Below, one piece after another: positions 1 through 64,000 of a stretch of 64,000 bases of DNA (position 1 is its first letter; each line of letters starts with the position of its first letter). The DNA is from Bacillota bacterium (GTDB taxonomy: Bacteria; Bacillota; Clostridia; Oscillospirales; CAG-382). The stretch covers positions 1-64,000 of the forward strand of contig JAKPGJ010000036.1 of the NCBI GenBank assembly GCA_029550965.1. The letters are read 5' to 3'. The notes below the pieces were generated by a model that saw only the letters and a program-made list of their open reading frames with translations, made no database searches and was not told where the DNA came from. Position numbers and translations under genes: made by a program.

Positions 1-104
1 TAGCCGAGTTTGATAAAAATTTTGATGCTGCAACGGTCTTCAAAATTTAAGTGCTGGCCCCTTTCGCGATCGGGTGTAAATGTGGTAGAATAGGTCTGAT
101 CCAT
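1..104 (-). mobile_element. IS30-family transposase, N-terminal fragment (cut by window edge)
   Basis: Reverse strand from ATG at 104 reads MDQTYSTTFTPDRERGQHLNFEDRCSIKIFIKLG, which resembles the IS30 transposase N-terminus (RGKHL-F-DRC-I---LKLGYS); AAAGGAG RBS upstream. Confidence 0.75.
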
Positions 105-313
105 GGTCGTGGTCTCCTTTGGCAGGTTTTGTTGTGGTGACATAATTCTACCAAAAGAAATCCGACATGGATCTCTTTTATTTAGTTGTTCAATTTGATT
201 TTACAATCAACCTATTGTAAAAAGATACTAATAATAATATAATTATAGAAAGCGATGATTGTGTATATAAATAGAAGCAGAATATGTTTAATAAAACGGA
301 AGGGTTTGCAACT

Positions 314-1444
314 ATGATTATCGGAGAATTCTGCGACGTATTTCCGCCGGAAACGGACGGCGTCGGTATGGTTGTAAAAAGCTATGCCGAAGAACTGACG
401 AAAATGAATCAGCACTGTTATTACGTTGCGCCGAAAGCGCCGAACTGTACTGCCGTTCATTCATTCCCTACGTTTCAGTATTTAAGCATTGGTTTAAACG
501 GTTCGACTTACCGCGCCGGCATTCCCCAGATTGATATTTCCTTCCGTAAAAAGATAAAGAAAATCGATTTTGATATTCTGCACGCACACAGCCCTTTTTC
601 CGCAGGCAGAGAGGCGATGCGGATCGCGAAAAAACGAAACATCCCGCTTGTCGGAACTTTTCATACAAAGTATTACGACGACTTTTACAAAGCAACCAAA
701 AGCAAGCTGATTTCAAATACCTGCATAAAATACGTGCTTGAGTTCTATAACGCCTGCGACGAGGTTTGGGCGGTGAATCACGCCACCGCCGACGTTTTGA
801 GAGAATACGGATTTAAAAAAGAGATACGGGTTATGCCGAACGGAACAAACCTCTGGCATCCGACCGAAGAAGCGATCAAAGCGGTATCGGAAAAATACAA
901 TATAAGCGAGGAAGAACATCTGTTCCTGTTCGTCGGGCAGCAGAACTGGAAGAAAAACATCCGCAACATTCTGCACGCCGTACAGATTTATGCTACGGAA
1001 AACCAGAACTTTAAAATGATATTTGCCGGCAAGGGTCCGGACGAAGAAGAAATCAAGGAGCTTGCCAAAGAGCTTGGTCTGCGTAAAAAAGTGATTTTTA
1101 CCGGACACATCACGGACCGAAACCTGCTGATGAGCCTGTATGCCCGCGCGGATTTGCTTGTCTTCCCTTCCCCTTACGACAACGCGCCGATGGTGGTGCG
1201 CGAAGCGGCCGCCGCCGGAACCCCTTCCATCCTGCTAAAGGATTCCTGCTCCGCGGAGGGGATTACGCACGGCTACAACGGCTTTCTGTGCGAGAACACG
1301 CCGAAATCCATTGCGGACTGCATCGTGGACGCGCTTCCCTACGCAAAGCAGGTCGGCGAAAAAGCAAGGGAAACCATTCCCCTTCCCTGGAACGTCGTCG
1401 TGCAGAACGCGCTTTCCAGATACCGGGAATTAGTCGGAAAGTAG
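314..1444 (+). CDS. Glycosyltransferase family 4 (GT4)
   Basis: MIIGEFCDVFPPETDGVGMVV N-terminus, HAHSPFSAG, FVGQQNWKKN, E-x7-E-like PYDNAPMVVREAAAAGTPSI. Confidence 0.9.
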   Translation: MIIGEFCDVFPPETDGVGMVVKSYAEELTKMNQHCYYVAPKAPNCTAVHSFPTFQYLSIGLNGSTYRAGIPQIDISFRKKIKKIDFDILHAHSPFSAGREAMRIAKKRNIPLVGTFHTKYYDDFYKATKSKLISNTCIKYVLEFYNACDEVWAVNHATADVLREYGFKKEIRVMPNGTNLWHPTEEAIKAVSEKYNISEEEHLFLFVGQQNWKKNIRNILHAVQIYATENQNFKMIFAGKGPDEEEIKELAKELGLRKKVIFTGHITDRNLLMSLYARADLLVFPSPYDNAPMVVREAAAAGTPSILLKDSCSAEGITHGYNGFLCENTPKSIADCIVDALPYAKQVGEKARETIPLPWNVVVQNALSRYRELVGK

Positions 1445-1466
1445 GTCTTAATCTATAAAAAAAATA

Positions 1467-1506
1467 CCGCTTGAAGCTGTCAGGGATTTCAAGCGGGCTT
1501 TTTTTA
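1467..1506 (+). terminator. Rho-independent terminator after GT4 gene
   Basis: CCGCTTGAA-loop-TTCAAGCGG followed by T-tract. Confidence 0.8.
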
Positions 1507-1512
1507 TATTTT

Positions 1513-1737
1513 TTAAGAATTAAGTTCAATGTAATTGGCGACATCGCCAACGGTAACCAAACTCGGAAGATCTTTTTCATCGAAAACGACGTCGAATTTT
1601 TCCTCGCACAGAACGATTAAATCGGCAAGCTCCAGCGAGTTGAAGCCTAAATCGTTAATCAGTTCCGCGTCCGGCGTAATATCGTCGGGATTAATGCTCA
1701 TTTCCTCAACAAGTACATTTTTTAGCTTTTCAAACAT
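1513..1737 (-). CDS. Acyl carrier protein
   Basis: 74 aa with phosphopantetheine site DLGFNSLELADLI. Confidence 0.92.
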   Translation of the reverse strand: MFEKLKNVLVEEMSINPDDITPDAELINDLGFNSLELADLIVLCEEKFDVVFDEKDLPSLVTVGDVANYIELNS

Positions 1738-1768
1738 ACTGTATACCTCTTAACCTAAATGTTTTATA

Positions 1769-3517
1769 TTAAACTTTATGACGTATGATTTTTTTGGAAG
1801 AAGTCTTTTCAAACTCGCTCTTTTTCAGCTCGATATTCCGGATTTGCTTGAATATCGGAAGCTGTTTGTTGACCTTGAGAACTTCGGCTTTCATCCTTTC
1901 GATAATTTCATTCTGATCACAACCTTCAAACTTGCTGTAATCGGGATAAATGATCGCGGTGAGCACGACTTCGCCGGTGCTGCTCTCTCTGCCGACGACA
2001 ACGCATTCGCTGATAACGTCCAGCTTGTAGAGGTATTCTTCGATTTCTTCCGGATAAACGTTCTTTCCGTTCGGCAATACGATGATATTCTTTTTTCTGC
2101 CGGTTATATACAAATAACCTTCCTCGTCGATATAACCGTAGTCGCCGGTTTTGAAGAAGCCTTCCTGCGTAAAGGTAGCGGCCGTCGCTTCAGGGTTCTT
2201 GTAGTAGCCAAGCATAACCTGAGGTCCTTTTACGCAGATCTCGCCGATTTCGCCCGTTTCGGCGTCGATTTCGTTATCGTTCTCGTCCTCGATGATAATT
2301 TTAACAATAGAATTCTTTACCGGGATTCCGACAGAACCTCTCTTGCGACGGAAATAGGGATTGACGGAAACCAGCGGCGAACACTCGGTGATGCCGTAAC
2401 CGACGGAAATGTTGATGCCGAACTCGTCAAATCTGTCGACGTAATCCGGGTCCAGCGCCGCGCCGCCGCAGATGATTTTTTTCAAATTGCCGCCGAGCGC
2501 TTTTCTGATTTCGGCGAAGGCGATGCTCCGAACGTCAAGACCGACCCTGCGCAGGTTCTTTGTGACGGCAACCGCGCCTTTGAACAGTTTTTCCTTGTTC
2601 TTCTTTTGGATTTCCTCCATGATCTTTTTGTAGATGGTGGTGACGAACAAGGGAACAAGAACCATGCCGGTGGGCTTGAAGATATTGACGTTCTTCATGA
2701 AATACTTCAGGCTGTTGTTGAAGCATACGGTAATTCCCAGCATCAACGGCGTGAGAATTCCGCAGCTCATCTCATACGTATGATGCAGCGGAAGAACCGA
2801 GAAAAGCACGTCCTTGTCGCTGAAATTTACCATATTTGCCGAAGCATGCATGCAGTACAGCAGATTGTCCTGCGAAAGCATGACGCCCTTGCTGGTTCCG
2901 GTTGTGCCGGAGGTAAAAATAATCGCGCTCATCTTCGAGGTATCTACCCTTGCTCTCTCATAGTCGGTATTTCCCTCGGTAAGCAGTTTTTCGCCGTATG
3001 CGAGCACGTCCTTGTAGGATTTAAACCTTTCGTTTTCGCAATCGCATACGTTGTCGAAGCAGATAAAATACTGCACGCCCGGAAGCGTTTCCGACATGGA
3101 TTTTACGGAATCGGCAAATGCCTCGGAATAGAAAAGCGCGTCTGCTTCCGCGAGCTCGATGAAGTTCCGAATCTGGTCCGCAAGCAGCTCCTTGTCAAGC
3201 GGAACGACAACACTGCCGGTGCAGAGCGCCGCCATGTAAGCGGTAACCCATTCGGGCCGGCTTTCGCCGAGAATGGCAACCCTCTTCCCCGCCAGCTTTA
3301 AGCCGAAGAAAGCAGTTCCAAGCGATTTTACGTCGTTGTAGAACTGTACAAATGATACCTCTCCGACATCACCAGTCTTTTTTATATATTTTAAATAGGG
3401 TTTATTACCGTATTTCTCTGCGCTTTTTTTAATTAAGGATCTGAAACTGTCCGGCTTGTCGTACCTTTCCGGAGGATAGAACTTATTCACTTTACCAATC
3501 CTTTCAAATAAACTCAA
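1769..3517 (-). CDS. AMP-dependent synthetase/ligase (long-chain acyl-CoA or acyl-ACP synthetase)
   Basis: Adenylation motifs IIFTSGTTGTSKGVMLS, VGYGITECSPLVS, FKTGDYGYIDEEGYLYITGRKKNIIVLPNGKNVYPEEIE. Confidence 0.93.
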   Translation of the reverse strand: MSLFERIGKVNKFYPPERYDKPDSFRSLIKKSAEKYGNKPYLKYIKKTGDVGEVSFVQFYNDVKSLGTAFFGLKLAGKRVAILGESRPEWVTAYMAALCTGSVVVPLDKELLADQIRNFIELAEADALFYSEAFADSVKSMSETLPGVQYFICFDNVCDCENERFKSYKDVLAYGEKLLTEGNTDYERARVDTSKMSAIIFTSGTTGTSKGVMLSQDNLLYCMHASANMVNFSDKDVLFSVLPLHHTYEMSCGILTPLMLGITVCFNNSLKYFMKNVNIFKPTGMVLVPLFVTTIYKKIMEEIQKKNKEKLFKGAVAVTKNLRRVGLDVRSIAFAEIRKALGGNLKKIICGGAALDPDYVDRFDEFGINISVGYGITECSPLVSVNPYFRRKRGSVGIPVKNSIVKIIIEDENDNEIDAETGEIGEICVKGPQVMLGYYKNPEATAATFTQEGFFKTGDYGYIDEEGYLYITGRKKNIIVLPNGKNVYPEEIEEYLYKLDVISECVVVGRESSTGEVVLTAIIYPDYSKFEGCDQNEIIERMKAEVLKVNKQLPIFKQIRNIELKKSEFEKTSSKKIIRHKV

Positions 3518-3712
3518 ATACTGAATGCGATTGCTAACGCAACGGACAATTTCGCCGGGAAATCAGTATTTATGCGGTATTTACAGTAAATTTATAACAT
3601 TTACATTTAATTATATTCAATATCATCCTCTTGTCAATAGTCTTGGTATAAAATTCAATTTTATGACAAGAATATTCATAAAACACAGAAATGAACGAAA
3701 GGAAAATCCAGC

Positions 3713-4147
3713 GTGAATAAAAAAGAGTATCTTGCTTACACGGAAAAGCGGGCTAAACGATCGAACACGGTCGTCAATTGCATCAAAGCTTTTCTGATAG
3801 GCGGGCTTATCTGCGCGATCGGACAGGGTTTTTTAGTGCTGTACCTCTATATCGGCGTCGCAGAAGAAACCGCGAAAACATTAGAATCGGTCACACTGAT
3901 ATTCCTTGCGGGCCTGTTCACCGGCATCGGCTGGTTTGACAAAATCGCCAAGCACGCCGGAGCGGGCACGCTGGTTCCCATCACAGGCTTTTCCAACGCC
4001 GTTACCTCCCCCGCGATCGACGCGAAAAGCGAAGGCTTCGTAATGGGCGTCGCTTCCCAGATGTTCGTCATCGCCGGTCCCGTTATAGTTTACGGCACTG
4101 TCGCCTCGATTATTTACGGAATCATTTACTTTTTTATCATGAAATAA
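3713..4147 (+). CDS. spoVAC: Stage V sporulation protein AC
   Basis: SpoVAC-like hydrophobic protein, directly upstream of SpoVAD and SpoVAE. Confidence 0.9.
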   Translation: MNKKEYLAYTEKRAKRSNTVVNCIKAFLIGGLICAIGQGFLVLYLYIGVAEETAKTLESVTLIFLAGLFTGIGWFDKIAKHAGAGTLVPITGFSNAVTSPAIDAKSEGFVMGVASQMFVIAGPVIVYGTVASIIYGIIYFFIMK

Positions 4148-4158
4148 GGTGGTACGCG

Positions 4159-5154
4159 TTGAAAAACAGTATTCTTCATTTCAGCAGCGTTTATCTTGCG
4201 CAGACGGCCTCTCTGGTCGGAAAAAAAGAATCGGAGGGTCCGCTCGCTTCGTATTTTGACGCGATTGAAGAGGACCCGTATTTCGGCACGGACACGTTTG
4301 AGAAAGCCGAAAGCGAAATGGCAAGACGGACGCTGAACATTCTGCTCGGCAAATCCGGAAAGCGTCCGGAGGATATAGATTTGCTGATGGGCGGCGACCT
4401 GTTGAACCAATGCATCGCGACCAGTTTCGCGGTCACAAAGACGCATATACCGTTTCTCGGGTTATACGGCGCCTGCTCGACGATTATAGAAGGTTCGATC
4501 GTAGCGTCCGCATTTATCAACGGCGGACTCGTGAAAAACGCGGCGGTGATGGCTTCTTCGCATTTCTGCTCCGCGGAACGCCAGTACCGTTTCCCGCTGG
4601 AATACGGCAGTCAGCGGACGCCGACCGCCCAGCATACGGTAACCGGCTGCGGCGCGTACCTGTTTCAGAACGAACCGACGCCGTTCCGCGTAAAGGAAGC
4701 CGTTATCGGAAAAATCGTTGATAACGGCGTCAAAGACGCAAACAACATGGGCGCGGCGATGGCGACCGCCGCGGTGGACACGATTCTGCGCTATTTTAAC
4801 GAAAGTTCCCTTAAACCGCAGGATTTTGACCTGATCGCGACCGGCGATCTCGGCAAGGAAGGGCACGAGATTTCCATCGAGCTGCTCAAGCGATGCGGAT
4901 ACACGCTCGGCGACATATACGTCGATTGCGGAATGCTGATCTACGACATCGAAAAACAGGACATGCACGCGGGCGCGTCGGGCTGCGCCTGCATGGCGAC
5001 GGTTTTCGGCGGCCATATCTTCAAGCGGATGCAGAACAACGAGCTAAAACGCGTGCTCCTGATCGCCACCGGCGCGCTCCTGAACAAAAAAAGCGCGCTG
5101 CAGAACGAGAGCATTCCGTCGATCGCGCATCTGATTCATATCTGCAAGGAGTAA
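4159..5154 (+). CDS. spoVAD: Stage V sporulation protein AD
   Basis: Thiolase-fold SpoVAD; LMGGDLLNQCIATSFAV, GACSTIIEG, MHAGASGCACMATVFGGHIF. Confidence 0.93.
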   Translation: MKNSILHFSSVYLAQTASLVGKKESEGPLASYFDAIEEDPYFGTDTFEKAESEMARRTLNILLGKSGKRPEDIDLLMGGDLLNQCIATSFAVTKTHIPFLGLYGACSTIIEGSIVASAFINGGLVKNAAVMASSHFCSAERQYRFPLEYGSQRTPTAQHTVTGCGAYLFQNEPTPFRVKEAVIGKIVDNGVKDANNMGAAMATAAVDTILRYFNESSLKPQDFDLIATGDLGKEGHEISIELLKRCGYTLGDIYVDCGMLIYDIEKQDMHAGASGCACMATVFGGHIFKRMQNNELKRVLLIATGALLNKKSALQNESIPSIAHLIHICKE

Positions 5155-5170
5155 CGAAGGAGTTGGTCTG

Positions 5171-5533
5171 ATGGATTTGAACAGTTTCCTGTACAGTTTT
5201 TTAGTCGGCGGCATTTTGTGCGTAATCGCCCAGATATTTATCGATAAAACCAAGGTGACGCCCGCGCGGATTCTGGTCGGCTATGTCGTTATGGGCGTTA
5301 TCCTGACTGCCTTGCAGGTGTACGAGCCGATTGTGAAGTTCGGAAAATCCGGCGCGACGGTGCCCCTGACCGGGTTCGGCTATCTGCTCGCGAAGGGCGT
5401 AGAAAAAGCGGTCAGCGAACAGGGCCTGCTCGGCGCGCTGACCGGAGGACTCAAAGCGACCTCCGCGGGCATCACGGCATCTTTTGCTTTTGCGCTTTTG
5501 TGGTCATTGCTCTTTAAGAGCAAAGAAAAATAA
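5171..5533 (+). CDS. spoVAE: Stage V sporulation protein AE
   Basis: 120-aa membrane protein with GATVPLTGFGYLLAKGVEKAV; position in spoVA cluster. Confidence 0.9.
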   Translation: MDLNSFLYSFLVGGILCVIAQIFIDKTKVTPARILVGYVVMGVILTALQVYEPIVKFGKSGATVPLTGFGYLLAKGVEKAVSEQGLLGALTGGLKATSAGITASFAFALLWSLLFKSKEK

Positions 5534-5548
5534 GAAAAAACCATTTCA

Positions 5549-5578
5549 GAGCCGGTTTGAAAACCGACTCTTTTTTGT
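5549..5578 (+). terminator. Terminator after spoVAE
   Basis: GAGCCGGTTTGAAAACCGACTC + TTTTTT. Confidence 0.75.
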
Positions 5579-5653
5579 TTTAAGAAATTCTTAAGACAAT
5601 AGCGTATTGGATTTTAAAGGAGTTTATGGTATTTTATTACCGGAGGGTTGATT

Positions 5654-6355
5654 ATGTGTAATGTTTTGATCTGCGACGACGAAAAGGACATTGTATCGGC
5701 TTTGAAGATATACCTTTCAAGCGAGGATTACCGGACTTTTGAAGCGTACAACGGCATGGAAGCTGTGCAAATCGTAAAAGAGAATGAAATTCATTTAGTT
5801 CTGATGGACATTATGATGCCAGTCATGGACGGAATTACGGCGATGACAAAACTTCGCGAGTTCAGCAATGTCCCGATTATTCTGCTTACCGCGAAAAGCG
5901 AGGACAGCGACAAAATACTCGGACTGAATATCGGAGCAGACGATTACATAACCAAACCTTTTAATCCGGTCGAAGTGTTGGCGCGAGTGAAGTCCCAGCT
6001 TCGGCGCTATACCAAGCTGGGCAGCGCGGTGATAAAGCCGACGGCGCTTAAAATCGGAAACATCGCGCTGGACGACGAAACCAAAACGGTTACGGTAGAC
6101 GGCGAGCCTGTCAGCTTAACCCCTACCGAATATGAAATTCTAAAACTCTTGATGCAGAACCCGGGTAAGGTATTTTCCTCTGCCGAGATTTACACAAAGG
6201 TTTGGGGCGACAATCCGCTCGGCTGCGAGAACACGGTCGCGGTTCATATCCGGCACCTGCGGGAAAAGCTGGAGATTAACCCAGCCGAGCCGAGATATCT
6301 CAAAGTCGTATGGGGTCAGGGCTACAAAATTGTAAAGGGTGTTGACAATGAATAA
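5654..6355 (+). CDS. OmpR/PhoB-family response regulator
   Basis: CNVLICDDEKDI receiver, LMDIMMPVMDG, winged-helix C-terminus TPTEYEILKLLMQNPGKVFS. Confidence 0.93.
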   Translation: MCNVLICDDEKDIVSALKIYLSSEDYRTFEAYNGMEAVQIVKENEIHLVLMDIMMPVMDGITAMTKLREFSNVPIILLTAKSEDSDKILGLNIGADDYITKPFNPVEVLARVKSQLRRYTKLGSAVIKPTALKIGNIALDDETKTVTVDGEPVSLTPTEYEILKLLMQNPGKVFSSAEIYTKVWGDNPLGCENTVAVHIRHLREKLEINPAEPRYLKVVWGQGYKIVKGVDNE

Positions 6356-8240
6356 ATTTAAACATAGTTTTGCTTTTAAAATAACAGCGGTTATTCTTTT
6401 TGCCGTTTTTTTGACCGTATTCTTTTTGTCCGTGCTGGGTATCGCAATCCTTGTAGACAACAATATGTTTTATAACAGCAATATTACCTTTTTTGAATCC
6501 AAGCTGTGCAAGAATCAGGCAAACGATTATGCCGCTCGGATTTTCGGCTCTTTTATGAAATATCAGTATGCAAATTCCAGTTCAAAACCGTTTATTTTAG
6601 AGGATATTCAAAAAGATATCTATAGTTCTGACAACTGCAATGTTTCGTTTACAGTTAAGGATTCTGACGGAAACATCGTTTTATCCAATTATGACGAACC
6701 CAACTACGGTTTCAAAGACGATTATTACTATGATGATAAATCGAGAGGTTATATTGTAACCGTTTCGGTACGCGCGAATCTGACCGAATGTGACGAATTC
6801 TATCAGCTAAAAATTATATTTGACATCATCCATTCGTTAGGCAGCAGTATTCTTATTGTTTTTGTTACTTTTAGCGGAATCTTTTCTGTACTGCTTTTTA
6901 TTCTTCTGATGTGCGCCGCGGGGTACCGAAAGGGCATCGAGGGCGTTTCGCTGTACGGTATGGATAAAATTCCGTTTGATATTTTCACAGCCGCGGCAGG
7001 TTGCGTGCTCGTTTACGGTACGGAGATTGTTGCGAACGTGGACTTAGCTTCCAACTTCTTTTTGATTGTCATTCCAGTTACGTTTTTATGTGCTCTATCG
7101 CTCATAGTTTACTGCATGTCTTTTGCGGCAAGGTTGAAGGCGAAAACTTTGCTGAAAAACACCGTCATATATATAGTCTGCTTATTTATCTATAGGGTGT
7201 TCAAGAAGTTTTTAAGCGCTTTCCTGTTTGTTTTCCGCAATCTGAATGTTTTATTTAAGGTACTGCTGATTTTCGGCGTGATTACGCTGTTTGAGCTGAT
7301 TTTGACGGCGTTCATGATTATCTCGAATGGTTCCGGCGGTTTGTTCTTTCTTTGGGGGATAGAAAAAGTTCTTCTTTGCAGCTTTATCTGCTATCTTACG
7401 CTGCATTTGCGCAAGCTGAAGGAAGGCGGAGAGAGAATCGCGAACGGGGATATCAGCTACAGAATTGATACAAGCAAAATGCTGTGGGATCTCAAAAAGC
7501 ACGGCGAAAACCTGAACAACATCAGCGCCGGAATCTCCAAAGCGGTTGAGGAGCGGATTAAGAGCGAACGCATGAAAACTGAGCTGATTACGAATGTTTC
7601 GCACGATATCAAAACGCCGCTCACGTCGATTATTAACTATGTCGACCTGCTTAAAAAAGAGAACATCGAGAACGAAACCGCAAAAGAGTACCTTGCGGTG
7701 ATAGACAGACAATCCGCCCGGCTGAAGAAAATGACGGAGGACCTGGTGGAGGCGTCAAAGGCTTCATCCGGCAGCATCAACGTTTCCCCTGCCCGCACCG
7801 ACATCAAAGAGTTGCTCTCGCAAGCTGTGGCGGAATATGACGAGCGTTTGAAGGCTGTTTCTCTTGAACCTATCGTAACCCTACCGGATCACGAAACGCC
7901 GGTTTTCTGCGACGGCAGGCTCTTATGGCGGGTGTTTGACAATCTGCTGAGCAATATCTGCAAATATTCCCTGCCGGCTACAAGGGTTTACCTTTCGGTT
8001 GTCGAAACGGACGGAAAGGTGCAAATCGCCTTTAAAAACATCTCAAAATACCCATTAAATATCTCGAGCGACGAGCTTACCGAACGCTTTGTCCGCGGGG
8101 ACAGCTCGCGCTCGACCGAGGGCAGCGGACTGGGGTTGTCGATTGCAAAAAGCCTGACCGAACTGCAAAAAGGCAAATTCGAGCTGTCTATCGACGGGGA
8201 TTTGTTCAAGGTGGTCATAACATTTGATAAAATGGCATAA
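6339..8240 (+). CDS. Membrane sensor histidine kinase
   Basis: Multiple TM segments, H-box NVSHDIKTPLTSIINYVDLL, GSGLGLSIAKSL; overlaps response regulator. Confidence 0.92.
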   Translation: MLTMNKFKHSFAFKITAVILFAVFLTVFFLSVLGIAILVDNNMFYNSNITFFESKLCKNQANDYAARIFGSFMKYQYANSSSKPFILEDIQKDIYSSDNCNVSFTVKDSDGNIVLSNYDEPNYGFKDDYYYDDKSRGYIVTVSVRANLTECDEFYQLKIIFDIIHSLGSSILIVFVTFSGIFSVLLFILLMCAAGYRKGIEGVSLYGMDKIPFDIFTAAAGCVLVYGTEIVANVDLASNFFLIVIPVTFLCALSLIVYCMSFAARLKAKTLLKNTVIYIVCLFIYRVFKKFLSAFLFVFRNLNVLFKVLLIFGVITLFELILTAFMIISNGSGGLFFLWGIEKVLLCSFICYLTLHLRKLKEGGERIANGDISYRIDTSKMLWDLKKHGENLNNISAGISKAVEERIKSERMKTELITNVSHDIKTPLTSIINYVDLLKKENIENETAKEYLAVIDRQSARLKKMTEDLVEASKASSGSINVSPARTDIKELLSQAVAEYDERLKAVSLEPIVTLPDHETPVFCDGRLLWRVFDNLLSNICKYSLPATRVYLSVVETDGKVQIAFKNISKYPLNISSDELTERFVRGDSSRSTEGSGLGLSIAKSLTELQKGKFELSIDGDLFKVVITFDKMA

Positions 8241-8243
8241 CAA

Positions 8244-8267
8244 AAGGGCTGCGTTGTCGCAGCCCTT
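8244..8267 (-). terminator. Hairpin terminator at 3' end of pur operon / mini-ferredoxin
   Basis: AAGGGCTGCG-TTGT-CGCAGCCCTT, followed by TTTTG on the minus strand. Confidence 0.65.
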
Positions 8268-8269
8268 CG

Positions 8270-8467
8270 TTATTCATCGGTATCTTCTTCGTATTGATCA
8301 GAGTAAATACACTTATCTATACATTTACCGCATTCATTACAATTTTCATCAACGGTTGGTGCGTAAAAGCCCTGTTCATTCAGACTGAATGTGATATGCT
8401 CGCAATCATTGCATGCACTGCATCCGGTACACCTACCGGAGAGAACTACTTTCATGATGTTATTCAT
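8270..8467 (-). CDS. 65-aa mini-ferredoxin-like Fe-S protein
   Basis: Two Cys clusters CTGCSACNDC and CNECGKCIDKC; GAGGAGG RBS; directly downstream of purL. Confidence 0.75.
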   Translation of the reverse strand: MNNIMKVVLSGRCTGCSACNDCEHITFSLNEQGFYAPTVDENCNECGKCIDKCIYSDQYEEDTDE

Positions 8468-8517
8468 AATTTCCTCCTCATGCAGGGTTAGGCGGGAGCA
8501 AGCCCCCGCCTTGTTTT

Positions 8518-11500
8518 TTACTGAAAATATTTTACCGCGCCTTCGAAGAGCCGGTTGTCGTATTTGTACTGCGGAACGTTTTTGTAAAGGTACGCACCCG
8601 CGCGCTCGGAATGGCCCATTTTGCCGAAGATTCTGCCGTCGGGAGAGGTAATTCCCTCAACGGCGAGCAGCGAGCCGTTGGGATTGTACGCGATGTCTGC
8701 GGACGCTCTGCCGTTCAGGTCCGCGTACTGCGTTGCAATCTGACCGTTCTCAATGAGCTTTTGCGCAAGTGTGTCTTCGCAGATAAACCTGCCCTCGCCG
8801 TGCGAAATCGGAACCGTTACCACTTCGCCCGGCTCATAGAGCATAAACCAGGGCGATTTGTTGGAAACAATTTTGGTGTTGACCAGCCTGGACTGGTGTC
8901 TGCCGATGATGTTCGGACCGAGCGTGGGCGAAGAAGCGTCCGGCTCCATGATTTTGCCGAACGGAACCAGACCGAGCTTGATCAGCGCCTGGAAGCCGTT
9001 GCAGATGCCGCCGATCAAGCCGTCGCGTTTCTCAAGCAGGATTTCGACCTGCTCTTTGATTTTCGGGTTTCTGAAGAACGCGGTGATGAACTTCGCGGAA
9101 CCGTCCGGCTCGTCGCCGCCCGAAAATCCGCCGGGAATCAATACAATCTGCGACTCGGCGATTCGCTTTACCATCAGGTCGACCGATGCGGTTATATCAG
9201 CGCCGGTGAGGTTCTTGATGACCGTAATGACCGGCTCGGCGCCCGCGCGCTCAAAGGCTCTGGCGCAGTCGTACTCGCAGTTGTTGCCCGGGAAAACCGG
9301 AATGCAGACCTTCGGCTTTGCGGTCTTTACAGCCGGCGCAAGGCGTTTTTCTGCTTTATACAGCGGAATATCAAACACCTTGATGTTCTGCTGTATGTTG
9401 CAGGTGAACACGGGTTCTAACTTCTCTTCATAGATATTCAGCAGGCTGTCGAGCGAAAGATCCTCGCCGTCTTTCTCAATAACAGCGTTATCGGTCGTAT
9501 ATCCGAGCGTAATGCCGATATCGGCGTCTTCTTTTAGTTCAAGAATAATGCTTCCGCAGAGGCAGCCGAACAGGTCAAGGTTCAGGTTGTCCGCATATTT
9601 AAAGCCGATTTTGTTGCCGATGCACATTTTAAAGACCGCCGCCGCGATGCCGCCGAACGTGGGCGTGTACGCAGAAACCGCCTTGCCCTCCTGAATCAGG
9701 GTCTGCGCAAGGGCAAGGTTGTTTTTCAGGCTTTCGATATCGGCTTTGCCGTCCTTCATTTCGGTCTTTAAAAGGATTACCCGGCTGCCTACCTTTTTGA
9801 ACTCGGGCGAGATGATGTTCTTCGCGTTCGTGACCGTGACCGCGAAGGAAACCAGCGTCGGCGGAACGTCAAGGTTCTCGAAACTGCCGCTCATCGAGTC
9901 CTTGCCGCCGATCGCGCCGATGCCCAGGTCAATCTGCGCCTGCAGAGCGCCGAGCAGAGCCGCGAACGGAAGCCCCCAGCGCTTCTCGTCTTTTCCGAGA
10001 CGGCAGAAGTACTCCTGGAACGAAAGATAGCATTTATCCAGTCCCGCGCCGGCGCAGACCAGCTTGGTGACCGATTCGACCACCGCGTTGTAGGAGCCGG
10101 CGTACGGGTTCGCTTCGCTGACAAACGGGTTAAATCCGTACGCAAACACCGAAGCGGTGTCGGTTTCGCCTTCCAATACCGGAATCTTCGCCGCCATCAC
10201 CTGCGTCGGCGTGAGCTGATACTTACCGCCGAACGGCATCAAAACGCTTCCGGCGCCGATGGTCGCGTCAAAGCGCTCCGATAGTCCGCGCTTGGAGCAG
10301 ACGTTCAGGTCGGCGCAAACTTCCCGCATGCCTTTAGCAAAACTTTTGTAAGATTTATCCTTGTAGGTTTTCCATTGTTCAACCTTGACGTTCGCGTGCT
10401 TGACGGCGCCGTTGGAGTTGAGGAAATCGCGGGATATATCGACGATTACCTTCCCCTTCCAGCGCATGCGCAGGCGGTTGGTATCGGTTACGACGGCGAC
10501 GGCAGTCGCTTCGATGTTTTCTTCCGAAGCGAGTTCCATAAAGCGTTCGACGTCGTTCTTGTCGAGCAGGACCGCCATTCTCTCCTGCGATTCGCTGATG
10601 GCAAGCTCGGTGCCGTCCAGTCCCTCATACTTTTTCGGAACCTTGTCGAGGTCAATATCGAGTCCGTCCGCCAGCTCGCCGATCGCGACCGAAACGCCGC
10701 CGGCGCCGAAGTCGTTGCACTTCTTAATCAGTCTGGATGCTTCCGGATTTCTAAAAAGCCTTTGCAGTTTGCGCTCTTCGGGCGCGTTGCCCTTTTGAAC
10801 CTCTGCGCCGCACTGCTCGAGCGATTCAAGCGTATGCGATTTGGAAGAACCGGTCGCGCCGCCGCAGCCGTCCCTGCCGGTTCTGCCGCCGAGCAGAATG
10901 ACCACGTCGCCCGGCGCCGGTTTTTCTCTTTTTACATTTTTTCTGGGCGCGGCGCCGAGTACCGCGCCGATTTCCATGCGCTTTGCGGCATAACCTTCGT
11001 GGTACAGCTCGTCGACCAGGCCGGTGGCAAGCCCGATTTGGTTGCCGTAGGAGGAGTAACCGCGCGCCGCTTCGGTAACGATCGTGCGCTGCGGGAGTTT
11101 GCCCTTCATGGTCTGTTCGATGGGCGTAAGCGGGTTTGCCGCGCCGGTGACGCGCATTGCCTGATACACATAGCTTCTGCCGGAAAGCGGGTCGCGTATC
11201 GCGCCGCCGATGCAGGTCGCCGCTCCGCCGAACGGCTCAATCTCGGTCGGATGATTGTGCGTTTCGTTTTTGAAAAGGAGCAGGTACTCCTCGTTTTTGC
11301 CGTCCACGTCCACGTCAATCCTGACCGTGCAGGCGTTGATTTCGTCGGATTCGTCCAAATCTTTCAGGATTCCCTTGCGCTTTAAGTATCGCGCGCCGAT
11401 TGTCGCGATGTCCATCAGCGTAATCGGGCTGGTTCTGCCCATCTCTTTGCGCAGTCTTAGATAATTCTCGTACCCTTCCGCCGTCTGGCTGTCGTCGATG

Positions 11501-12204
11501 ACGATGTTGTCGATGTGGGTCGTGAAGGTCGTATGCCTGCAGTGGTCAGACCAGTATGTATCAATCAGCTTAATCTCGGTAATCGTGGGATTGCGGTTTT
11601 CTTTTCTGTAATAGTCCCGGCAGAACAAAAGGTCGTCAAAATCCATCGCCAGTCCCTGACTTTGCCGGAATTCTTTCAGCTCGTCGTCGGTCATGGTGAT
11701 GAAGTTCTCGACCGTCTCGACCGAATCGGGCTGAACCGTCTTCATCTGCAGCGTTTCCGCTTCTTTTAGCGAAGCAAGCCGGCTCTCGACCGGGTTTATC
11801 AGATGATGCTGTATTCTTTGAATATCCTCGTCCGTAAGGTAGCCGTAAAGAAGATAAACCTTCGCGCTTTTGACAATCGGTCTTTCGCCCTGCGACACAA
11901 TCTGTATGCATTGGGACGCGGAATCCGCCCGCTGGTCATACTGTCCGGGAAGATATTCCACGGCGAAGACCTTCGCGCCGTCGTCCGGAAGCGAATAATA
12001 AACGTTGTCCAACTGCGGCTCGGAGAAAACGGTTCCGACGCAGTAATCGAACAGTTCCTTGGAGATGTTTTCGACGTCGTATCGGTTTAGAACCCGGACT
12101 TTTGTCAGCGTTTTTATTTTCAAAAGTTCCCGGATGTCGTTCAAAACCGACTTCGCTTCCGCAGCGTATTCTTCCTTTTTTTCCGTATATACTCTGTAAA
12201 CCAT
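8518..12204 (-). CDS. purL: Phosphoribosylformylglycinamidine synthase, long single-chain form
   Basis: About 1228 aa with synthase core (DTYWSDHCRHTTF, NETHNHPTEIEPFGGAATCIGGAIRD) and C-terminal glutaminase (VCIPVFPGNNCEYD, GICNGFQALIKLGLVP). Confidence 0.96.
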   Translation of the reverse strand: MVYRVYTEKKEEYAAEAKSVLNDIRELLKIKTLTKVRVLNRYDVENISKELFDYCVGTVFSEPQLDNVYYSLPDDGAKVFAVEYLPGQYDQRADSASQCIQIVSQGERPIVKSAKVYLLYGYLTDEDIQRIQHHLINPVESRLASLKEAETLQMKTVQPDSVETVENFITMTDDELKEFRQSQGLAMDFDDLLFCRDYYRKENRNPTITEIKLIDTYWSDHCRHTTFTTHIDNIVIDDSQTAEGYENYLRLRKEMGRTSPITLMDIATIGARYLKRKGILKDLDESDEINACTVRIDVDVDGKNEEYLLLFKNETHNHPTEIEPFGGAATCIGGAIRDPLSGRSYVYQAMRVTGAANPLTPIEQTMKGKLPQRTIVTEAARGYSSYGNQIGLATGLVDELYHEGYAAKRMEIGAVLGAAPRKNVKREKPAPGDVVILLGGRTGRDGCGGATGSSKSHTLESLEQCGAEVQKGNAPEERKLQRLFRNPEASRLIKKCNDFGAGGVSVAIGELADGLDIDLDKVPKKYEGLDGTELAISESQERMAVLLDKNDVERFMELASEENIEATAVAVVTDTNRLRMRWKGKVIVDISRDFLNSNGAVKHANVKVEQWKTYKDKSYKSFAKGMREVCADLNVCSKRGLSERFDATIGAGSVLMPFGGKYQLTPTQVMAAKIPVLEGETDTASVFAYGFNPFVSEANPYAGSYNAVVESVTKLVCAGAGLDKCYLSFQEYFCRLGKDEKRWGLPFAALLGALQAQIDLGIGAIGGKDSMSGSFENLDVPPTLVSFAVTVTNAKNIISPEFKKVGSRVILLKTEMKDGKADIESLKNNLALAQTLIQEGKAVSAYTPTFGGIAAAVFKMCIGNKIGFKYADNLNLDLFGCLCGSIILELKEDADIGITLGYTTDNAVIEKDGEDLSLDSLLNIYEEKLEPVFTCNIQQNIKVFDIPLYKAEKRLAPAVKTAKPKVCIPVFPGNNCEYDCARAFERAGAEPVITVIKNLTGADITASVDLMVKRIAESQIVLIPGGFSGGDEPDGSAKFITAFFRNPKIKEQVEILLEKRDGLIGGICNGFQALIKLGLVPFGKIMEPDASSPTLGPNIIGRHQSRLVNTKIVSNKSPWFMLYEPGEVVTVPISHGEGRFICEDTLAQKLIENGQIATQYADLNGRASADIAYNPNGSLLAVEGITSPDGRIFGKMGHSERAGAYLYKNVPQYKYDNRLFEGAVKYFQ

Positions 12205-12220
12205 TCCCTGCTCCTCTTTT

Positions 12221-13504
12221 TTAGCGTTGTAGAACCGCAAGCGCCTTTTTGCCGATGTCCTTCCGGTAGAAAGAACCCTCGAAACTGATTTTTTCTACGG
12301 CTTTATACGCTTTTTCAACCGCTTCCGCCAAATCCTTTCCGGTCGCAGTAACGCCGAGCACCCTGCCGCCAGCGGTGAAGAGGCTTCCGTCCTTATCCAG
12401 TTTTGTGCCCGCGTGGTAAATCAGCAAATCGTCGCTTTCCCGCACGTCGCCGAAATCTATTTTCTTGCCCTTTTCGTAATGCTGCGGATATCCGCCGGAC
12501 GCGATGATGACGCAGCAGGCGGCGCCGTTGTCAAAAACAACCTCCGTTTCGCTTAAGGTACCCTGCGAAACGGCGAGCATAATCTGCAAAAGGTCGCTCT
12601 TTAAAAGCGGGAGCACGACCTGCGTTTCGGGGTCGCCGAAGCGGCAGTTGTATTCGATGACCTTCGGGCCGGTTTTGGTAATCATCAGTCCGAAGTACAA
12701 ACATCCCTTAAAGGTCCTGCCCTCGCTGTTCATCGCCTGAACGGTGGGCAGAAAGATTTTTTCCATGCACGCGTCGGCGACTTCTTTTGTATAATACGGG
12801 TTGGGCGCGACGGTGCCCATGCCGCCGGTGTTCAAGCCCTTGTCGCCGTCCAAAGCGCGTTTGTGGTCCATCGAGGAAACCATCGGCTTGATGGTCTTTC
12901 CGTCCGTAAAGGCGAGCACCGAAACCTCCACGCCGGTAAGGTATTCCTCTATCACGATTTTATTGCCGCTTTCACCGAACGCTTTGTCCAGCATGATGCT
13001 TTTGACCGCGTTTTTCGCTTCTTCGAAGTTTTCGGCGATGATAACGCCCTTGCCCAACGCAAGCCCGTCGGCTTTGATGACGGTGGGATAGCTGTTCTGA
13101 TCGGAAATATATCGTATCGCTTCGTCCGCGTTGTCAAAAGTCTGATAGGTTGCGGTCGGAATGCCGTATTTGCGCATCAGATCCTTTGCGAACGCCTTGC
13201 TTCCCTCAATCATGGCTGCCGCTTTGTTCGGTCCGAAGCAAGGGATTCCCTTTTCCGCAAGCGCGTCCACGGCGCCCAGCACCAGCGGGTCGTCGGGCGC
13301 GACAATCGCAAAATCAACCTTTTTTTCAACCGCGAAGGCTGTGATGGCCGGAATGTCCTTCGCGCCGATATCTACGCATTCAGCGTCCGAGGCGATGCCG
13401 CCGTTTCCGGGCAGGCAGTAGATTTTCCCGCATAGCGGGCTTTTTTTGATCGCTTTGATAATCGCGTGCTCGCGGCCGCCGCCGCCGACAACAAGAATGT
13501 CCAT
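12221..13504 (-). CDS. purD: Phosphoribosylamine-glycine ligase
   Basis: MDILVVGGGGREHAI, ATP-grasp, LNTGGMGTVAPNPYY. Confidence 0.97.
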   Translation of the reverse strand: MDILVVGGGGREHAIIKAIKKSPLCGKIYCLPGNGGIASDAECVDIGAKDIPAITAFAVEKKVDFAIVAPDDPLVLGAVDALAEKGIPCFGPNKAAAMIEGSKAFAKDLMRKYGIPTATYQTFDNADEAIRYISDQNSYPTVIKADGLALGKGVIIAENFEEAKNAVKSIMLDKAFGESGNKIVIEEYLTGVEVSVLAFTDGKTIKPMVSSMDHKRALDGDKGLNTGGMGTVAPNPYYTKEVADACMEKIFLPTVQAMNSEGRTFKGCLYFGLMITKTGPKVIEYNCRFGDPETQVVLPLLKSDLLQIMLAVSQGTLSETEVVFDNGAACCVIIASGGYPQHYEKGKKIDFGDVRESDDLLIYHAGTKLDKDGSLFTAGGRVLGVTATGKDLAEAVEKAYKAVEKISFEGSFYRKDIGKKALAVLQR

Positions 13505-13560
13505 ATCGATCTCCTATACTCTAATTTCTTGATTGCGAAAAAACCATTAATGTCCGCTGT

Positions 13561-14733
13561 TTAGTGGTGGAACAGGCGAACGCCGGTAAACGCCATGACC
13601 ATGCCGTACTTGTTGCAGGCTTCAATCACAAGGTCGTCGCGGATGGAACCGCCCGGCTGCGCGATATAGCTTACGCCGCTCTTCGCCGCTCTTTCGATGT
13701 TGTCCGAGAACGGGAAGAACGCGTCGCTGCCCAGAGAAACGCCGTTGATTTTAGAAAGGAACGCTTTCTTTTCCTCCGCGGTCAGCGGTTCGGGCTTTAC
13801 CTTGAAGGTGTTGCGCCATACGTCGTCGCCGATGACGTCCTCGTAATCGGCGGAGATATAAACGTCGATCGCGTTGTCCCGGTTCGGGCGGGCGATATCG
13901 TCTAAGAACGGCAGCTCCAATACCTTCGGGTGCTGGCGCAGGAAGAAGTTGTCCGCCTTATTGCCCGCAAGGCGTGTGCAGTGCACTCTGGACTGCTGTC
14001 CGGCGCCGATGCCGATTGCCTGACCACCAAAAGCGTAGCAGACCGAGTTTGACTGCGTGTATTTGAGCGTAATCAGCGAAATGATTAAATCGCGTACGGC
14101 GGATTCGGGCAGTTCTTTTTGCTCGGTGACAATGTTTTTGAGCATCTCGCGGTCGATTTTGACGTTGTTGCGCGCCTGCTCAAAGTAAATGCCGAAAACC
14201 TGCTTTACTTCCATCTCTTCGGGAACATAGTCTTTGTCGATTTTTACGATGTTGTAGGTGCCCTTGCGCTTGGTTTTGAGCAGCGCAAGCGCGTCGTCGT
14301 CGTAATCCGGCGCGATGACGCCGTCCGAAACCTCCGCGGCAATCAGTTTCGCGGTGTCCAGGTCGCACTTGTCGCTCAGCGAAATCCAGTCGCCGTACGA
14401 GCTCATCCGGTCCGCGCCCCTCGCCCTTGCGTACGCGCAGGCAAGCGGAGAAATATCTTTTGAAGGAACAAAGAAAATCTGCTGGAGAATATCGTCCAGC
14501 GGCTCGCCTACCGCCGCGCCCGCCGGGCTGACGTGCTTGAACGAAGCGGCCGCAGGCATGCCCGTCGCTTCCTTCAGCTCCTTTACAAGCTGCCATCCGT
14601 TGAACGCATCCAAAAAGTTAATATAACCCGGTTTTCCGTTGAGTACTTCGATCGGTAGACTTCCTTTATTTATGTAGATTCTTGCCGGCTTCTGATTGGG
14701 GTTGCAGCCGTACTTCAGCTCAAGCTCTGTCAT
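13561..14733 (-). CDS. AICAR formyltransferase, stand-alone domain without fused IMP cyclohydrolase
   Basis: ELKYGCNPNQKPARIY, AAASFKHVSPAGAAVG, SNSVCYAFGGQAIGIGAGQQSRVHCTRLAG, GSIRDDLVIEACNKYGMVMAFTGVRLFHH. Confidence 0.93.
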   Translation of the reverse strand: MTELELKYGCNPNQKPARIYINKGSLPIEVLNGKPGYINFLDAFNGWQLVKELKEATGMPAAASFKHVSPAGAAVGEPLDDILQQIFFVPSKDISPLACAYARARGADRMSSYGDWISLSDKCDLDTAKLIAAEVSDGVIAPDYDDDALALLKTKRKGTYNIVKIDKDYVPEEMEVKQVFGIYFEQARNNVKIDREMLKNIVTEQKELPESAVRDLIISLITLKYTQSNSVCYAFGGQAIGIGAGQQSRVHCTRLAGNKADNFFLRQHPKVLELPFLDDIARPNRDNAIDVYISADYEDVIGDDVWRNTFKVKPEPLTAEEKKAFLSKINGVSLGSDAFFPFSDNIERAAKSGVSYIAQPGGSIRDDLVIEACNKYGMVMAFTGVRLFHH

Positions 14734-14748
14734 AACACACACTCCCGA

Positions 14749-15456
14749 TTACTGATTCTTGTTGTAGATTTTAGTTTTATAGGAACCATCCTTGATCGAT
14801 ATGCTGCGGACAAAGAGAGAAACTTTGTTCTCCTCGTTCAACGCGTTCCAGATACCGTCCGCGAGCGATTCGAAATCCTTGTCGCAGGCGAAAGCCGCCG
14901 GCTCGCCTTCGAAGGAGGGAATCGGGTTGCCGTCCGATTTGTATGTATGGATGAGATGCCCGACGCCCGGCGCGGTGTTCTCGTACTCAAAGAAGAACCG
15001 GTCGCAGGCGGCAGACGCGCAGGACTTTTTGAGGATGGACAGTTTATAGGAGAGTTTTCCGTTGTGTATGGTCGCCAGACCGCTGATTCTTGGCGTGTAG
15101 TTGGGCGCGTCCGGCTCGTAGCCGCGCGTGCGCAAAGCGTCCGCGAAGGTCTTGCCGTCCCGCAACGAATTGTATATCGTGTCGGTCTGGTCGCCGTTTG
15201 TCACGATGGTATGCTCGCCGAAAACGCGGACCGGCGCGTAAATGATTAACGAAGGGTCTGTCAGCTTGCTCTCGTCGAACGCTTTGGTGCGGACGCTTCC
15301 GTCGGCGTTCTCAACAAATACGCGGTTGCGGCTGTTCACGCTTCTGCCCATGATAAAATAAATAAGATACGCTTCGTTTCCGTCGGCGCTTTTGCCGATG
15401 GCGATTCCCCTGCCGGGATAGCTGTTTGAGGATAAATAGTTGAAGATATCTATCAT
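14749..15456 (-). CDS. purO: IMP cyclohydrolase, archaeal PurO-type
   Basis: NYLSSNSYPGRGIAIGKSADG, YFIMGRSVNSRNRVF, adjacent to AICARFT lacking a cyclohydrolase domain. Confidence 0.85.
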   Translation of the reverse strand: MIDIFNYLSSNSYPGRGIAIGKSADGNEAYLIYFIMGRSVNSRNRVFVENADGSVRTKAFDESKLTDPSLIIYAPVRVFGEHTIVTNGDQTDTIYNSLRDGKTFADALRTRGYEPDAPNYTPRISGLATIHNGKLSYKLSILKKSCASAACDRFFFEYENTAPGVGHLIHTYKSDGNPIPSFEGEPAAFACDKDFESLADGIWNALNEENKVSLFVRSISIKDGSYKTKIYNKNQ

Positions 15457-15466
15457 AGTCAATCCC

Positions 15467-16084
15467 TTACTCTGCTTTCTTTTCTTTCAGCAGTTGTTTG
15501 CAGACCATTTCGCAGGCTTTGGGAAGGATTCTCCATTCCGCCTTCATCATAACCCGCCTTTGGAGGATTTCGGGCGTGTCGTTGTCCTTGACGTTGACCG
15601 CTCTCTGCAGAATGATTTTTCCGCCGTCCGGAATTTCGTTGACGAAATGAACGGTGGCGCCGGTAACCTTTACGCCGCGCTCCAACGCCGCCTGATGAAC
15701 CTTAAGCCCGTAAAAACCTTCGCCGCAGAAAGCGGGTATCAGCGACGGATGGATGTTGATGATTCTGTCCCGGTACTCGTTGATAAAATACGGGCTTAAA
15801 ATGATGGTAAATCCGGCAAGAACAATCAGCTCCGCGCCCTCGCTTTTCAAAATCTCAATCAGCCTGCGCTCGAACGCCTGCTGGTCGGGGAAATCCCTTT
15901 TCGGCACGCAGTAGGCTTTGATGCCGTTGTCTTTCGCTCTTTGCAGCGCGTACGCCGTTTCCTTGCTGGATATGACCGTTTTTATCTCGCCGTTCTTGAG
16001 CGTTCCGGCCTTGCTCGCGTCTATCAGCGCCTGCAGATTGGTTCCCGAACCGCTGACCAGAACAGCAATATTGATCTTTAACAA
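15467..16084 (-). CDS. purN: Phosphoribosylglycinamide formyltransferase
   Basis: [36 protein letters not shown]. Confidence 0.96.
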
Positions 16085-17115
16085 ATCAGAACACCTTCCC
16101 CGTTCTCTTGATTTATAATTTCACCGCAGATATAGGCCTTTTCGCCGTTTTCGTTCAGCACGCTGACCGCTTTGTCCGCGATTGCTGAATCCACAACAAC
16201 GCTCATGCCGACGCCCATATTGAAGGTGTTGAACATATCGCGCTCGTCGATGTTTCCCGCTTTTTGAATCAGCTCGAAAACAGGAAGTATCTTTAACGCT
16301 TTCTTATCGATTTTGACGGCGAACCCTTCCGGTATGCTTCTTGGAATATTCTCGTAGAAACCGCCGCCGGTGATATGGGAAACCGCTTTCACCTCGACCG
16401 TTTCCATCAGTTTCAGCATGGGTTTTACATATATTTTGGTGGGCGTGAGCAGCGTTTCGCCCAGCGTCATGCCCAGTTCGGCGTAATATGCGTCAACGCC
16501 CTTATGTTCGACGTCGAATATCTTTCTGACCAGCGAGAACCCGTTGGAATGCACGCCGGAGGAAGGAAGCGCGATGACGGCATCGCCTTTTTTAATTTTT
16601 TTATTGTCAATAATTTTGTCTTTATCGACAACGCCCACGGAAAAACCCGCCAAATCGTATTCGTCCTCCGGGTAAAAACCGGGCATCTCCGCGGTTTCGC
16701 CGCCGACCAGCGCGCAGCCCGCCTGAACGCAGCCTTCCGCTACGCCGGAAACGATGGAAGCGACTTTTTCGGGGATATTCTTTCCGAGCGCGATGTAATC
16801 GAGGAAAATAAGCGGTTTCGCGCCGCTGCAGATTATATCGTTGACGCACATGGCGACGCAGTCGATGCCGACGGTGTCGTGCTTGTCCATCAGGAAAGCG
16901 ATTTTCAGCTTGGTGCCGACGCCGTCCGTGCCGCTGACAAGAACCGGTTTTTTGATTCCGGTCAGGTCCAGCTCAAACAATCCGCCGAACCCGCCGATGT
17001 CGCCGGCGCCCGGGATCAGCGTGCGTTTGATATGGTCTTTCATCAGCCTGACCGCTTCGTAGCCGGCGGTAATGTCAACGCCGGCCGCCTTATAGCTATC
17101 GCTGAAACTTTTCAT
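16078..17115 (-). CDS. purM: Phosphoribosylformylglycinamidine cyclo-ligase
   Basis: [35 protein letters not shown]. Confidence 0.97.
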
Positions 17116-18551
17116 TGGTTTGCCTCCGTTCGTTCGCTCAGCTTGCGCTCGTATTTGCTTTTTCGGTTATAGCACGGAATCTCCAACGGGTAAGTTCCGG
17201 AGAAACACCCGGTGCAGAAACCGTTGTCGCCGGTTTCCGCCAGTTTCTTAACGCTGTCAATGCTTAAGAACCCGAGCGAATCGACGCCGATCATCTTTGC
17301 CATTTCCTCGATGGAATGATTGGCGGCCAGCAGATGTTCCGGCGAATCAATATCCGTGCCGAAATAGCAGGGATGGCGGAAGGGCGGCGCGGAAATGCGC
17401 ATATGCACTTCCTTTGCGCCCGCGTCGCGGATTAGTTTGACAAGGCGCGCGCTGGTGGTTCCTCTGACGATGGAATCGTCGATTAGAATTACTCTTTTAT
17501 CCTTCAATACGCTCACGATGGGACTCAGTTTGAGCCGCACGCCGACCTCGCGCTGCTCCTGACTGGGCTGGATAAAGGTTCTGCCGACGTATTTGCTCTT
17601 AATCAGCCCGACGCCGTACGGAATGCCCGACTGCCGCGCGTATCCGATCGCCGCGTCTATGCCCGAATCCGGAACGCCTACCACGACATCCGCCTGAACC
17701 GGATGTTCCAGCGCCAGAAATGCGCCCGCGCGCAGGCGCGCTGTATGTACCGAAGCGCCGTCGATAACCGAATCGGGACGGGCGAAGTAGATGTATTCAA
17801 ACACGCAGAGCGCGCGTTTTACCTTATTGCAGTGATTCTCAAAGCTGCGCATGCCGTTCTTGTCAACCACGACGACCTCGCCGGGCTTGACGTCCCGCAG
17901 GAAGGTCGCGCCGATCGCGTCAAACGCGCAGCTCTCGGAAGCGAAAACGTAGCTGTCGCCGAGCGCGCCGATGCACAACGGCCGGAATCCGTAGGGGTCC
18001 CTGACCGCAATCAGCTTGGTGGGCGACATAATCAGCAGCGAATAAGCGCCCTTGATTTTTTCCATCGCGTGAATGACCGCTTCCTCAATCGACACGGCGT
18101 TCAAACGCTCTTTGACGATTACATAGCTGATGACTTCGGTATCGCTTGTGGTGTGGAATATCGAGCCTTCCAGCTCCAGCTTTTCTCTCAGTTCGCTGTC
18201 GTTTATCAGGTTGCCGTTATGCGCCAAAGCCATGCTGCCCTTGACGTGGTTGACCAGAAGCGGCTGCGCGTTCAAGCGGGGACGCGTGCCGGTGGTTCCG
18301 TACCGAACGTGACCGATGACGATATTGCCCTTGCCCAGACCGGAAAGCACTTCGGGCGTGAAAACCTCGTTTACCAGCCCCACGTTTTTGTGCAGGTTCA
18401 TAATGCCGTCGTCGTTCACGACGATACCGGCGCTCTCCTGTCCTCTGTGCTGCAAAGCGAACAACGCGTAGTACGCGTACTGGGCGATATCGATATTCTC
18501 CTTTGAGAACATGCCGAAAACGCCGCATTCTTCCTTGAGCGTATCAAACAT
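17112..18551 (-). CDS. purF: Amidophosphoribosyltransferase
   Basis: [15 protein letters not shown] with catalytic Cys, PRTase motif [15 protein letters not shown]; start reassigned to 18551 (GGAGGATTCTT RBS) because the longer ORF runs into repeats. Confidence 0.95.
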
Positions 18552-18577
18552 AAGAATCCTCCAAAAGTTATACATTA

Positions 18578-18682
18578 GGTAAGAAGTAAGAGATAAGAGG
18601 TAAGAGATAAGAAGTAAGAGATAAGAGGTAAGAGATAAGAAGTAAGAGATAAGAGGTAAGAGATAAGAGGTAAGAAGTAAGG
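18578..18682 (+). repeat. Heptamer tandem repeat array (GGTAAGA/AGTAAGA/GATAAGA, 15 copies)
   Basis: Read directly in 7-bp register. Confidence 0.95.
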
Positions 18683-18782
18683 GATATAATTTAAAATTCA
18701 TAATCGGCCCAAAGCTGGTAAAAAGATAGATGCTGGCAAGAGATAAACTTTAAATTAAAGAATCAGTATGTAAAACTTAGAA

Positions 18783-18860
18783 CTATCTTTTACTTTTTAC
18801 TTTTTACTTCTTACTTCTTCCCTTTTATTATCTCTTACCTTTTACTTTTTCCCTTTTACC
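18783..18860 (-). repeat. Degenerate heptamer array, inverted orientation (CTTTTAC/TTCTTAC-like)
   Basis: Pyrimidine-rich run cttttactttttactttttacttcttacttc..., complementary in theme to the 18578 array. Confidence 0.75.
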
Positions 18861-18868
18861 TATTTCTC

Positions 18869-19579
18869 TTATTCTCCAAGCAGTCTTTTTAAAATCTCTT
18901 TATATGCGTCCTCTACGCCGCCAAGGTCACGGCGGAAACGGTCTTTATCCAGCTTTTCTTTCGTTTTGGAATCCCAGAAACGGCAGGTGTCCGGCGAAAT
19001 CTCGTCCGCGAGGATAATCTTTCCGTCGCTGGTTCTGCCAAACTCGAGTTTGAAATCGATCAGCTCGATGTTTAGGTCTTTCAGATAATCAGTCAGGATT
19101 TGGTTGATTTTAAACGAGTATTCGGTGATTTTCTCAAGCTCTTCTTTGGTCGCCAGCTGCAAGGCGGCGATGTGATACTCGTTGATCATCGGGTCGCCCA
19201 GCTCGTCGTTTTTGTAGCAGAACTCGAGCACCGTGGTCGCGAGCTTGGTTCCTTCAGGAAGCCCGAGCCGCTTGGAAAGCGAGCCTGCCGCGATGTTCCG
19301 AACAATCACTTCAAGCGGAACGATGGAAACCTTTCTGACCGCAGTTTCGCAGTCGTTGAGCTGCTTTACAAAATGCGTCGGGATTCCTTTTGACGCAAGC
19401 AGCTTCATCAAATGGTTGGTTACTCTATTGTTGATCGCGCCCTTGCCTTCGATGGTGCCTTTTTTCAGCCCGTTGAACGCAGTCGCGTCGTCCTTATACG
19501 AAACGATATAAACCTCGCTGTCTTCGGTTGTATAAACCTTTTTTGCCTTGCCCTCGTAAAGCAGGTTGATTTTCTGCAT
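18869..19579 (-). CDS. purC: SAICAR synthase
   Basis: [62 protein letters not shown]. Confidence 0.97.
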
Positions 19580-19613
19580 GTTTTACTCCTCCGATGTTTT
19601 GATGTATGTATGC

Positions 19614-20108
19614 TTAATAGCTGATTTTTCCGCCGAGACTTTCGTCTTTTTTAACTACCGACTTTGCCATCTCCAGGCGCATTTCGTTGAGCTTTGCCGC
19701 AATTTCCTTGTCCTCGACGGAAAGTATCTGCGCGGCGAGAAGGGCGGCGTTTGCGGCGCCGTCGATGGCAACCGTCGCGACCGGTATTCCCTGCGGCATC
19801 TGAACCGTCGAGAGCAGAGCGTCAAGCCCGTCCAGCGTGCTGGATTTAATCGGAACGCCGATGACCGGCAGCGTTGTCTGCGCGGCGATCGCGCCCGCCA
19901 AATGCGCTGCCTTGCCGGCACAGGCAATGATGACGCCGAAACCGTTCGCGCGCGCGTTGCGGGCAAACTCCGCAACCTCGTACGGCGTGCGGTGCGCCGA
20001 TAGAATTCTCGCTTCATACGGTATGCCGAGCATGTCCAGCTGCTTTGCAGCGGCCGATACGACCGGAAGGTCGCTGTCAGAACCCATTACGATTGCTACT
20101 TTCTTCAT
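19614..20108 (-). CDS. purE: N5-carboxyaminoimidazole ribonucleotide mutase
   Basis: VAIVMGSDSDLPVVSAAAKQL, SAHRTPYEVAEFA, AGKAAHLAGAIAAQTTLPVIGVP. Confidence 0.97.
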   Translation of the reverse strand: MKKVAIVMGSDSDLPVVSAAAKQLDMLGIPYEARILSAHRTPYEVAEFARNARANGFGVIIACAGKAAHLAGAIAAQTTLPVIGVPIKSSTLDGLDALLSTVQMPQGIPVATVAIDGAANAALLAAQILSVEDKEIAAKLNEMRLEMAKSVVKKDESLGGKISY

Positions 20109-20144
20109 GGTTTACCTCGCTTATGTTTGATTCATGGATTTTTT

Positions 20145-20185
20145 ATAGAAAAAAAGATAAGACCAAGCCGCAAAAGCTCAGTCTT
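20145..20185 (-). terminator. Terminator/attenuator in pur operon leader
   Basis: Minus strand AAGACTGAGC-TTTTGCG-GCTTGGTCTT (GU-tolerant stem) then ATCTTTTTTT, between the 43-aa ORF and purE. Confidence 0.75.
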
Positions 20186-20315
20186 ATTTATAATCACAAT
20201 TATCCCTGTTTTTGTGCACAATGATTCCGCCGGAGTTCTTAAAAGCGCGCACTTTGATTTCAGGGCGCACGAATGCTTTATAAAAAGTAATTTTTATGCA
20301 TCCCGAACAACGCAT
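20184..20315 (-). CDS. Unannotated 43-aa small ORF (MRCSGCIKITFYKAFVRPEIKVRAFKNSGGIIVHKNRDNCDYK)
   Basis: ATG at 20315, GGAGAG RBS 8 nt upstream, promoter upstream; below ORF-track length cut-off. Confidence 0.65.
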   Translation of the reverse strand: MRCSGCIKITFYKAFVRPEIKVRAFKNSGGIIVHKNRDNCDYK

Positions 20316-20345
20316 CGCTTTCACTCTCCAATAAAAATCACGTAT

Positions 20346-20374
20346 ATTTTAGCATAAAGCGGTTGTGTTTGCAA
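20346..20374 (-). promoter_or_regulatory. SigA-type promoter for 43-aa ORF / pur operon
   Basis: Minus strand TTGCAA-17 bp-TAAAAT with TGC extended -10. Confidence 0.7.
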
Positions 20375-20436
20375 TGTATTGTTTACATATATTTTGTTGA
20401 GAAAAAAGAAGACAATCGCAACATATTGCATAAAAA

Positions 20437-20463
20437 CCTCCGAGTATGCTGAATACGCGGAGG
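20437..20463 (-). terminator. Terminator after argG
   Basis: CCTCCG...CGGAGG + TTTTT on minus strand. Confidence 0.8.
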
Positions 20464-20491
20464 TTTTGGGTGTATAATTATGAGTTTTAAA

Positions 20492-21727
<1,236 letters not shown>

Positions 21728-21758
21728 AACATCGTCTCCTGTGTGTGTGATTTCTTAC

Positions 21759-21786
21759 ATTATACACCAAATATACAGTTTGTCAA
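21759..21786 (-). promoter_or_regulatory. argG promoter
   Basis: Minus strand TTGACA-16 bp-TATAAT, exact consensus hexamers. Confidence 0.8.
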
Positions 21787-21849
21787 GTGTAAATGTAAAA
21801 ATATACACAAAAAAACGCAAATCAATGTATATATTTTACGTCCGACCGT

Positions 21850-23817
21850 TTATTTTACGCTGATGTCAAACGTGATCTCGAATGACCGCTTCCACGGCTG
21901 GCTGTAATTCGAAACGCTCACGGTGCCGATTTTCTGCGTTTTGTACGGTTTCAAACTAACGATAATCGGGCTGTTGTTGATCAGATCGATCCATTTGCTG
22001 TATTCTTTGCCGCCCTCCAGCTGATAGCCGATATCCTTTATATAGGCAAAGGTCATGCTTTTCAAGAAGCCGATATTCGAATCACGCGTGATTTCCGAGC
22101 AGTTTTTCAGGTAAACAACCCTCGTCCCACCCTGGCTCAATGCGATTCCGATGGAGTTGCCGACGGTGTTCCAGTTGGAATAGCCGACCAGCGTTGTCAG
22201 CGGAATATTCTTGGATACAAACAAATTCTGCAGCGTTCTCTTCTCCTCCTGTGTGGAAGCGTCAATCACAATGGTCGGGATTTGCTTGGAGATGTTGTCT
22301 TTCAGTTTCTCAATCAACGTGTCGCAGGCAGCGGTAAGAGAGGTTTTAACCGGCTTGGTAAGAACCAAAACACTCACGTCCGCGTCGCCGGCTGAGGTTG
22401 TGATTTCGGCGTCGATGGAGATAATGTGGTGCTCGATGTTTTCTTTCAGCGTTCCGATATCGTAGTTGTCAGCCGGGGAGTTTTCTCCGCCGCCGAAGTA
22501 GCTGACCGCGATCTTCAGCTTATTTGCATAAACATCCGATGTCAGTCTTGTGACGCACATCAAGCCGAGTTCGTCGCATCCCGCGAAGAGCCTGCCGTTG
22601 ACCAGTTTCGATTGAATATAGTTAATCTCGTTGGTCTGAATCGTGTTTGTCGGGTTTGAATCGTCAACGCCGTAGTAGCAGTATTGATAATCTCCGTTGA
22701 GTTTTGCAAGGAAATAGTCGGCAAGACGCAGCTTTCTCTCGCGCGCTTCAAGATAGGTGTTGAGCTGTTCCGACGTCAGGTTAACTGGAATTTCCGCGCC
22801 GTTTTCGCCGTACCGATAGCCGGCTATAATTTTTTCAATCGTCAAGTCGGCGCCGGAAAGCAATTTTCTGCCGACAAGTCCATAATTGCGTGTCGCGGTA
22901 TACTCATCCGATTGATAGCCTTGGTAATCTACCGTAGAAGCAAGGCGCATGACCGTATCAAAGAAGTACACATAGTTGTTTTTGCTCAATTCGGCAAGAT
23001 AGTCGATGATGCCGTACTCGTACGACAGGTCGGTGTTGTGCATCGCGCGCGAGCTGACAAGACCGCCCGAGAGCATCTGGTCAAGCGAAATGACAAAATA
23101 GTCGCACTCCGCGTCCACCGACTTGAGCCATTTCACGAGCTCCTCGCGGTTGCCGAACTGCGTTCCGTTGGAGTTGAAGCCTCTGCCGTCCAGCTTGGTC
23201 GCGTAGTAATCCGGGTCGGGCATCAGCAGCTCGAATCCGGCGGACTGCGCGAGGTATCTTACCCTGTCCACATTTACAGGACGGTCGTCCAACGGTATGT
23301 AAGCGATTTTTAAGCCGTTAAAGTTCATAGTCGTGTCCTCATAAAGGTTGTACGATCCGATGCAGTGTCTTTTGACAAGCAGATAATCTAATGAGGAAAG
23401 CTCTTCCTCGCCCTGAATAGAAGCTGCCAATAAATATGCTTCTTCAAGGGTTGCCGAACCGATGATGGCGCGCTTCATCAACAGATAATCGATGGAGTCA
23501 ACCTCGCCGTCGCCGTTTACGTCACCCTTGACAATCACCGTCAGTTCCGAATTGCCGTACTTCACTTTCGAGCCGGTACCGACGAACGCGTCGTTCTTCA
23601 CAATCGTGATTCCGGAACCATCAAACAGCTTGAGAACGTCCTCGGTCGTGCTCCGTTCCTTTACGCCGCGCAGATAACTGCCGTCCACGTAGCATCCCGT
23701 GTTTTTCTTCAGCAGTCCAGCCGCCGATTCTTTTCCGCAGGCGGAAAGCGACAACGTCGGTAATAAAATTACAAAAACCAACAAAATAGTACTGGTAAGC
23801 AAAAGCAGCCGTTTCAT
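21850..23817 (-). CDS. Lipoprotein with N-terminal dockerin-like repeat and DUF4127 domain
   Basis: Signal peptide with LSLSAC lipobox, VKGDVNGDGEVDSIDYLLMKRAIIG dockerin repeat, LKIAYIPLDDRPVNVDRV DUF4127 motif. Confidence 0.85.
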   Translation of the reverse strand: MKRLLLLTSTILLVFVILLPTLSLSACGKESAAGLLKKNTGCYVDGSYLRGVKERSTTEDVLKLFDGSGITIVKNDAFVGTGSKVKYGNSELTVIVKGDVNGDGEVDSIDYLLMKRAIIGSATLEEAYLLAASIQGEEELSSLDYLLVKRHCIGSYNLYEDTTMNFNGLKIAYIPLDDRPVNVDRVRYLAQSAGFELLMPDPDYYATKLDGRGFNSNGTQFGNREELVKWLKSVDAECDYFVISLDQMLSGGLVSSRAMHNTDLSYEYGIIDYLAELSKNNYVYFFDTVMRLASTVDYQGYQSDEYTATRNYGLVGRKLLSGADLTIEKIIAGYRYGENGAEIPVNLTSEQLNTYLEARERKLRLADYFLAKLNGDYQYCYYGVDDSNPTNTIQTNEINYIQSKLVNGRLFAGCDELGLMCVTRLTSDVYANKLKIAVSYFGGGENSPADNYDIGTLKENIEHHIISIDAEITTSAGDADVSVLVLTKPVKTSLTAACDTLIEKLKDNISKQIPTIVIDASTQEEKRTLQNLFVSKNIPLTTLVGYSNWNTVGNSIGIALSQGGTRVVYLKNCSEITRDSNIGFLKSMTFAYIKDIGYQLEGGKEYSKWIDLINNSPIIVSLKPYKTQKIGTVSVSNYSQPWKRSFEITFDISVK

Positions 23818-23886
23818 GGTAACCTCTTCTCTACATATTGGATTAATAGCAGAATATCATTTATATCGTCGATAATCAACGTTTCT

Positions 23887-25734
23887 TTAGCGCCTAAAAT
23901 ATGGTAATTCGGCCATCCTCAGTTTTGCGCAGCCGTACGGAATCAACCTGACCTTCTGCGCCGGCGAGCGCCGTTCGCAGGACAAAGGCTTTTCGGCGCA
24001 TATGCCGTCGGTGATTTCCCAGTCAATCCGAGCCATTTCCGCTTCGATCTCAACGGGCGGATTTTCAGCGGAAAACGGAACGTCGCTTACGCTGTTCTCC
24101 CGGACCGTAAAGACATCCGACGCAAAGCAGTACCGCCACTCCGACTCGGGGAAAAGCTCGTAATCGCAATACGGAAATTTGCGCTCGACACCGTTTCTAA
24201 CATATTCATGCATGACTTTCCGCGCTTTGACGGGCAAAGCGTACAGCAGAGGGCCTCTCACAAGGCAGTACATGCCGGAGGGGCGTTTTACCAGTTCGGC
24301 TTCAAAGTCCAGTTTTATGACGACTGTTTCCCTGCCGCTCCAGGTTTTCTCAATCGTGTAATACTGTCCGGTCTGGACAAGGCTGCCGTTTACCTCGGCT
24401 TTTTTCGCGAACTGAGGAATCCTGACCGAAAACGCGAACGCTTTCGGCTCGCTGACCGATATGGTATATTTAACCTCGCCACTGAACGGATAATCGGTCT
24501 CGCATTCGCAGTTGATGACAGCACCGTCGTATGAAAACGAAACCGACGCGGGCAGCAGCAGAACGGCGGCAAAGCCGTTTTGCGTACGCTTGAATATGTT
24601 TAGCGCCAGTTTCGGGAATCCCTGCCCGAAATTCGCCGTGCAGCAGCCGTAATTGGGTTCAAGCCCGAACAGGTTGGACTCGCCGTTGTTGGTGCCGAAA
24701 ACCACCTTTCCCTCCGGCTGAATGGAACACTGCGGCTGATTGGTCATCTGGTCGTACTGGTGCGTCCACATATCTTCGCTGACCGCCGCCGGAAGCGCGT
24801 TCAGCGCCAGCCTTTCCAGCGCGTCGCCCCATTTCGCGGCGGCCGAATATTCCGATAGGATTTCATACGAATACATCGCTTCCACAACGCCGCACAGTTC
24901 GCTGCCGCGCACCGGACTGTCTCCTGCCAGACATTCGTCGCCGGTAAAGTGAAACGCCGCCATGCTGTGGTATTTCATCAAACAGCTTAACGCTTTCTCA
25001 GCAAAAGCGTCCGGGTCTTCTCCGCTAATGCGCGAATATAAAGCGCCGGATTTTAAGCACATGGCGAGGTTTACGACGTGCGTGTCGTACCGCCATTCGT
25101 TTTTCGGGGCTGTTTCGGCAAAGCTGTCAAACCATTTGTCGTAATCAAAGCCCTGATTCTTTAGTTCTTTTGCTAAGTCGATCAGCCATTCTGCTTGAAC
25201 CCGGTCGTACAGCCAGAAAATCGGAATCAGACACTCAAACCAGCGCATTTTGCCCCAGTTGAACAGCGGGTGTTCTTGAATATGCGCGTACAGGCATTTC
25301 AGCGCTTTATATAGAACCTGCTCTATCCGTTCGTCTCCGCTGCAGTCGGCGTAAACCGTCAAAACCTTGCAGATCAGCAGATACGCCCAAACGTCGTAGC
25401 CCGCGCGCTCGCTCTCCGAGCAGGGACAAATCCAGCCGTCGTCCGCCTGACGCGAAAGAATGGCGTCTACATACTTTTTCGCCCGCCGAACAAGGTCTTC
25501 CCGTCCGAGCAGGTACGCCATCGGGATAAAGCCGTCCAGCCAGTATGGAACGCGCTCCCAACCGTCCCGCGTTCCGCCGATCCATTTGCTGTCCTGCACG
25601 TCGGGCCAAACGCGGTCAAGGTTGCCGCACAGTCCGTCCGCCTGAATTTCAAGCTGCCGCTTGAGCCATCCTGCCGGCTGAATCTCTTTTGTTGTGAAAG
25701 AATGAAAGGCCGTCATCGCGCGTTCCGCTCCCAT
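23887..25734 (-). CDS. GH127-family (DUF1680) beta-L-arabinofuranosidase-like glycoside hydrolase
   Basis: PAGWLKRQLEIQADGLCGNLDRVWPDV, WERVPYWLDGFIPMAYLLG, ELCGVVEAMYSYEIL, NYGCCTANFGQGFPK. Confidence 0.88.
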   Translation of the reverse strand: MGAERAMTAFHSFTTKEIQPAGWLKRQLEIQADGLCGNLDRVWPDVQDSKWIGGTRDGWERVPYWLDGFIPMAYLLGREDLVRRAKKYVDAILSRQADDGWICPCSESERAGYDVWAYLLICKVLTVYADCSGDERIEQVLYKALKCLYAHIQEHPLFNWGKMRWFECLIPIFWLYDRVQAEWLIDLAKELKNQGFDYDKWFDSFAETAPKNEWRYDTHVVNLAMCLKSGALYSRISGEDPDAFAEKALSCLMKYHSMAAFHFTGDECLAGDSPVRGSELCGVVEAMYSYEILSEYSAAAKWGDALERLALNALPAAVSEDMWTHQYDQMTNQPQCSIQPEGKVVFGTNNGESNLFGLEPNYGCCTANFGQGFPKLALNIFKRTQNGFAAVLLLPASVSFSYDGAVINCECETDYPFSGEVKYTISVSEPKAFAFSVRIPQFAKKAEVNGSLVQTGQYYTIEKTWSGRETVVIKLDFEAELVKRPSGMYCLVRGPLLYALPVKARKVMHEYVRNGVERKFPYCDYELFPESEWRYCFASDVFTVRENSVSDVPFSAENPPVEIEAEMARIDWEITDGICAEKPLSCERRSPAQKVRLIPYGCAKLRMAELPYFRR

Positions 25735-25786
25735 CTTCTTGACTTTTATAAATAATAAGGTATACTGGTATTAATTCGAGAATTGT

Positions 25787-26824
25787 TTACTTAAATACAA
25801 AAACGGTCGCTCTGTCGTACGGCACGCCTTTTTTGAGAATCGCTTCCCCGTTGTTCGGGCTGTTCGGCGCGAACTGCGTTTCCAGGCAGAGCGCGCGGTG
25901 TTTTTCCTGCTTTACGCCGTTTTTAAAAGGACGCTCGCCCGTCATAAAGTTCGCGGTATAAAGCTGCAGGCAGGGCATATCGGTGTAAACCGTCATCGTG
26001 TTCTTCTCGGCGGAAAGAACCGCCGCTTCGTGCATAACCTTTCTGCCGGTTCGGATGCTGTCAACATTTTGCTTATTCAGGATAAAGTTATGGTCGTAGC
26101 CGCCGCAGATTTCAAGCTGTCTGTTTTTTACGAAAATGTCCTGTCCGACCGGCTTCGGCGTGCGGAAATCGAACGGCGTGCCGGAAACGTCGGCTTCGCG
26201 GACGGGTATCAGCCGCTCGTCGACCGTGCAGTATTTGTCCGCGTTGATTTTTAAAACATGGGAATAAATATCCCCGCTGTCGTACCCGTTCAGATTAAAA
26301 TAGGAATGATTGGTTAAGTTCACGACGGTGTCCCGATCGCTTTTCGCTCGGTAATGGATGGTCAGGCTTTTTCCGCTGAGCGTATAGACGACTTCTACCT
26401 GCAGATTTCCGGGATAACCCTCGTCGCCGTCGGGACTGAAGTGGCTAAGCGCAAGCGAGGCGCTTCCGTCCGCGAACTGGGACGCGCGGTATTTCCAGAC
26501 GGCTTTGTCGAAACCCTTGTTTCCGCCGTGCAGGTGCGTAACGCCTTTTTCGTTTCGGTTCAGATGGTATTCTGTTCCGTTTAGCGAAAAAACGCCGTTC
26601 TCAATTCGGTTCGCGTATCTGCCGATGACGGCGCCATGATAGCCCGTGTCCGCAAGATACCCTTCGAGATCGTCGAATCCGCAGACGACGTCTGCACCGT
26701 TCACAACCAGACTGCGCAGGATCCCGCCGTAATTGAGAATATCCGCTTTCATCGAATCGTTCTCGAGCGTAAAGCATATAATATCCTCATTCCCGATTTT
26801 CCCGAAGCGATTTGTTTTTATCAT
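25787..26824 (-). CDS. galM: Aldose 1-epimerase
   Basis: NLTNHSYFNLNG, VIGRYANRIENGVFSLNG, CLETQFAPNSPN; GGGAGGTAG RBS. Confidence 0.93.
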   Translation of the reverse strand: MIKTNRFGKIGNEDIICFTLENDSMKADILNYGGILRSLVVNGADVVCGFDDLEGYLADTGYHGAVIGRYANRIENGVFSLNGTEYHLNRNEKGVTHLHGGNKGFDKAVWKYRASQFADGSASLALSHFSPDGDEGYPGNLQVEVVYTLSGKSLTIHYRAKSDRDTVVNLTNHSYFNLNGYDSGDIYSHVLKINADKYCTVDERLIPVREADVSGTPFDFRTPKPVGQDIFVKNRQLEICGGYDHNFILNKQNVDSIRTGRKVMHEAAVLSAEKNTMTVYTDMPCLQLYTANFMTGERPFKNGVKQEKHRALCLETQFAPNSPNNGEAILKKGVPYDRATVFVFK

Positions 26825-26859
26825 AAAACTACCTCCCGTCATATCCGCCCGAACAAATC

Positions 26860-26985
26860 TCTTACCTTATACCTCTTACCTCTTACTTCTTATCTCTTAC
26901 CTCTTACCTCTTACTTCTTACTTCTTATCTCTTACCTCTTACTTCTTATCTCTTACCTCTTACTTCTTACTTCTTATCTCTTACC
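26860..26985 (-). repeat. Heptamer tandem repeat array (TCTTACC/TCTTACT/TCTTATC, 18 copies)
   Basis: Read directly in 7-bp register; reverse complement of the 18578 array units. Confidence 0.95.
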
Positions 26986-27042
26986 TATTTCTTCTACTTT
27001 ATATCCATTTTTATATTCTGTCAATAAAAAACATAAAAACCG

Positions 27043-27071
27043 TTGACACAGAACAAATGTTCTGATATACT
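27043..27071 (+). promoter_or_regulatory. dinB promoter with embedded LexA/SOS box
   Basis: TTGACA (27043-27048)-17 bp-TATACT (27066-27071, TGA extended -10); spacer holds GAACAAATGTTC (27051-27062); second imperfect box GAACATTTGTTT at 27089-27100. Confidence 0.9.
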
Positions 27072-27112
27072 TAGGACAACAAAAAAACGAACATTTGTTT
27101 TGGGGCGGTAGT

Positions 27113-28339
27113 ATGATGACAGAGTACGGCGAAATACCGGAAAAAGTTGTTCTTCACTGCGATATGAACAATTATTTCGCTTCGGTGGAGTGCTTGTATA
27201 ACCCGGCGTTGAGAAAGGTTCCGATGGCGGTCTGCGGCGACCCGGATTCCCGACACGGAATTGTTCTGGCGAAGAACGACCTTGCCAAGCAGTTCGGCGT
27301 TGTCACCGGCGAGAGCATTTATACCGCAAAAGCGAAATGCCCTTCGCTGACGACGGTGACCGCCAATTACGACCGATACCTTGAATACACCCGCAAAGCC
27401 CGCGCGATATACGCAAGGTACAGCGATATGGTCACCCCTTACGGGCTGGACGAGGCGTGGGTGGAGCTGGACAAAAGCAAGTACGCTTTTCATAAAGGGA
27501 TTCAAACCGCCGAGGAAATACGGAACAGCGTAAAAAAAGAGCTTGGGCTTACGGTTTCGGTGGGCGTCAGCTACAATTATATTTACGCAAAACTCGCTTC
27601 CGACCTCAAAAAGCCGGACGCGGTGACCGTCATATCCAAAGACAACTACAAGCGCACCGTCTGGAACCGTCCGGCGTTCGAGCTGCTGTTCGTCGGTTCC
27701 GCGACCCGCAGGAAACTGTATCGGCTCGGGATATTATCCATCGGCGACCTTGCGACCTGCGACCCGGTCAAGCTCAGCCGCGAGATTGGAAAACGCGGAT
27801 ACACGCTCTGGGAGTTCGCGAACGGCGACGACCGGAACTTCTGCCCGACCATCACCTCCGACGACGAGCTCAAAAGCATCGGCAACACCATTACGGCGCC
27901 TGCCGACATCGACAACCAGGAGGACATCGCGGCGCTGTTGTACGTCATCTGCGCCTGCGTGTCGAAGCGGCTGGACAAACACCGGTTTAAAGCGCGGTGC
28001 GTCGGCATTCATGTCCGCAGAAGCGATTTTTCGGCTTACAGCAGGCGCGAGAGCTTTGCGAACGCGGTTGGCTCGCCCGACGAGCTTTTTGAGATCGCGT
28101 ACCGGATTTTTTCGGAAAGCTACGACTGGTCGAAGCCGGTCCGCAGCGTCGGCGTGTTCGCGGAAAAACTCTGCGACGCGGAATACGAGCAGTTATGCCT
28201 GTTCGACGAAAGGGCGGCGCAAAAACCCGATATGATACGGCTTGTGCAGAATCTGCGCGAAAAATTAGGGCGCATCAAGTTTGAGGAGACCGCGACGCAG
28301 ATGGACGAGGTGCCGGATATCGACAGTCTATTTTGCTAA
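27113..28339 (+). CDS. dinB: Y-family DNA polymerase IV
   Basis: LHCDMNNYFASVE, YGLDEAWVELD, SVGVSYNYIYAKLASDLKKPD. Confidence 0.95.
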   Translation: MMTEYGEIPEKVVLHCDMNNYFASVECLYNPALRKVPMAVCGDPDSRHGIVLAKNDLAKQFGVVTGESIYTAKAKCPSLTTVTANYDRYLEYTRKARAIYARYSDMVTPYGLDEAWVELDKSKYAFHKGIQTAEEIRNSVKKELGLTVSVGVSYNYIYAKLASDLKKPDAVTVISKDNYKRTVWNRPAFELLFVGSATRRKLYRLGILSIGDLATCDPVKLSREIGKRGYTLWEFANGDDRNFCPTITSDDELKSIGNTITAPADIDNQEDIAALLYVICACVSKRLDKHRFKARCVGIHVRRSDFSAYSRRESFANAVGSPDELFEIAYRIFSESYDWSKPVRSVGVFAEKLCDAEYEQLCLFDERAAQKPDMIRLVQNLREKLGRIKFEETATQMDEVPDIDSLFC

Positions 28340-28351
28340 AGGAGTTACGTT

Positions 28352-28963
28352 ATGTGCGGAAGATACACTGCAAACACCGAGGACGAGGTTATTGAAATAA
28401 GAAAAATCCTCGCCGGGCTTACCCTACGCCTGGCAAGCGCCGACGACGGCGACATCGAGGCGGTCAGGCAGTCCGGGATTTTAGGCAAAGAGGTTTTCCC
28501 CTCTCAAAACGCGCCGGTCATTTCGAAGCAAGGAAGGTTTTTGCTGTCAAAATGGGGTTTTGAGAAATGGGACGACAAAGGCATCATCATTAACGCGCGC
28601 TGCGAGACCGCGGACAAAAGCCGCTTCTTTTTGCCTTACGCGAAGAACAGCCGCTGTCTGATTCCGGCGAACAGCTATTTCGAATGGAAGAAACGCCCCG
28701 GGATTTCCCCGGAGAAATATAGAATCGGAAACGGGCGCGTGCTCTTTATGGCGGGTTTTTTGAAGCCCGCGAACGCTAAATCCGATTTGGACAGGTTCGT
28801 AATCCTGACAAAGCCGGCGGACGAGAAAATCAGCCTTATTCATGATCGGATGCCGGTGCTTGTCAAAACCGATTTGATCGAGCCGTGGCTTGACGGTTCG
28901 ATTACGATCGACGAGCTGACCCAGCTCAGCTTTGACGATTTGCAGTACGAAACCGCATCATAG
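28352..28963 (+). CDS. SOS response-associated peptidase (SRAP/YedK/HMCES family)
   Basis: MCGRYTA with Cys2, NARCET, RCLIPANSYFEWKK, HDRMPVLV. Confidence 0.95.
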   Translation: MCGRYTANTEDEVIEIRKILAGLTLRLASADDGDIEAVRQSGILGKEVFPSQNAPVISKQGRFLLSKWGFEKWDDKGIIINARCETADKSRFFLPYAKNSRCLIPANSYFEWKKRPGISPEKYRIGNGRVLFMAGFLKPANAKSDLDRFVILTKPADEKISLIHDRMPVLVKTDLIEPWLDGSITIDELTQLSFDDLQYETAS

Positions 28964-28975
28964 TATATAACGGGG

Positions 28976-30025
28976 TTGCATATGGAATTGAAAGAACAGG
29001 CAGTTCCGCCTTATTCTGACGATTCGGCGCTTGCGGAGCAGCATATTACGCGCAGAGTCCCCAGCGTCGTTTATATGGAAAAGCTCTATTCAGAAGAGCA
29101 TTATCTGGATATCGGCTGCGAGCCGAGACCGATTTTGCGGAACATCAATATCGACATTAAAAAAGGCGAAATCTGGGGCATTCTCGGCCGGGAGCTGTTC
29201 GATTTGAAACTGCTTCTGGAAATTATGGCAAACATCAAACCGTATTACAGCGGAACTTGCCAGCTGCTCGAGCGCGGGATGTTTAAAAACAAGCGCATTA
29301 TTCACCCGGATTTGTTTTACTTCGCGAGCACCAGCATGGCATACACGAATATGAAGGTGCTTGAGTTTTTGATGTTCACGACCGCGAACAGCAGCTTTGA
29401 CCAAAAAACGCAGGCGGAGCGGCTCTCCGACCAGCTTTTTTTGTTCGGCCTGGGCGGCATCCGTAACACGCCGATTTATAAGCTGTCTTCAGAGTATAAG
29501 TCGATCGTTCTGTTGCTCGCCGGATATTTTTCTTCTAACAGGCTGATTATCATGAACCTGCCGACGCTAATTTACAACGAGGAACAGCGAAAGGTTCTTA
29601 AAAACATCGCCGAGAAAATCCGTTCCGCCGAGCAGACGCTTGTGTTCTCGACAATGGACGAAACGCTAATTGAAAAGGTATGCGGTCATACCGCCTATCT
29701 AAAAGACGGAACCTTTCTTTACGCCGGCGCCGTCGAGACGCTGATAAAAACCTACGACAAGGTCGTCATGACGGTCAAAGACCCGGACGTCAGGCAGATA
29801 AAGCGGATTCTTTCGGAATCCTTCCCGGACTATATGTACAGAATCGACGACGACGTATTGTATATCAGCAGCAGCACCGGATACGGCAGGCCGAGAGCGC
29901 TGTATGAAAGAATCGTTATGGAAGGCTATGCGCCCAATGACGTCAAAATCAACAACAAGACATTGCAAAACGCGATTAAGGAATTGACAAAGCAGAACTA
30001 TGTATATGAACAGCTATTTTTATAA
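28976..30025 (+). CDS. Degenerate ABC transporter ATPase subunit (pseudo-NBD)
   Basis: ABC fold context (ILRNINIDIKKGEIWGILG) but Walker A, signature and Walker B are all non-canonical (GRELFDLKLLL, LSSEYKS, LIIMNLPT). Confidence 0.75.
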   Translation: MHMELKEQAVPPYSDDSALAEQHITRRVPSVVYMEKLYSEEHYLDIGCEPRPILRNINIDIKKGEIWGILGRELFDLKLLLEIMANIKPYYSGTCQLLERGMFKNKRIIHPDLFYFASTSMAYTNMKVLEFLMFTTANSSFDQKTQAERLSDQLFLFGLGGIRNTPIYKLSSEYKSIVLLLAGYFSSNRLIIMNLPTLIYNEEQRKVLKNIAEKIRSAEQTLVFSTMDETLIEKVCGHTAYLKDGTFLYAGAVETLIKTYDKVVMTVKDPDVRQIKRILSESFPDYMYRIDDDVLYISSSTGYGRPRALYERIVMEGYAPNDVKINNKTLQNAIKELTKQNYVYEQLFL

Positions 30026-31352
30026 AGAAATCCGTCAATCGAATATCGAGCGCAGAATCGGCGTCGTCAACGGCGCGTTCTTCGGCGTTTTCGCGGCGAT
30101 GATCGCATTTTTGGCGCATATGGCCGCGCTGCGTCTGAACGATACGGTCTTTGCGGCCTTTTATCCTGACCTGATTGCAAAGGACTGCTTTGCGCCGCTG
30201 TATATTTATATCAAAGTATTTGCGTTCCTTAGCGTCGTGTATGTTCTGATCAGCTACGAGCATATCGTTTTGGGCGAGATCAAAAGCAACCGCTGGTATC
30301 TGCTCGCCAAAATGGGATACAGCACGAAAATGATGGTATCGGTCAAACTGCTCGTGCAGATGATCCTGCTGCTGTACGCCTTCATCATCGGTTTTGTCGG
30401 CACGGTCGGCATGGCGACGCTGTTGGGGTATTCGTTCGCGAACGTATATCTTCCCGCCTTGTTTTTGGCCGGCGTCGTTGAGATTGCGTTTCTATGCGCG
30501 CTCACGACCGCTTTGTCGGTGCTGTACCGGTTCCGCTCCGCCTTTTTTACGCGATGGTGCATCACGCTGACAGAAGCGGCTTTAATCCCGCTCAGCGACC
30601 TGACCGGCTACCGCGAGGCTTTGTCCTCGAAGAGCTTTATCGTCAAGAACGGGCCGTTCGCGCCGTTTTCTCCGAGCGTGAGCGTTTATTTTGTCATCCT
30701 GTTGGCGCTGATCGCCGTCTTGTACGCGGCGAGCCTTTTCAACGCTAAGACCATCGCGATGTATTATGACGAACCGCTTGAGAATACGGACTTTACCCTG
30801 CCCGCCGGACGGGTTCTTGCCCGGCTGGACCACCGAAACGGAATGTTCTACCTTTTCCGCAGAAAAAGTAAGTCGCTGGCGGCGGCGGTTCATATGCTGA
30901 TAGTAGTTCTGGTCGCTTCGATCGCGCTGTTTACCATTGTCCTGAATCTGTTTTACTACCGCTACCGGAACAACACCGTTGTAAAAGTCGGCGATACCGT
31001 TTATTTTTTAAGCGACAGAGAAATTGTAAGCGGGCACCTCGACGACCCGCATATATACAAAAACGACTTTCTTGTTTTCAAAGCGGAAAGCGACGCCGAA
31101 CAGATCGACGACGGCAAAATTGTTCTGATTCAGAACGGAGACAAACTGGAAGCGGTACCCTACGCCGCCGATTTGAAGGACGCGGAAATCCTGGGCAAAC
31201 TGGATTCGGTCAGCCGATGGACGGGCGCTTTGGTCCTTATGGTCTGCAACACTGAGGGCATCATACTCTTTCTTGTTTTGCCCTTGCTGACCCTGCTGTT
31301 CTTCGGCAGCATCAAAAAACTGCTGGAAAAAAAGCCGGTGCCGATCGAATAG
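30000..31352 (+). CDS. ABC-type integral membrane partner protein
   Basis: About 8 hydrophobic segments, overlaps the preceding NBD gene; large extracytoplasmic loop near C-terminus. Confidence 0.65.
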   Translation: MYMNSYFYKEIRQSNIERRIGVVNGAFFGVFAAMIAFLAHMAALRLNDTVFAAFYPDLIAKDCFAPLYIYIKVFAFLSVVYVLISYEHIVLGEIKSNRWYLLAKMGYSTKMMVSVKLLVQMILLLYAFIIGFVGTVGMATLLGYSFANVYLPALFLAGVVEIAFLCALTTALSVLYRFRSAFFTRWCITLTEAALIPLSDLTGYREALSSKSFIVKNGPFAPFSPSVSVYFVILLALIAVLYAASLFNAKTIAMYYDEPLENTDFTLPAGRVLARLDHRNGMFYLFRRKSKSLAAAVHMLIVVLVASIALFTIVLNLFYYRYRNNTVVKVGDTVYFLSDREIVSGHLDDPHIYKNDFLVFKAESDAEQIDDGKIVLIQNGDKLEAVPYAADLKDAEILGKLDSVSRWTGALVLMVCNTEGIILFLVLPLLTLLFFGSIKKLLEKKPVPIE

Positions 31353-31379
31353 GTAAAAAACTGTTTGTAAAAATAGTTA

Positions 31380-31408
31380 TTGACAAATAAGTTTATCTAT
31401 GCTAACAT
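31380..31408 (+). promoter_or_regulatory. Promoter of aro/phe operon leader
   Basis: TTGACA-17 bp-TAACAT with TGC extended -10. Confidence 0.85.
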
Positions 31409-31442
31409 AATCAAAAACATCAAAAGGATAGGTTATTCTGCG

Positions 31443-31541
31443 ATGATAGCTGTACTTTTTGCTGCAATATTTTTTTACTTTTATTTTTTCTCGCATGAGA
31501 ACAAAATAAAAGTGATTTCGCTCGCAGCAAAATCGGTATAA
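31443..31541 (+). CDS. Putative Phe/Tyr attenuator leader peptide MIAVLFAAIFFYFYFFSHENKIKVISLAAKSV
   Basis: 32 codons with seven consecutive Phe/Tyr codons, RBS-like AGGATAGG, between promoter and terminator ahead of aroF. Confidence 0.8.
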   Translation: MIAVLFAAIFFYFYFFSHENKIKVISLAAKSV

Positions 31542-31561
31542 CCGATCGAATTATAGAAATT

Positions 31562-31600
31562 AGAGGGTTCTGCGGTGATATCACCAGTAGAACCCTTTTG
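31562..31600 (+). terminator. Attenuator terminator ahead of aroF
   Basis: AGAGGGTTCT-gc-GGTGATATCACC-agt-AGAACCCTTTTG; long stem plus T-tract, inside operon leader. Confidence 0.85.
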
Positions 31601-31645
31601 TTATCATTACAAACCCGATTGAATTTTATCTGAAAGGATTTGCTT

Positions 31646-32650
31646 ATGATCGTCGTACTGAAGAACAGCTGTGACCCGGAAAAAGTGGAGAATCTGAAAA
31701 ATTGGCTCGAGAGCCAGCATATAAAAGTGCACGTGTTTAAAGGCGAGTTTCAAACCGTGTTCGGGCTCATCGGCGACACCTCGCACATCGACATCGGCCT
31801 TTTGGAAGGGCTGGACGTGGTCAAGAGCGTAAAGCGCATCAGCGAGCCGTATAAAAACGCAAACCGCCAGTTCCACCCGGAGGATACGGTTATCACCGCC
31901 GCCGGCGTCGATATCGGCGGTAAGAACTTCCGGTTCATCGCCGGTCCCTGCTCGGTCGAATCAGAGGAACAGATTATCGACATCGCCGAAAAGGTCAAAG
32001 CCGCGGGCGCGTCGTTTCTCCGCGGCGGCGCTTTCAAGCCGCGCACTTCCCCGTACGACTTTCAGGGGCTGCAGGAAAAAGGCATTTCGCTTCTGCTGAA
32101 AGCGAAGGAAAGAACCGGGCTTCCCATTGTGACCGAGATTATGAGCGCAAACCACCTTCCGCTCTTCGAAAACGTCGATATTATTCAGGTCGGCGCACGG
32201 AATATGCAGAACTTTGAGCTTTTAAAAGAGCTGGGCAGGACAAAAAAGACCATCCTTTTAAAGAGAGGGCTTGCGAACACCATCAAAGAACTGCTGATGA
32301 GCGCGGAATACATCATGGCGGGCGGAAACGAGAACATCATCCTTTGCGAAAGAGGCATCCGCACGTTTGAGAATCAAACCAGAAACACGCTGGACATTTC
32401 GGCGGTTCCGGTGCTGAAAGAACTGTCGCACCTGCCGGTAATCGTCGATCCGAGCCACGCTTCCGGAATTTCCCGGTATGTCAAGCCTTTGGCGCTTGCC
32501 GCGGCCGCCGCGGGCGCGCACGGCGTGATGATCGAGGTGCATAACGACCCGCCGCGCGCCTTGTGCGACGGCGCGCAGTCGGTAACGCCGGAACAGTTTT
32601 TGGATATCAAAGCGTCGGTCGATAAAGTTTTGGCCGCGCTGAAGGAGTAG
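31646..32650 (+). CDS. aroF: 3-deoxy-7-phosphoheptulonate (DAHP) synthase, AroF type I-beta
   Basis: FRFIAGPCSVESEEQI, FLRGGAFKPRTSPYDFQGL, VDPSHASG. Confidence 0.95.
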   Translation: MIVVLKNSCDPEKVENLKNWLESQHIKVHVFKGEFQTVFGLIGDTSHIDIGLLEGLDVVKSVKRISEPYKNANRQFHPEDTVITAAGVDIGGKNFRFIAGPCSVESEEQIIDIAEKVKAAGASFLRGGAFKPRTSPYDFQGLQEKGISLLLKAKERTGLPIVTEIMSANHLPLFENVDIIQVGARNMQNFELLKELGRTKKTILLKRGLANTIKELLMSAEYIMAGGNENIILCERGIRTFENQTRNTLDISAVPVLKELSHLPVIVDPSHASGISRYVKPLALAAAAAGAHGVMIEVHNDPPRALCDGAQSVTPEQFLDIKASVDKVLAALKE

Positions 32651-32655
32651 ACAGC

Positions 32656-33726
32656 ATGGAAAAAGTAACGGTTCGCGCGTCAAAAGTGTATGACGTCGTC
32701 ATAGAATCCGGCGTTCTCAAAAACGCCGGTGAATACGCGAAAAATGTAGTCGGCGCGGGCAAAGCGGCCGTCGTGACCGACGACGTTGTCGACAGCCTGT
32801 ACGCCGGAATGCTGATCGAATCGCTTCGGAAAAGCGGGTTTTCGGTGTTCAAAATGGTTTTCCCAAACGGCGAGACCGTAAAGACGCCGGAAAACGCGTT
32901 TGAAATCGTCAACTTTCTTGCCGAAAACAAGTTTACCCGCAGCGACACGGTGTTCGCGCTCGGCGGCGGAACCATCGGCGACCTTGCGGGTTTCGCGGCG
33001 TCGATATTTTTACGGGGCGTCAAGCTGGTGCAAATCCCCACTACCCTGCTTGCGGCGGTGGATTCCTCGGTCGGCGGAAAAACCGCGGTCAACCTCAAGG
33101 CCGGAAAAAACCTTGCGGGCAGCTTTTACCAGCCCGACCTGGTGCTGTGCGACACCGACGCGCTGTCCTCCCTGCCGGAAGATATTTTCAACTGCGGCTG
33201 CGCGGAAGTGATTAAGTACGGCGTGATCGCCAGCGGCGCGCTTTTTGAAAAGCTGAAAAAAGGCATCCGAAACGACCTCGAGAGCATTATCGCGGAATGC
33301 GTGCGGATTAAAAGCGACATCGTTTCGGTTGACGAGCACGACAGAGGACTGCGGCAGCTTTTGAACTTCGGGCATACCGCGGCGCACGCGATTGAGCGGG
33401 CTACAGACTTTGCGGTTCCGCACGGCGAAGCGGTCGCGGTCGGAATGGTCATCGCGTCCAATTACGCGTGGCGTACCGGCTTTTGCGGCAAGAAAGTATA
33501 TGACGAGATAAAAGAATTGGTTGCAGCATATCATTTACCCGCGACAACCAACCTGACGGCGGACGAACTGCTGAAGTCCGCGTTGTCCGACAAGAAGCGC
33601 GAGGGCGCTTCCATATCGCTGGTTCTTCCCGAAACCATCGGAAAAGCGGTTACCAAAAAGGTTGGCATCGAAGGACTTGCGGAGTTTTTAAAAATCGGCA
33701 TGACAGAAACGGATGGTGCTATATGA
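32656..33726 (+). CDS. aroB: 3-dehydroquinate synthase
   Basis: ALGGGTIGDLAGFAASIFLRGV, LLAAVDSSVGGKTAVNL, LLNFGHTAAHAIE. Confidence 0.97.
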   Translation: MEKVTVRASKVYDVVIESGVLKNAGEYAKNVVGAGKAAVVTDDVVDSLYAGMLIESLRKSGFSVFKMVFPNGETVKTPENAFEIVNFLAENKFTRSDTVFALGGGTIGDLAGFAASIFLRGVKLVQIPTTLLAAVDSSVGGKTAVNLKAGKNLAGSFYQPDLVLCDTDALSSLPEDIFNCGCAEVIKYGVIASGALFEKLKKGIRNDLESIIAECVRIKSDIVSVDEHDRGLRQLLNFGHTAAHAIERATDFAVPHGEAVAVGMVIASNYAWRTGFCGKKVYDEIKELVAAYHLPATTNLTADELLKSALSDKKREGASISLVLPETIGKAVTKKVGIEGLAEFLKIGMTETDGAI

Positions 33727-34982
33727 CGGTAAAAATTACGCCTTCCGCGCTGTCCGGCAAAATAAAAGCGATTCCCTCCAAATCTGCGGCGCACCGCGCG
33801 TTTATCTGCGCGGCGTTGTCGGAGCAAAAAACCGAGATTGTCTGCGAGAGCATCTCCGAGGACATACAGGCGACGATAAACTGCCTTGCCGCCTTGGGGG
33901 CGGAGATTGCCGAGAACAACGGGGTTTATACGGTCAATCCGATTCAACATACAAGTTCGCAGGAAGCGCATTTAAACTGCGGCGAGAGCGGCTCGACGCT
34001 GCGCTTTATCTTGCCGGTGGTTTCGGCGTTGGGCCGACGCGCGCGCATCGACGGGAGCGGGCGACTCCCCGAACGTCCGATAAAGCCGCTGACCGAACAG
34101 CTCAACGCGAACGGCGCCGTTATCGGCGAGCGTTTTCCGATTCAGTGTTCCGGAAAATTAGCAAGCGGTGTTTTCCGCGTCGCCGGCAACATCAGCTCGC
34201 AGTTTATCAGCGGTCTTCTGCTTGCTTCTCCGCTGACCGGCGGCGACTGCAGGATTGAGATAACGACCGCGCTGGAATCAAAGCCCTACATCGATATGAC
34301 AATTTCTGTTATGCGGCTGTTCGGCGTCGAAGTCGAGGAAACCGAGAACGGCTACTTTGTCAAAGGCGGACAGCGGTATGCTTCTCCCGGCGCTTTTATC
34401 GTGGAGGGCGACTGGTCGAACGCGGCGTTCTGGCTGGTCGCGGGCGCGCTGGGCGGAAGCGGCGTAACCTGCGCCAATCTTTCGTTGAACAGCGCGCAGG
34501 GCGACAAGGCGGTGATCGAGATTCTTCGGCAGTTCGGCGCGAAGGTCGAGATGCGTAACGACGCCTTTACCGTATCCCCCGCGCCCATGAAAGGCATCGA
34601 AATCAACGCCGCGGATATTCCCGATTTGGTTCCGGTGCTGTCGGTTTTAGCATGCGGCGCGGTCGGAGAAACCCGCATTTACAACGCTTCGCGCCTGCGG
34701 TTTAAGGAAAGCGACAGGCTGGCGAGGGTTTATGATATCATAACCAGGCTCGGCGGAAACATCAAACAGACCGACGACGGTCTGATTATCAGCGGCGCCG
34801 GCAGGCTGTCCGGCGGCAGAGCGGACGCGTCCGGCGACCACCGGCTGGCGATGAGCCTTGCCGTCGCTTCGATAATCTGCGAAAACAGCGTAATCATAGA
34901 CGGCGCCGAGTCGGTGAACAAATCCTACCCGAGATTCTTTGAGGATTTCAAAGAACTAAGCGGGTTTGCAGAGAGGGTGTAG
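33723..34982 (+). CDS. aroA: 3-phosphoshikimate 1-carboxyvinyltransferase
   Basis: IPSKSAAHRAFICAAL, LNCGESGSTLRFILPV, RFKESDRLA, DHRLAMSLAVA. Confidence 0.97.
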   Translation: MTVKITPSALSGKIKAIPSKSAAHRAFICAALSEQKTEIVCESISEDIQATINCLAALGAEIAENNGVYTVNPIQHTSSQEAHLNCGESGSTLRFILPVVSALGRRARIDGSGRLPERPIKPLTEQLNANGAVIGERFPIQCSGKLASGVFRVAGNISSQFISGLLLASPLTGGDCRIEITTALESKPYIDMTISVMRLFGVEVEETENGYFVKGGQRYASPGAFIVEGDWSNAAFWLVAGALGGSGVTCANLSLNSAQGDKAVIEILRQFGAKVEMRNDAFTVSPAPMKGIEINAADIPDLVPVLSVLACGAVGETRIYNASRLRFKESDRLARVYDIITRLGGNIKQTDDGLIISGAGRLSGGRADASGDHRLAMSLAVASIICENSVIIDGAESVNKSYPRFFEDFKELSGFAERV

Positions 34983-34986
34983 AAAA

Positions 34987-36069
34987 ATGTCGTCAACATA
35001 CGGTGATAAAATAAAGGTATCGCTTTTCGGGCAGTCCCATTCCGCGGCGGTCGGCGTCGTCATAGACGAATTCCCCGCGGGCGTGGAGATTGATTTTGAG
35101 AAACTACAGTCCTTTTTAAACCGCCGCGCGGCGAGAGGAGCCATTTCCACCAGCCGTCAGGAGCCGGATGTTCCCGAGTTTTTGTCCGGTTTTACCGGAA
35201 ACGCCACCTGCGGCGCGCCAATCTGCGCCGTTATCCGCAACACCAACGTCCGCAGCGGCGACTACAAGGGTTTGAGCAACACGCCCCGCCCCTCGCACGC
35301 CGATTACGCGGTCGGCTGCAAGTTCGGCGGTTTCGCCGACTTCAGCGGCGGCGGGCACCTCTCCGGCAGGCTGACCGCCGCGCTCTGCGTTGCCGGCGGC
35401 ATCTGCAAGCAGTATCTGGAAAGCCTTGGGATTACGGTCGGCGCGCATATTTACGCGATAGCCGGGATAAAAGACAAACCGTTTGACCCGGTCAAGATTG
35501 ATAAAGACACCCTGCTGCAGGTTGCCGCAAAGGACTTCCCGGTGCTCGACGATAGCGCCGGGCAGAACATGCGGGAGCGGATTCTGCAGGCGAAGCAGGA
35601 CTGCGACTCGGTCGGCGGCATTATCGAATTCGCGGTTACCGGGCTGAAACCCGGAATCGGCTCGCCCCATTTCGGCGGGCTGGAAAATCGGATCGCCGCG
35701 GCGGTGTTCGGCGTGCCGGCCGTCAAAGGCATTGAGTTCGGAAACGGGTTTGCCTGCGCGGAACTGACCGGCTCGCAGAACAACGATTCTTTCTACTTTG
35801 ACGAAACCGGAACCGTCCGCACAAGAACGAACAACAGCGGCGGCATCAACGCCGGAATGAGCAACGGCATGCCCGTCATCGGGCGCGTCGCGATGCGGCC
35901 CACGCCGTCGATCGCGAAAGAGCAGGATACGGTTGACCTTGCGAACAAAACCGATGCAAAGCTGGTCATTCACGGCCGTCACGACCCCTGCATCGTGCAC
36001 AGAGCGGTTCCCTGCATCGAATCCGCCGTCGCGATCGCGGTTGCGGACGCGATTCTGGCAGATCAATAA
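34987..36069 (+). CDS. aroC: Chorismate synthase
   Basis: FGQSHSAAVGVVIDEFPAG, FAGGISNG-like GGINAGMSNGMPV, GRHDPCIVHRAVP. Confidence 0.97.
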   Translation: MSSTYGDKIKVSLFGQSHSAAVGVVIDEFPAGVEIDFEKLQSFLNRRAARGAISTSRQEPDVPEFLSGFTGNATCGAPICAVIRNTNVRSGDYKGLSNTPRPSHADYAVGCKFGGFADFSGGGHLSGRLTAALCVAGGICKQYLESLGITVGAHIYAIAGIKDKPFDPVKIDKDTLLQVAAKDFPVLDDSAGQNMRERILQAKQDCDSVGGIIEFAVTGLKPGIGSPHFGGLENRIAAAVFGVPAVKGIEFGNGFACAELTGSQNNDSFYFDETGTVRTRTNNSGGINAGMSNGMPVIGRVAMRPTPSIAKEQDTVDLANKTDAKLVIHGRHDPCIVHRAVPCIESAVAIAVADAILADQ

Positions 36070-36110
36070 AAGCATTTTGATATTTTATGACGAACGGGAG
36101 TAATCGACAG

Positions 36111-37250
36111 ATGGACATACAATCATTACGAAACGAAATAGACCATATTGACGCGGAGATTGTACGACTGTTCAACCGCAGGATGGAAGCGGTTGAGAAA
36201 ATCGCGGAACATAAAAAGCAGAACAATCTTCCGATATACGACAGCGAGCGCGAGCGGCAGCTGTTCGACAGGGTCGCCACGCTTGCGGGCGCAAAAACCG
36301 AATCGTACGTACGCACCCTGTTTTCGGTCATTACCGACCTAAGCCGTTCCTACCAGGGAAGAATCATCCACGGCAAAAGCGAAACCGCTTTGCGCATAGA
36401 AAAAGCGATTGCGGAAACGCCCCAGCTTTTCCCGCAGAAAGCGACCGTCGCCTGCCAGGGCGCGGAGGGCGCCTACTCGCAAATCGCCTGCGAAAAGGTT
36501 TTCGAGCTGCCGTCGATTATGTATTTCAACTCCTGGGAAAACGTTTTCGGCGCCGTCGAAGCGGGACTGTGCCAGTACGGCATTCTTCCGGTTGAGAACA
36601 GCACCGCCGGTTCGGTAAACCGCATTTACGACCTGATGGCGAAGTACAACTTCAGCATCATCCGCAGCGTCAAGCTCAAAACCAACCATACGCTGCTCGC
36701 AAATCCCGGCGTAAAACTTGAGGATGTCCGCGAAATCATCTCGCACGAGCAGGCGATCAACCAGTGCTCCGTATTTTTAAGAAGCCTGAAGGACGTAAAA
36801 ATTACCTACTGCGAGAATACCGCCGTCGCGGCGAAGATTGTGCGCGAGTCCAACCGCAAGGACATCGCCGCCATCTCCTCCCGCGCGTGCGCCGAGCTGT
36901 ACGGTTTAAACATCCTTTCGGATTCCATCCAGACTTCGGAGAACAATTACACCCGCTTTATCTGCATTTCCAGAAAAACCGAGATTTATCCGGGCGCGAA
37001 CAGGACCAGTCTGATGATGGTGCTGCCACACAAACCCGGTTCGCTTTACCGCGTAATGTCGAAGTTCTCCGCGCTGGGCATTAACCTTACCAAGCTGGAA
37101 AGCCGCCCGATACCCGGCAGAGAGTTCGAGTTTATGTTCTATATGGACCTCGAATGCTCCATCTACTCCCCCGCTTTCACGCAGTTGATCAGCGAGCTTG
37201 AGTACAGCGTCGAGTCGTTCCGGTATTTGGGCAGCTACAGCGAGTTTTAA
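36111..37250 (+). CDS. pheA: Bifunctional chorismate mutase/prephenate dehydratase
   Basis: N-terminal CM (LRNEIDHIDAEIVRLFNRRMEAVEKIAEHK), PDT (ACQGAEGAYSQIAC, GILPVENSTAGSVN), ACT (PHKPGSLYRVMSKFSALGINLTKLESRP). Confidence 0.96.
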   Translation: MDIQSLRNEIDHIDAEIVRLFNRRMEAVEKIAEHKKQNNLPIYDSERERQLFDRVATLAGAKTESYVRTLFSVITDLSRSYQGRIIHGKSETALRIEKAIAETPQLFPQKATVACQGAEGAYSQIACEKVFELPSIMYFNSWENVFGAVEAGLCQYGILPVENSTAGSVNRIYDLMAKYNFSIIRSVKLKTNHTLLANPGVKLEDVREIISHEQAINQCSVFLRSLKDVKITYCENTAVAAKIVRESNRKDIAAISSRACAELYGLNILSDSIQTSENNYTRFICISRKTEIYPGANRTSLMMVLPHKPGSLYRVMSKFSALGINLTKLESRPIPGREFEFMFYMDLECSIYSPAFTQLISELEYSVESFRYLGSYSEF

Positions 37251-37271
37251 GTTTGAAAAGAGGGATGCATC

Positions 37272-38492
37272 TTGCCGTTCGGTCTTTTGGGCGAGAAGCT
37301 GGCGCACAGTTTTTCCCCGCTGATTCATTCGGTTTTCGGAGATTACGAATATATACTTTTTCCGGTTGAGCCCGAGGAAGTGCCCGACTTCCTGCAGCGG
37401 CGCGAATTTGACGGCCTCAATGTCACCATTCCGTACAAGCAGACCGTTATTCCCTACTGCGCTTCGTTGTCGCCGATTGCGCGGCGCTTAAACAGCGTCA
37501 ACACGATCACCGTGAAAAACGGACAGCTCTACGGCGACAACACCGATTACGCAGGGTTTTTGCATCTGTTAAGAACAAGCGGCATAACCGTGAAAGGCAA
37601 AAAGGCGCTGATTTTGGGAAGCGGCGGGTCTTCCCATACCGTCAACGCGGTCTGCGCGGACGAGGGCGCGCGGGAAATCATTGTCGTTTCCAGAACCGGA
37701 AAGGTAAATTACGAGAACATCGCCCTGCATTCCGACGCGGAAGTCATCATCAACACCACGCCCGTCGGGATGTATCCGAACAACGGGGAAAGCCCGGTTG
37801 ACCTGGCGCTGTTCCCAAACCTCGAAGCGGTCGTGGATATTATATATAACCCGCAGAGAACCGCGCTGCTTTTGCAGGCGGAAAAACGCGGACTAAAGCA
37901 TGTCAACGGCCTGCCCATGCTCGCGGCGCAGGCGAAATACGCCGCCGAGCTGTTTTGCGGCGCCCGAATAGACGACGCGCTGATCGACAAAGCGGTAGAG
38001 GTTGTGAATAAGAAAACCCGCAATCTTGTTTTCATCGGCATGCCGGGCAGCGGCAAGAGCACCATCGGCAGGATGCTGGCGAGCCGGCTCGGCATGAAGT
38101 TTATCGACACCGACGAGCTGGTCCGCGAAATGACGGGCAGAACACCCGCCGAAATTATCAAAAACGACGGCGAACCTGCCTTCCGCGCGATTGAAAGGCA
38201 GGCGGCGAAGGAAGCGGGAAAACAGACTTCGTCGGTAATCGCGACCGGCGGCGGCATCGTGCTGGACGAGCGGAACATCGACGCGCTCCGCCAGAACGGA
38301 CTTATCATCTTCCTTGACCGCAGCCTTGAAAAGCTGGACACCAGCGGCAGACCGCTTTCTTCCTCCTATGAATCTCTAAAAAAACTGTACGAGTTCCGCT
38401 ACCCGCTGTATCAAAAGTACGCCGACATCGTCGCGGACAGCAACCTAAATTTGGAAACGGCGGCGGAAAAAATCTATCAGCTTTTGCAATAA
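37272..38492 (+). CDS. Fused shikimate dehydrogenase-shikimate kinase (AroE-AroK)
   Basis: AroE LLGEKLAHSFSPLIHSVF, LNVTIPYKQ, LGSGGSSHTV; C-terminal kinase NLVFIGMPGSGKSTIGRMLASRLGMKFIDTD. Confidence 0.93.
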   Translation: MPFGLLGEKLAHSFSPLIHSVFGDYEYILFPVEPEEVPDFLQRREFDGLNVTIPYKQTVIPYCASLSPIARRLNSVNTITVKNGQLYGDNTDYAGFLHLLRTSGITVKGKKALILGSGGSSHTVNAVCADEGAREIIVVSRTGKVNYENIALHSDAEVIINTTPVGMYPNNGESPVDLALFPNLEAVVDIIYNPQRTALLLQAEKRGLKHVNGLPMLAAQAKYAAELFCGARIDDALIDKAVEVVNKKTRNLVFIGMPGSGKSTIGRMLASRLGMKFIDTDELVREMTGRTPAEIIKNDGEPAFRAIERQAAKEAGKQTSSVIATGGGIVLDERNIDALRQNGLIIFLDRSLEKLDTSGRPLSSSYESLKKLYEFRYPLYQKYADIVADSNLNLETAAEKIYQLLQ

Positions 38493-38497
38493 AAAAA

Positions 38498-38530
38498 CCG
38501 GTTTACAAACCGTCTTGGTTTATAAACCGG
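38498..38530. terminator. Bidirectional terminator
   Basis: CCGGTTTA...TAAACCGG with A/T tracts on both sides. Confidence 0.8.
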
Positions 38531-38537
38531 ATATTTT

Positions 38538-40883
38538 TTATTCGCTTCTGAGCGCCTCGACGGGGTCTTTCTTCGCCGCTTTCAGCGCGGGAATCATGCC
38601 GCCCAGCAGCGTCAGGCATACGCTGAGCGCGACCAGCCCGAACGCGTACAGCGGATTTAAGTAGGCAACGTTTTCCAGCGTCGTCAGGTTATACAAAATC
38701 GCGTTGACCGGGATAATCAGCAGATACGCAATCCCGATGCCGAGAAGCCCCGAGAGGGTTCCGATGATGAACGTTTCGGCGTTAAACACGCGCGAAATGT
38801 CTTTTTTCCTTGCGCCCAACGCGCGCAGAACGCCGATTTCCCGCGTTCTTTCCAGCACCGAGATATAGGTGATGATGCCGATCATAATCAGCGAAACCAC
38901 AAGCGAAATGGCCGCGAACGCGATTAGAACGATGGTGATTCCGCTGAGAATGTCGCCGGTCATGCTCGAGATGGTTTTCGCAAGGTCGGTAACGATGATT
39001 ACGTCTTTTGCGTCCCTGCCCTCGTTGTATTTGTCGATATACTCGATGATTTTGTCCTTCTGTTCAAAGGAGGTCGGGTACAAAAACACCATAAACGGCT
39101 TTTTGGAAGCGCCGAGAAAATAAAGCATGTTTTCCTTTTCTTCGTCCGTCACGTCCGCCAGCGTAAACACGTTTTTATCCGATTCCCGCTGCGCTTTGGC
39201 GATTTCGGAATTAATTGAGGTTTCAAAAATACGCTCGACCAGCTTGTCGCTGTAAGCGATGCCGTTGCCGAGCACGCCGACCTTTACGCCTTTTTTCAGG
39301 CGCACGATGCCGCTGATGCGGATTGTGACGCTGTTTTCGGCGTTGTACATCGCCTCGTAATCCTGTGAAGGAACGAAACTGCCCAAATTGGTCTTTTTGT
39401 AATAATCGTCGTTTGAAATTAGCTTAAACTCTGTGCCGACGATATCGGAGAACTTGATGGCTGCGCCGCTGGTGTCGAACCCGAGATTCTTCATCGTGTC
39501 CAGGTCCGCTCTGTTTTTTGAGTCAATCACGAGCACAATATCGGTTTCGCTTTTCGGGTATTCGCCGTACAGAACGTCATAATTGCTCTCAAGGTAGGAA
39601 GGCTCGCCTTCCCGGATGACCGTTGGATAGATTGCCAGCCCGGCTGCGTCCATAGTCGTCAGCCCGCTGTTGCTTCGCGATGTGAACCCTGTGTTTATGT
39701 TTACGGGAATAATTTTTCCGTTTACGTTTCTAACGAGGTCCATGCCGGTGATATAGGTGTAACCGATGCTGCCGCAGATGGCGGGGTCGATGTTGTTGAC
39801 ATACTCGACGAATTCTTCGGTTATATTGTTTTTATGGCGGATGCTGTTTTTCTCCGAATCGTACAGTTCCACCTCGTCGGTGTCCGCGAACTCCTTGCGG
39901 TCGGTAAAGACGTTCAACGCTTCCCGCTGCCGTTCGGTCGTGTTCTTGTCGTTCGCGATGGTTGCGTTGGGAATATAAATCGGGAACTCGGCGAGCGCGT
40001 CTTTTTGGAATTCGTCCACCTTCGTCTGAAATCCCTGCGAAAGGCTGAGGATAAGCGCGATGCCGATGATGCCGATGCTGGACGCAAACGAGGTCAATAT
40101 CGCGCGCCATTTTTTCGTGATGATGTTTCTGCCGGATAGCTTCAGCGCGGTGAAAAACGACATCGCCGTCTTTTTCAGTTTATATACGCCTGATTCTTGT
40201 TCCGCTTCGGGCGGGTTGCTGTCCGATTCGATTTTTCCGTCGATAAAGCGTATGATACGGTCCGCGTATTTTGCCGCGAGCTCGGCGTTGTGCGTTACCA
40301 TGATCACGAGCTTATCTTTCGCGATTTCCCGAATCAGTTCCATAATCTGAACGCTGGTCGCGGAGTCCAGCGCGCCGGTCGGTTCGTCCGCAAGGATGAT
40401 GTCGGGGTCGTTCGCGAGCGCGCGCGCAATGGCGACCCGCTGCATTTGACCGCCGGACAACTGTCCGGGTTTTTTGCGCATATGGTCCTTCAGACCGACT
40501 TTTTCCAGCAGTTCTTTCGCTTTTACGCGGCGCTTTGAAGCGGAAATGCCGCTTAAAGTCATGCCAAGCTCTACATTCTCAAGCACGGTCAGGTGCGAAA
40601 TCAAATTGTAGTTCTGAAAGATAAAGCCGATGCTGTTGTTGCGGTAGGCGTCCCAGTCTTTATCCGTAAAATTCTTAGTGGATTTGCCGTTGATGACGAT
40701 GTCGCCGCTGTCGTATCGGTCAAGGCCGCCGACGATGTTTAGGCAGGTGGTTTTGCCGGACCCGCTGGGGCCGAGTATCGCCACAAATTCGCTTTCGCGG
40801 AAGTCGATGCAGATGTTGTTCAGAGCGGTTTGCGAAAACGACGCGGTCCGGTAGCTTTTGCTGACGTTCTTTATTTGAAGCAT
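38538..40883 (-). CDS. MacB-like ABC transporter, fused ATPase and FtsX-type permease
   Basis: GPSGSGKTTCLNIVGGLD, LSGGQMQRVAIARALANDPDIILADEPTGALDS; C-terminal FtsX (RTREIGVLRALGARKKDI). Confidence 0.92.
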   Translation of the reverse strand: MLQIKNVSKSYRTASFSQTALNNICIDFRESEFVAILGPSGSGKTTCLNIVGGLDRYDSGDIVINGKSTKNFTDKDWDAYRNNSIGFIFQNYNLISHLTVLENVELGMTLSGISASKRRVKAKELLEKVGLKDHMRKKPGQLSGGQMQRVAIARALANDPDIILADEPTGALDSATSVQIMELIREIAKDKLVIMVTHNAELAAKYADRIIRFIDGKIESDSNPPEAEQESGVYKLKKTAMSFFTALKLSGRNIITKKWRAILTSFASSIGIIGIALILSLSQGFQTKVDEFQKDALAEFPIYIPNATIANDKNTTERQREALNVFTDRKEFADTDEVELYDSEKNSIRHKNNITEEFVEYVNNIDPAICGSIGYTYITGMDLVRNVNGKIIPVNINTGFTSRSNSGLTTMDAAGLAIYPTVIREGEPSYLESNYDVLYGEYPKSETDIVLVIDSKNRADLDTMKNLGFDTSGAAIKFSDIVGTEFKLISNDDYYKKTNLGSFVPSQDYEAMYNAENSVTIRISGIVRLKKGVKVGVLGNGIAYSDKLVERIFETSINSEIAKAQRESDKNVFTLADVTDEEKENMLYFLGASKKPFMVFLYPTSFEQKDKIIEYIDKYNEGRDAKDVIIVTDLAKTISSMTGDILSGITIVLIAFAAISLVVSLIMIGIITYISVLERTREIGVLRALGARKKDISRVFNAETFIIGTLSGLLGIGIAYLLIIPVNAILYNLTTLENVAYLNPLYAFGLVALSVCLTLLGGMIPALKAAKKDPVEALRSE

Positions 40884-41045
40884 TACGGTATCCTTTCTGG
40901 CATTTTCTGAAAGTGTACCATAAATGTTTGAAGATGTAAACAATATAAAATAAAAATTTCTACTATTGTCGCACGATGCTGTGGCGTCCATTATTGACTT
41001 TTCTTTTTACTTATAATAAAATCATACAAGATACGGAGATTTGCT

Positions 41046-41756
41046 ATGAAAATAGGATTGTTCGCAGACCCGCATTATGCAACAAAAAAGACCGCGTGCA
41101 TAACGCGCAGGCCGTCGTTGTCTTTTCGGAAAGCAACAGAAGCAGTCCGCGCGTTCAGAGACGCGGGCGTACGTTTTATCGTTTGTTTGGGGGATTTGAT
41201 CGACAGCGATTTTTCGCGCAAACAGGAGGAGAAAAACCTTGCGGAAATCGGCGAGCTTCTTGTTTCGAGCGGTATTCCCTGCTATTGCTGCATGGGAAAC
41301 CACGACGCGTTTATTTTCAGCAAAGAAGCGTTCGCGCAAATATCCGGCCTGACCGCCGCGCCCCGCTCGTTTTCTGATGAGAACAAGCTGTTTATTCTGC
41401 TGGACGCCTGTTATCACAGCGACGGAAGCGCGTACTCATGTAAAAACACCGACTGGACCGATTCTTTTATTCCGAACGAACAGGTCGAATGGCTGAAAAA
41501 CACCCTTCAAAGCAGTTCGGCGGCGGAAGTAACGGTTTTTATTCATCAAAACCTTGACCCGACCGTAGAGGAGCGCCACATTATCAAAAACGCTGCTCAA
41601 ATACGGGAAATACTGGAGCGCGACGGCAGGGTGAAAACCGTATATCAGGGACATTACCACCCCGGCAAAACCACCGTTCACAACCATATTCGGTACGTTA
41701 CGCTCAAAGCTATGTGCGAAGGCGACGACAATTCGTATATCATCATCGACATTTAA
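41046..41756 (+). CDS. Metallophosphoesterase (calcineurin-like)
   Basis: IGLFADPHYA, VCLGDLID, MGNHDAF, YQGHYHPG. Confidence 0.88.
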   Translation: MKIGLFADPHYATKKTACITRRPSLSFRKATEAVRAFRDAGVRFIVCLGDLIDSDFSRKQEEKNLAEIGELLVSSGIPCYCCMGNHDAFIFSKEAFAQISGLTAAPRSFSDENKLFILLDACYHSDGSAYSCKNTDWTDSFIPNEQVEWLKNTLQSSSAAEVTVFIHQNLDPTVEERHIIKNAAQIREILERDGRVKTVYQGHYHPGKTTVHNHIRYVTLKAMCEGDDNSYIIIDI

Positions 41757-41776
41757 AATAGAAAGGATGTTCCTAC

Positions 41777-42349
41777 ATGAGCGAGTTTATGAACGAGACC
41801 ATTCAAACCATTCTTACCCGCAGAAGCAATCGTTCTTATCTGGACAAACCGGTCGAAAAGGAGAAAATCGACCTGATTCTGCAGTGCGGCGTTTATTCGC
41901 CCACCGCGCGCGGCGTGCAGCCCTGGCATTTTACGGTGGTTGAGAACCGCAGACTGCTGGATAAAATCAGCGAGATCAACAAAAGAGAATACTTTGCGAA
42001 CAACAACCAGAACGCGAAAATGTCCGGTCTGACGGAGGATTACGACAATTTCCGCGGCGCGCCGATGGCGATCATCATCTCCGGCATGAACGGCGAAAAA
42101 TACGCCGAAGTGGACTGCGCGAACGCGACGACGAATATGGCCGTTGCGGCGCATTCGCTGGGGCTGGGTAGCTGCTATATCGCCTCTTTCCGCCCGGCAT
42201 TCTCTGCCCCCGAAGGAGAGAGCCTGATAAAAGAGCTTGGCATTCCCGATGGGTACACCCCCTACTTCGCGCTCGCGCTCGGATATGTCAAAGAACCGCC
42301 GCAGGAGCGCGCCGCTCGACGCGAAGGCATAATCAATTACGTAAAGTAA
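41777..42349 (+). CDS. Nitroreductase family protein
   Basis: ILTRRSNRSYLDKPV, SPTARGVQPWHFTVV, HSLGLGSCYIA. Confidence 0.9.
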   Translation: MSEFMNETIQTILTRRSNRSYLDKPVEKEKIDLILQCGVYSPTARGVQPWHFTVVENRRLLDKISEINKREYFANNNQNAKMSGLTEDYDNFRGAPMAIIISGMNGEKYAEVDCANATTNMAVAAHSLGLGSCYIASFRPAFSAPEGESLIKELGIPDGYTPYFALALGYVKEPPQERAARREGIINYVK

Positions 42350-42351
42350 TA

Positions 42352-42768
42352 TCAGTCGCCGATGATAATTTCCTCATAGGCAAAGGGCAGCAGGTCCTTT
42401 GCCTTTACTTTTACCGGTTTGCCGGACGCGTCGTTGACGATGACGAAAATATCCGGGCAGTACTCCATCATCAGCTGCCGGCAGTTGCCGCAGGGGGTTA
42501 CGATGTTGTTCGGCGCCAGAGAATGGACGGCGACGATCGTGTCGAACTCCCGCTGCCCGTCTGCGACCGCGGCGCCGAACGCGACAAACTCCGCGCAGGA
42601 GCCGTGGATTTTGCCGATATTGATGCCTTTGTATATTTTCCCGTCTTTGGCGCGCAGCGCGCTTGCGACAACCCTGTAATGAAAACCGTAGTCGCGGTTC
42701 TGCTTTTCGGTTTCCATCGCAGCCCGAATCAGTTCTTTGTCTTTTTCAGTAAGCTCATATTGAATCAT
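42352..42768 (-). CDS. Cytidine deaminase-superfamily protein, blasticidin-S-deaminase-like
   Basis: HGSCAEF and PCGNCRQLMMEYCPDIFVIVNDASGKPVKVKAKDLLPFAY zinc-binding motifs. Confidence 0.85.
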   Translation of the reverse strand: MIQYELTEKDKELIRAAMETEKQNRDYGFHYRVVASALRAKDGKIYKGINIGKIHGSCAEFVAFGAAVADGQREFDTIVAVHSLAPNNIVTPCGNCRQLMMEYCPDIFVIVNDASGKPVKVKAKDLLPFAYEEIIIGD

Positions 42769-42891
42769 TTCCGCTGCCTCCGATGTGAATTGTATATGTT
42801 GTATATGTAATTATTTACTATACGCCATGCGGATTTGTCAATAGCAACAAAATTTTAGCTTAAATCGTACTGTTTTTTTACCAATATAATA

Positions 42892-42919
42892 TTGCAATTG
42901 TATAAATTTGTGTTAGAAT
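42892..42919 (+). promoter_or_regulatory. Promoter for Gfo/Idh/MocA gene
   Basis: TTGCAA-16 bp-TAGAAT with TGT extended -10; palindrome CAATATAATATTG (42882-42894) overlaps -35. Confidence 0.55.
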
Positions 42920-42960
42920 AGCGATTAATGACATCCATTATAAAGGAGAACATATTTGGA

Positions 42961-43995
42961 ATGAAAAAATTTAAGGCGGCTATAATCGGATGCGGCGCAA
43001 TCTTCCCGATGCACGCAGTAAGCGTTGTTAAATACTGCGATAACGTAGAGCTCGTTGCAGTCTGCGATGTGAAAGAGGACCGCGCGAAGCAGAAAGCGGC
43101 TGAATTCGGCTGCAAGTACTATACCGATTATAAGGAAATGATTGAAAAGGAACAGCTTGATGTTGTTCACCTCTGTCTTCCCCATTATCTTCACTCTGTC
43201 GTTGCCATCTATGCGATGGAGCGCGGCATTCATGTCCTGACCGAAAAGCCGATGTCTATCACGCTTGACGAAGCGAAAGCGATGATCGAAACGGCCAAGA
43301 AGAACAACGTTACGCTGGGCTGTATCTTCCAGAACCATTACAACGCAGGTACAGTTCTTGTGAAGGAAGAAATCGCAAGCGGTCGTCTCGGCAAAATTCT
43401 TTCCGGCAAATGCTTTGTCACCTGGAACAGGTCCGACGAGTATTACGGCAAGAGCGACTGGAAGGGCACCTGGGACAAAGAAGGCGGCGGCGTTGTAATC
43501 GACCAGGCGATTCATACGCTGGATATGATGCGCTACATCATCGACGAGGATATCGATTACATTGAGGCGACCATCGCAAAAAGAGGTCACGCGAAAATCG
43601 AAGTCGAGGATACTGCCGAAGGCATTATCGTTTACAAGAACGGTCTTGTCACCAACTTCCACGCGATCAACTATTACAGCTACGACGCGGACGTAGAAAT
43701 CGAGTTCCACTGCGAAAACGCGATTGTAAAAATGGTTGCGGACAGAACGACCATCAAATACAACGACGGCAGAACCGTCATCGCCGAGAGAAACCCGAAC
43801 GAGAAGTTCGACTACGGCAACGTAAAATCTTACTGGGGCATCAACCACTCCAAACAGATTCGCAACTCCTATCACTGCCTTGAGACCGGCGAGGAAATGT
43901 TCATTCCGATCGAGAGCGCTTACAAGACGCAGGAAATGATCTGCGCGATCTATCAGAGCGGCAAAGAGAACAAAAGAGTTTATCTCAATCGTTAA
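42961..43995 (+). CDS. Gfo/Idh/MocA-family oxidoreductase
   Basis: FKAAIIGCGAIFPMHA Rossmann N-terminus, VLTEKPMSITLDEA, GGGVVIDQAIHTLDMM; AAAGGAG RBS. Confidence 0.93.
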   Translation: MKKFKAAIIGCGAIFPMHAVSVVKYCDNVELVAVCDVKEDRAKQKAAEFGCKYYTDYKEMIEKEQLDVVHLCLPHYLHSVVAIYAMERGIHVLTEKPMSITLDEAKAMIETAKKNNVTLGCIFQNHYNAGTVLVKEEIASGRLGKILSGKCFVTWNRSDEYYGKSDWKGTWDKEGGGVVIDQAIHTLDMMRYIIDEDIDYIEATIAKRGHAKIEVEDTAEGIIVYKNGLVTNFHAINYYSYDADVEIEFHCENAIVKMVADRTTIKYNDGRTVIAERNPNEKFDYGNVKSYWGINHSKQIRNSYHCLETGEEMFIPIESAYKTQEMICAIYQSGKENKRVYLNR

Positions 43996-44020
43996 AACCG
44001 ATTCGCAATATGTTTTAAAA

Positions 44021-44052
44021 ATCCGAAGCGGTTCACCCTGCTTCGGATTTTT
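44021..44052 (+). terminator. Terminator after Gfo/Idh/MocA gene
   Basis: ATCCGAAG...CTTCGGAT + TTTTCTTT. Confidence 0.75.
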
Positions 44053-44072
44053 CTTTCCCTGAAATAAAAAAA

Positions 44073-44096
44073 GGCTGCAGCGTTAAAACTGCAGCC
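44073..44096 (-). terminator. Terminator after GDPD gene
   Basis: GGCTGCAG...CTGCAGCC followed by TTTTTTTA on minus strand. Confidence 0.75.
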
Positions 44097-44103
44097 GCAT
44101 ATT

Positions 44104-44823
44104 TTATTCAAGAATATTGGAGGTGATAAAGTCTACGCCGAGCGCCACAAGATGCTCCGCCGCTTCCTTGTTGTCGCAGGTCCACGCGTTGATGAGAATG
44201 CCGGCTTCTTTCAGCTGCTTGACGTTCTCTTCGTTCAGGCGCGTATAGTAAATATCCAAATCAAGGTTGTGCTGTTTGAGCGTGTCGATCAGCGTATCCG
44301 ACCATTCGGCGGTCAGGAACTGCGCGGGCTGGTCGGGCAGAAGCTCTCTTAAATAAATCAGGTTCTGCAGCGAGAAGGAAATGAAAATGACCTTGTCCAA
44401 ATACTGCTCGCCGTTGATGATGTCGATCATGCCCTGAACCTCTTCTTTGGTATAGGAGCCTTTCATCTCAAGGACGCAGTATTTCTCGTACTTTTTGCAG
44501 ATGCGGATATACTCCTCCAGCGAGGGAATCCTCAGGTCGGTTCTGCCCTTTTTGCCGTCGATATCGACAAGCTGAATGGTTCTGAGAAAATCGAAGGTGG
44601 AAGACTCGACGCTCACGTTGTCGATCGCGACGCGCGCGGTGTCGAAGTCGTGAATGATGACATACTTCCCGTCTGCCGTCTTGTGAACGTCGGTTTCAAC
44701 GCCGAAATAGCTTCTGTTGCCCGCAGCGACAAAAGCGGCGTTGGTGTTTTCCTTCTCAAGACCGCTCACGCCTCTGTGGGCGATCATCTTAACGTTGCCC
44801 TTGTTAATTTTTATTGTGTCCAT
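44104..44823 (-). CDS. Glycerophosphodiester phosphodiesterase family protein
   Basis: MIAHRGVSGLEKENTNAAF, GVETDVHKTADGKYVIIHDFD. Confidence 0.93.
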   Translation of the reverse strand: MDTIKINKGNVKMIAHRGVSGLEKENTNAAFVAAGNRSYFGVETDVHKTADGKYVIIHDFDTARVAIDNVSVESSTFDFLRTIQLVDIDGKKGRTDLRIPSLEEYIRICKKYEKYCVLEMKGSYTKEEVQGMIDIINGEQYLDKVIFISFSLQNLIYLRELLPDQPAQFLTAEWSDTLIDTLKQHNLDLDIYYTRLNEENVKQLKEAGILINAWTCDNKEAAEHLVALGVDFITSNILE

Positions 44824-44921
44824 AACAATATCCCCGTCTCATTTATTTGCCGACGCTTTTTGCGTCGTGCTTTAGACATAATAATTCTTTCATTTCCATT
44901 TGTCAAGAAAAACATAAAGAA

Positions 44922-47900
44922 TTATTTCAATCTGTTTTTCAATCGGTTCTGCGACTGCAGCATATAATCGGCAAGCCGCTTGAAGTCGCCTGTCAGCGCG
45001 TTTTTGACCTGCTCGCTGACCGCGGCGTCTTTTTTGATTTCGGAAATAATATTGTTCAGCTCTTTTGCGGTTTTCTCCGCATAGTCAATTTTCTGCTGTA
45101 CGGTCGCGCTGGAAAGATTGAACAGGTCGGCGTCGGACTTTAGTTTCTCAATAAGCGGCTTTATTTTTGCGTTCAAGCTGCCCGTTTCGCCGCCGTAAAC
45201 GTGTTCGATTTTTGCGAGAATCTCGGTCAGTCCGGCAGAAACGGTTTTGTTCAGTTTATATGTCTGAACCGCCTTTATGGAGTAAGGACCGTACTTCATG
45301 CAGTCGTAATAATTATCCTCCGTAATGCTGCCGAGCGAGAACACGGCGCTGCCGTTTGCGAAGCAATCCCGTACGGCGTCAAGCTGGTTTGCGAAATCGA
45401 CCGGCGTCGTCGTGCCGAAAGCCATAATGCCGGTTGAATAGAAGGCTTTGTCGCCCACCGTTTGCGCAAACTTCTGCGCGTTTTCGGCAACAAAGGCGGT
45501 ATCGGCAGAGTAAGACATCGAGAATACCTCGTCTATCCAGCCGTTTTCAAGCCATACCCGAACGTTTTGGAAAATGGTTTTCGGCGCGCTGTCAAGGTCC
45601 GGATAGCATGCGCAGCTGATCCAGAGGTCGGGTTTTGTCTCTTTAACAAGATGATAAACTTCCTCGACCCAGCTGTTGATAATGTCCTCGCGGAATTTGC
45701 ACCAGGCGTAATACAGCGGGTCGCTCTTGGACAGCTGTTTCGGGTTGACGTCGGTGTTGTGTGCCTGCTGGAACCCGTTTATAATATCCGCGTTGTAGCC
45801 GAAATCGTATTTCTGGAAGTTCGGCTCGGGGAACCGGATATAATCAAGATGGATTCCGTCGATATCGTATTTTTGGATAATTTCTCTATATACGTTCAGC
45901 ACCAGTCTGCGGTTCTCTTCCTGATACGGGTTGAGGAAGACATAGTCGCCGTATATGGTGCGGTTGTACGCGTTGCCCTGGCTGTCGATCAAATGTCTGC
46001 CCATGGTCTTGTTCACCAGCGTGTCCTCTTCCTGCGAGTTGCTCAGCGTGCCGATGAAGAAGTTCTCGACCCAGGCGTGAATCTCAACGCCGTACTGGTG
46101 ACCGATTCGGCAGAAGGCTTCGAGCGCGTCGAAATCGCCGTGGGCTTTCTGATGATGCTTGATCAGTTTGTCGTCGGAATATCCGATCACCATTCCGTTG
46201 TACCAGGTTTCGAGGTAAATGGCGTTGATGTTGAGCGAAACCGCTTTTTCGATGACCGCGGCAACCTCTTCGTCGCTCTTTTCGTTCGAACGATACCACG
46301 CGGCTCGGTTCTCGACGGCGTTGCTGCGGATCATCCTATACTGCAGCATGTCCAGTCGGTCGCTCATATCCGAAATATAATTGATGGCGTCGGGGATGTT
46401 GTTCTCTTCGAGTGCCTGCTTTGATTTTTCCGAAAGCGCGGCGATTTCGTCTATTTTGCTTCCGACCGAAGCGTAGTCGATGTTGTAAAAGGCTTTCTTC
46501 GCTTCGTTTAGCTTCTTTTTCGCGCTGTCGTACATTCTCTGCGCGCTCTCGATCATCAGCATGGGCGTGTATGTGACGGTAACCGTCCGGTTCGATTCGT
46601 CTATCTCCACTTTCGCGCCGCGCTTATAGACGTTCTGAAGCGCTTTTGCCTGTTTGCCGTGACCGGACAATACGAATCCGCCCTCCGGTATTACCGCGTT
46701 GCCCGCGCTGCTGTCGCTGACCATGTTGCCGTCGGCGTCCACGATAACCTCGTAGCCGTACTCGTTTGTTTCCGTGGAACGCTTCTCCTTGTAAATGATG
46801 AGCGTATCGGTGCCGCGCGCGACGTTGATGCCGTCGTAGGTCAGCGTCGTCATGCTGTAAACGCAGCCGGATAAGGACAGCTTGAAACTGTCGCCGGCTT
46901 TCAGCATGCCGATATATTTGCACAATCTGTTTGAATTGTGAACGCTCAGCACATAGCCGTTTTCGGGAATCTCGGCGCCGCCCTTTCCGATTTCGATGGA
47001 AGTAATCTGGCCGCCGTTGATAATGATTTCGTTTCCGTTGCTGTCGGTGCCGGTATTCCTGCCGTACGCCGACGTATAGAGCACGATTTGGCTGTTTTCA
47101 CTGCGCGGCTTGTTCATCGCCGTAATTTCATAGATGTTGCCGCCCGCTTCAAAATACATTTCTGGTAAATTACGTGTTTTCATAAGTATAATCGAAATTT
47201 TGTCTCCCGGTTTCAGATTTTCAGCGATACTCGCTTCGCTGCCGGCAAAGGTAACGACAACGCCGTTGTTGGACGGTATGAGTATCCGCTTGTTTTTCTC
47301 GCCTTTGTAAATCACTTTATCGTTGACCACGGCGACGCTGTAAAAATCCAGTTCTGCGGCTGGAGCGGCTAAAGACGGATAATACGCGTTGTACAGATAT
47401 ACGCCGCTTTCGGTGATGGCGCTCTGGTTGGTTCTTTCGTCGCCGACCCTGTAAACCGCGTCGCCTATTTTTAACGCCGAAGTGTCGCTGTACGGCGAGA
47501 TTTTATCAATGTTTGAAATATATAACTTATCGTCCTGCTTGAAAAAGGTTTTCGCGAACTGCCGATTGTATTCGCCCACAAAAACAAGCGCGTTGCTTCC
47601 TTTGGGAACGACGCCGCCCTCCTGAACGGAGTTGATTCGGTAATTGTCGCTCGCGACCAGCCGTATCAGCAAAGCGACCGCGCCGTCGGGAAGCGGGCAG
47701 TCCTTTCCGTAAGCGTTGGTAATCAAGGTAATGCAGGGCTGCTCGGTGATTCCCGCGACGGGGTTTATATAAGAAACCCTGCGCGTCAGCACTTTGTTTT
47801 CCGGAATCAGCGTTCCGAAATCGAATCGTTCGTACTCGGGCGCGATTTTCTCAAATCCTTTTACGCTGATTTCCTGATTCTCCTTGACGTTCAGGTTCTC

Positions 47901-48290
47901 TACGCTCGACTTGGGCAGGCTGACGACAAATCCGTTTACGGGGATCGGCGTATTTGACTTGTTGTTGTCCGAGGCGTCCGCCGCGATGATGGTAAACTTC
48001 TCGGTTCCTGTGTCTTTCGAGTACCGGACTGTGTAAACGGCTCTGTCTGTATGCGACCCGCCGATGGTAAACAGGATTCTTCCCTTTTTGTCTTTGTAGT
48101 CGCGCGTATAGACCGCAACATCGTCGCCGCTGACCACGCTGTTGACGATGTCCGCTGTGAAGGTAGCGTTCCCGATGGTAATCTCAAGGTCGGTATTTGT
48201 TTTTTTATTGTTACTTCCTGCGCAGGATGACATGACTTCTACTATAAATCCCAGCAGAAGGATAAAAGAAATCAGTTTGAACTTGAGCAA
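44922..48290 (-). CDS. Lipoprotein with GHL10/DUF187-type glycoside hydrolase-like domain
   Basis: Lipobox VMSSCAG; ENRAAWYRSNEKSDEEVAAVIEKAVSLNINAIYLETWYNG, GIHLDYIRFP. Confidence 0.85.
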   Translation of the reverse strand: MLKFKLISFILLLGFIVEVMSSCAGSNNKKTNTDLEITIGNATFTADIVNSVVSGDDVAVYTRDYKDKKGRILFTIGGSHTDRAVYTVRYSKDTGTEKFTIIAADASDNNKSNTPIPVNGFVVSLPKSSVENLNVKENQEISVKGFEKIAPEYERFDFGTLIPENKVLTRRVSYINPVAGITEQPCITLITNAYGKDCPLPDGAVALLIRLVASDNYRINSVQEGGVVPKGSNALVFVGEYNRQFAKTFFKQDDKLYISNIDKISPYSDTSALKIGDAVYRVGDERTNQSAITESGVYLYNAYYPSLAAPAAELDFYSVAVVNDKVIYKGEKNKRILIPSNNGVVVTFAGSEASIAENLKPGDKISIILMKTRNLPEMYFEAGGNIYEITAMNKPRSENSQIVLYTSAYGRNTGTDSNGNEIIINGGQITSIEIGKGGAEIPENGYVLSVHNSNRLCKYIGMLKAGDSFKLSLSGCVYSMTTLTYDGINVARGTDTLIIYKEKRSTETNEYGYEVIVDADGNMVSDSSAGNAVIPEGGFVLSGHGKQAKALQNVYKRGAKVEIDESNRTVTVTYTPMLMIESAQRMYDSAKKKLNEAKKAFYNIDYASVGSKIDEIAALSEKSKQALEENNIPDAINYISDMSDRLDMLQYRMIRSNAVENRAAWYRSNEKSDEEVAAVIEKAVSLNINAIYLETWYNGMVIGYSDDKLIKHHQKAHGDFDALEAFCRIGHQYGVEIHAWVENFFIGTLSNSQEEDTLVNKTMGRHLIDSQGNAYNRTIYGDYVFLNPYQEENRRLVLNVYREIIQKYDIDGIHLDYIRFPEPNFQKYDFGYNADIINGFQQAHNTDVNPKQLSKSDPLYYAWCKFREDIINSWVEEVYHLVKETKPDLWISCACYPDLDSAPKTIFQNVRVWLENGWIDEVFSMSYSADTAFVAENAQKFAQTVGDKAFYSTGIMAFGTTTPVDFANQLDAVRDCFANGSAVFSLGSITEDNYYDCMKYGPYSIKAVQTYKLNKTVSAGLTEILAKIEHVYGGETGSLNAKIKPLIEKLKSDADLFNLSSATVQQKIDYAEKTAKELNNIISEIKKDAAVSEQVKNALTGDFKRLADYMLQSQNRLKNRLK

Positions 48291-48588
48291 CAGAACGAAC
48301 CCTTTCCTTGATAGATAGTATAAAGTCGAACGATATGGTTATAGACATAAATTTGTAATATTATAACAAAATAATGATAGCTGTTATCATAAGAATTGTC
48401 AATTCAAAACAATAAAATTTACAATTGAATGAATTACAATTAAAAAACGCTTCATTTTTTGTTCAATTGGTTCAAAGCCGTTCGCCTTAAATTGTTAACA
48501 ATTGTTTAACCATTTTTTCTAAAGCGATGGTATAATAAACCATAAGTTCGAAAAGTTTGAAGGAATTGAATATAAAGGGGTACAATCG

Positions 48589-49629
48589 ATGCTTAGCAAA
48601 ACACTTGACGCGGCGGTAAAAAACGCAGGATTCACGGTTACGCCCGATTATGCGTACGGAATATACGGCGGATTCCTTACCACCGTTTACGAAACAGGAA
48701 GCAAAAAGACGGCGTTCATCAACTTTTTGCTGGAGGAAGACGCCGACGAGAACAGCGATACTTCCCTGGCAGCGTTTCATATTTCCGAATCCATCAAAAA
48801 TAATCTCGAAAAGTACGCTATCATCGATTATAATCTCGCCGATGACGGACTTACGGTTACGACCGCGGGAAGCGCCGCCGACTTTTTAAAAATGCTGGAT
48901 TTCTGCGTAGAGCTTTTAAACGAGTACAGCGAAAACCTGCTTGTGAAGAACAGCGGTTACTGCTCCTACTGCGGAAAAAAGATCGGCAAACGCTATCCGA
49001 AAAAACTTACGAAAAACAAGAAAAACTATCTGCTCTGCGAGTCCTGCGCGCTCGAAGTGCTGGAGGAGCATCACAATCACAACCAGAATATAAAAGAGAA
49101 AATCCCGTCAAACCAGCTTGTCCTCGGTGTTGCGGGCGCCGTTGCCGGCGGCCTTGTCGGTTCGCTGCTTTACCTGGCTGCGTATAAGTGGCTTTACCCC
49201 GTCGTTAGCGCGTGGGACAGGTTTATTCTCAGCTTTATGTTTTCGCTGCTCGGTTTTGCGACCGCTTCACTTGTCTATCTCGGCTATAAGCTTTTCTGCA
49301 GCAAACCTTCCACGACGGCTTATGTTTCGGTAGCCGTTGTCTCGGCGCTGTTTGCTTTATTCGGTCAGTATCTCGGCATTATAGTTCGAATCCTTGCTGA
49401 CCACGGCAATATCAGCCTATTTTCCGTTTATGACGTCGTCTGGAAAATGCCTTTCAGAAGCACCGCCGTCGGCAAAGCGGTCAATTACAGCTCGGATTTT
49501 TACACCGGCGCGGTTATGTCCCTGCTGCTCGCGGGCGCGGGCGCGGCGATTCTCCTGCTCGGCATGTATGAGAAAAGCAAGGGCGTTAAGGAAAACATTA
49601 AGATAGAAACCATCAAAATAGAAGGTTAA
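48589..49629 (+). CDS. Uncharacterised membrane protein with internal zinc ribbon
   Basis: CSYCGKK...LLCESCALEV four-Cys ribbon followed by about 4-5 TM segments. Confidence 0.65.
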   Translation: MLSKTLDAAVKNAGFTVTPDYAYGIYGGFLTTVYETGSKKTAFINFLLEEDADENSDTSLAAFHISESIKNNLEKYAIIDYNLADDGLTVTTAGSAADFLKMLDFCVELLNEYSENLLVKNSGYCSYCGKKIGKRYPKKLTKNKKNYLLCESCALEVLEEHHNHNQNIKEKIPSNQLVLGVAGAVAGGLVGSLLYLAAYKWLYPVVSAWDRFILSFMFSLLGFATASLVYLGYKLFCSKPSTTAYVSVAVVSALFALFGQYLGIIVRILADHGNISLFSVYDVVWKMPFRSTAVGKAVNYSSDFYTGAVMSLLLAGAGAAILLLGMYEKSKGVKENIKIETIKIEG

Positions 49630-49738
49630 TTCTATATAAGTTTTTTAACTGGGAGGTCTTGACGGACTTCCCTTTTCAGTTAATTTTAAGCGAAGTATTT
49701 ATAATGATTATCAAGATGAACCGAAAGCGGTGTTTTCG

Positions 49739-50410
49739 ATGCGGGTTTTAATTGTCGAGGACGAGGTTCGGCTTGCCGACACGCTCGGCGAGCTTCTGCG
49801 CACGCAGAAGTACAGCTACGACATTGTCTATGACGGCGAAGACGGGCTTGCCTACGCCGAGAGCGGCATATACGACGTCATTATCCTGGATATTATGCTT
49901 CCGAAGATGAACGGATTTGAAGTCGTGCGGAATCTTCGGAAAAAGAAGATAAACACGCCCGTCATCCTGCTGACCGCGCGCGACGAGGTTTCGGATAAAG
50001 TAAAGGGGCTGGACAGCGGCGCCGACGACTATCTGACCAAACCCTTTTCTTCGGAAGAATTGCTCGCCCGAATCCGCGCGCTTACCCGCAGGCAGGGCGA
50101 AGTTGTGCTGGACGAACTGACTTTTTCCGACCTTGTTTTAAATCTGGCGAACTATCAGCTCAGCTGCGGCGGGAAATCGATACACCTCGGATTTAAAGAG
50201 TTTGAGATTATGCGGCTTCTGATGGCGAACCCGGCGGCGGTTCTCTCGAAGGACGAGCTGCTCTCGAAAGTCTGGGGGTATGATTCGGACGCGGAGGACA
50301 ACAATGTCGAGGTATACATATCGTTCCTGCGCAAGAAACTGCAGTTTTTAGGCTCGAAAGTCAATATCGCGACCGTACGCAGATTAGGGTATCATTTGGA
50401 GGAAAATTAA
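49739..50410 (+). CDS. OmpR/PhoB-family response regulator
   Basis: RVLIVEDEVRLADTLGELL, VIILDIMLPKMNGFEVV, winged helix C-terminus. Confidence 0.94.
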   Translation: MRVLIVEDEVRLADTLGELLRTQKYSYDIVYDGEDGLAYAESGIYDVIILDIMLPKMNGFEVVRNLRKKKINTPVILLTARDEVSDKVKGLDSGADDYLTKPFSSEELLARIRALTRRQGEVVLDELTFSDLVLNLANYQLSCGGKSIHLGFKEFEIMRLLMANPAAVLSKDELLSKVWGYDSDAEDNNVEVYISFLRKKLQFLGSKVNIATVRRLGYHLEEN

Positions 50411-51712
50411 TTGATTCGCAAACTGAAAGCAAAGTTCATACTGACGAATATGTTTTTGATTTCCATCGTTCTGGCGGCGACCTTTGCTTTTATGTTTTAT
50501 TCGACGGCCGAGAACCTGGAAAACGAGAGCATTTCGGTTATGAAGAATATTACTGCAAACGGCGGTACGATTCAGAGCAAAAGTTTCGCGTTTTCCCCGT
50601 ACAGTGTGAGCGGCGACCAGTACTCTTATCTCCAGCCCTTTGTGATTGATGTGTATTATATCAGGTTTTCCGTTTACTATAACTACAACGGCATCGATAT
50701 TAATACCGGCTATTTTACCGAAGACGAACGTAATAGCATCATCGCCCTTGCGCAGAACGTGTTAAGCAAAACGAATGAAAACCCGGGCGTTTTGGACGAG
50801 TATAACCTGCGGTTCTATGCTTCGGACATTTACACGCCGGATTTTTTCGGGAACATCATGCCCGGAAAGCGCATTGTTTTTCTGAATAAGAACTACGAGG
50901 ACAATACCTTGCGCCAGCTGGTCGTGAACTTCGCGCTGGTCGGAAGCGGCGCTTTGGCTGCGTTTTTTGTCATCAGCGTCATCCTCGCGCGGCTTGCGGT
51001 AGCGCCCGTCGAGCAATCGCTGCGCCAGCAGCAGCAGCTGGTTGCGGACGCGTCGCATGAATTAAAAACGCCGATAACGGTGATTTCCGCCAACGCCGAC
51101 ATACTGCTCGCGAATAAAAATTCCACCATAGCGGAACAGGCAAAATGGATCGAATATATCAAAACCGAATCCGCCCGCATGACCGCTTTGATCAACAATA
51201 TGCTTTTTCTCGCGAAGACGGACGAAACCAAAAAGGCGGAAACGCAGACGCTGATGAATTTAAGCGATACTGTCAACGGCTGTATTCTTCCGTTTGAAAG
51301 CATCTGCTATGAAAAACATAAAACCCTTGAGTCCATGATCATGCCGAACGTGTATATCAAGGGCAGCGAAAACTCCATCAAGCAGTTAATCGTCATCCTC
51401 GTGGACAACGCGTTCAAGTATTCGGACGAAAACGGCAAAATTAAAGTCAGCGTCACCGAGGAGCAGGATAAAGCGGTGCTGACGGTCTGGAACACTGGCG
51501 CGCCCATTCCTTCCGACCAGCTTCCGCATATCTTCGAGCGCTTTTACCGGGTGGATAAATCGCGGTCGCGCAAAGAGGGCGGCTACGGCTTGGGACTCTC
51601 GATTGCGAAAAGCATTATTGAATCGCATAACGCGAAAATAACCGTTCACAGCACCGCCGAAAGCGGAACGACTTTCCGCTGCGTTTTTAAAAAAGCAAAA
51701 TTTAAGCTCTAA
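50411..51712 (+). CDS. Sensor histidine kinase
   Basis: 2 TM, DASHELKTPITVISANADIL, YGLGLSIAKSIIESH. Confidence 0.94.
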   Translation: MIRKLKAKFILTNMFLISIVLAATFAFMFYSTAENLENESISVMKNITANGGTIQSKSFAFSPYSVSGDQYSYLQPFVIDVYYIRFSVYYNYNGIDINTGYFTEDERNSIIALAQNVLSKTNENPGVLDEYNLRFYASDIYTPDFFGNIMPGKRIVFLNKNYEDNTLRQLVVNFALVGSGALAAFFVISVILARLAVAPVEQSLRQQQQLVADASHELKTPITVISANADILLANKNSTIAEQAKWIEYIKTESARMTALINNMLFLAKTDETKKAETQTLMNLSDTVNGCILPFESICYEKHKTLESMIMPNVYIKGSENSIKQLIVILVDNAFKYSDENGKIKVSVTEEQDKAVLTVWNTGAPIPSDQLPHIFERFYRVDKSRSRKEGGYGLGLSIAKSIIESHNAKITVHSTAESGTTFRCVFKKAKFKL

Positions 51713-51820
51713 AAACAAAGCGCGAAGAATAAAGCATTCCGTTTTTTATAAAAAAATATTGATTTTATTGCGGATGAATGGTATTCTGTAAAACAATTAC
51801 GCGAAAGGATTTATATTTTT

Positions 51821-52525
51821 ATGATTCGTTTGGAAACAGTATCGGAAAAGACGTTTTCTTCGGTCGCGCGATTGAAAGTCAGCCCGGAGCAGGAGCAGTT
51901 CGTGTCGTCCAATTTAGTGTCGTTGGCGCAGGCATGGCTGTATTATGATTTTGCGAAACCGTTCGCCATTATGGACGATGACACGGTCGTCGGTTTTATG
52001 ATGCTCGACTGGAATGAAGACGAACGGACGGTAGGCGTCTGGAGAATGATGATCGGACAGGACTTCCAGGGCAGAGGATACGGCCGCGCGGCGATGGAAG
52101 AAGCGATCAGAATGATCCGCGAAGCCGAGAAGTTCGATATGATATACTTAAGCTATGTCCCGGAAAACACTGCTGCGCAGAAGCTGTACGCTTCGTGCGG
52201 GTTCTGTGAAACCGGCGAAAAGATTGATGACGAAATTGTCATGAAGCTTTTCTTGACAGACCAGCCGAAAGTCGGGTATGCGCTGGTAAAAGAGTACAAT
52301 ATCGAAGAAATTATGGAATGGACGGACAAAGAAAAAGCGAAAGGCAAAACGCTTCCGCCGATTCTCTCTTCAGCAGAGCTTCTGCAAACCGCCGTAAAAA
52401 ACAAGCAGGTAAAAATGTTTCTTATCATGGGAGAAGTGATCGGACTCTGCATAGACGACGAGATCGTATTGTCGGACGAATACGCCGAGTATTTAGAACA
52501 GGCAAAAGAAAAGGTCAACGCATAA
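51821..52525 (+). CDS. GNAT-family N-acetyltransferase (SSAT/PaiA/BltD-like N-terminal domain)
   Basis: VWRMMIGQDFQGRGYGRAAMEEAI, YLSYVPENTAAQKLYASCGF. Confidence 0.85.
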   Translation: MIRLETVSEKTFSSVARLKVSPEQEQFVSSNLVSLAQAWLYYDFAKPFAIMDDDTVVGFMMLDWNEDERTVGVWRMMIGQDFQGRGYGRAAMEEAIRMIREAEKFDMIYLSYVPENTAAQKLYASCGFCETGEKIDDEIVMKLFLTDQPKVGYALVKEYNIEEIMEWTDKEKAKGKTLPPILSSAELLQTAVKNKQVKMFLIMGEVIGLCIDDEIVLSDEYAEYLEQAKEKVNA

Positions 52526-52650
52526 AAAACGGCCCGTTCGCGGCAAAACCGTGCGCCGGTCTCTTTTTTGCTGATATGATGCGCCCGATCGCATAACGGC
52601 CCGTTCGCAGACAAAAGCGATCTTCTCGTCGCTTGCGACGTCTTAAGAAA

Positions 52651-52683
52651 AACCGGAATGATTTTTCATTCCGGTTGTTTTTT
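52651..52683. terminator. Terminator between GNAT and sigG genes
   Basis: AACCGGAATGA-TTTT-TCATTCCGGTT + GTTTTTT. Confidence 0.8.
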
Positions 52684-53452
52684 ACATCTGCTTTTTTATT
52701 TTTTCGAGCGCGTGCTTCTCAAGCCGGCTGACCTGCGCCTGGGAAATGCCGATTTCTTCGGAAACTTCGGTCTGCGTTTTGCCGCTGTAAAAACGCAGAA
52801 GCAGGATTCTCCGCTCGCGCTCGCCTAACTTTTTAATCGCTTCGCTGATGGCGATGTTGTTCAGCCAGGTTTCGTCCGTGCAGGTCGTATCGCTGATTTG
52901 GTCCAGCACGTAAATCGAGTCGCCGCTGTCGGAATAAACCGGGTCGTATAAAGATACCGGATCCACAATCGCGTCCAGCGCGTTGGTGACGTTCTGCGGC
53001 GTCTCCCCGATCTCGTTCGCGATCTCTTCAACCGTAGGCTCCCTGGACAGGCTGACCGAGAGTTTTTCTTTAGCCTGCAGTGCTTTATACGCGAGGTCGC
53101 GCAGAGAACGGGACACCCGGACCATATTGTTGTCGCGTAAGTACCGTCTTACCTCGCCCAGAATCATAGGCACAGCATAAGTTGAAAACTTTACGTCCAA
53201 ATTCATATCAAAATTGTCAACAGCCTTGATCAGACCGATGCAGCCGACCTGAAACAAATCGTCCGGGTTCTCGCCGCGGTTCTGAAAAGACTGTATGACG
53301 CTTAATACCAGCCGTAAATTACCGTTGATCAAATCTTCTCTTGCCTGCTTGTCCCCCGCTTTCGCTTTCTTTAAAAGCTCTAATTTTTCCTCGTTCGAAA
53401 GAACCTTTAATTTTGCGGTATTGACACCGCATATCTCTACCTTGTTATACAT
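52682..53452 (-). CDS. sigG: Sporulation RNA polymerase sigma-G factor
   Basis: NKVEICGVNTAKLKVLSNEEK N-terminus, FQVGCIGLIKAVDNFDMNLDVKFSTYAVPMILGEVRRYLRD, region 4 GKTQTEVSEEIGISQAQVSRLEK. Confidence 0.95.
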   Translation of the reverse strand: MYNKVEICGVNTAKLKVLSNEEKLELLKKAKAGDKQAREDLINGNLRLVLSVIQSFQNRGENPDDLFQVGCIGLIKAVDNFDMNLDVKFSTYAVPMILGEVRRYLRDNNMVRVSRSLRDLAYKALQAKEKLSVSLSREPTVEEIANEIGETPQNVTNALDAIVDPVSLYDPVYSDSGDSIYVLDQISDTTCTDETWLNNIAISEAIKKLGERERRILLLRFYSGKTQTEVSEEIGISQAQVSRLEKHALEKIKKQM

Positions 53453-53604
53453 AAAATCCTCCGAAGTTGGTTTACATAATAAGTTTTCCCAATTCTCGGA
53501 GAATGAATACTTGACAATTTTATTGATTTTTTAAAAGATTGATATATAATAATATCAAGGTCTTACAGAAAATTTAACTCTTTTAAAGAAAGAAGAAATG
53601 TCTG

Positions 53605-53832
53605 GTGATTCAATATATTGTTGACCGTATTGAGAAGAATTATGCGGTCTGTTATGACGAGAAGAATCAATATACGGAGATTCCTTTAGAGAAGTTCGGC
53701 TTTCCGGTGCGGGAAAGCATGGTCATTCTCTACGACGAGCAGAAAGACAGCTATGCTTTTGACAAAGAAACGACCGAAAGAATGCTCGAGGAAAACAGAA
53801 AAAAGCTGAGAAGTCTTTTTGACAGAAAATAA
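53605..53832 (+). CDS. DUF3006-like small protein
   Basis: YIVDRIEKNYAVCYDEKNQYTEIPLEKF matches DUF3006 pattern. Confidence 0.7.
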   Translation: MIQYIVDRIEKNYAVCYDEKNQYTEIPLEKFGFPVRESMVILYDEQKDSYAFDKETTERMLEENRKKLRSLFDRK

Positions 53833-53951
53833 ATAGGCAGCCGGAGGAAGTTCTCCCGACCGGTAAGAGAAATATTTCCCGGGAAATATTCATAGAGCGG
53901 ATAAGAATGAAAAAAGCTTTTGTCCTCATATAATGCAACGGATGTGGTTGT

Positions 53952-54566
53952 ATGAGGAAAAAGCTTTTCTTTTTTTTGATTATATTTTTTGTTTTGCTCG
54001 GAATAGCGGGATATTTTTTTATAAACGGCTTTAACAGAGCGGCGGACTCGTACGCCAGGAGCGAAGCCAAAATGCTGCTGATTTACCGCATCAACAATGA
54101 TATTCATAAAAAAATAAGCGAAAGCGGAATGAAGTATTCCGATTTCGCTACGATTCGAACCGATGATTCGGGCAGAATAACCTCGATTCAGGTTGATTCC
54201 GTAAAGCTGAACCTGACGGCGTCCGAATTCTCCGTTCTGATTGTAAAAAGCATCAAGAGCATCCAAACCGGCGAATTCTATATCCCGCTTGGAAACGCGT
54301 TCGGAAGCAGGCTTTTTTCCGGCCGCGGACCGAAAATCAACGTAAAAATCATTCCGATCGGCACCATATCCAGCGATATTAAAAGCGAATTTCGGTCGGC
54401 GGGCATCAATCAGAGCCTGCACAGACTTATTATCGAGTTTAAGGTTTGCGTCTCGATTATGTCCCCGTTTTCCAACTCGACCAGCGAATTTACCGTTCCG
54501 TTATGTATTGCGGAAACGATTATTGTGGGCGAGGTTCCGAGGGTGATTTGGGGAACCGGACTCTAA
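53952..54566 (+). CDS. yunB: Sporulation protein YunB
   Basis: N-terminal TM, IPLGNAFGSRLFSGRGPKINVKIIPIG, PLCIAETIIVGEVP. Confidence 0.88.
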   Translation: MRKKLFFFLIIFFVLLGIAGYFFINGFNRAADSYARSEAKMLLIYRINNDIHKKISESGMKYSDFATIRTDDSGRITSIQVDSVKLNLTASEFSVLIVKSIKSIQTGEFYIPLGNAFGSRLFSGRGPKINVKIIPIGTISSDIKSEFRSAGINQSLHRLIIEFKVCVSIMSPFSNSTSEFTVPLCIAETIIVGEVPRVIWGTGL

Positions 54567-55310
54567 CTTTTTCGCGACCTCAAACGAAATAATCGAAACC
54601 GCGCTGGAAGCGGAGAGCGCAAAATGGCACTCGCGCGGGTATTTCAGCTTCACGACCAAATCGGACATATCGATAATCGAAGCGGATATTCCCCTTTTCT
54701 CTCCGCCGAAAACAAGGCATATCGGGCGCTTCAGGCGCACTTTATACAGGTTCCTGGCTTTATCGTTCTTATCGGTGGATACGAGCATAAAGCCTTTTTC
54801 TTTTGCCAGCCTGCAGGCGCCCGCAAGGTCGTCCGTCGCCGCGATTTTTAAAAGTTCGGACGCGCCCGCGGACGACCGGACGACGATTTCGTCGGACGAT
54901 AAGAAGTTGCGCTGCGGCAGGATAACGCCGTCGACGCCCGCCGCGTACAGCGTCCGCAGGGCAAAGCCGAAATTGTAAGGGTCCTCAATACCGTCCAGCA
55001 CCACGATATACGCGTTCTGCTGGTCCAAAACCTCGTTTAAATCCGAGTATATTCTCTCCCCCGCATAACACGCGATTCCGCCGGCGCTGGTGTTGCCGCA
55101 TATCGCAAGGAAGGCATCCCTGCTTACAAACTCAATCGGGATGCCGCTTTTTTTCAAGGCTTTGTACTGCCTTTTTTCGGTTGCGTGGAAACTGGACTTT
55201 TGGATATTCTCATACCGTTCTTCGTCCAGTATGATTTTATAAACTTCCCTGCTTTTTGCTTCGATGGCGGTTCTGACCGAAATATAGCCGCTTAAAACTC
55301 GTTCGTTCAT
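54501..55310 (-). CDS. SpoU/TrmH-family RNA 2'-O-methyltransferase
   Basis: VLDGIEDPYNFGFALRTLYAAGVDGVILP, ICLVFGGEKRGIS. Confidence 0.9.
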   Translation of the reverse strand: MNERVLSGYISVRTAIEAKSREVYKIILDEERYENIQKSSFHATEKRQYKALKKSGIPIEFVSRDAFLAICGNTSAGGIACYAGERIYSDLNEVLDQQNAYIVVLDGIEDPYNFGFALRTLYAAGVDGVILPQRNFLSSDEIVVRSSAGASELLKIAATDDLAGACRLAKEKGFMLVSTDKNDKARNLYKVRLKRPICLVFGGEKRGISASIIDMSDLVVKLKYPRECHFALSASSAVSIISFEVAKKLESGSPNHPRNLAHNNRFRNT

Positions 55311-56623
55311 TGGGTTACACCGGTCAACTGCGAAAGAACCGTCGTATACTGCTTTCTGTTGGCGTTGGTTACATAATTCATAAACAGAACGTCGTTGATT
55401 CCGAGTTCTTTTGCGAGGTCCGCGATGACGCCCGAGTAATAGTTCGGGTTGACATAATGAATCTCGCTGTAATGGGTCAGCAAATACGGAACAAACGCCG
55501 CGGCGCTCGTGTCGGAGATAATCAGCAGCTTGCCTTTGTCCTCGGCGCCTGTGACGATTTTGTAATACTCCGCTTCGATGCCTAAAAATACGTTATAGCC
55601 GTTCGCGGTCGAGGAGACCTGGTTTCCGACGACTTTATAACCGGTATAGGTCGCGCCCCGCAAGTAGGCGGTGAGCTTGCATTTGTTGTCCTTGTCCGTC
55701 AAATAGTATTCGATGGTGTCCGGCGTTTTAGCCAGCGACTCTTCTCTGGACGCGGTATAGAACCTGCCGAGGAAGCCCTCGTAGCGTTCTCTTTCAAAAT
55801 CCGTCAACAGGACGGGCTGGATACCGGCGGCGTCGGCAAACTCTCTGTACGCATAGTAAGCCGCGAGCGGCGTCCAGTTAATGTCCGTGCGGAAGTACAG
55901 ATACTCGCTCTTATGCGCGTTTATGGTGTCATAGATGTTGATGGCGGTAATGCCGCTGTCGAGCAGTTCGTTGATCGCGTTGATGCTCTTTTTCTGAGAA
56001 GAATTGTAGAAGTTATCCGCAACGTAAATCTCTCTCGGAATTTCTACAAACTCTACGTTTGTCGGGACAACGATACAGTACGCTTTGATGTTTTCGGGAA
56101 GCGTTTTGTACAACGCGTTGATGGTATCGGCATATCTTTGCTGCGTGGCAAGCGTATCGTTAAACTGCTCAAGCCCGATATTGCCGTAAACATAGGTGTA
56201 GCCGAGATTGTTGATGACCCATTTGTGGACCAGCTCGCCCGTTTCGGAAGTCGTGCCGGAGCTGTTTCCCGAATTGTTGCCGGGCTGGCTTGAACTCTCG
56301 GACGTTTGCGAGCTGTCTGCTATAGAGGATGTTTCACTGGTTGCCGCAGAACTGGTAGAACTGGTGTCCGTATGACCGCCCGATTCCGTATTGCCGATGC
56401 CGGAAACCGTGTTGTTTGCAGGGTTGTCGATATTGCCCGGTACCGTCTTCCTTTCGGGAAGGAACAGAATAACGGCGAGCACCAGCAAAGCGACTACAAA
56501 CACGACGATGAGCGTAATCAGCACCGCTTTTCGCTCGTCTGCTTTTTTTTCCTGTATTATCCTGCTATGTTCCTCATCCATGATAAAACCTTCCTCCAAC
56601 TTTAGTAATTTATTCCGCCGCAT
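55307..56623 (-). CDS. DHHW/AlgX-like (SGNH-related) membrane-anchored protein with degenerate motif
   Basis: N-terminal TM, Ser/Thr-rich linker, LYFRTDINWTPLAAYYAYREF. Confidence 0.75.
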   Translation of the reverse strand: MRRNKLLKLEEGFIMDEEHSRIIQEKKADERKAVLITLIVVFVVALLVLAVILFLPERKTVPGNIDNPANNTVSGIGNTESGGHTDTSSTSSAATSETSSIADSSQTSESSSQPGNNSGNSSGTTSETGELVHKWVINNLGYTYVYGNIGLEQFNDTLATQQRYADTINALYKTLPENIKAYCIVVPTNVEFVEIPREIYVADNFYNSSQKKSINAINELLDSGITAINIYDTINAHKSEYLYFRTDINWTPLAAYYAYREFADAAGIQPVLLTDFERERYEGFLGRFYTASREESLAKTPDTIEYYLTDKDNKCKLTAYLRGATYTGYKVVGNQVSSTANGYNVFLGIEAEYYKIVTGAEDKGKLLIISDTSAAAFVPYLLTHYSEIHYVNPNYYSGVIADLAKELGINDVLFMNYVTNANRKQYTTVLSQLTGVTQ

Positions 56624-56711
56624 GTTGGATGGCGTCTATGTTCATTATAGCCTAAAAAAACCGATTTAACACAATAGTTCAACAATTTTGCAACAACAAT
56701 AATCAGAAAAA

Positions 56712-56731
56712 GGGGCAACAAACGTTGCCCC
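56712..56731 (-). terminator. Terminator after ftsH
   Basis: GGGGCAAC-GTTT-GTTGCCCC + TTTTTC on minus strand. Confidence 0.8.
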
Positions 56732-56742
56732 GTTTATAAATG

Positions 56743-58728
56743 CTACATTAACCCGTCAGAGTTTTCGGTGTGATTGGGGTTATTCATTTCTTCGCTTTTC
56801 CGTTTATTCTCCTCGATAATCTGCTCGTTGCGTTTACGGTTCGCTTCGATGCTCTCGTTCACCTTGCGCTCTCTTACCGCGTCAAGCATTTCCGGCGTTA
56901 CGCCCTCTGTAAAGCAAAGCTCGAATTGCTCTGAATCCATAACCTCGTGCTTTACAAGATAATCGGCGATGAAGTGGAGGACATGCATGTTATCCTTGAG
57001 TATCTTCTCCGCCATGTTGTACGCCTTTGTAATAATGGCGTGAATCTCTTTGTCGATTTCAGCTGCCACGTTCTCGGAATAATTGCGCGTCGTGGCGTAA
57101 TCTTTGCCTAAGAAGATCTCGTCATGTCCGGTGCCGTAAACGATCGGTCCGAGCTTCTCGCTCATGCCGTATTGCGTAACCATTTTGCGCGCGATTTCGG
57201 TAGCTCTTGAAATATCGTTCGCGGCGCCGCCGGAGATATCGTTGAGCACCAGTTTTTCCGCAGCTCTGCCGCCCAGCAGCGTGGCGATTGTTTCCAAAAG
57301 CTCCTGCTTATAAACGTTGGTCTTGTCAACCTGCGGCAAAGATAAAGTATAGCCCAGCGCTCGGCCGCTCGGGATAATCGAAATCTGATGGACAGGGTTC
57401 TGCGTCGGGAGGAATCTGGTCACGATCGCGTGGCCGGCTTCGTGATATGCGGTCTTGCGCTTGTCTTCTTCCTTAATTACAAGCGATTTCTTCTGCGGTC
57501 CGACCAGAACCTTGATAATCGACTCCTCGATTTCGCGCATGCCGATTAAGTTCTTGCCTCTGCGCGCAGCGAGCAGCGCCGCTTCGTTCAGCAGGTTCGA
57601 AAGATCCGCGCCGGTAAAGCCCGCGGTGCTCTTGGCGATGGTCTCGAGGTTTACGTCGTCCTCAAGGGGTTTGTTGCGCGCGTGAACCTTCAATATTTCG
57701 GTACGGCCCTTAATATCCGGGTAATTTACCGTAATCTGTCTGTCAAATCTGCCCGGTCTTAAGAGCGCCGGGTCAAGAATGTCAGGCCGGTTGGTAGCCG
57801 CAATGACGATAACGCCGTCGTTTGCACCGAAACCGTCCATCTCGACAAGCAGCTGGTTCAATGTCTGCTCGCGCTCGTCGTGACCGCCGCCCCAGCCGGC
57901 GCCTCTGTGTCTGCCGACTGCGTCGATTTCGTCTATGAATATAATGCAGGGCGCCGTTTTCTTCGCGGTTTCAAACAAATCTCTGACTCTGGACGCGCCG
58001 ACGCCGACGTACATCTCGACGAAGTCCGAACCGGAAATCGAGTAGAACGGAACGCCGCTTTCGCCGGCGACCGCTTTCGCAAGCAGCGTCTTGCCGGTTC
58101 CCGGCGCGCCGACCAGCAGAACGCCCTTCGGAATCCGCGCGCCCAGATTTGCAAACTTGCCGGGGTTTTTCAGGAACTCAACGATTTCCTGAAGCTCCTG
58201 TTTTTCCTCGTCGGCGCCCGCGACGTCGGAGAAGTAAACCTTGTTCTTTTCTTCCGAGCCCAGTCTGGTTCTCGCCTTGCTGAAGGAGTTCATCCTGCCG
58301 CCGAGGCCGCCGATTCCGCCGCCGGTGCCGGTGCCTTTGGTGGCTCTCGAAATGAACATCCACCAGACGAACACCATAATGGCGATAACGATTAAATAAG
58401 GCAGAAAGTTGACCCACCATGGGAGGTCCGTAGGCGCGATAAAGTCGTACTCGGCTACGTTCTTCTCATATATTTCGTGTAAATCCTCATAAAACAACTG
58501 TAAGCTCGCTAACTTATAGGAAACCTTGGTGCCGTCTTTTTTAACGATCTTCAGCTCATAGTCGGGTTCGACTTTGAAGGACTGCACTTGATCGTTCTTG
58601 AACATTGCCACAATGTCGCTGTACTGCAGTTCCTTCTGAGCTGGCTGATTCATTACATAGCTTCCTATAAAAATGATCGCGAGCACAAACAATATATAAA
58701 ACATTAAAACTCTTCCGTTATTCTTCAT
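56743..58728 (-). CDS. ftsH: ATP-dependent zinc metalloprotease FtsH
   Basis: [33 protein letters not shown]. Confidence 0.97.
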
Positions 58729-60124
58729 CTACAACCTGCCCTTCCTGCGAAATGCCGGTAAAACGTACATTTATGAGTACTGAGTTTTCGGAGTTCCCGC
58801 GGCAGTAAACGCGGTCACTGGCGCCGATAAACGGGACATATACAATACCCTTGTCGTCAAAGAATACCGGTACCGCGTCCCTTATAAAGGCGGGAACGCG
58901 ATTCGCAATAAACTCTTTTTTTATGCTTCTGTTGACGCCGCGGCAGAAGATTCTGTCGCCCTCCTGACGCTTGCGGTATCTCACATTGCCAACAATTTTA
59001 CCAAAATCAAGAATAATATGTGTGTAATTATTGTAAATATTTTCATTGAAATTAGAGTTTATTCTTTGGCACAGAATATTTACTTTCCCGCCAGCAAAAC
59101 TATTTTCGCCAAACTTCAGTTCATAAATGCCGTCATCGGAAAGTTTTTTTATGTTTTCAAGCTCTTTTTTCAGCAGGAACTCTATTTTTCCTTCCGAAAC
59201 CCTCGCAATTACTCCGCCGGGAAGGGACAACATTTTTCCGGTTTTGTTTGACGACAGCGCCGTCAGCGCTTCCAGATGAACCGACATCAGGCTTCTGCCG
59301 CCGGTTTTTTTCGCATAAGCCTGCTGCAGCCGTCGCCTGAGCAGCGCCGGGTGCAAGTCCGCGTCCTTTACGTCTTCCGGCAGATTGTTCAGCACGGAAT
59401 CAAAGTAATCCTCGTCGGAACGCGCGTACGCGGAAAGCCGGTCCGCCGCCTCGACAACCTGCGGGTTGATTTTTTTTGCGCCGGGCAGCAGACAATTGCG
59501 GATATAGTTTCGCGTAATATCGTTATCCTCGTTCGAGCTGTCTTCGACGTAAGAAAAGCCGTTCGCTTTTAAAAACGCTTCGTTCTCTTCCCTGCTGATT
59601 TTCAAAAGCGGGCGGATGATGTTTCGGTTCACCGGCGGAATGCCGCAAAGCCCGCTGACCGTCGTTCCGCGGATAAGGTTCATATAAACCGTTTCGGCGT
59701 TGTCGTTCTTAGTATGCGCAGTCGCAAAAAAATTAATATTTTCTTTTACGCCCAGTTCTTGAAAATAGCCGTATCGCGCGTCGCGCGCGGCTTCTTCGAC
59801 AGACTTGCCGCTATTTTTCGCCAGCGCGCGCACGTCTATTTTGGTCCTGAACAGCGGCAAATCCAGTTTTTCGCAGAGTTCAAAGCAGAACTGCTCGTCT
59901 CGTTCCGATTCTGCGCCGCGCAGCATATGGTTTACATGAACCGCGGACAGGTTATATTGAAACCTGCTTTTTAGCTTATACAGCGAAACCAGCAAAGATA
60001 CCGAATCCGCGCCGCCGGACAGACAGACGCAGACCTTTTTTCCGGTCCAATCAACGTTCAGTTCTTCGAGAAAACGGCTTACCTTGTCAAGATAGCCCGA
60101 TTCACGCATTATATCTTTCCTCAA
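58718..60124 (-). CDS. tilS: tRNA(Ile)-lysidine synthetase
   Basis: [55 protein letters not shown]. Confidence 0.94.
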
Positions 60125-61451
60125 TTTCGGTGTATTTAAACAGATGCCCGTACCATCCGAGCGGAACTATGCTTGTTCTTCCGTGCCTGTTTTTCGCAAC
60201 GCTGCATTTCGCAAGAATCTGGTTTGCGTTGTTGTCGTTGTTTTGCTCGTCTTTTTTATAATAATCGTCCCGATACAGGAACATGACGATGTCCGCGTCC
60301 TGCTCGATGCTTCCCGAGTCGCGCAGGTCGGAAAGCACGGGCATTTTATCCGTACGGCTCTCTGTCGTACGCGCAAGCTGCGAACATAGAATAACCGGAA
60401 CATGCAAATCTTTTGCCATCAGCTTGAGCGCGCGCGTAATCTGGCTGATTTCAAGCACGCGGTTTTCCGCATGCCGTTCGCTCTGCATCAGCTGCAGGTA
60501 GTCGATAACGACCAGCCCTAAGTTTTTGAGCCTGCGCAGTTTCGCTTTCATCGCGGTAACGGTGATGCCGGAAGTGTCGTCGAAAAGCAGGTTGGTTTCG
60601 GAAAGCGCGCTCGCCGCCTCGGCAAGCCGTTTCCACTGCTCGTTGTCCAGTTTTCCGGTCCGCATGCTGTAGCTGTCGATCAACGCTTCCGAGCATAGGA
60701 TACGCGAAACAATCTGTTCGTTTGTCATCTCGAGCGAAAAAATCGCGACTTCCTTTTTGGTGCGCTTCGCGACGTTCACCGCGATGTTGATGGCGAACGT
60801 GGTTTTGCCCATGCCGGGGCGTCCGCCGAGAACGATCAAATCGCCGGGACCCATGCCGACAAGCAGACTGTCCAGCGTGCCGAAACCGGTTTTGATGCCC
60901 GAGATGGATTCCGGGTCGTTTTTCAATGCGTTCAGCGTCGTATAATTCTGTACGATAACATCTCGAATATGCGTAAAACTGACATTATACCGGTTCTGCG
61001 CGATTTCGTAGATTTTCTGCTCGGCAAAATCCAGCACGTCACCCGCTTCGCCCAGCTCCGAATAAGCGGTATCCGCGATTTCTCTGGAAGCGTTTATCAG
61101 CGAGCGCAGGAGCGATTTGTCCTTGATAATATTCGCGTATTCGTTGACGTTCGCCGCGCTGCTTGCCAGGTCAACCAGCATTTTTATGTACTTCGCCGCG
61201 TCGCCCTCGGTGTAGCTCCCGAGCTTTGTCAATGTATCGACTAACGTAACCACGTCGATGGTTTTGCTGGAGATAAACATTTCTGTCATCGCGGTGAAAA
61301 TTGCCTGATGCTGCTCGAGATAAAAGTCTTCCGGTTTGAGAAGCGTCATGACATCGTTTATCTTCTCTGAATCAATCAAAATCGCGCCGAGGATAGCCTG
61401 CTCGGCTTCCATGGAAAACGGCATCCTTTTTAACGTTTCAAGCTCAGGCAT
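60102..61451 (-). CDS. dnaB: Replicative DNA helicase
   Basis: MPFSMEAEQAILGAILID, LGGRPGMGKTTFAINIA, VIDYLQLM, SDLRDSGSIEQDADIVMFLYRDDYY. Confidence 0.97.
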   Translation of the reverse strand: MPELETLKRMPFSMEAEQAILGAILIDSEKINDVMTLLKPEDFYLEQHQAIFTAMTEMFISSKTIDVVTLVDTLTKLGSYTEGDAAKYIKMLVDLASSAANVNEYANIIKDKSLLRSLINASREIADTAYSELGEAGDVLDFAEQKIYEIAQNRYNVSFTHIRDVIVQNYTTLNALKNDPESISGIKTGFGTLDSLLVGMGPGDLIVLGGRPGMGKTTFAINIAVNVAKRTKKEVAIFSLEMTNEQIVSRILCSEALIDSYSMRTGKLDNEQWKRLAEAASALSETNLLFDDTSGITVTAMKAKLRRLKNLGLVVIDYLQLMQSERHAENRVLEISQITRALKLMAKDLHVPVILCSQLARTTESRTDKMPVLSDLRDSGSIEQDADIVMFLYRDDYYKKDEQNNDNNANQILAKCSVAKNRHGRTSIVPLGWYGHLFKYTEIEERYNA

Positions 61452-61470
61452 AGTTATATCTCCAATTTTT

Positions 61471-61545
61471 AGATAATAGGTAAGAGATTAGAGGTATGAG
61501 AATTCTTTGTTTATAAGTCTTACCGCTTACTTCTGCTTATATAAC
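61471..61545. repeat. Small degenerate copy of heptamer element with inverted arms
   Basis: ggtaaga-gattaga-ggtatga ... tcttacc-gcttact. Confidence 0.6.
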
Positions 61546-61980
61546 GACATTTATCTTGATATTCGCGCTGATTTCCGGATACAGCTTCAGCTCTATGTCA
61601 TATTCGCCGACGGTTTTGATGGTTTCGTTCAAAACGATTTTACGTTTGTCCACCGTTATGCCAAGCTCGCTTTGCAGTCTATCGCTGATGTCTTTCGCCG
61701 TGACCGCGCCGTAAAGCCGTCCGTCGGCGCCGCCGGTGGTTTTAAAGGTCAGCACCGTTCCTTTCAGCTTTTCGGCAAGCGCGGCTGCGTTCTTCTTTTC
61801 TTCCGCTTTTCTGTATTCTTCGCTTTCTTTTTTCGCTTTTAACTCCTGAATTGTCTGGTCGTCAGCAAGTTTGGCAAGTTTTTTGGGGAACAGATAGTTG
61901 CGGGCGAATCCGTCCGAAACGTTCACAATATCTCCCTTCTTGCCCTGCCCTTTGACGTCCGCAAGCAATACGACTTTCAT
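61537..61980 (-). CDS. rplI: 50S ribosomal protein L9
   Basis: [36 protein letters not shown]. Confidence 0.97.
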
Positions 61981-62009
61981 AAATATTCTCCTACTCTTAT
62001 GGTTTAAAA

Positions 62010-64000
62010 CTATACGGTTTGCGTCTCTAAATATTCGTCAATCGCAGACTCTAAAATTTCCAGCGCTTCGTCCGGGTCATAGACCGGCGTGGTGAAATCC
62101 TTGCCTTCCCTGCGCCGAATAATCGCTCCGGCCGACTGGAAATGACCGCCGCCGCCCAACAGCTTGGCGATGTTAATGACGTTGACCGAGCCGTCGGAGC
62201 GCGCGGAAAGATGAAAACCGTTGTCCGTAATATACAGCACAAACGAAGCGTTGATATTCTCGATGCCGATTAATTGTTCGGCAGCTTTAGAAGCCGCGAC
62301 TTTGTTGTCGGGGTTCGCGTCGGCGTCATATACCGAGATCGCGAAATGCTCTTTATAGACCATAAAGTTGTTCACGATATCGTTTACCCGGTTGAACTCG
62401 TCCACCGAGGATTTAAACAGCAGGCGCGTTTTTCCCGCGTCCGCGCCCTCGCTTCTGAGATACGAGCAGGCGTTGAAGGTGCGCGTGCCGGTATCTCTTG
62501 AGAAGTTCTGCGTGTCGAGCAGAATGCCCGCGAGCAGAATCTGCGCTTCCTCCGGCCTTAGCGTGTTTGGGGGCAGCGCGAGCTCGAGAATCTCGCAGAC
62601 CAGTTCCGAAGCGCTCGAAGCGGTCGGGTCGATGTTCGGCGGCTGCAGAACCTGCGCGCCCAGCGGGTCTCTCAGCGCGTGGTGGTCGATGATGATTACC
62701 CGCTGCGCGTTTTCATAAATATGCGGCGCCTCAAAGATTTCAGGCGTGCTCGCGTCGCTGATAATCACCAGCGTATCGGGCGTCAGCAACTCCTGACCGT
62801 AAACCGAATCGACGAACAAATCCTGATATTCGGGAATGTCTTTGAGCAGCTCAAAAATCTGCTTGATGCTGTACTCATACTTATCGACGACGATGTTGAC
62901 CTTGATGCCGAGATAGCGGACCAGCTTCGCAAGGCCGATGTTGGACGCGATGGAATCGAAATCGGCTCTTGAATGTCCCATAATCAGTACGTTGCTGGAT
63001 TTCGGGATATGGTGCAAAAGCAAATCCTTGCACACTCTTGAGCGGATTCGCGTTTGTTTTTGCACCGCTTTGTTTCTGCCGCCGTAGCTGACCTCGCCGT
63101 CCGCGGTTTTCACGACCGCCTGCGCGCCGCCCCGCTGCAGCGCCGACTGCAATGCGCTCTGCGCTGACGCGTGTTTGTCGGCCAGCGAGCCGGTGGGCGC
63201 GGAAACGCCGATGGAGATGGTCAGCGGGATGACGGAATCCTCCGCAGTGGCCATAACGACCTTGTCAAGAATGTCAAACCTGCTCTTGATCATGCCGTCA
63301 AGATAGCGGTACTCAAACTGCATGATGTATTTGTCGCGGTCGTACTCGGTCAGAATCGCCTTTATGCTTCTTGCCCATTCGTTGAGAACGGTGCTGATTT
63401 TCGCCGAGGTCATTTTGTTCTTTTCCTCGAACTCCTGCCCGATCTCCGAGCTGTTGTCAACGACGATATGCGCGACCAATACGTTGCTGTCGGCAAACTC
63501 TTTCTGCAACGCGTTAATCTCCGTCCGGTTGTACCAGATGGTCGCGAACTGTTTTTTCTGTGCGTTGTCCATGCTGATGATATGAACCCGAAAATCAGCA
63601 TAGGACGTCTTTATTTCGATGAAATCCTCGTAATTCTTATACGAATTATACAGATTCGAAAAGCTCAAAAGCCCGCCGAACAGCTCGCCGCTAAAATGAT
63701 TCAGTTTTACGCCCTTTGTTTCCTCAAGGGATAAAAAATCCTTGTTAAACCAGGTAAAACGGTTGTCCTCGTTGATAATCGCAATCGGCATGTCCAGCTT
63801 CGTAATCAGCGTGCGCAGAAGCGGCATGGAAGCCGTCGTGCTGCCGTCCAGCATTTTGTTTTTCCGTTCGGCGCCGGACCACAGCAGGATGAATCCGAAG
63901 TAAAGGAGGGTTAAGAGCAGCAGAATGTATTTTGCCTTATTGTCGGTCAGAAAGCCGATGACGGTAAAAGCCGCAAGCAGCGCCGAGGCGACCGTCTCGC
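62010..64000 (-). CDS. gdpP: DHH-family c-di-AMP phosphodiesterase GdpP-like, N-terminus beyond window
   Basis: [46 protein letters not shown]; frame stays open to 64000 with TM helix [17 protein letters not shown]. Confidence 0.92.

What the first reader, a model, noticed from the sequence alone, without database searches (positions are those of the whole stretch)
31380..31645. Classical Phe/Tyr leader-peptide attenuator controlling the aro/phe operon
Seen directly: promoter TTGACA-17-TAACAT (31380-31408), then a 32-codon ORF (31443-31541) MIAVLFAAIFFYFYFFSHENKIKVISLAAKSV with seven consecutive Phe/Tyr codons, then a strong intrinsic terminator (31562-31600), then RBS and ATG of aroF (31646). 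A candidate antiterminator pairing exists: CGCAG (31523-31527), just downstream of the Phe/Tyr run, with CTGCG (31570-31574) in the terminator 5' arm. The E. coli pheA leader (Phe-rich) is the established analogue. Firmicutes usually use T-boxes for this purpose, so a ribosome-mediated attenuator here would be unusual. The ORF is below the supplied ORF cut-off.
Basis: partly seen in the sequence, partly recalled or inferred. Interest (0 to 1): 0.88.

Follow-up and report, generated by a model that had tools for sequence, protein, structure and literature searches.

The report
Phe/Tyr leader-peptide attenuator before aroF
A short gene packed with phenylalanine and tyrosine codons, followed by a transcription stop signal, very probably lets this Clostridia bacterium switch on its aromatic amino-acid genes only when those amino acids run short; the same device sits before the same gene in well over a hundred relatives, and its Phe:Tyr mix follows which of the two amino acids the downstream genes make.

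Summary
The window has a promoter, a 32-codon leader ORF with seven consecutive Phe/Tyr codons, and an intrinsic terminator, all ahead of aroF-aroB-aroA-aroC-pheA-aroE/K. Folding with the ribosome at different positions gives the classical switch: segments 1:2 pair without a ribosome, 2:3 (antiterminator) when it stalls in the run, 3:4 (terminator) when it reaches the stop codon. Among 228 distinct aroF loci, 146 carry a Phe/Tyr-rich leader (null about 1%), and 136 of these also have a terminator. Own antiterminator partners pair far better than swapped ones (z -17.7). No T-box lies in the leader, although the genome has T-boxes elsewhere. It is 0.60 with tyrA only, 0.44 with tyrA+pheA and 0.25 with pheA only; PGLS gives tyrA p=3e-6 and pheA p=4e-4. 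In this genome a second aroF-tyrA operon has a YYYY..YYY leader. The mechanism is textbook (E. coli pheL; multi-residue leaders such as ilvL), so this is a new member of a known kind. It is widespread in Clostridia and I found no earlier description of it. Nothing has been tested experimentally.

The parts
31380..31408 (+). sigma-70-type promoter TTGACA-17-TAACAT with extended TG
   Evidence: similar TTGACA-type promoters at the same place in the two same-genus relatives
31424..31432 (+). ribosome-binding site of the leader (AAGGATAGG)
   Evidence: SD-like motif before 114 of 146 leaders against 51 in shuffled controls
31443..31541 (+). leader peptide ORF MIAVLFAAIFFYFYFFSHENKIKVISLAAKSV
   Evidence: comparable leaders in 146 of 228 aroF loci
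31470..31490 (+). sensor: seven consecutive Phe/Tyr codons FFYFYFF
   Evidence: present as YFYFYFFF and YFSFYFFF in the genus
31458..31492 (+). segment 1: TTTGCTGC plus the F/Y codons themselves, 5' arms of the 1:2 (protector/pause) hairpin
   Evidence: pairs with 31497-31531; own against swapped z -18.4 over 146 loci
31503..31531 (+). segment 2: pairs with segment 1, or (31514-31527) with segment 3 as antiterminator
31563..31582 (+). segment 3: 5' arm and loop of the terminator; 31570-31582 also pair with segment 2
   Evidence: own against swapped z -17.7 over 136 loci
31563..31602 (+). intrinsic terminator (segments 3:4, stem-loop 31563-31597, then TTTTGTT)
   Evidence: about -23 kcal/mol; compensatory changes in the stem across relatives
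31633..31638 (+). ribosome-binding site of aroF (AAAGGA)
   Evidence: sequence
31646..32650 (+). aroF, DAHP synthase (ferredoxin-like domain plus DAHP_synth_1)
   Evidence: Pfam PF18152, PF00793
32656..33726 (+). aroB, 3-dehydroquinate synthase
   Evidence: PF01761/PF24621
33723..34982 (+). aroA, EPSP synthase
   Evidence: PF00275
34966..36069 (+). aroC, chorismate synthase (start codon not settled)
   Evidence: PF01264
36087..37250 (+). pheA, chorismate mutase-prephenate dehydratase
   Evidence: PF01817+PF00800
37272..38492 (+). aroE-aroK fusion (shikimate dehydrogenase-shikimate kinase)
   Evidence: PF08501+PF01202

Best explanation
A ribosome-mediated transcription attenuator that senses charged tRNA-Phe and tRNA-Tyr. 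When both are plentiful, the ribosome runs through the FFYFYFF codons to the stop codon at 31539 and covers segment 2; segments 3:4 then form the terminator and RNA polymerase stops before aroF. When Phe-tRNA or Tyr-tRNA is short, the ribosome stalls in the run and occludes segment 1. Segment 2 is then free to pair with segment 3 before segment 4 is made, and the six-gene shikimate-to-prephenate-dehydratase operon is transcribed. With no ribosome, 1:2 forms and the default is termination. Shown by sequence: anatomy, alternative pairings, conservation, composition matched to operon. Inferred: coupling of translation to transcription, charged tRNA as the ligand, and the size of the effect.
For: Anatomy exact. 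Ribosome-position folding gives 1:2, 2:3 and 3:4 in the expected states, for stalls at each of the four A-site positions modelled across the run. Leaders in 146 of 228 distinct aroF loci, 136 of them with a terminator; shuffle null 0.9%. Among single residues tested in 100 loci, Tyr and Phe stand out (Y 41 against 1, F 48 against 7). Antiterminator own -15.06 against swapped -11.13 kcal/mol, z -17.7; segment 1:2 own -22.19 against -16.76, z -18.4. Compensatory changes in 13 of 20 consensus pairs. Leader Tyr share follows tyrA and pheA content after correction on the aroF tree, and in all six genomes (four genera) with both a pheA-type and a tyrA-type operon. No T-box or other known RNA in the leader.
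Against: No expression data. 82 of 228 aroF loci lack the leader, including most members of one genus of the same family (L009-L015), so the device is often lost. Column-wise covariation of the antiterminator alone is modest (75% of cells paired against 32-54% when slid, but 20 of 500 shuffles reach it). Thermodynamically the terminator beats the antiterminator once segment 4 exists (-32.9 kcal/mol with the terminator against -14.3 with the 3' arm barred), so the switch must be kinetic, as in other attenuators. The U tract is short (TTTTGTT).
Confidence: 0.93

Rival explanations
1. A T-box riboswitch (tRNA-binding leader) or another aptamer controls the operon, and the F/Y ORF is incidental.
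For: T-boxes are the usual Firmicutes device and five T-box hits exist in this genome, before asnB-like, trpB2-like and Trp-transporter-like genes among others.
Against: No Rfam match at gathering cut-off anywhere in the window; only chance-level hits in the leader, none a T-box; no credible T-box antiterminator motif upstream of the 102 aroF loci scanned (two poor partial matches). A T-box would not explain 146 in-frame F/Y leaders.
Confidence: 0.02
2. The F/Y ORF encodes a functional small membrane or regulatory peptide, and the terminator is that gene's own terminator.
For: The peptide is hydrophobic, has an RBS and is conserved in its F/Y run.
Against: Only the F/Y run is conserved; N- and C-termini, length (14-42 residues) and the spacer residues drift freely. 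The RNA pairings extend over coding and non-coding parts alike and change in step. Phe:Tyr ratio tracks the operon, which a membrane peptide has no reason to do.
Confidence: 0.02
3. The U-rich F/Y tract is only the 5' arm of an RNA hairpin (for a protein or transcription pausing), not a codon sensor.
For: The F/Y codons do pair with an A-rich segment, including a compensatory CG to UA change at a Tyr third position (columns 62/92).
Against: An in-frame F/Y ORF recurs across 146 loci against about 1% by chance; SD-like motifs before 114 of 146 against 51 in controls; F and Y codons differ only by U or A at position 2, with the same GC content, yet their ratio follows tyrA and pheA presence.
Confidence: 0.02
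4. A TnaC-like arrest: free Phe or Tyr binds the ribosome-nascent-chain complex, rather than uncharged tRNA stalling the ribosome.
For: Sequence alone cannot tell the ligand; no tool result favours this.
Against: Known free-amino-acid arrest peptides need specific spaced residues, not long runs of the sensed residue (general knowledge), and here the spacer residues are not conserved.
Confidence: 0.01

Closest known systems
E. coli pheA (pheL) leader attenuator
   Same: Leader ORF rich in the end product's codons, three alternative hairpins, terminator before the biosynthetic genes (recalled from general knowledge).
   Different: Different phylum, different downstream genes (whole shikimate operon starting with aroF), Phe and Tyr codons mixed, codon run itself part of the 1:2 stem.
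uORFC-13-1 motif, Acholeplasma aroF (PMC8632094)
   Same: Same gene (aroF), uORF with a Phe-coding U run, next to an intrinsic terminator; predicted only.
   Different: 24 sequences confined to Acholeplasma and environmental DNA, at least one Phe codon, no Tyr sensing or operon-tracking described; relatedness not tested here.
Firmicutes His leader before hisZ/hisS (PMC2965389) and S. aureus Leu leader before ilvD (PMC5794164)
   Same: Show that codon-run leader attenuators exist in Firmicutes beside T-boxes.
   Different: Other amino acids, genes and orders.
E. coli ilvL (ilvGMEDA) multi-residue leader
   Same: One leader holding codons for several end products of the operon (general knowledge).
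   Different: Branched-chain amino acids; no published link between residue ratio and gene content seen here.

Membership tests
Ribosome-mediated (leader-peptide) transcription attenuator | Short translated ORF enriched in codons for the operon's end product | tested here: met
   FFYFYFF; 146 of 228 loci against about 1% null; RBS enrichment. Actual translation not tested.
Ribosome-mediated (leader-peptide) transcription attenuator | Intrinsic terminator between the leader stop codon and the first gene | tested here: met
   31563-31602; found after the F/Y run in 136 of 146 leaders
Ribosome-mediated (leader-peptide) transcription attenuator | Mutually exclusive antiterminator freed by a ribosome stalled in the codon run | tested here: met
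   Folding with the ribosome at four A-site positions; own against swapped z -17.7; column-wise covariation only modest
Ribosome-mediated (leader-peptide) transcription attenuator | Readthrough rises on starvation for the coded amino acid | not testable with these tools
   Needs a reporter, Term-seq or RT-qPCR
T-box riboswitch (RF00230) | Match to the T-box covariance model or conserved antiterminator bulge in the leader | tested here: not met
uORFC-13-1 (Acholeplasma aroF uORF motif) | Shared consensus sequence and structure | not tested
   The published alignment was not at hand; only the text description was read (PMC8632094)

The most novel reading that the evidence does not exclude
Clostridia use a widespread two-input leader-peptide sensor in which the Phe:Tyr codon ratio is tuned by evolution to the operon's products. 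When the pathway is split after duplication of aroF, the two leaders specialise: the pheA copy becomes Phe-rich or Phe-only (MNARFFNGFFDFSFF...), and the tyrA copy becomes Tyr-rich (YYYYGGRYYY). To my knowledge these would be the first Tyr-specific leader-peptide attenuators.
Probability: 0.75. Interest if true: 0.68.

Novelty: new member of a known kind. Interest (0 to 1): 0.58.

Why it matters
Control of aromatic amino-acid synthesis in Firmicutes is usually credited to T-boxes. Here a classical ribosome-mediated attenuator appears to be a standard device before aroF across many Clostridia families, and it has no match in Rfam. Because the codon mix follows the operon's genes, with several aroF duplications as natural experiments, it gives a testable case of how a multi-input codon sensor is tuned and split, and a way to predict which amino acid an aroF isozyme serves.

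Tried and rejected
Rfam at gathering cut-off and permissive E-values gave only chance-level hits. A T-box antiterminator scan upstream of 102 aroF loci gave two poor partial matches. The first operon classification, by ORF chaining, mis-called some operons with long antisense ORFs; it was replaced by tblastn-based calling. Column-wise covariation of the antiterminator on one 18-row alignment was only modest, because the register shifts between loci; the own-against-swapped test was used instead. One search read some loci on the wrong strand; corrected. Terminator-like hairpins before aroF without an F/Y run: L046 (probably the upstream gene's own terminator), L051, L077, L107 (short contig end); L088 and L094 carry weaker F/Y runs below the threshold, and L019 a W/Y run.

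Full report
WHAT IS THERE. An extended -10 promoter (31380-31408) precedes an SD-like AAGGATAGG and a 32-codon ORF (31443-31541) whose codons 10-16 are TTT TTT TAC TTT TAT TTT TTC. A strong stem-loop with a short U tract follows (31563-31602), then the RBS and ATG of aroF. The downstream operon is aroF, aroB, aroA, aroC, pheA (chorismate mutase-prephenate dehydratase) and an aroE-aroK fusion (Pfam). tyrA is absent from it. The leader RNA folds 7.5 SD better than shuffles.

SWITCH ANATOMY. Without a ribosome, TTTGCTGC (31458-31465) pairs with GCAGCAAA (31524-31531), and the F/Y codons themselves (31475-31487) pair with 31503-31515; the terminator can form. With the ribosome's A site placed at 31473, 31479, 31485 or 31491, the free RNA forms 31514-31527 with 31570-31582, an antiterminator that uses the terminator's 5' arm. 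With the ribosome at the stop codon, only the terminator remains. Once the full terminator has been made it is the more stable structure, so the choice must be kinetic, as in known attenuators (inference).

IS IT CONSERVED? Both same-genus relatives keep the run, the pairings and the terminator. In 100 first-pass aroF loci from the family and from named Clostridia genomes, 70 have an ATG/GTG ORF with at least 6 F/Y in 10 residues, against 0.9% of dinucleotide shuffles; of the single residues, Tyr and Phe are the ones strongly over-represented. With order-wide genomes and paralogues added, 146 of 228 distinct loci have the leader. 136 of these have a terminator after it, and SD-like motifs precede 114 of 146 leaders against 51 in shuffled controls. 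Named carriers include Sporobacter termitidis, Angelakisella massiliensis, Emergencia, Aminicella lysinilytica, Anaerotignum neopropionicum and one MAG labelled Treponemataceae (MAG labels not verified).

ARE THE PAIRINGS REAL? Segment 2 pairs with its own terminator arm at -15.06 kcal/mol on average, against -11.13 with arms from other loci (permutation z -17.7). Segment 1 with segment 2: -22.19 against -16.76 (z -18.4). Against shuffled segment 2 the mean z values are -2.1 (antiterminator) and -2.3 (1:2) over 63 loci. On an 18-sequence alignment, 13 of 20 consensus pairs show two-sided changes, including a Tyr third-position C-to-U change matched by G-to-A opposite it. Column-wise support for the antiterminator alone is modest, because the register moves between loci.

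WHAT DOES IT SENSE? Phe and Tyr codons are mixed, and the mix follows the operon. The mean Tyr share Y/(F+Y) is 0.60 where tyrA but not pheA is downstream (n=9), 0.44 where both are (n=85), and 0.25 where pheA but not tyrA is (n=23). In a phylogenetic regression on the aroF tree (n=117, lambda 0.69), tyrA adds 0.165 (p=3e-6) and pheA subtracts 0.159 (p=4e-4). The result holds when only the 10-residue core is counted (the tyrA-only class becomes too small at the strictest threshold). F and Y codons have the same GC content, so base composition does not explain it. Six genomes from four genera carry both kinds of operon, and in each the tyrA-linked leader is richer in Tyr. In the window's own genome the second aroF, followed by tyrA, has MFTANKKGYYYYGGRYYYAVFSS.... 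One genus has an aroF-pheA operon whose leader has seven Phe and no Tyr.

ALTERNATIVES. A T-box was looked for and not found, although the same genome has T-box hits elsewhere, before genes that look like asnB, trpB2 and a Trp-type transporter (gene names from reading the proteins, not tested). The genome has no hit to the TrpE family PF00425, which fits an operon that answers only to Phe and Tyr. A functional small peptide or a mere structural stem does not explain the recurring reading frame or the operon-matched composition.

WHAT IS KNOWN. Codon-run leaders are textbook in Proteobacteria (pheL; ilvL for several residues; general knowledge). In Firmicutes they have been reported for His (PMC2965389) and Leu (PMC5794164), and a Phe uORF before aroF was predicted in Acholeplasma (PMC8632094). 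In the open-access library searched I found nothing on Phe/Tyr leaders in Clostridia or on tyrosine-codon leaders. Subscription papers were not searchable, including a 2010 comparative survey of attenuation (Lopatovskaya et al., cited in PMC4833913) that could hold some of these.

VERDICT. A real ribosome-mediated Phe/Tyr attenuator by the sequence tests available here, mechanistically ordinary, taxonomically widespread, with a new and quantitative link between leader composition and operon content. Expression evidence is still missing.

Noticed in passing
G000:C33:59731-60732 (L006/L213, outside the window): Second aroF followed by tyrA with a Tyr-rich leader (YYYYGGRYYY) and terminator; followed up because it bears on the finding.
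   Followed up: yes
G000 whole genome: No hit to Chorismate_bind (PF00425), so no TrpE/PabB/MenF-type protein found in a 97%-complete genome: probably a Trp auxotroph, while T-box hits sit before trpB2-like and Trp-transporter-like genes.
   Followed up: partly
L051 (-125 from aroF), L077 (-185): Terminator-like hairpins before aroF without any F/Y run; unexplained exceptions.
   Followed up: no
L019 (upstream of aroF-tyrA, family member G022): Leader-like ORF with WYYW (VKHIGSRTNWYYWCGFTVFPR), possibly a Trp/Tyr sensor.
   Followed up: no
window 26860-27040: Simple tandem repeat (reads as repeated LLPLTSY/LLLISY in one frame) between a galM-like and a dinB-like gene.
   Followed up: no
L193 (G204:C21): Two tandem aroF genes, each with its own F/Y leader (F5Y6 then F6Y2).
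   Followed up: partly
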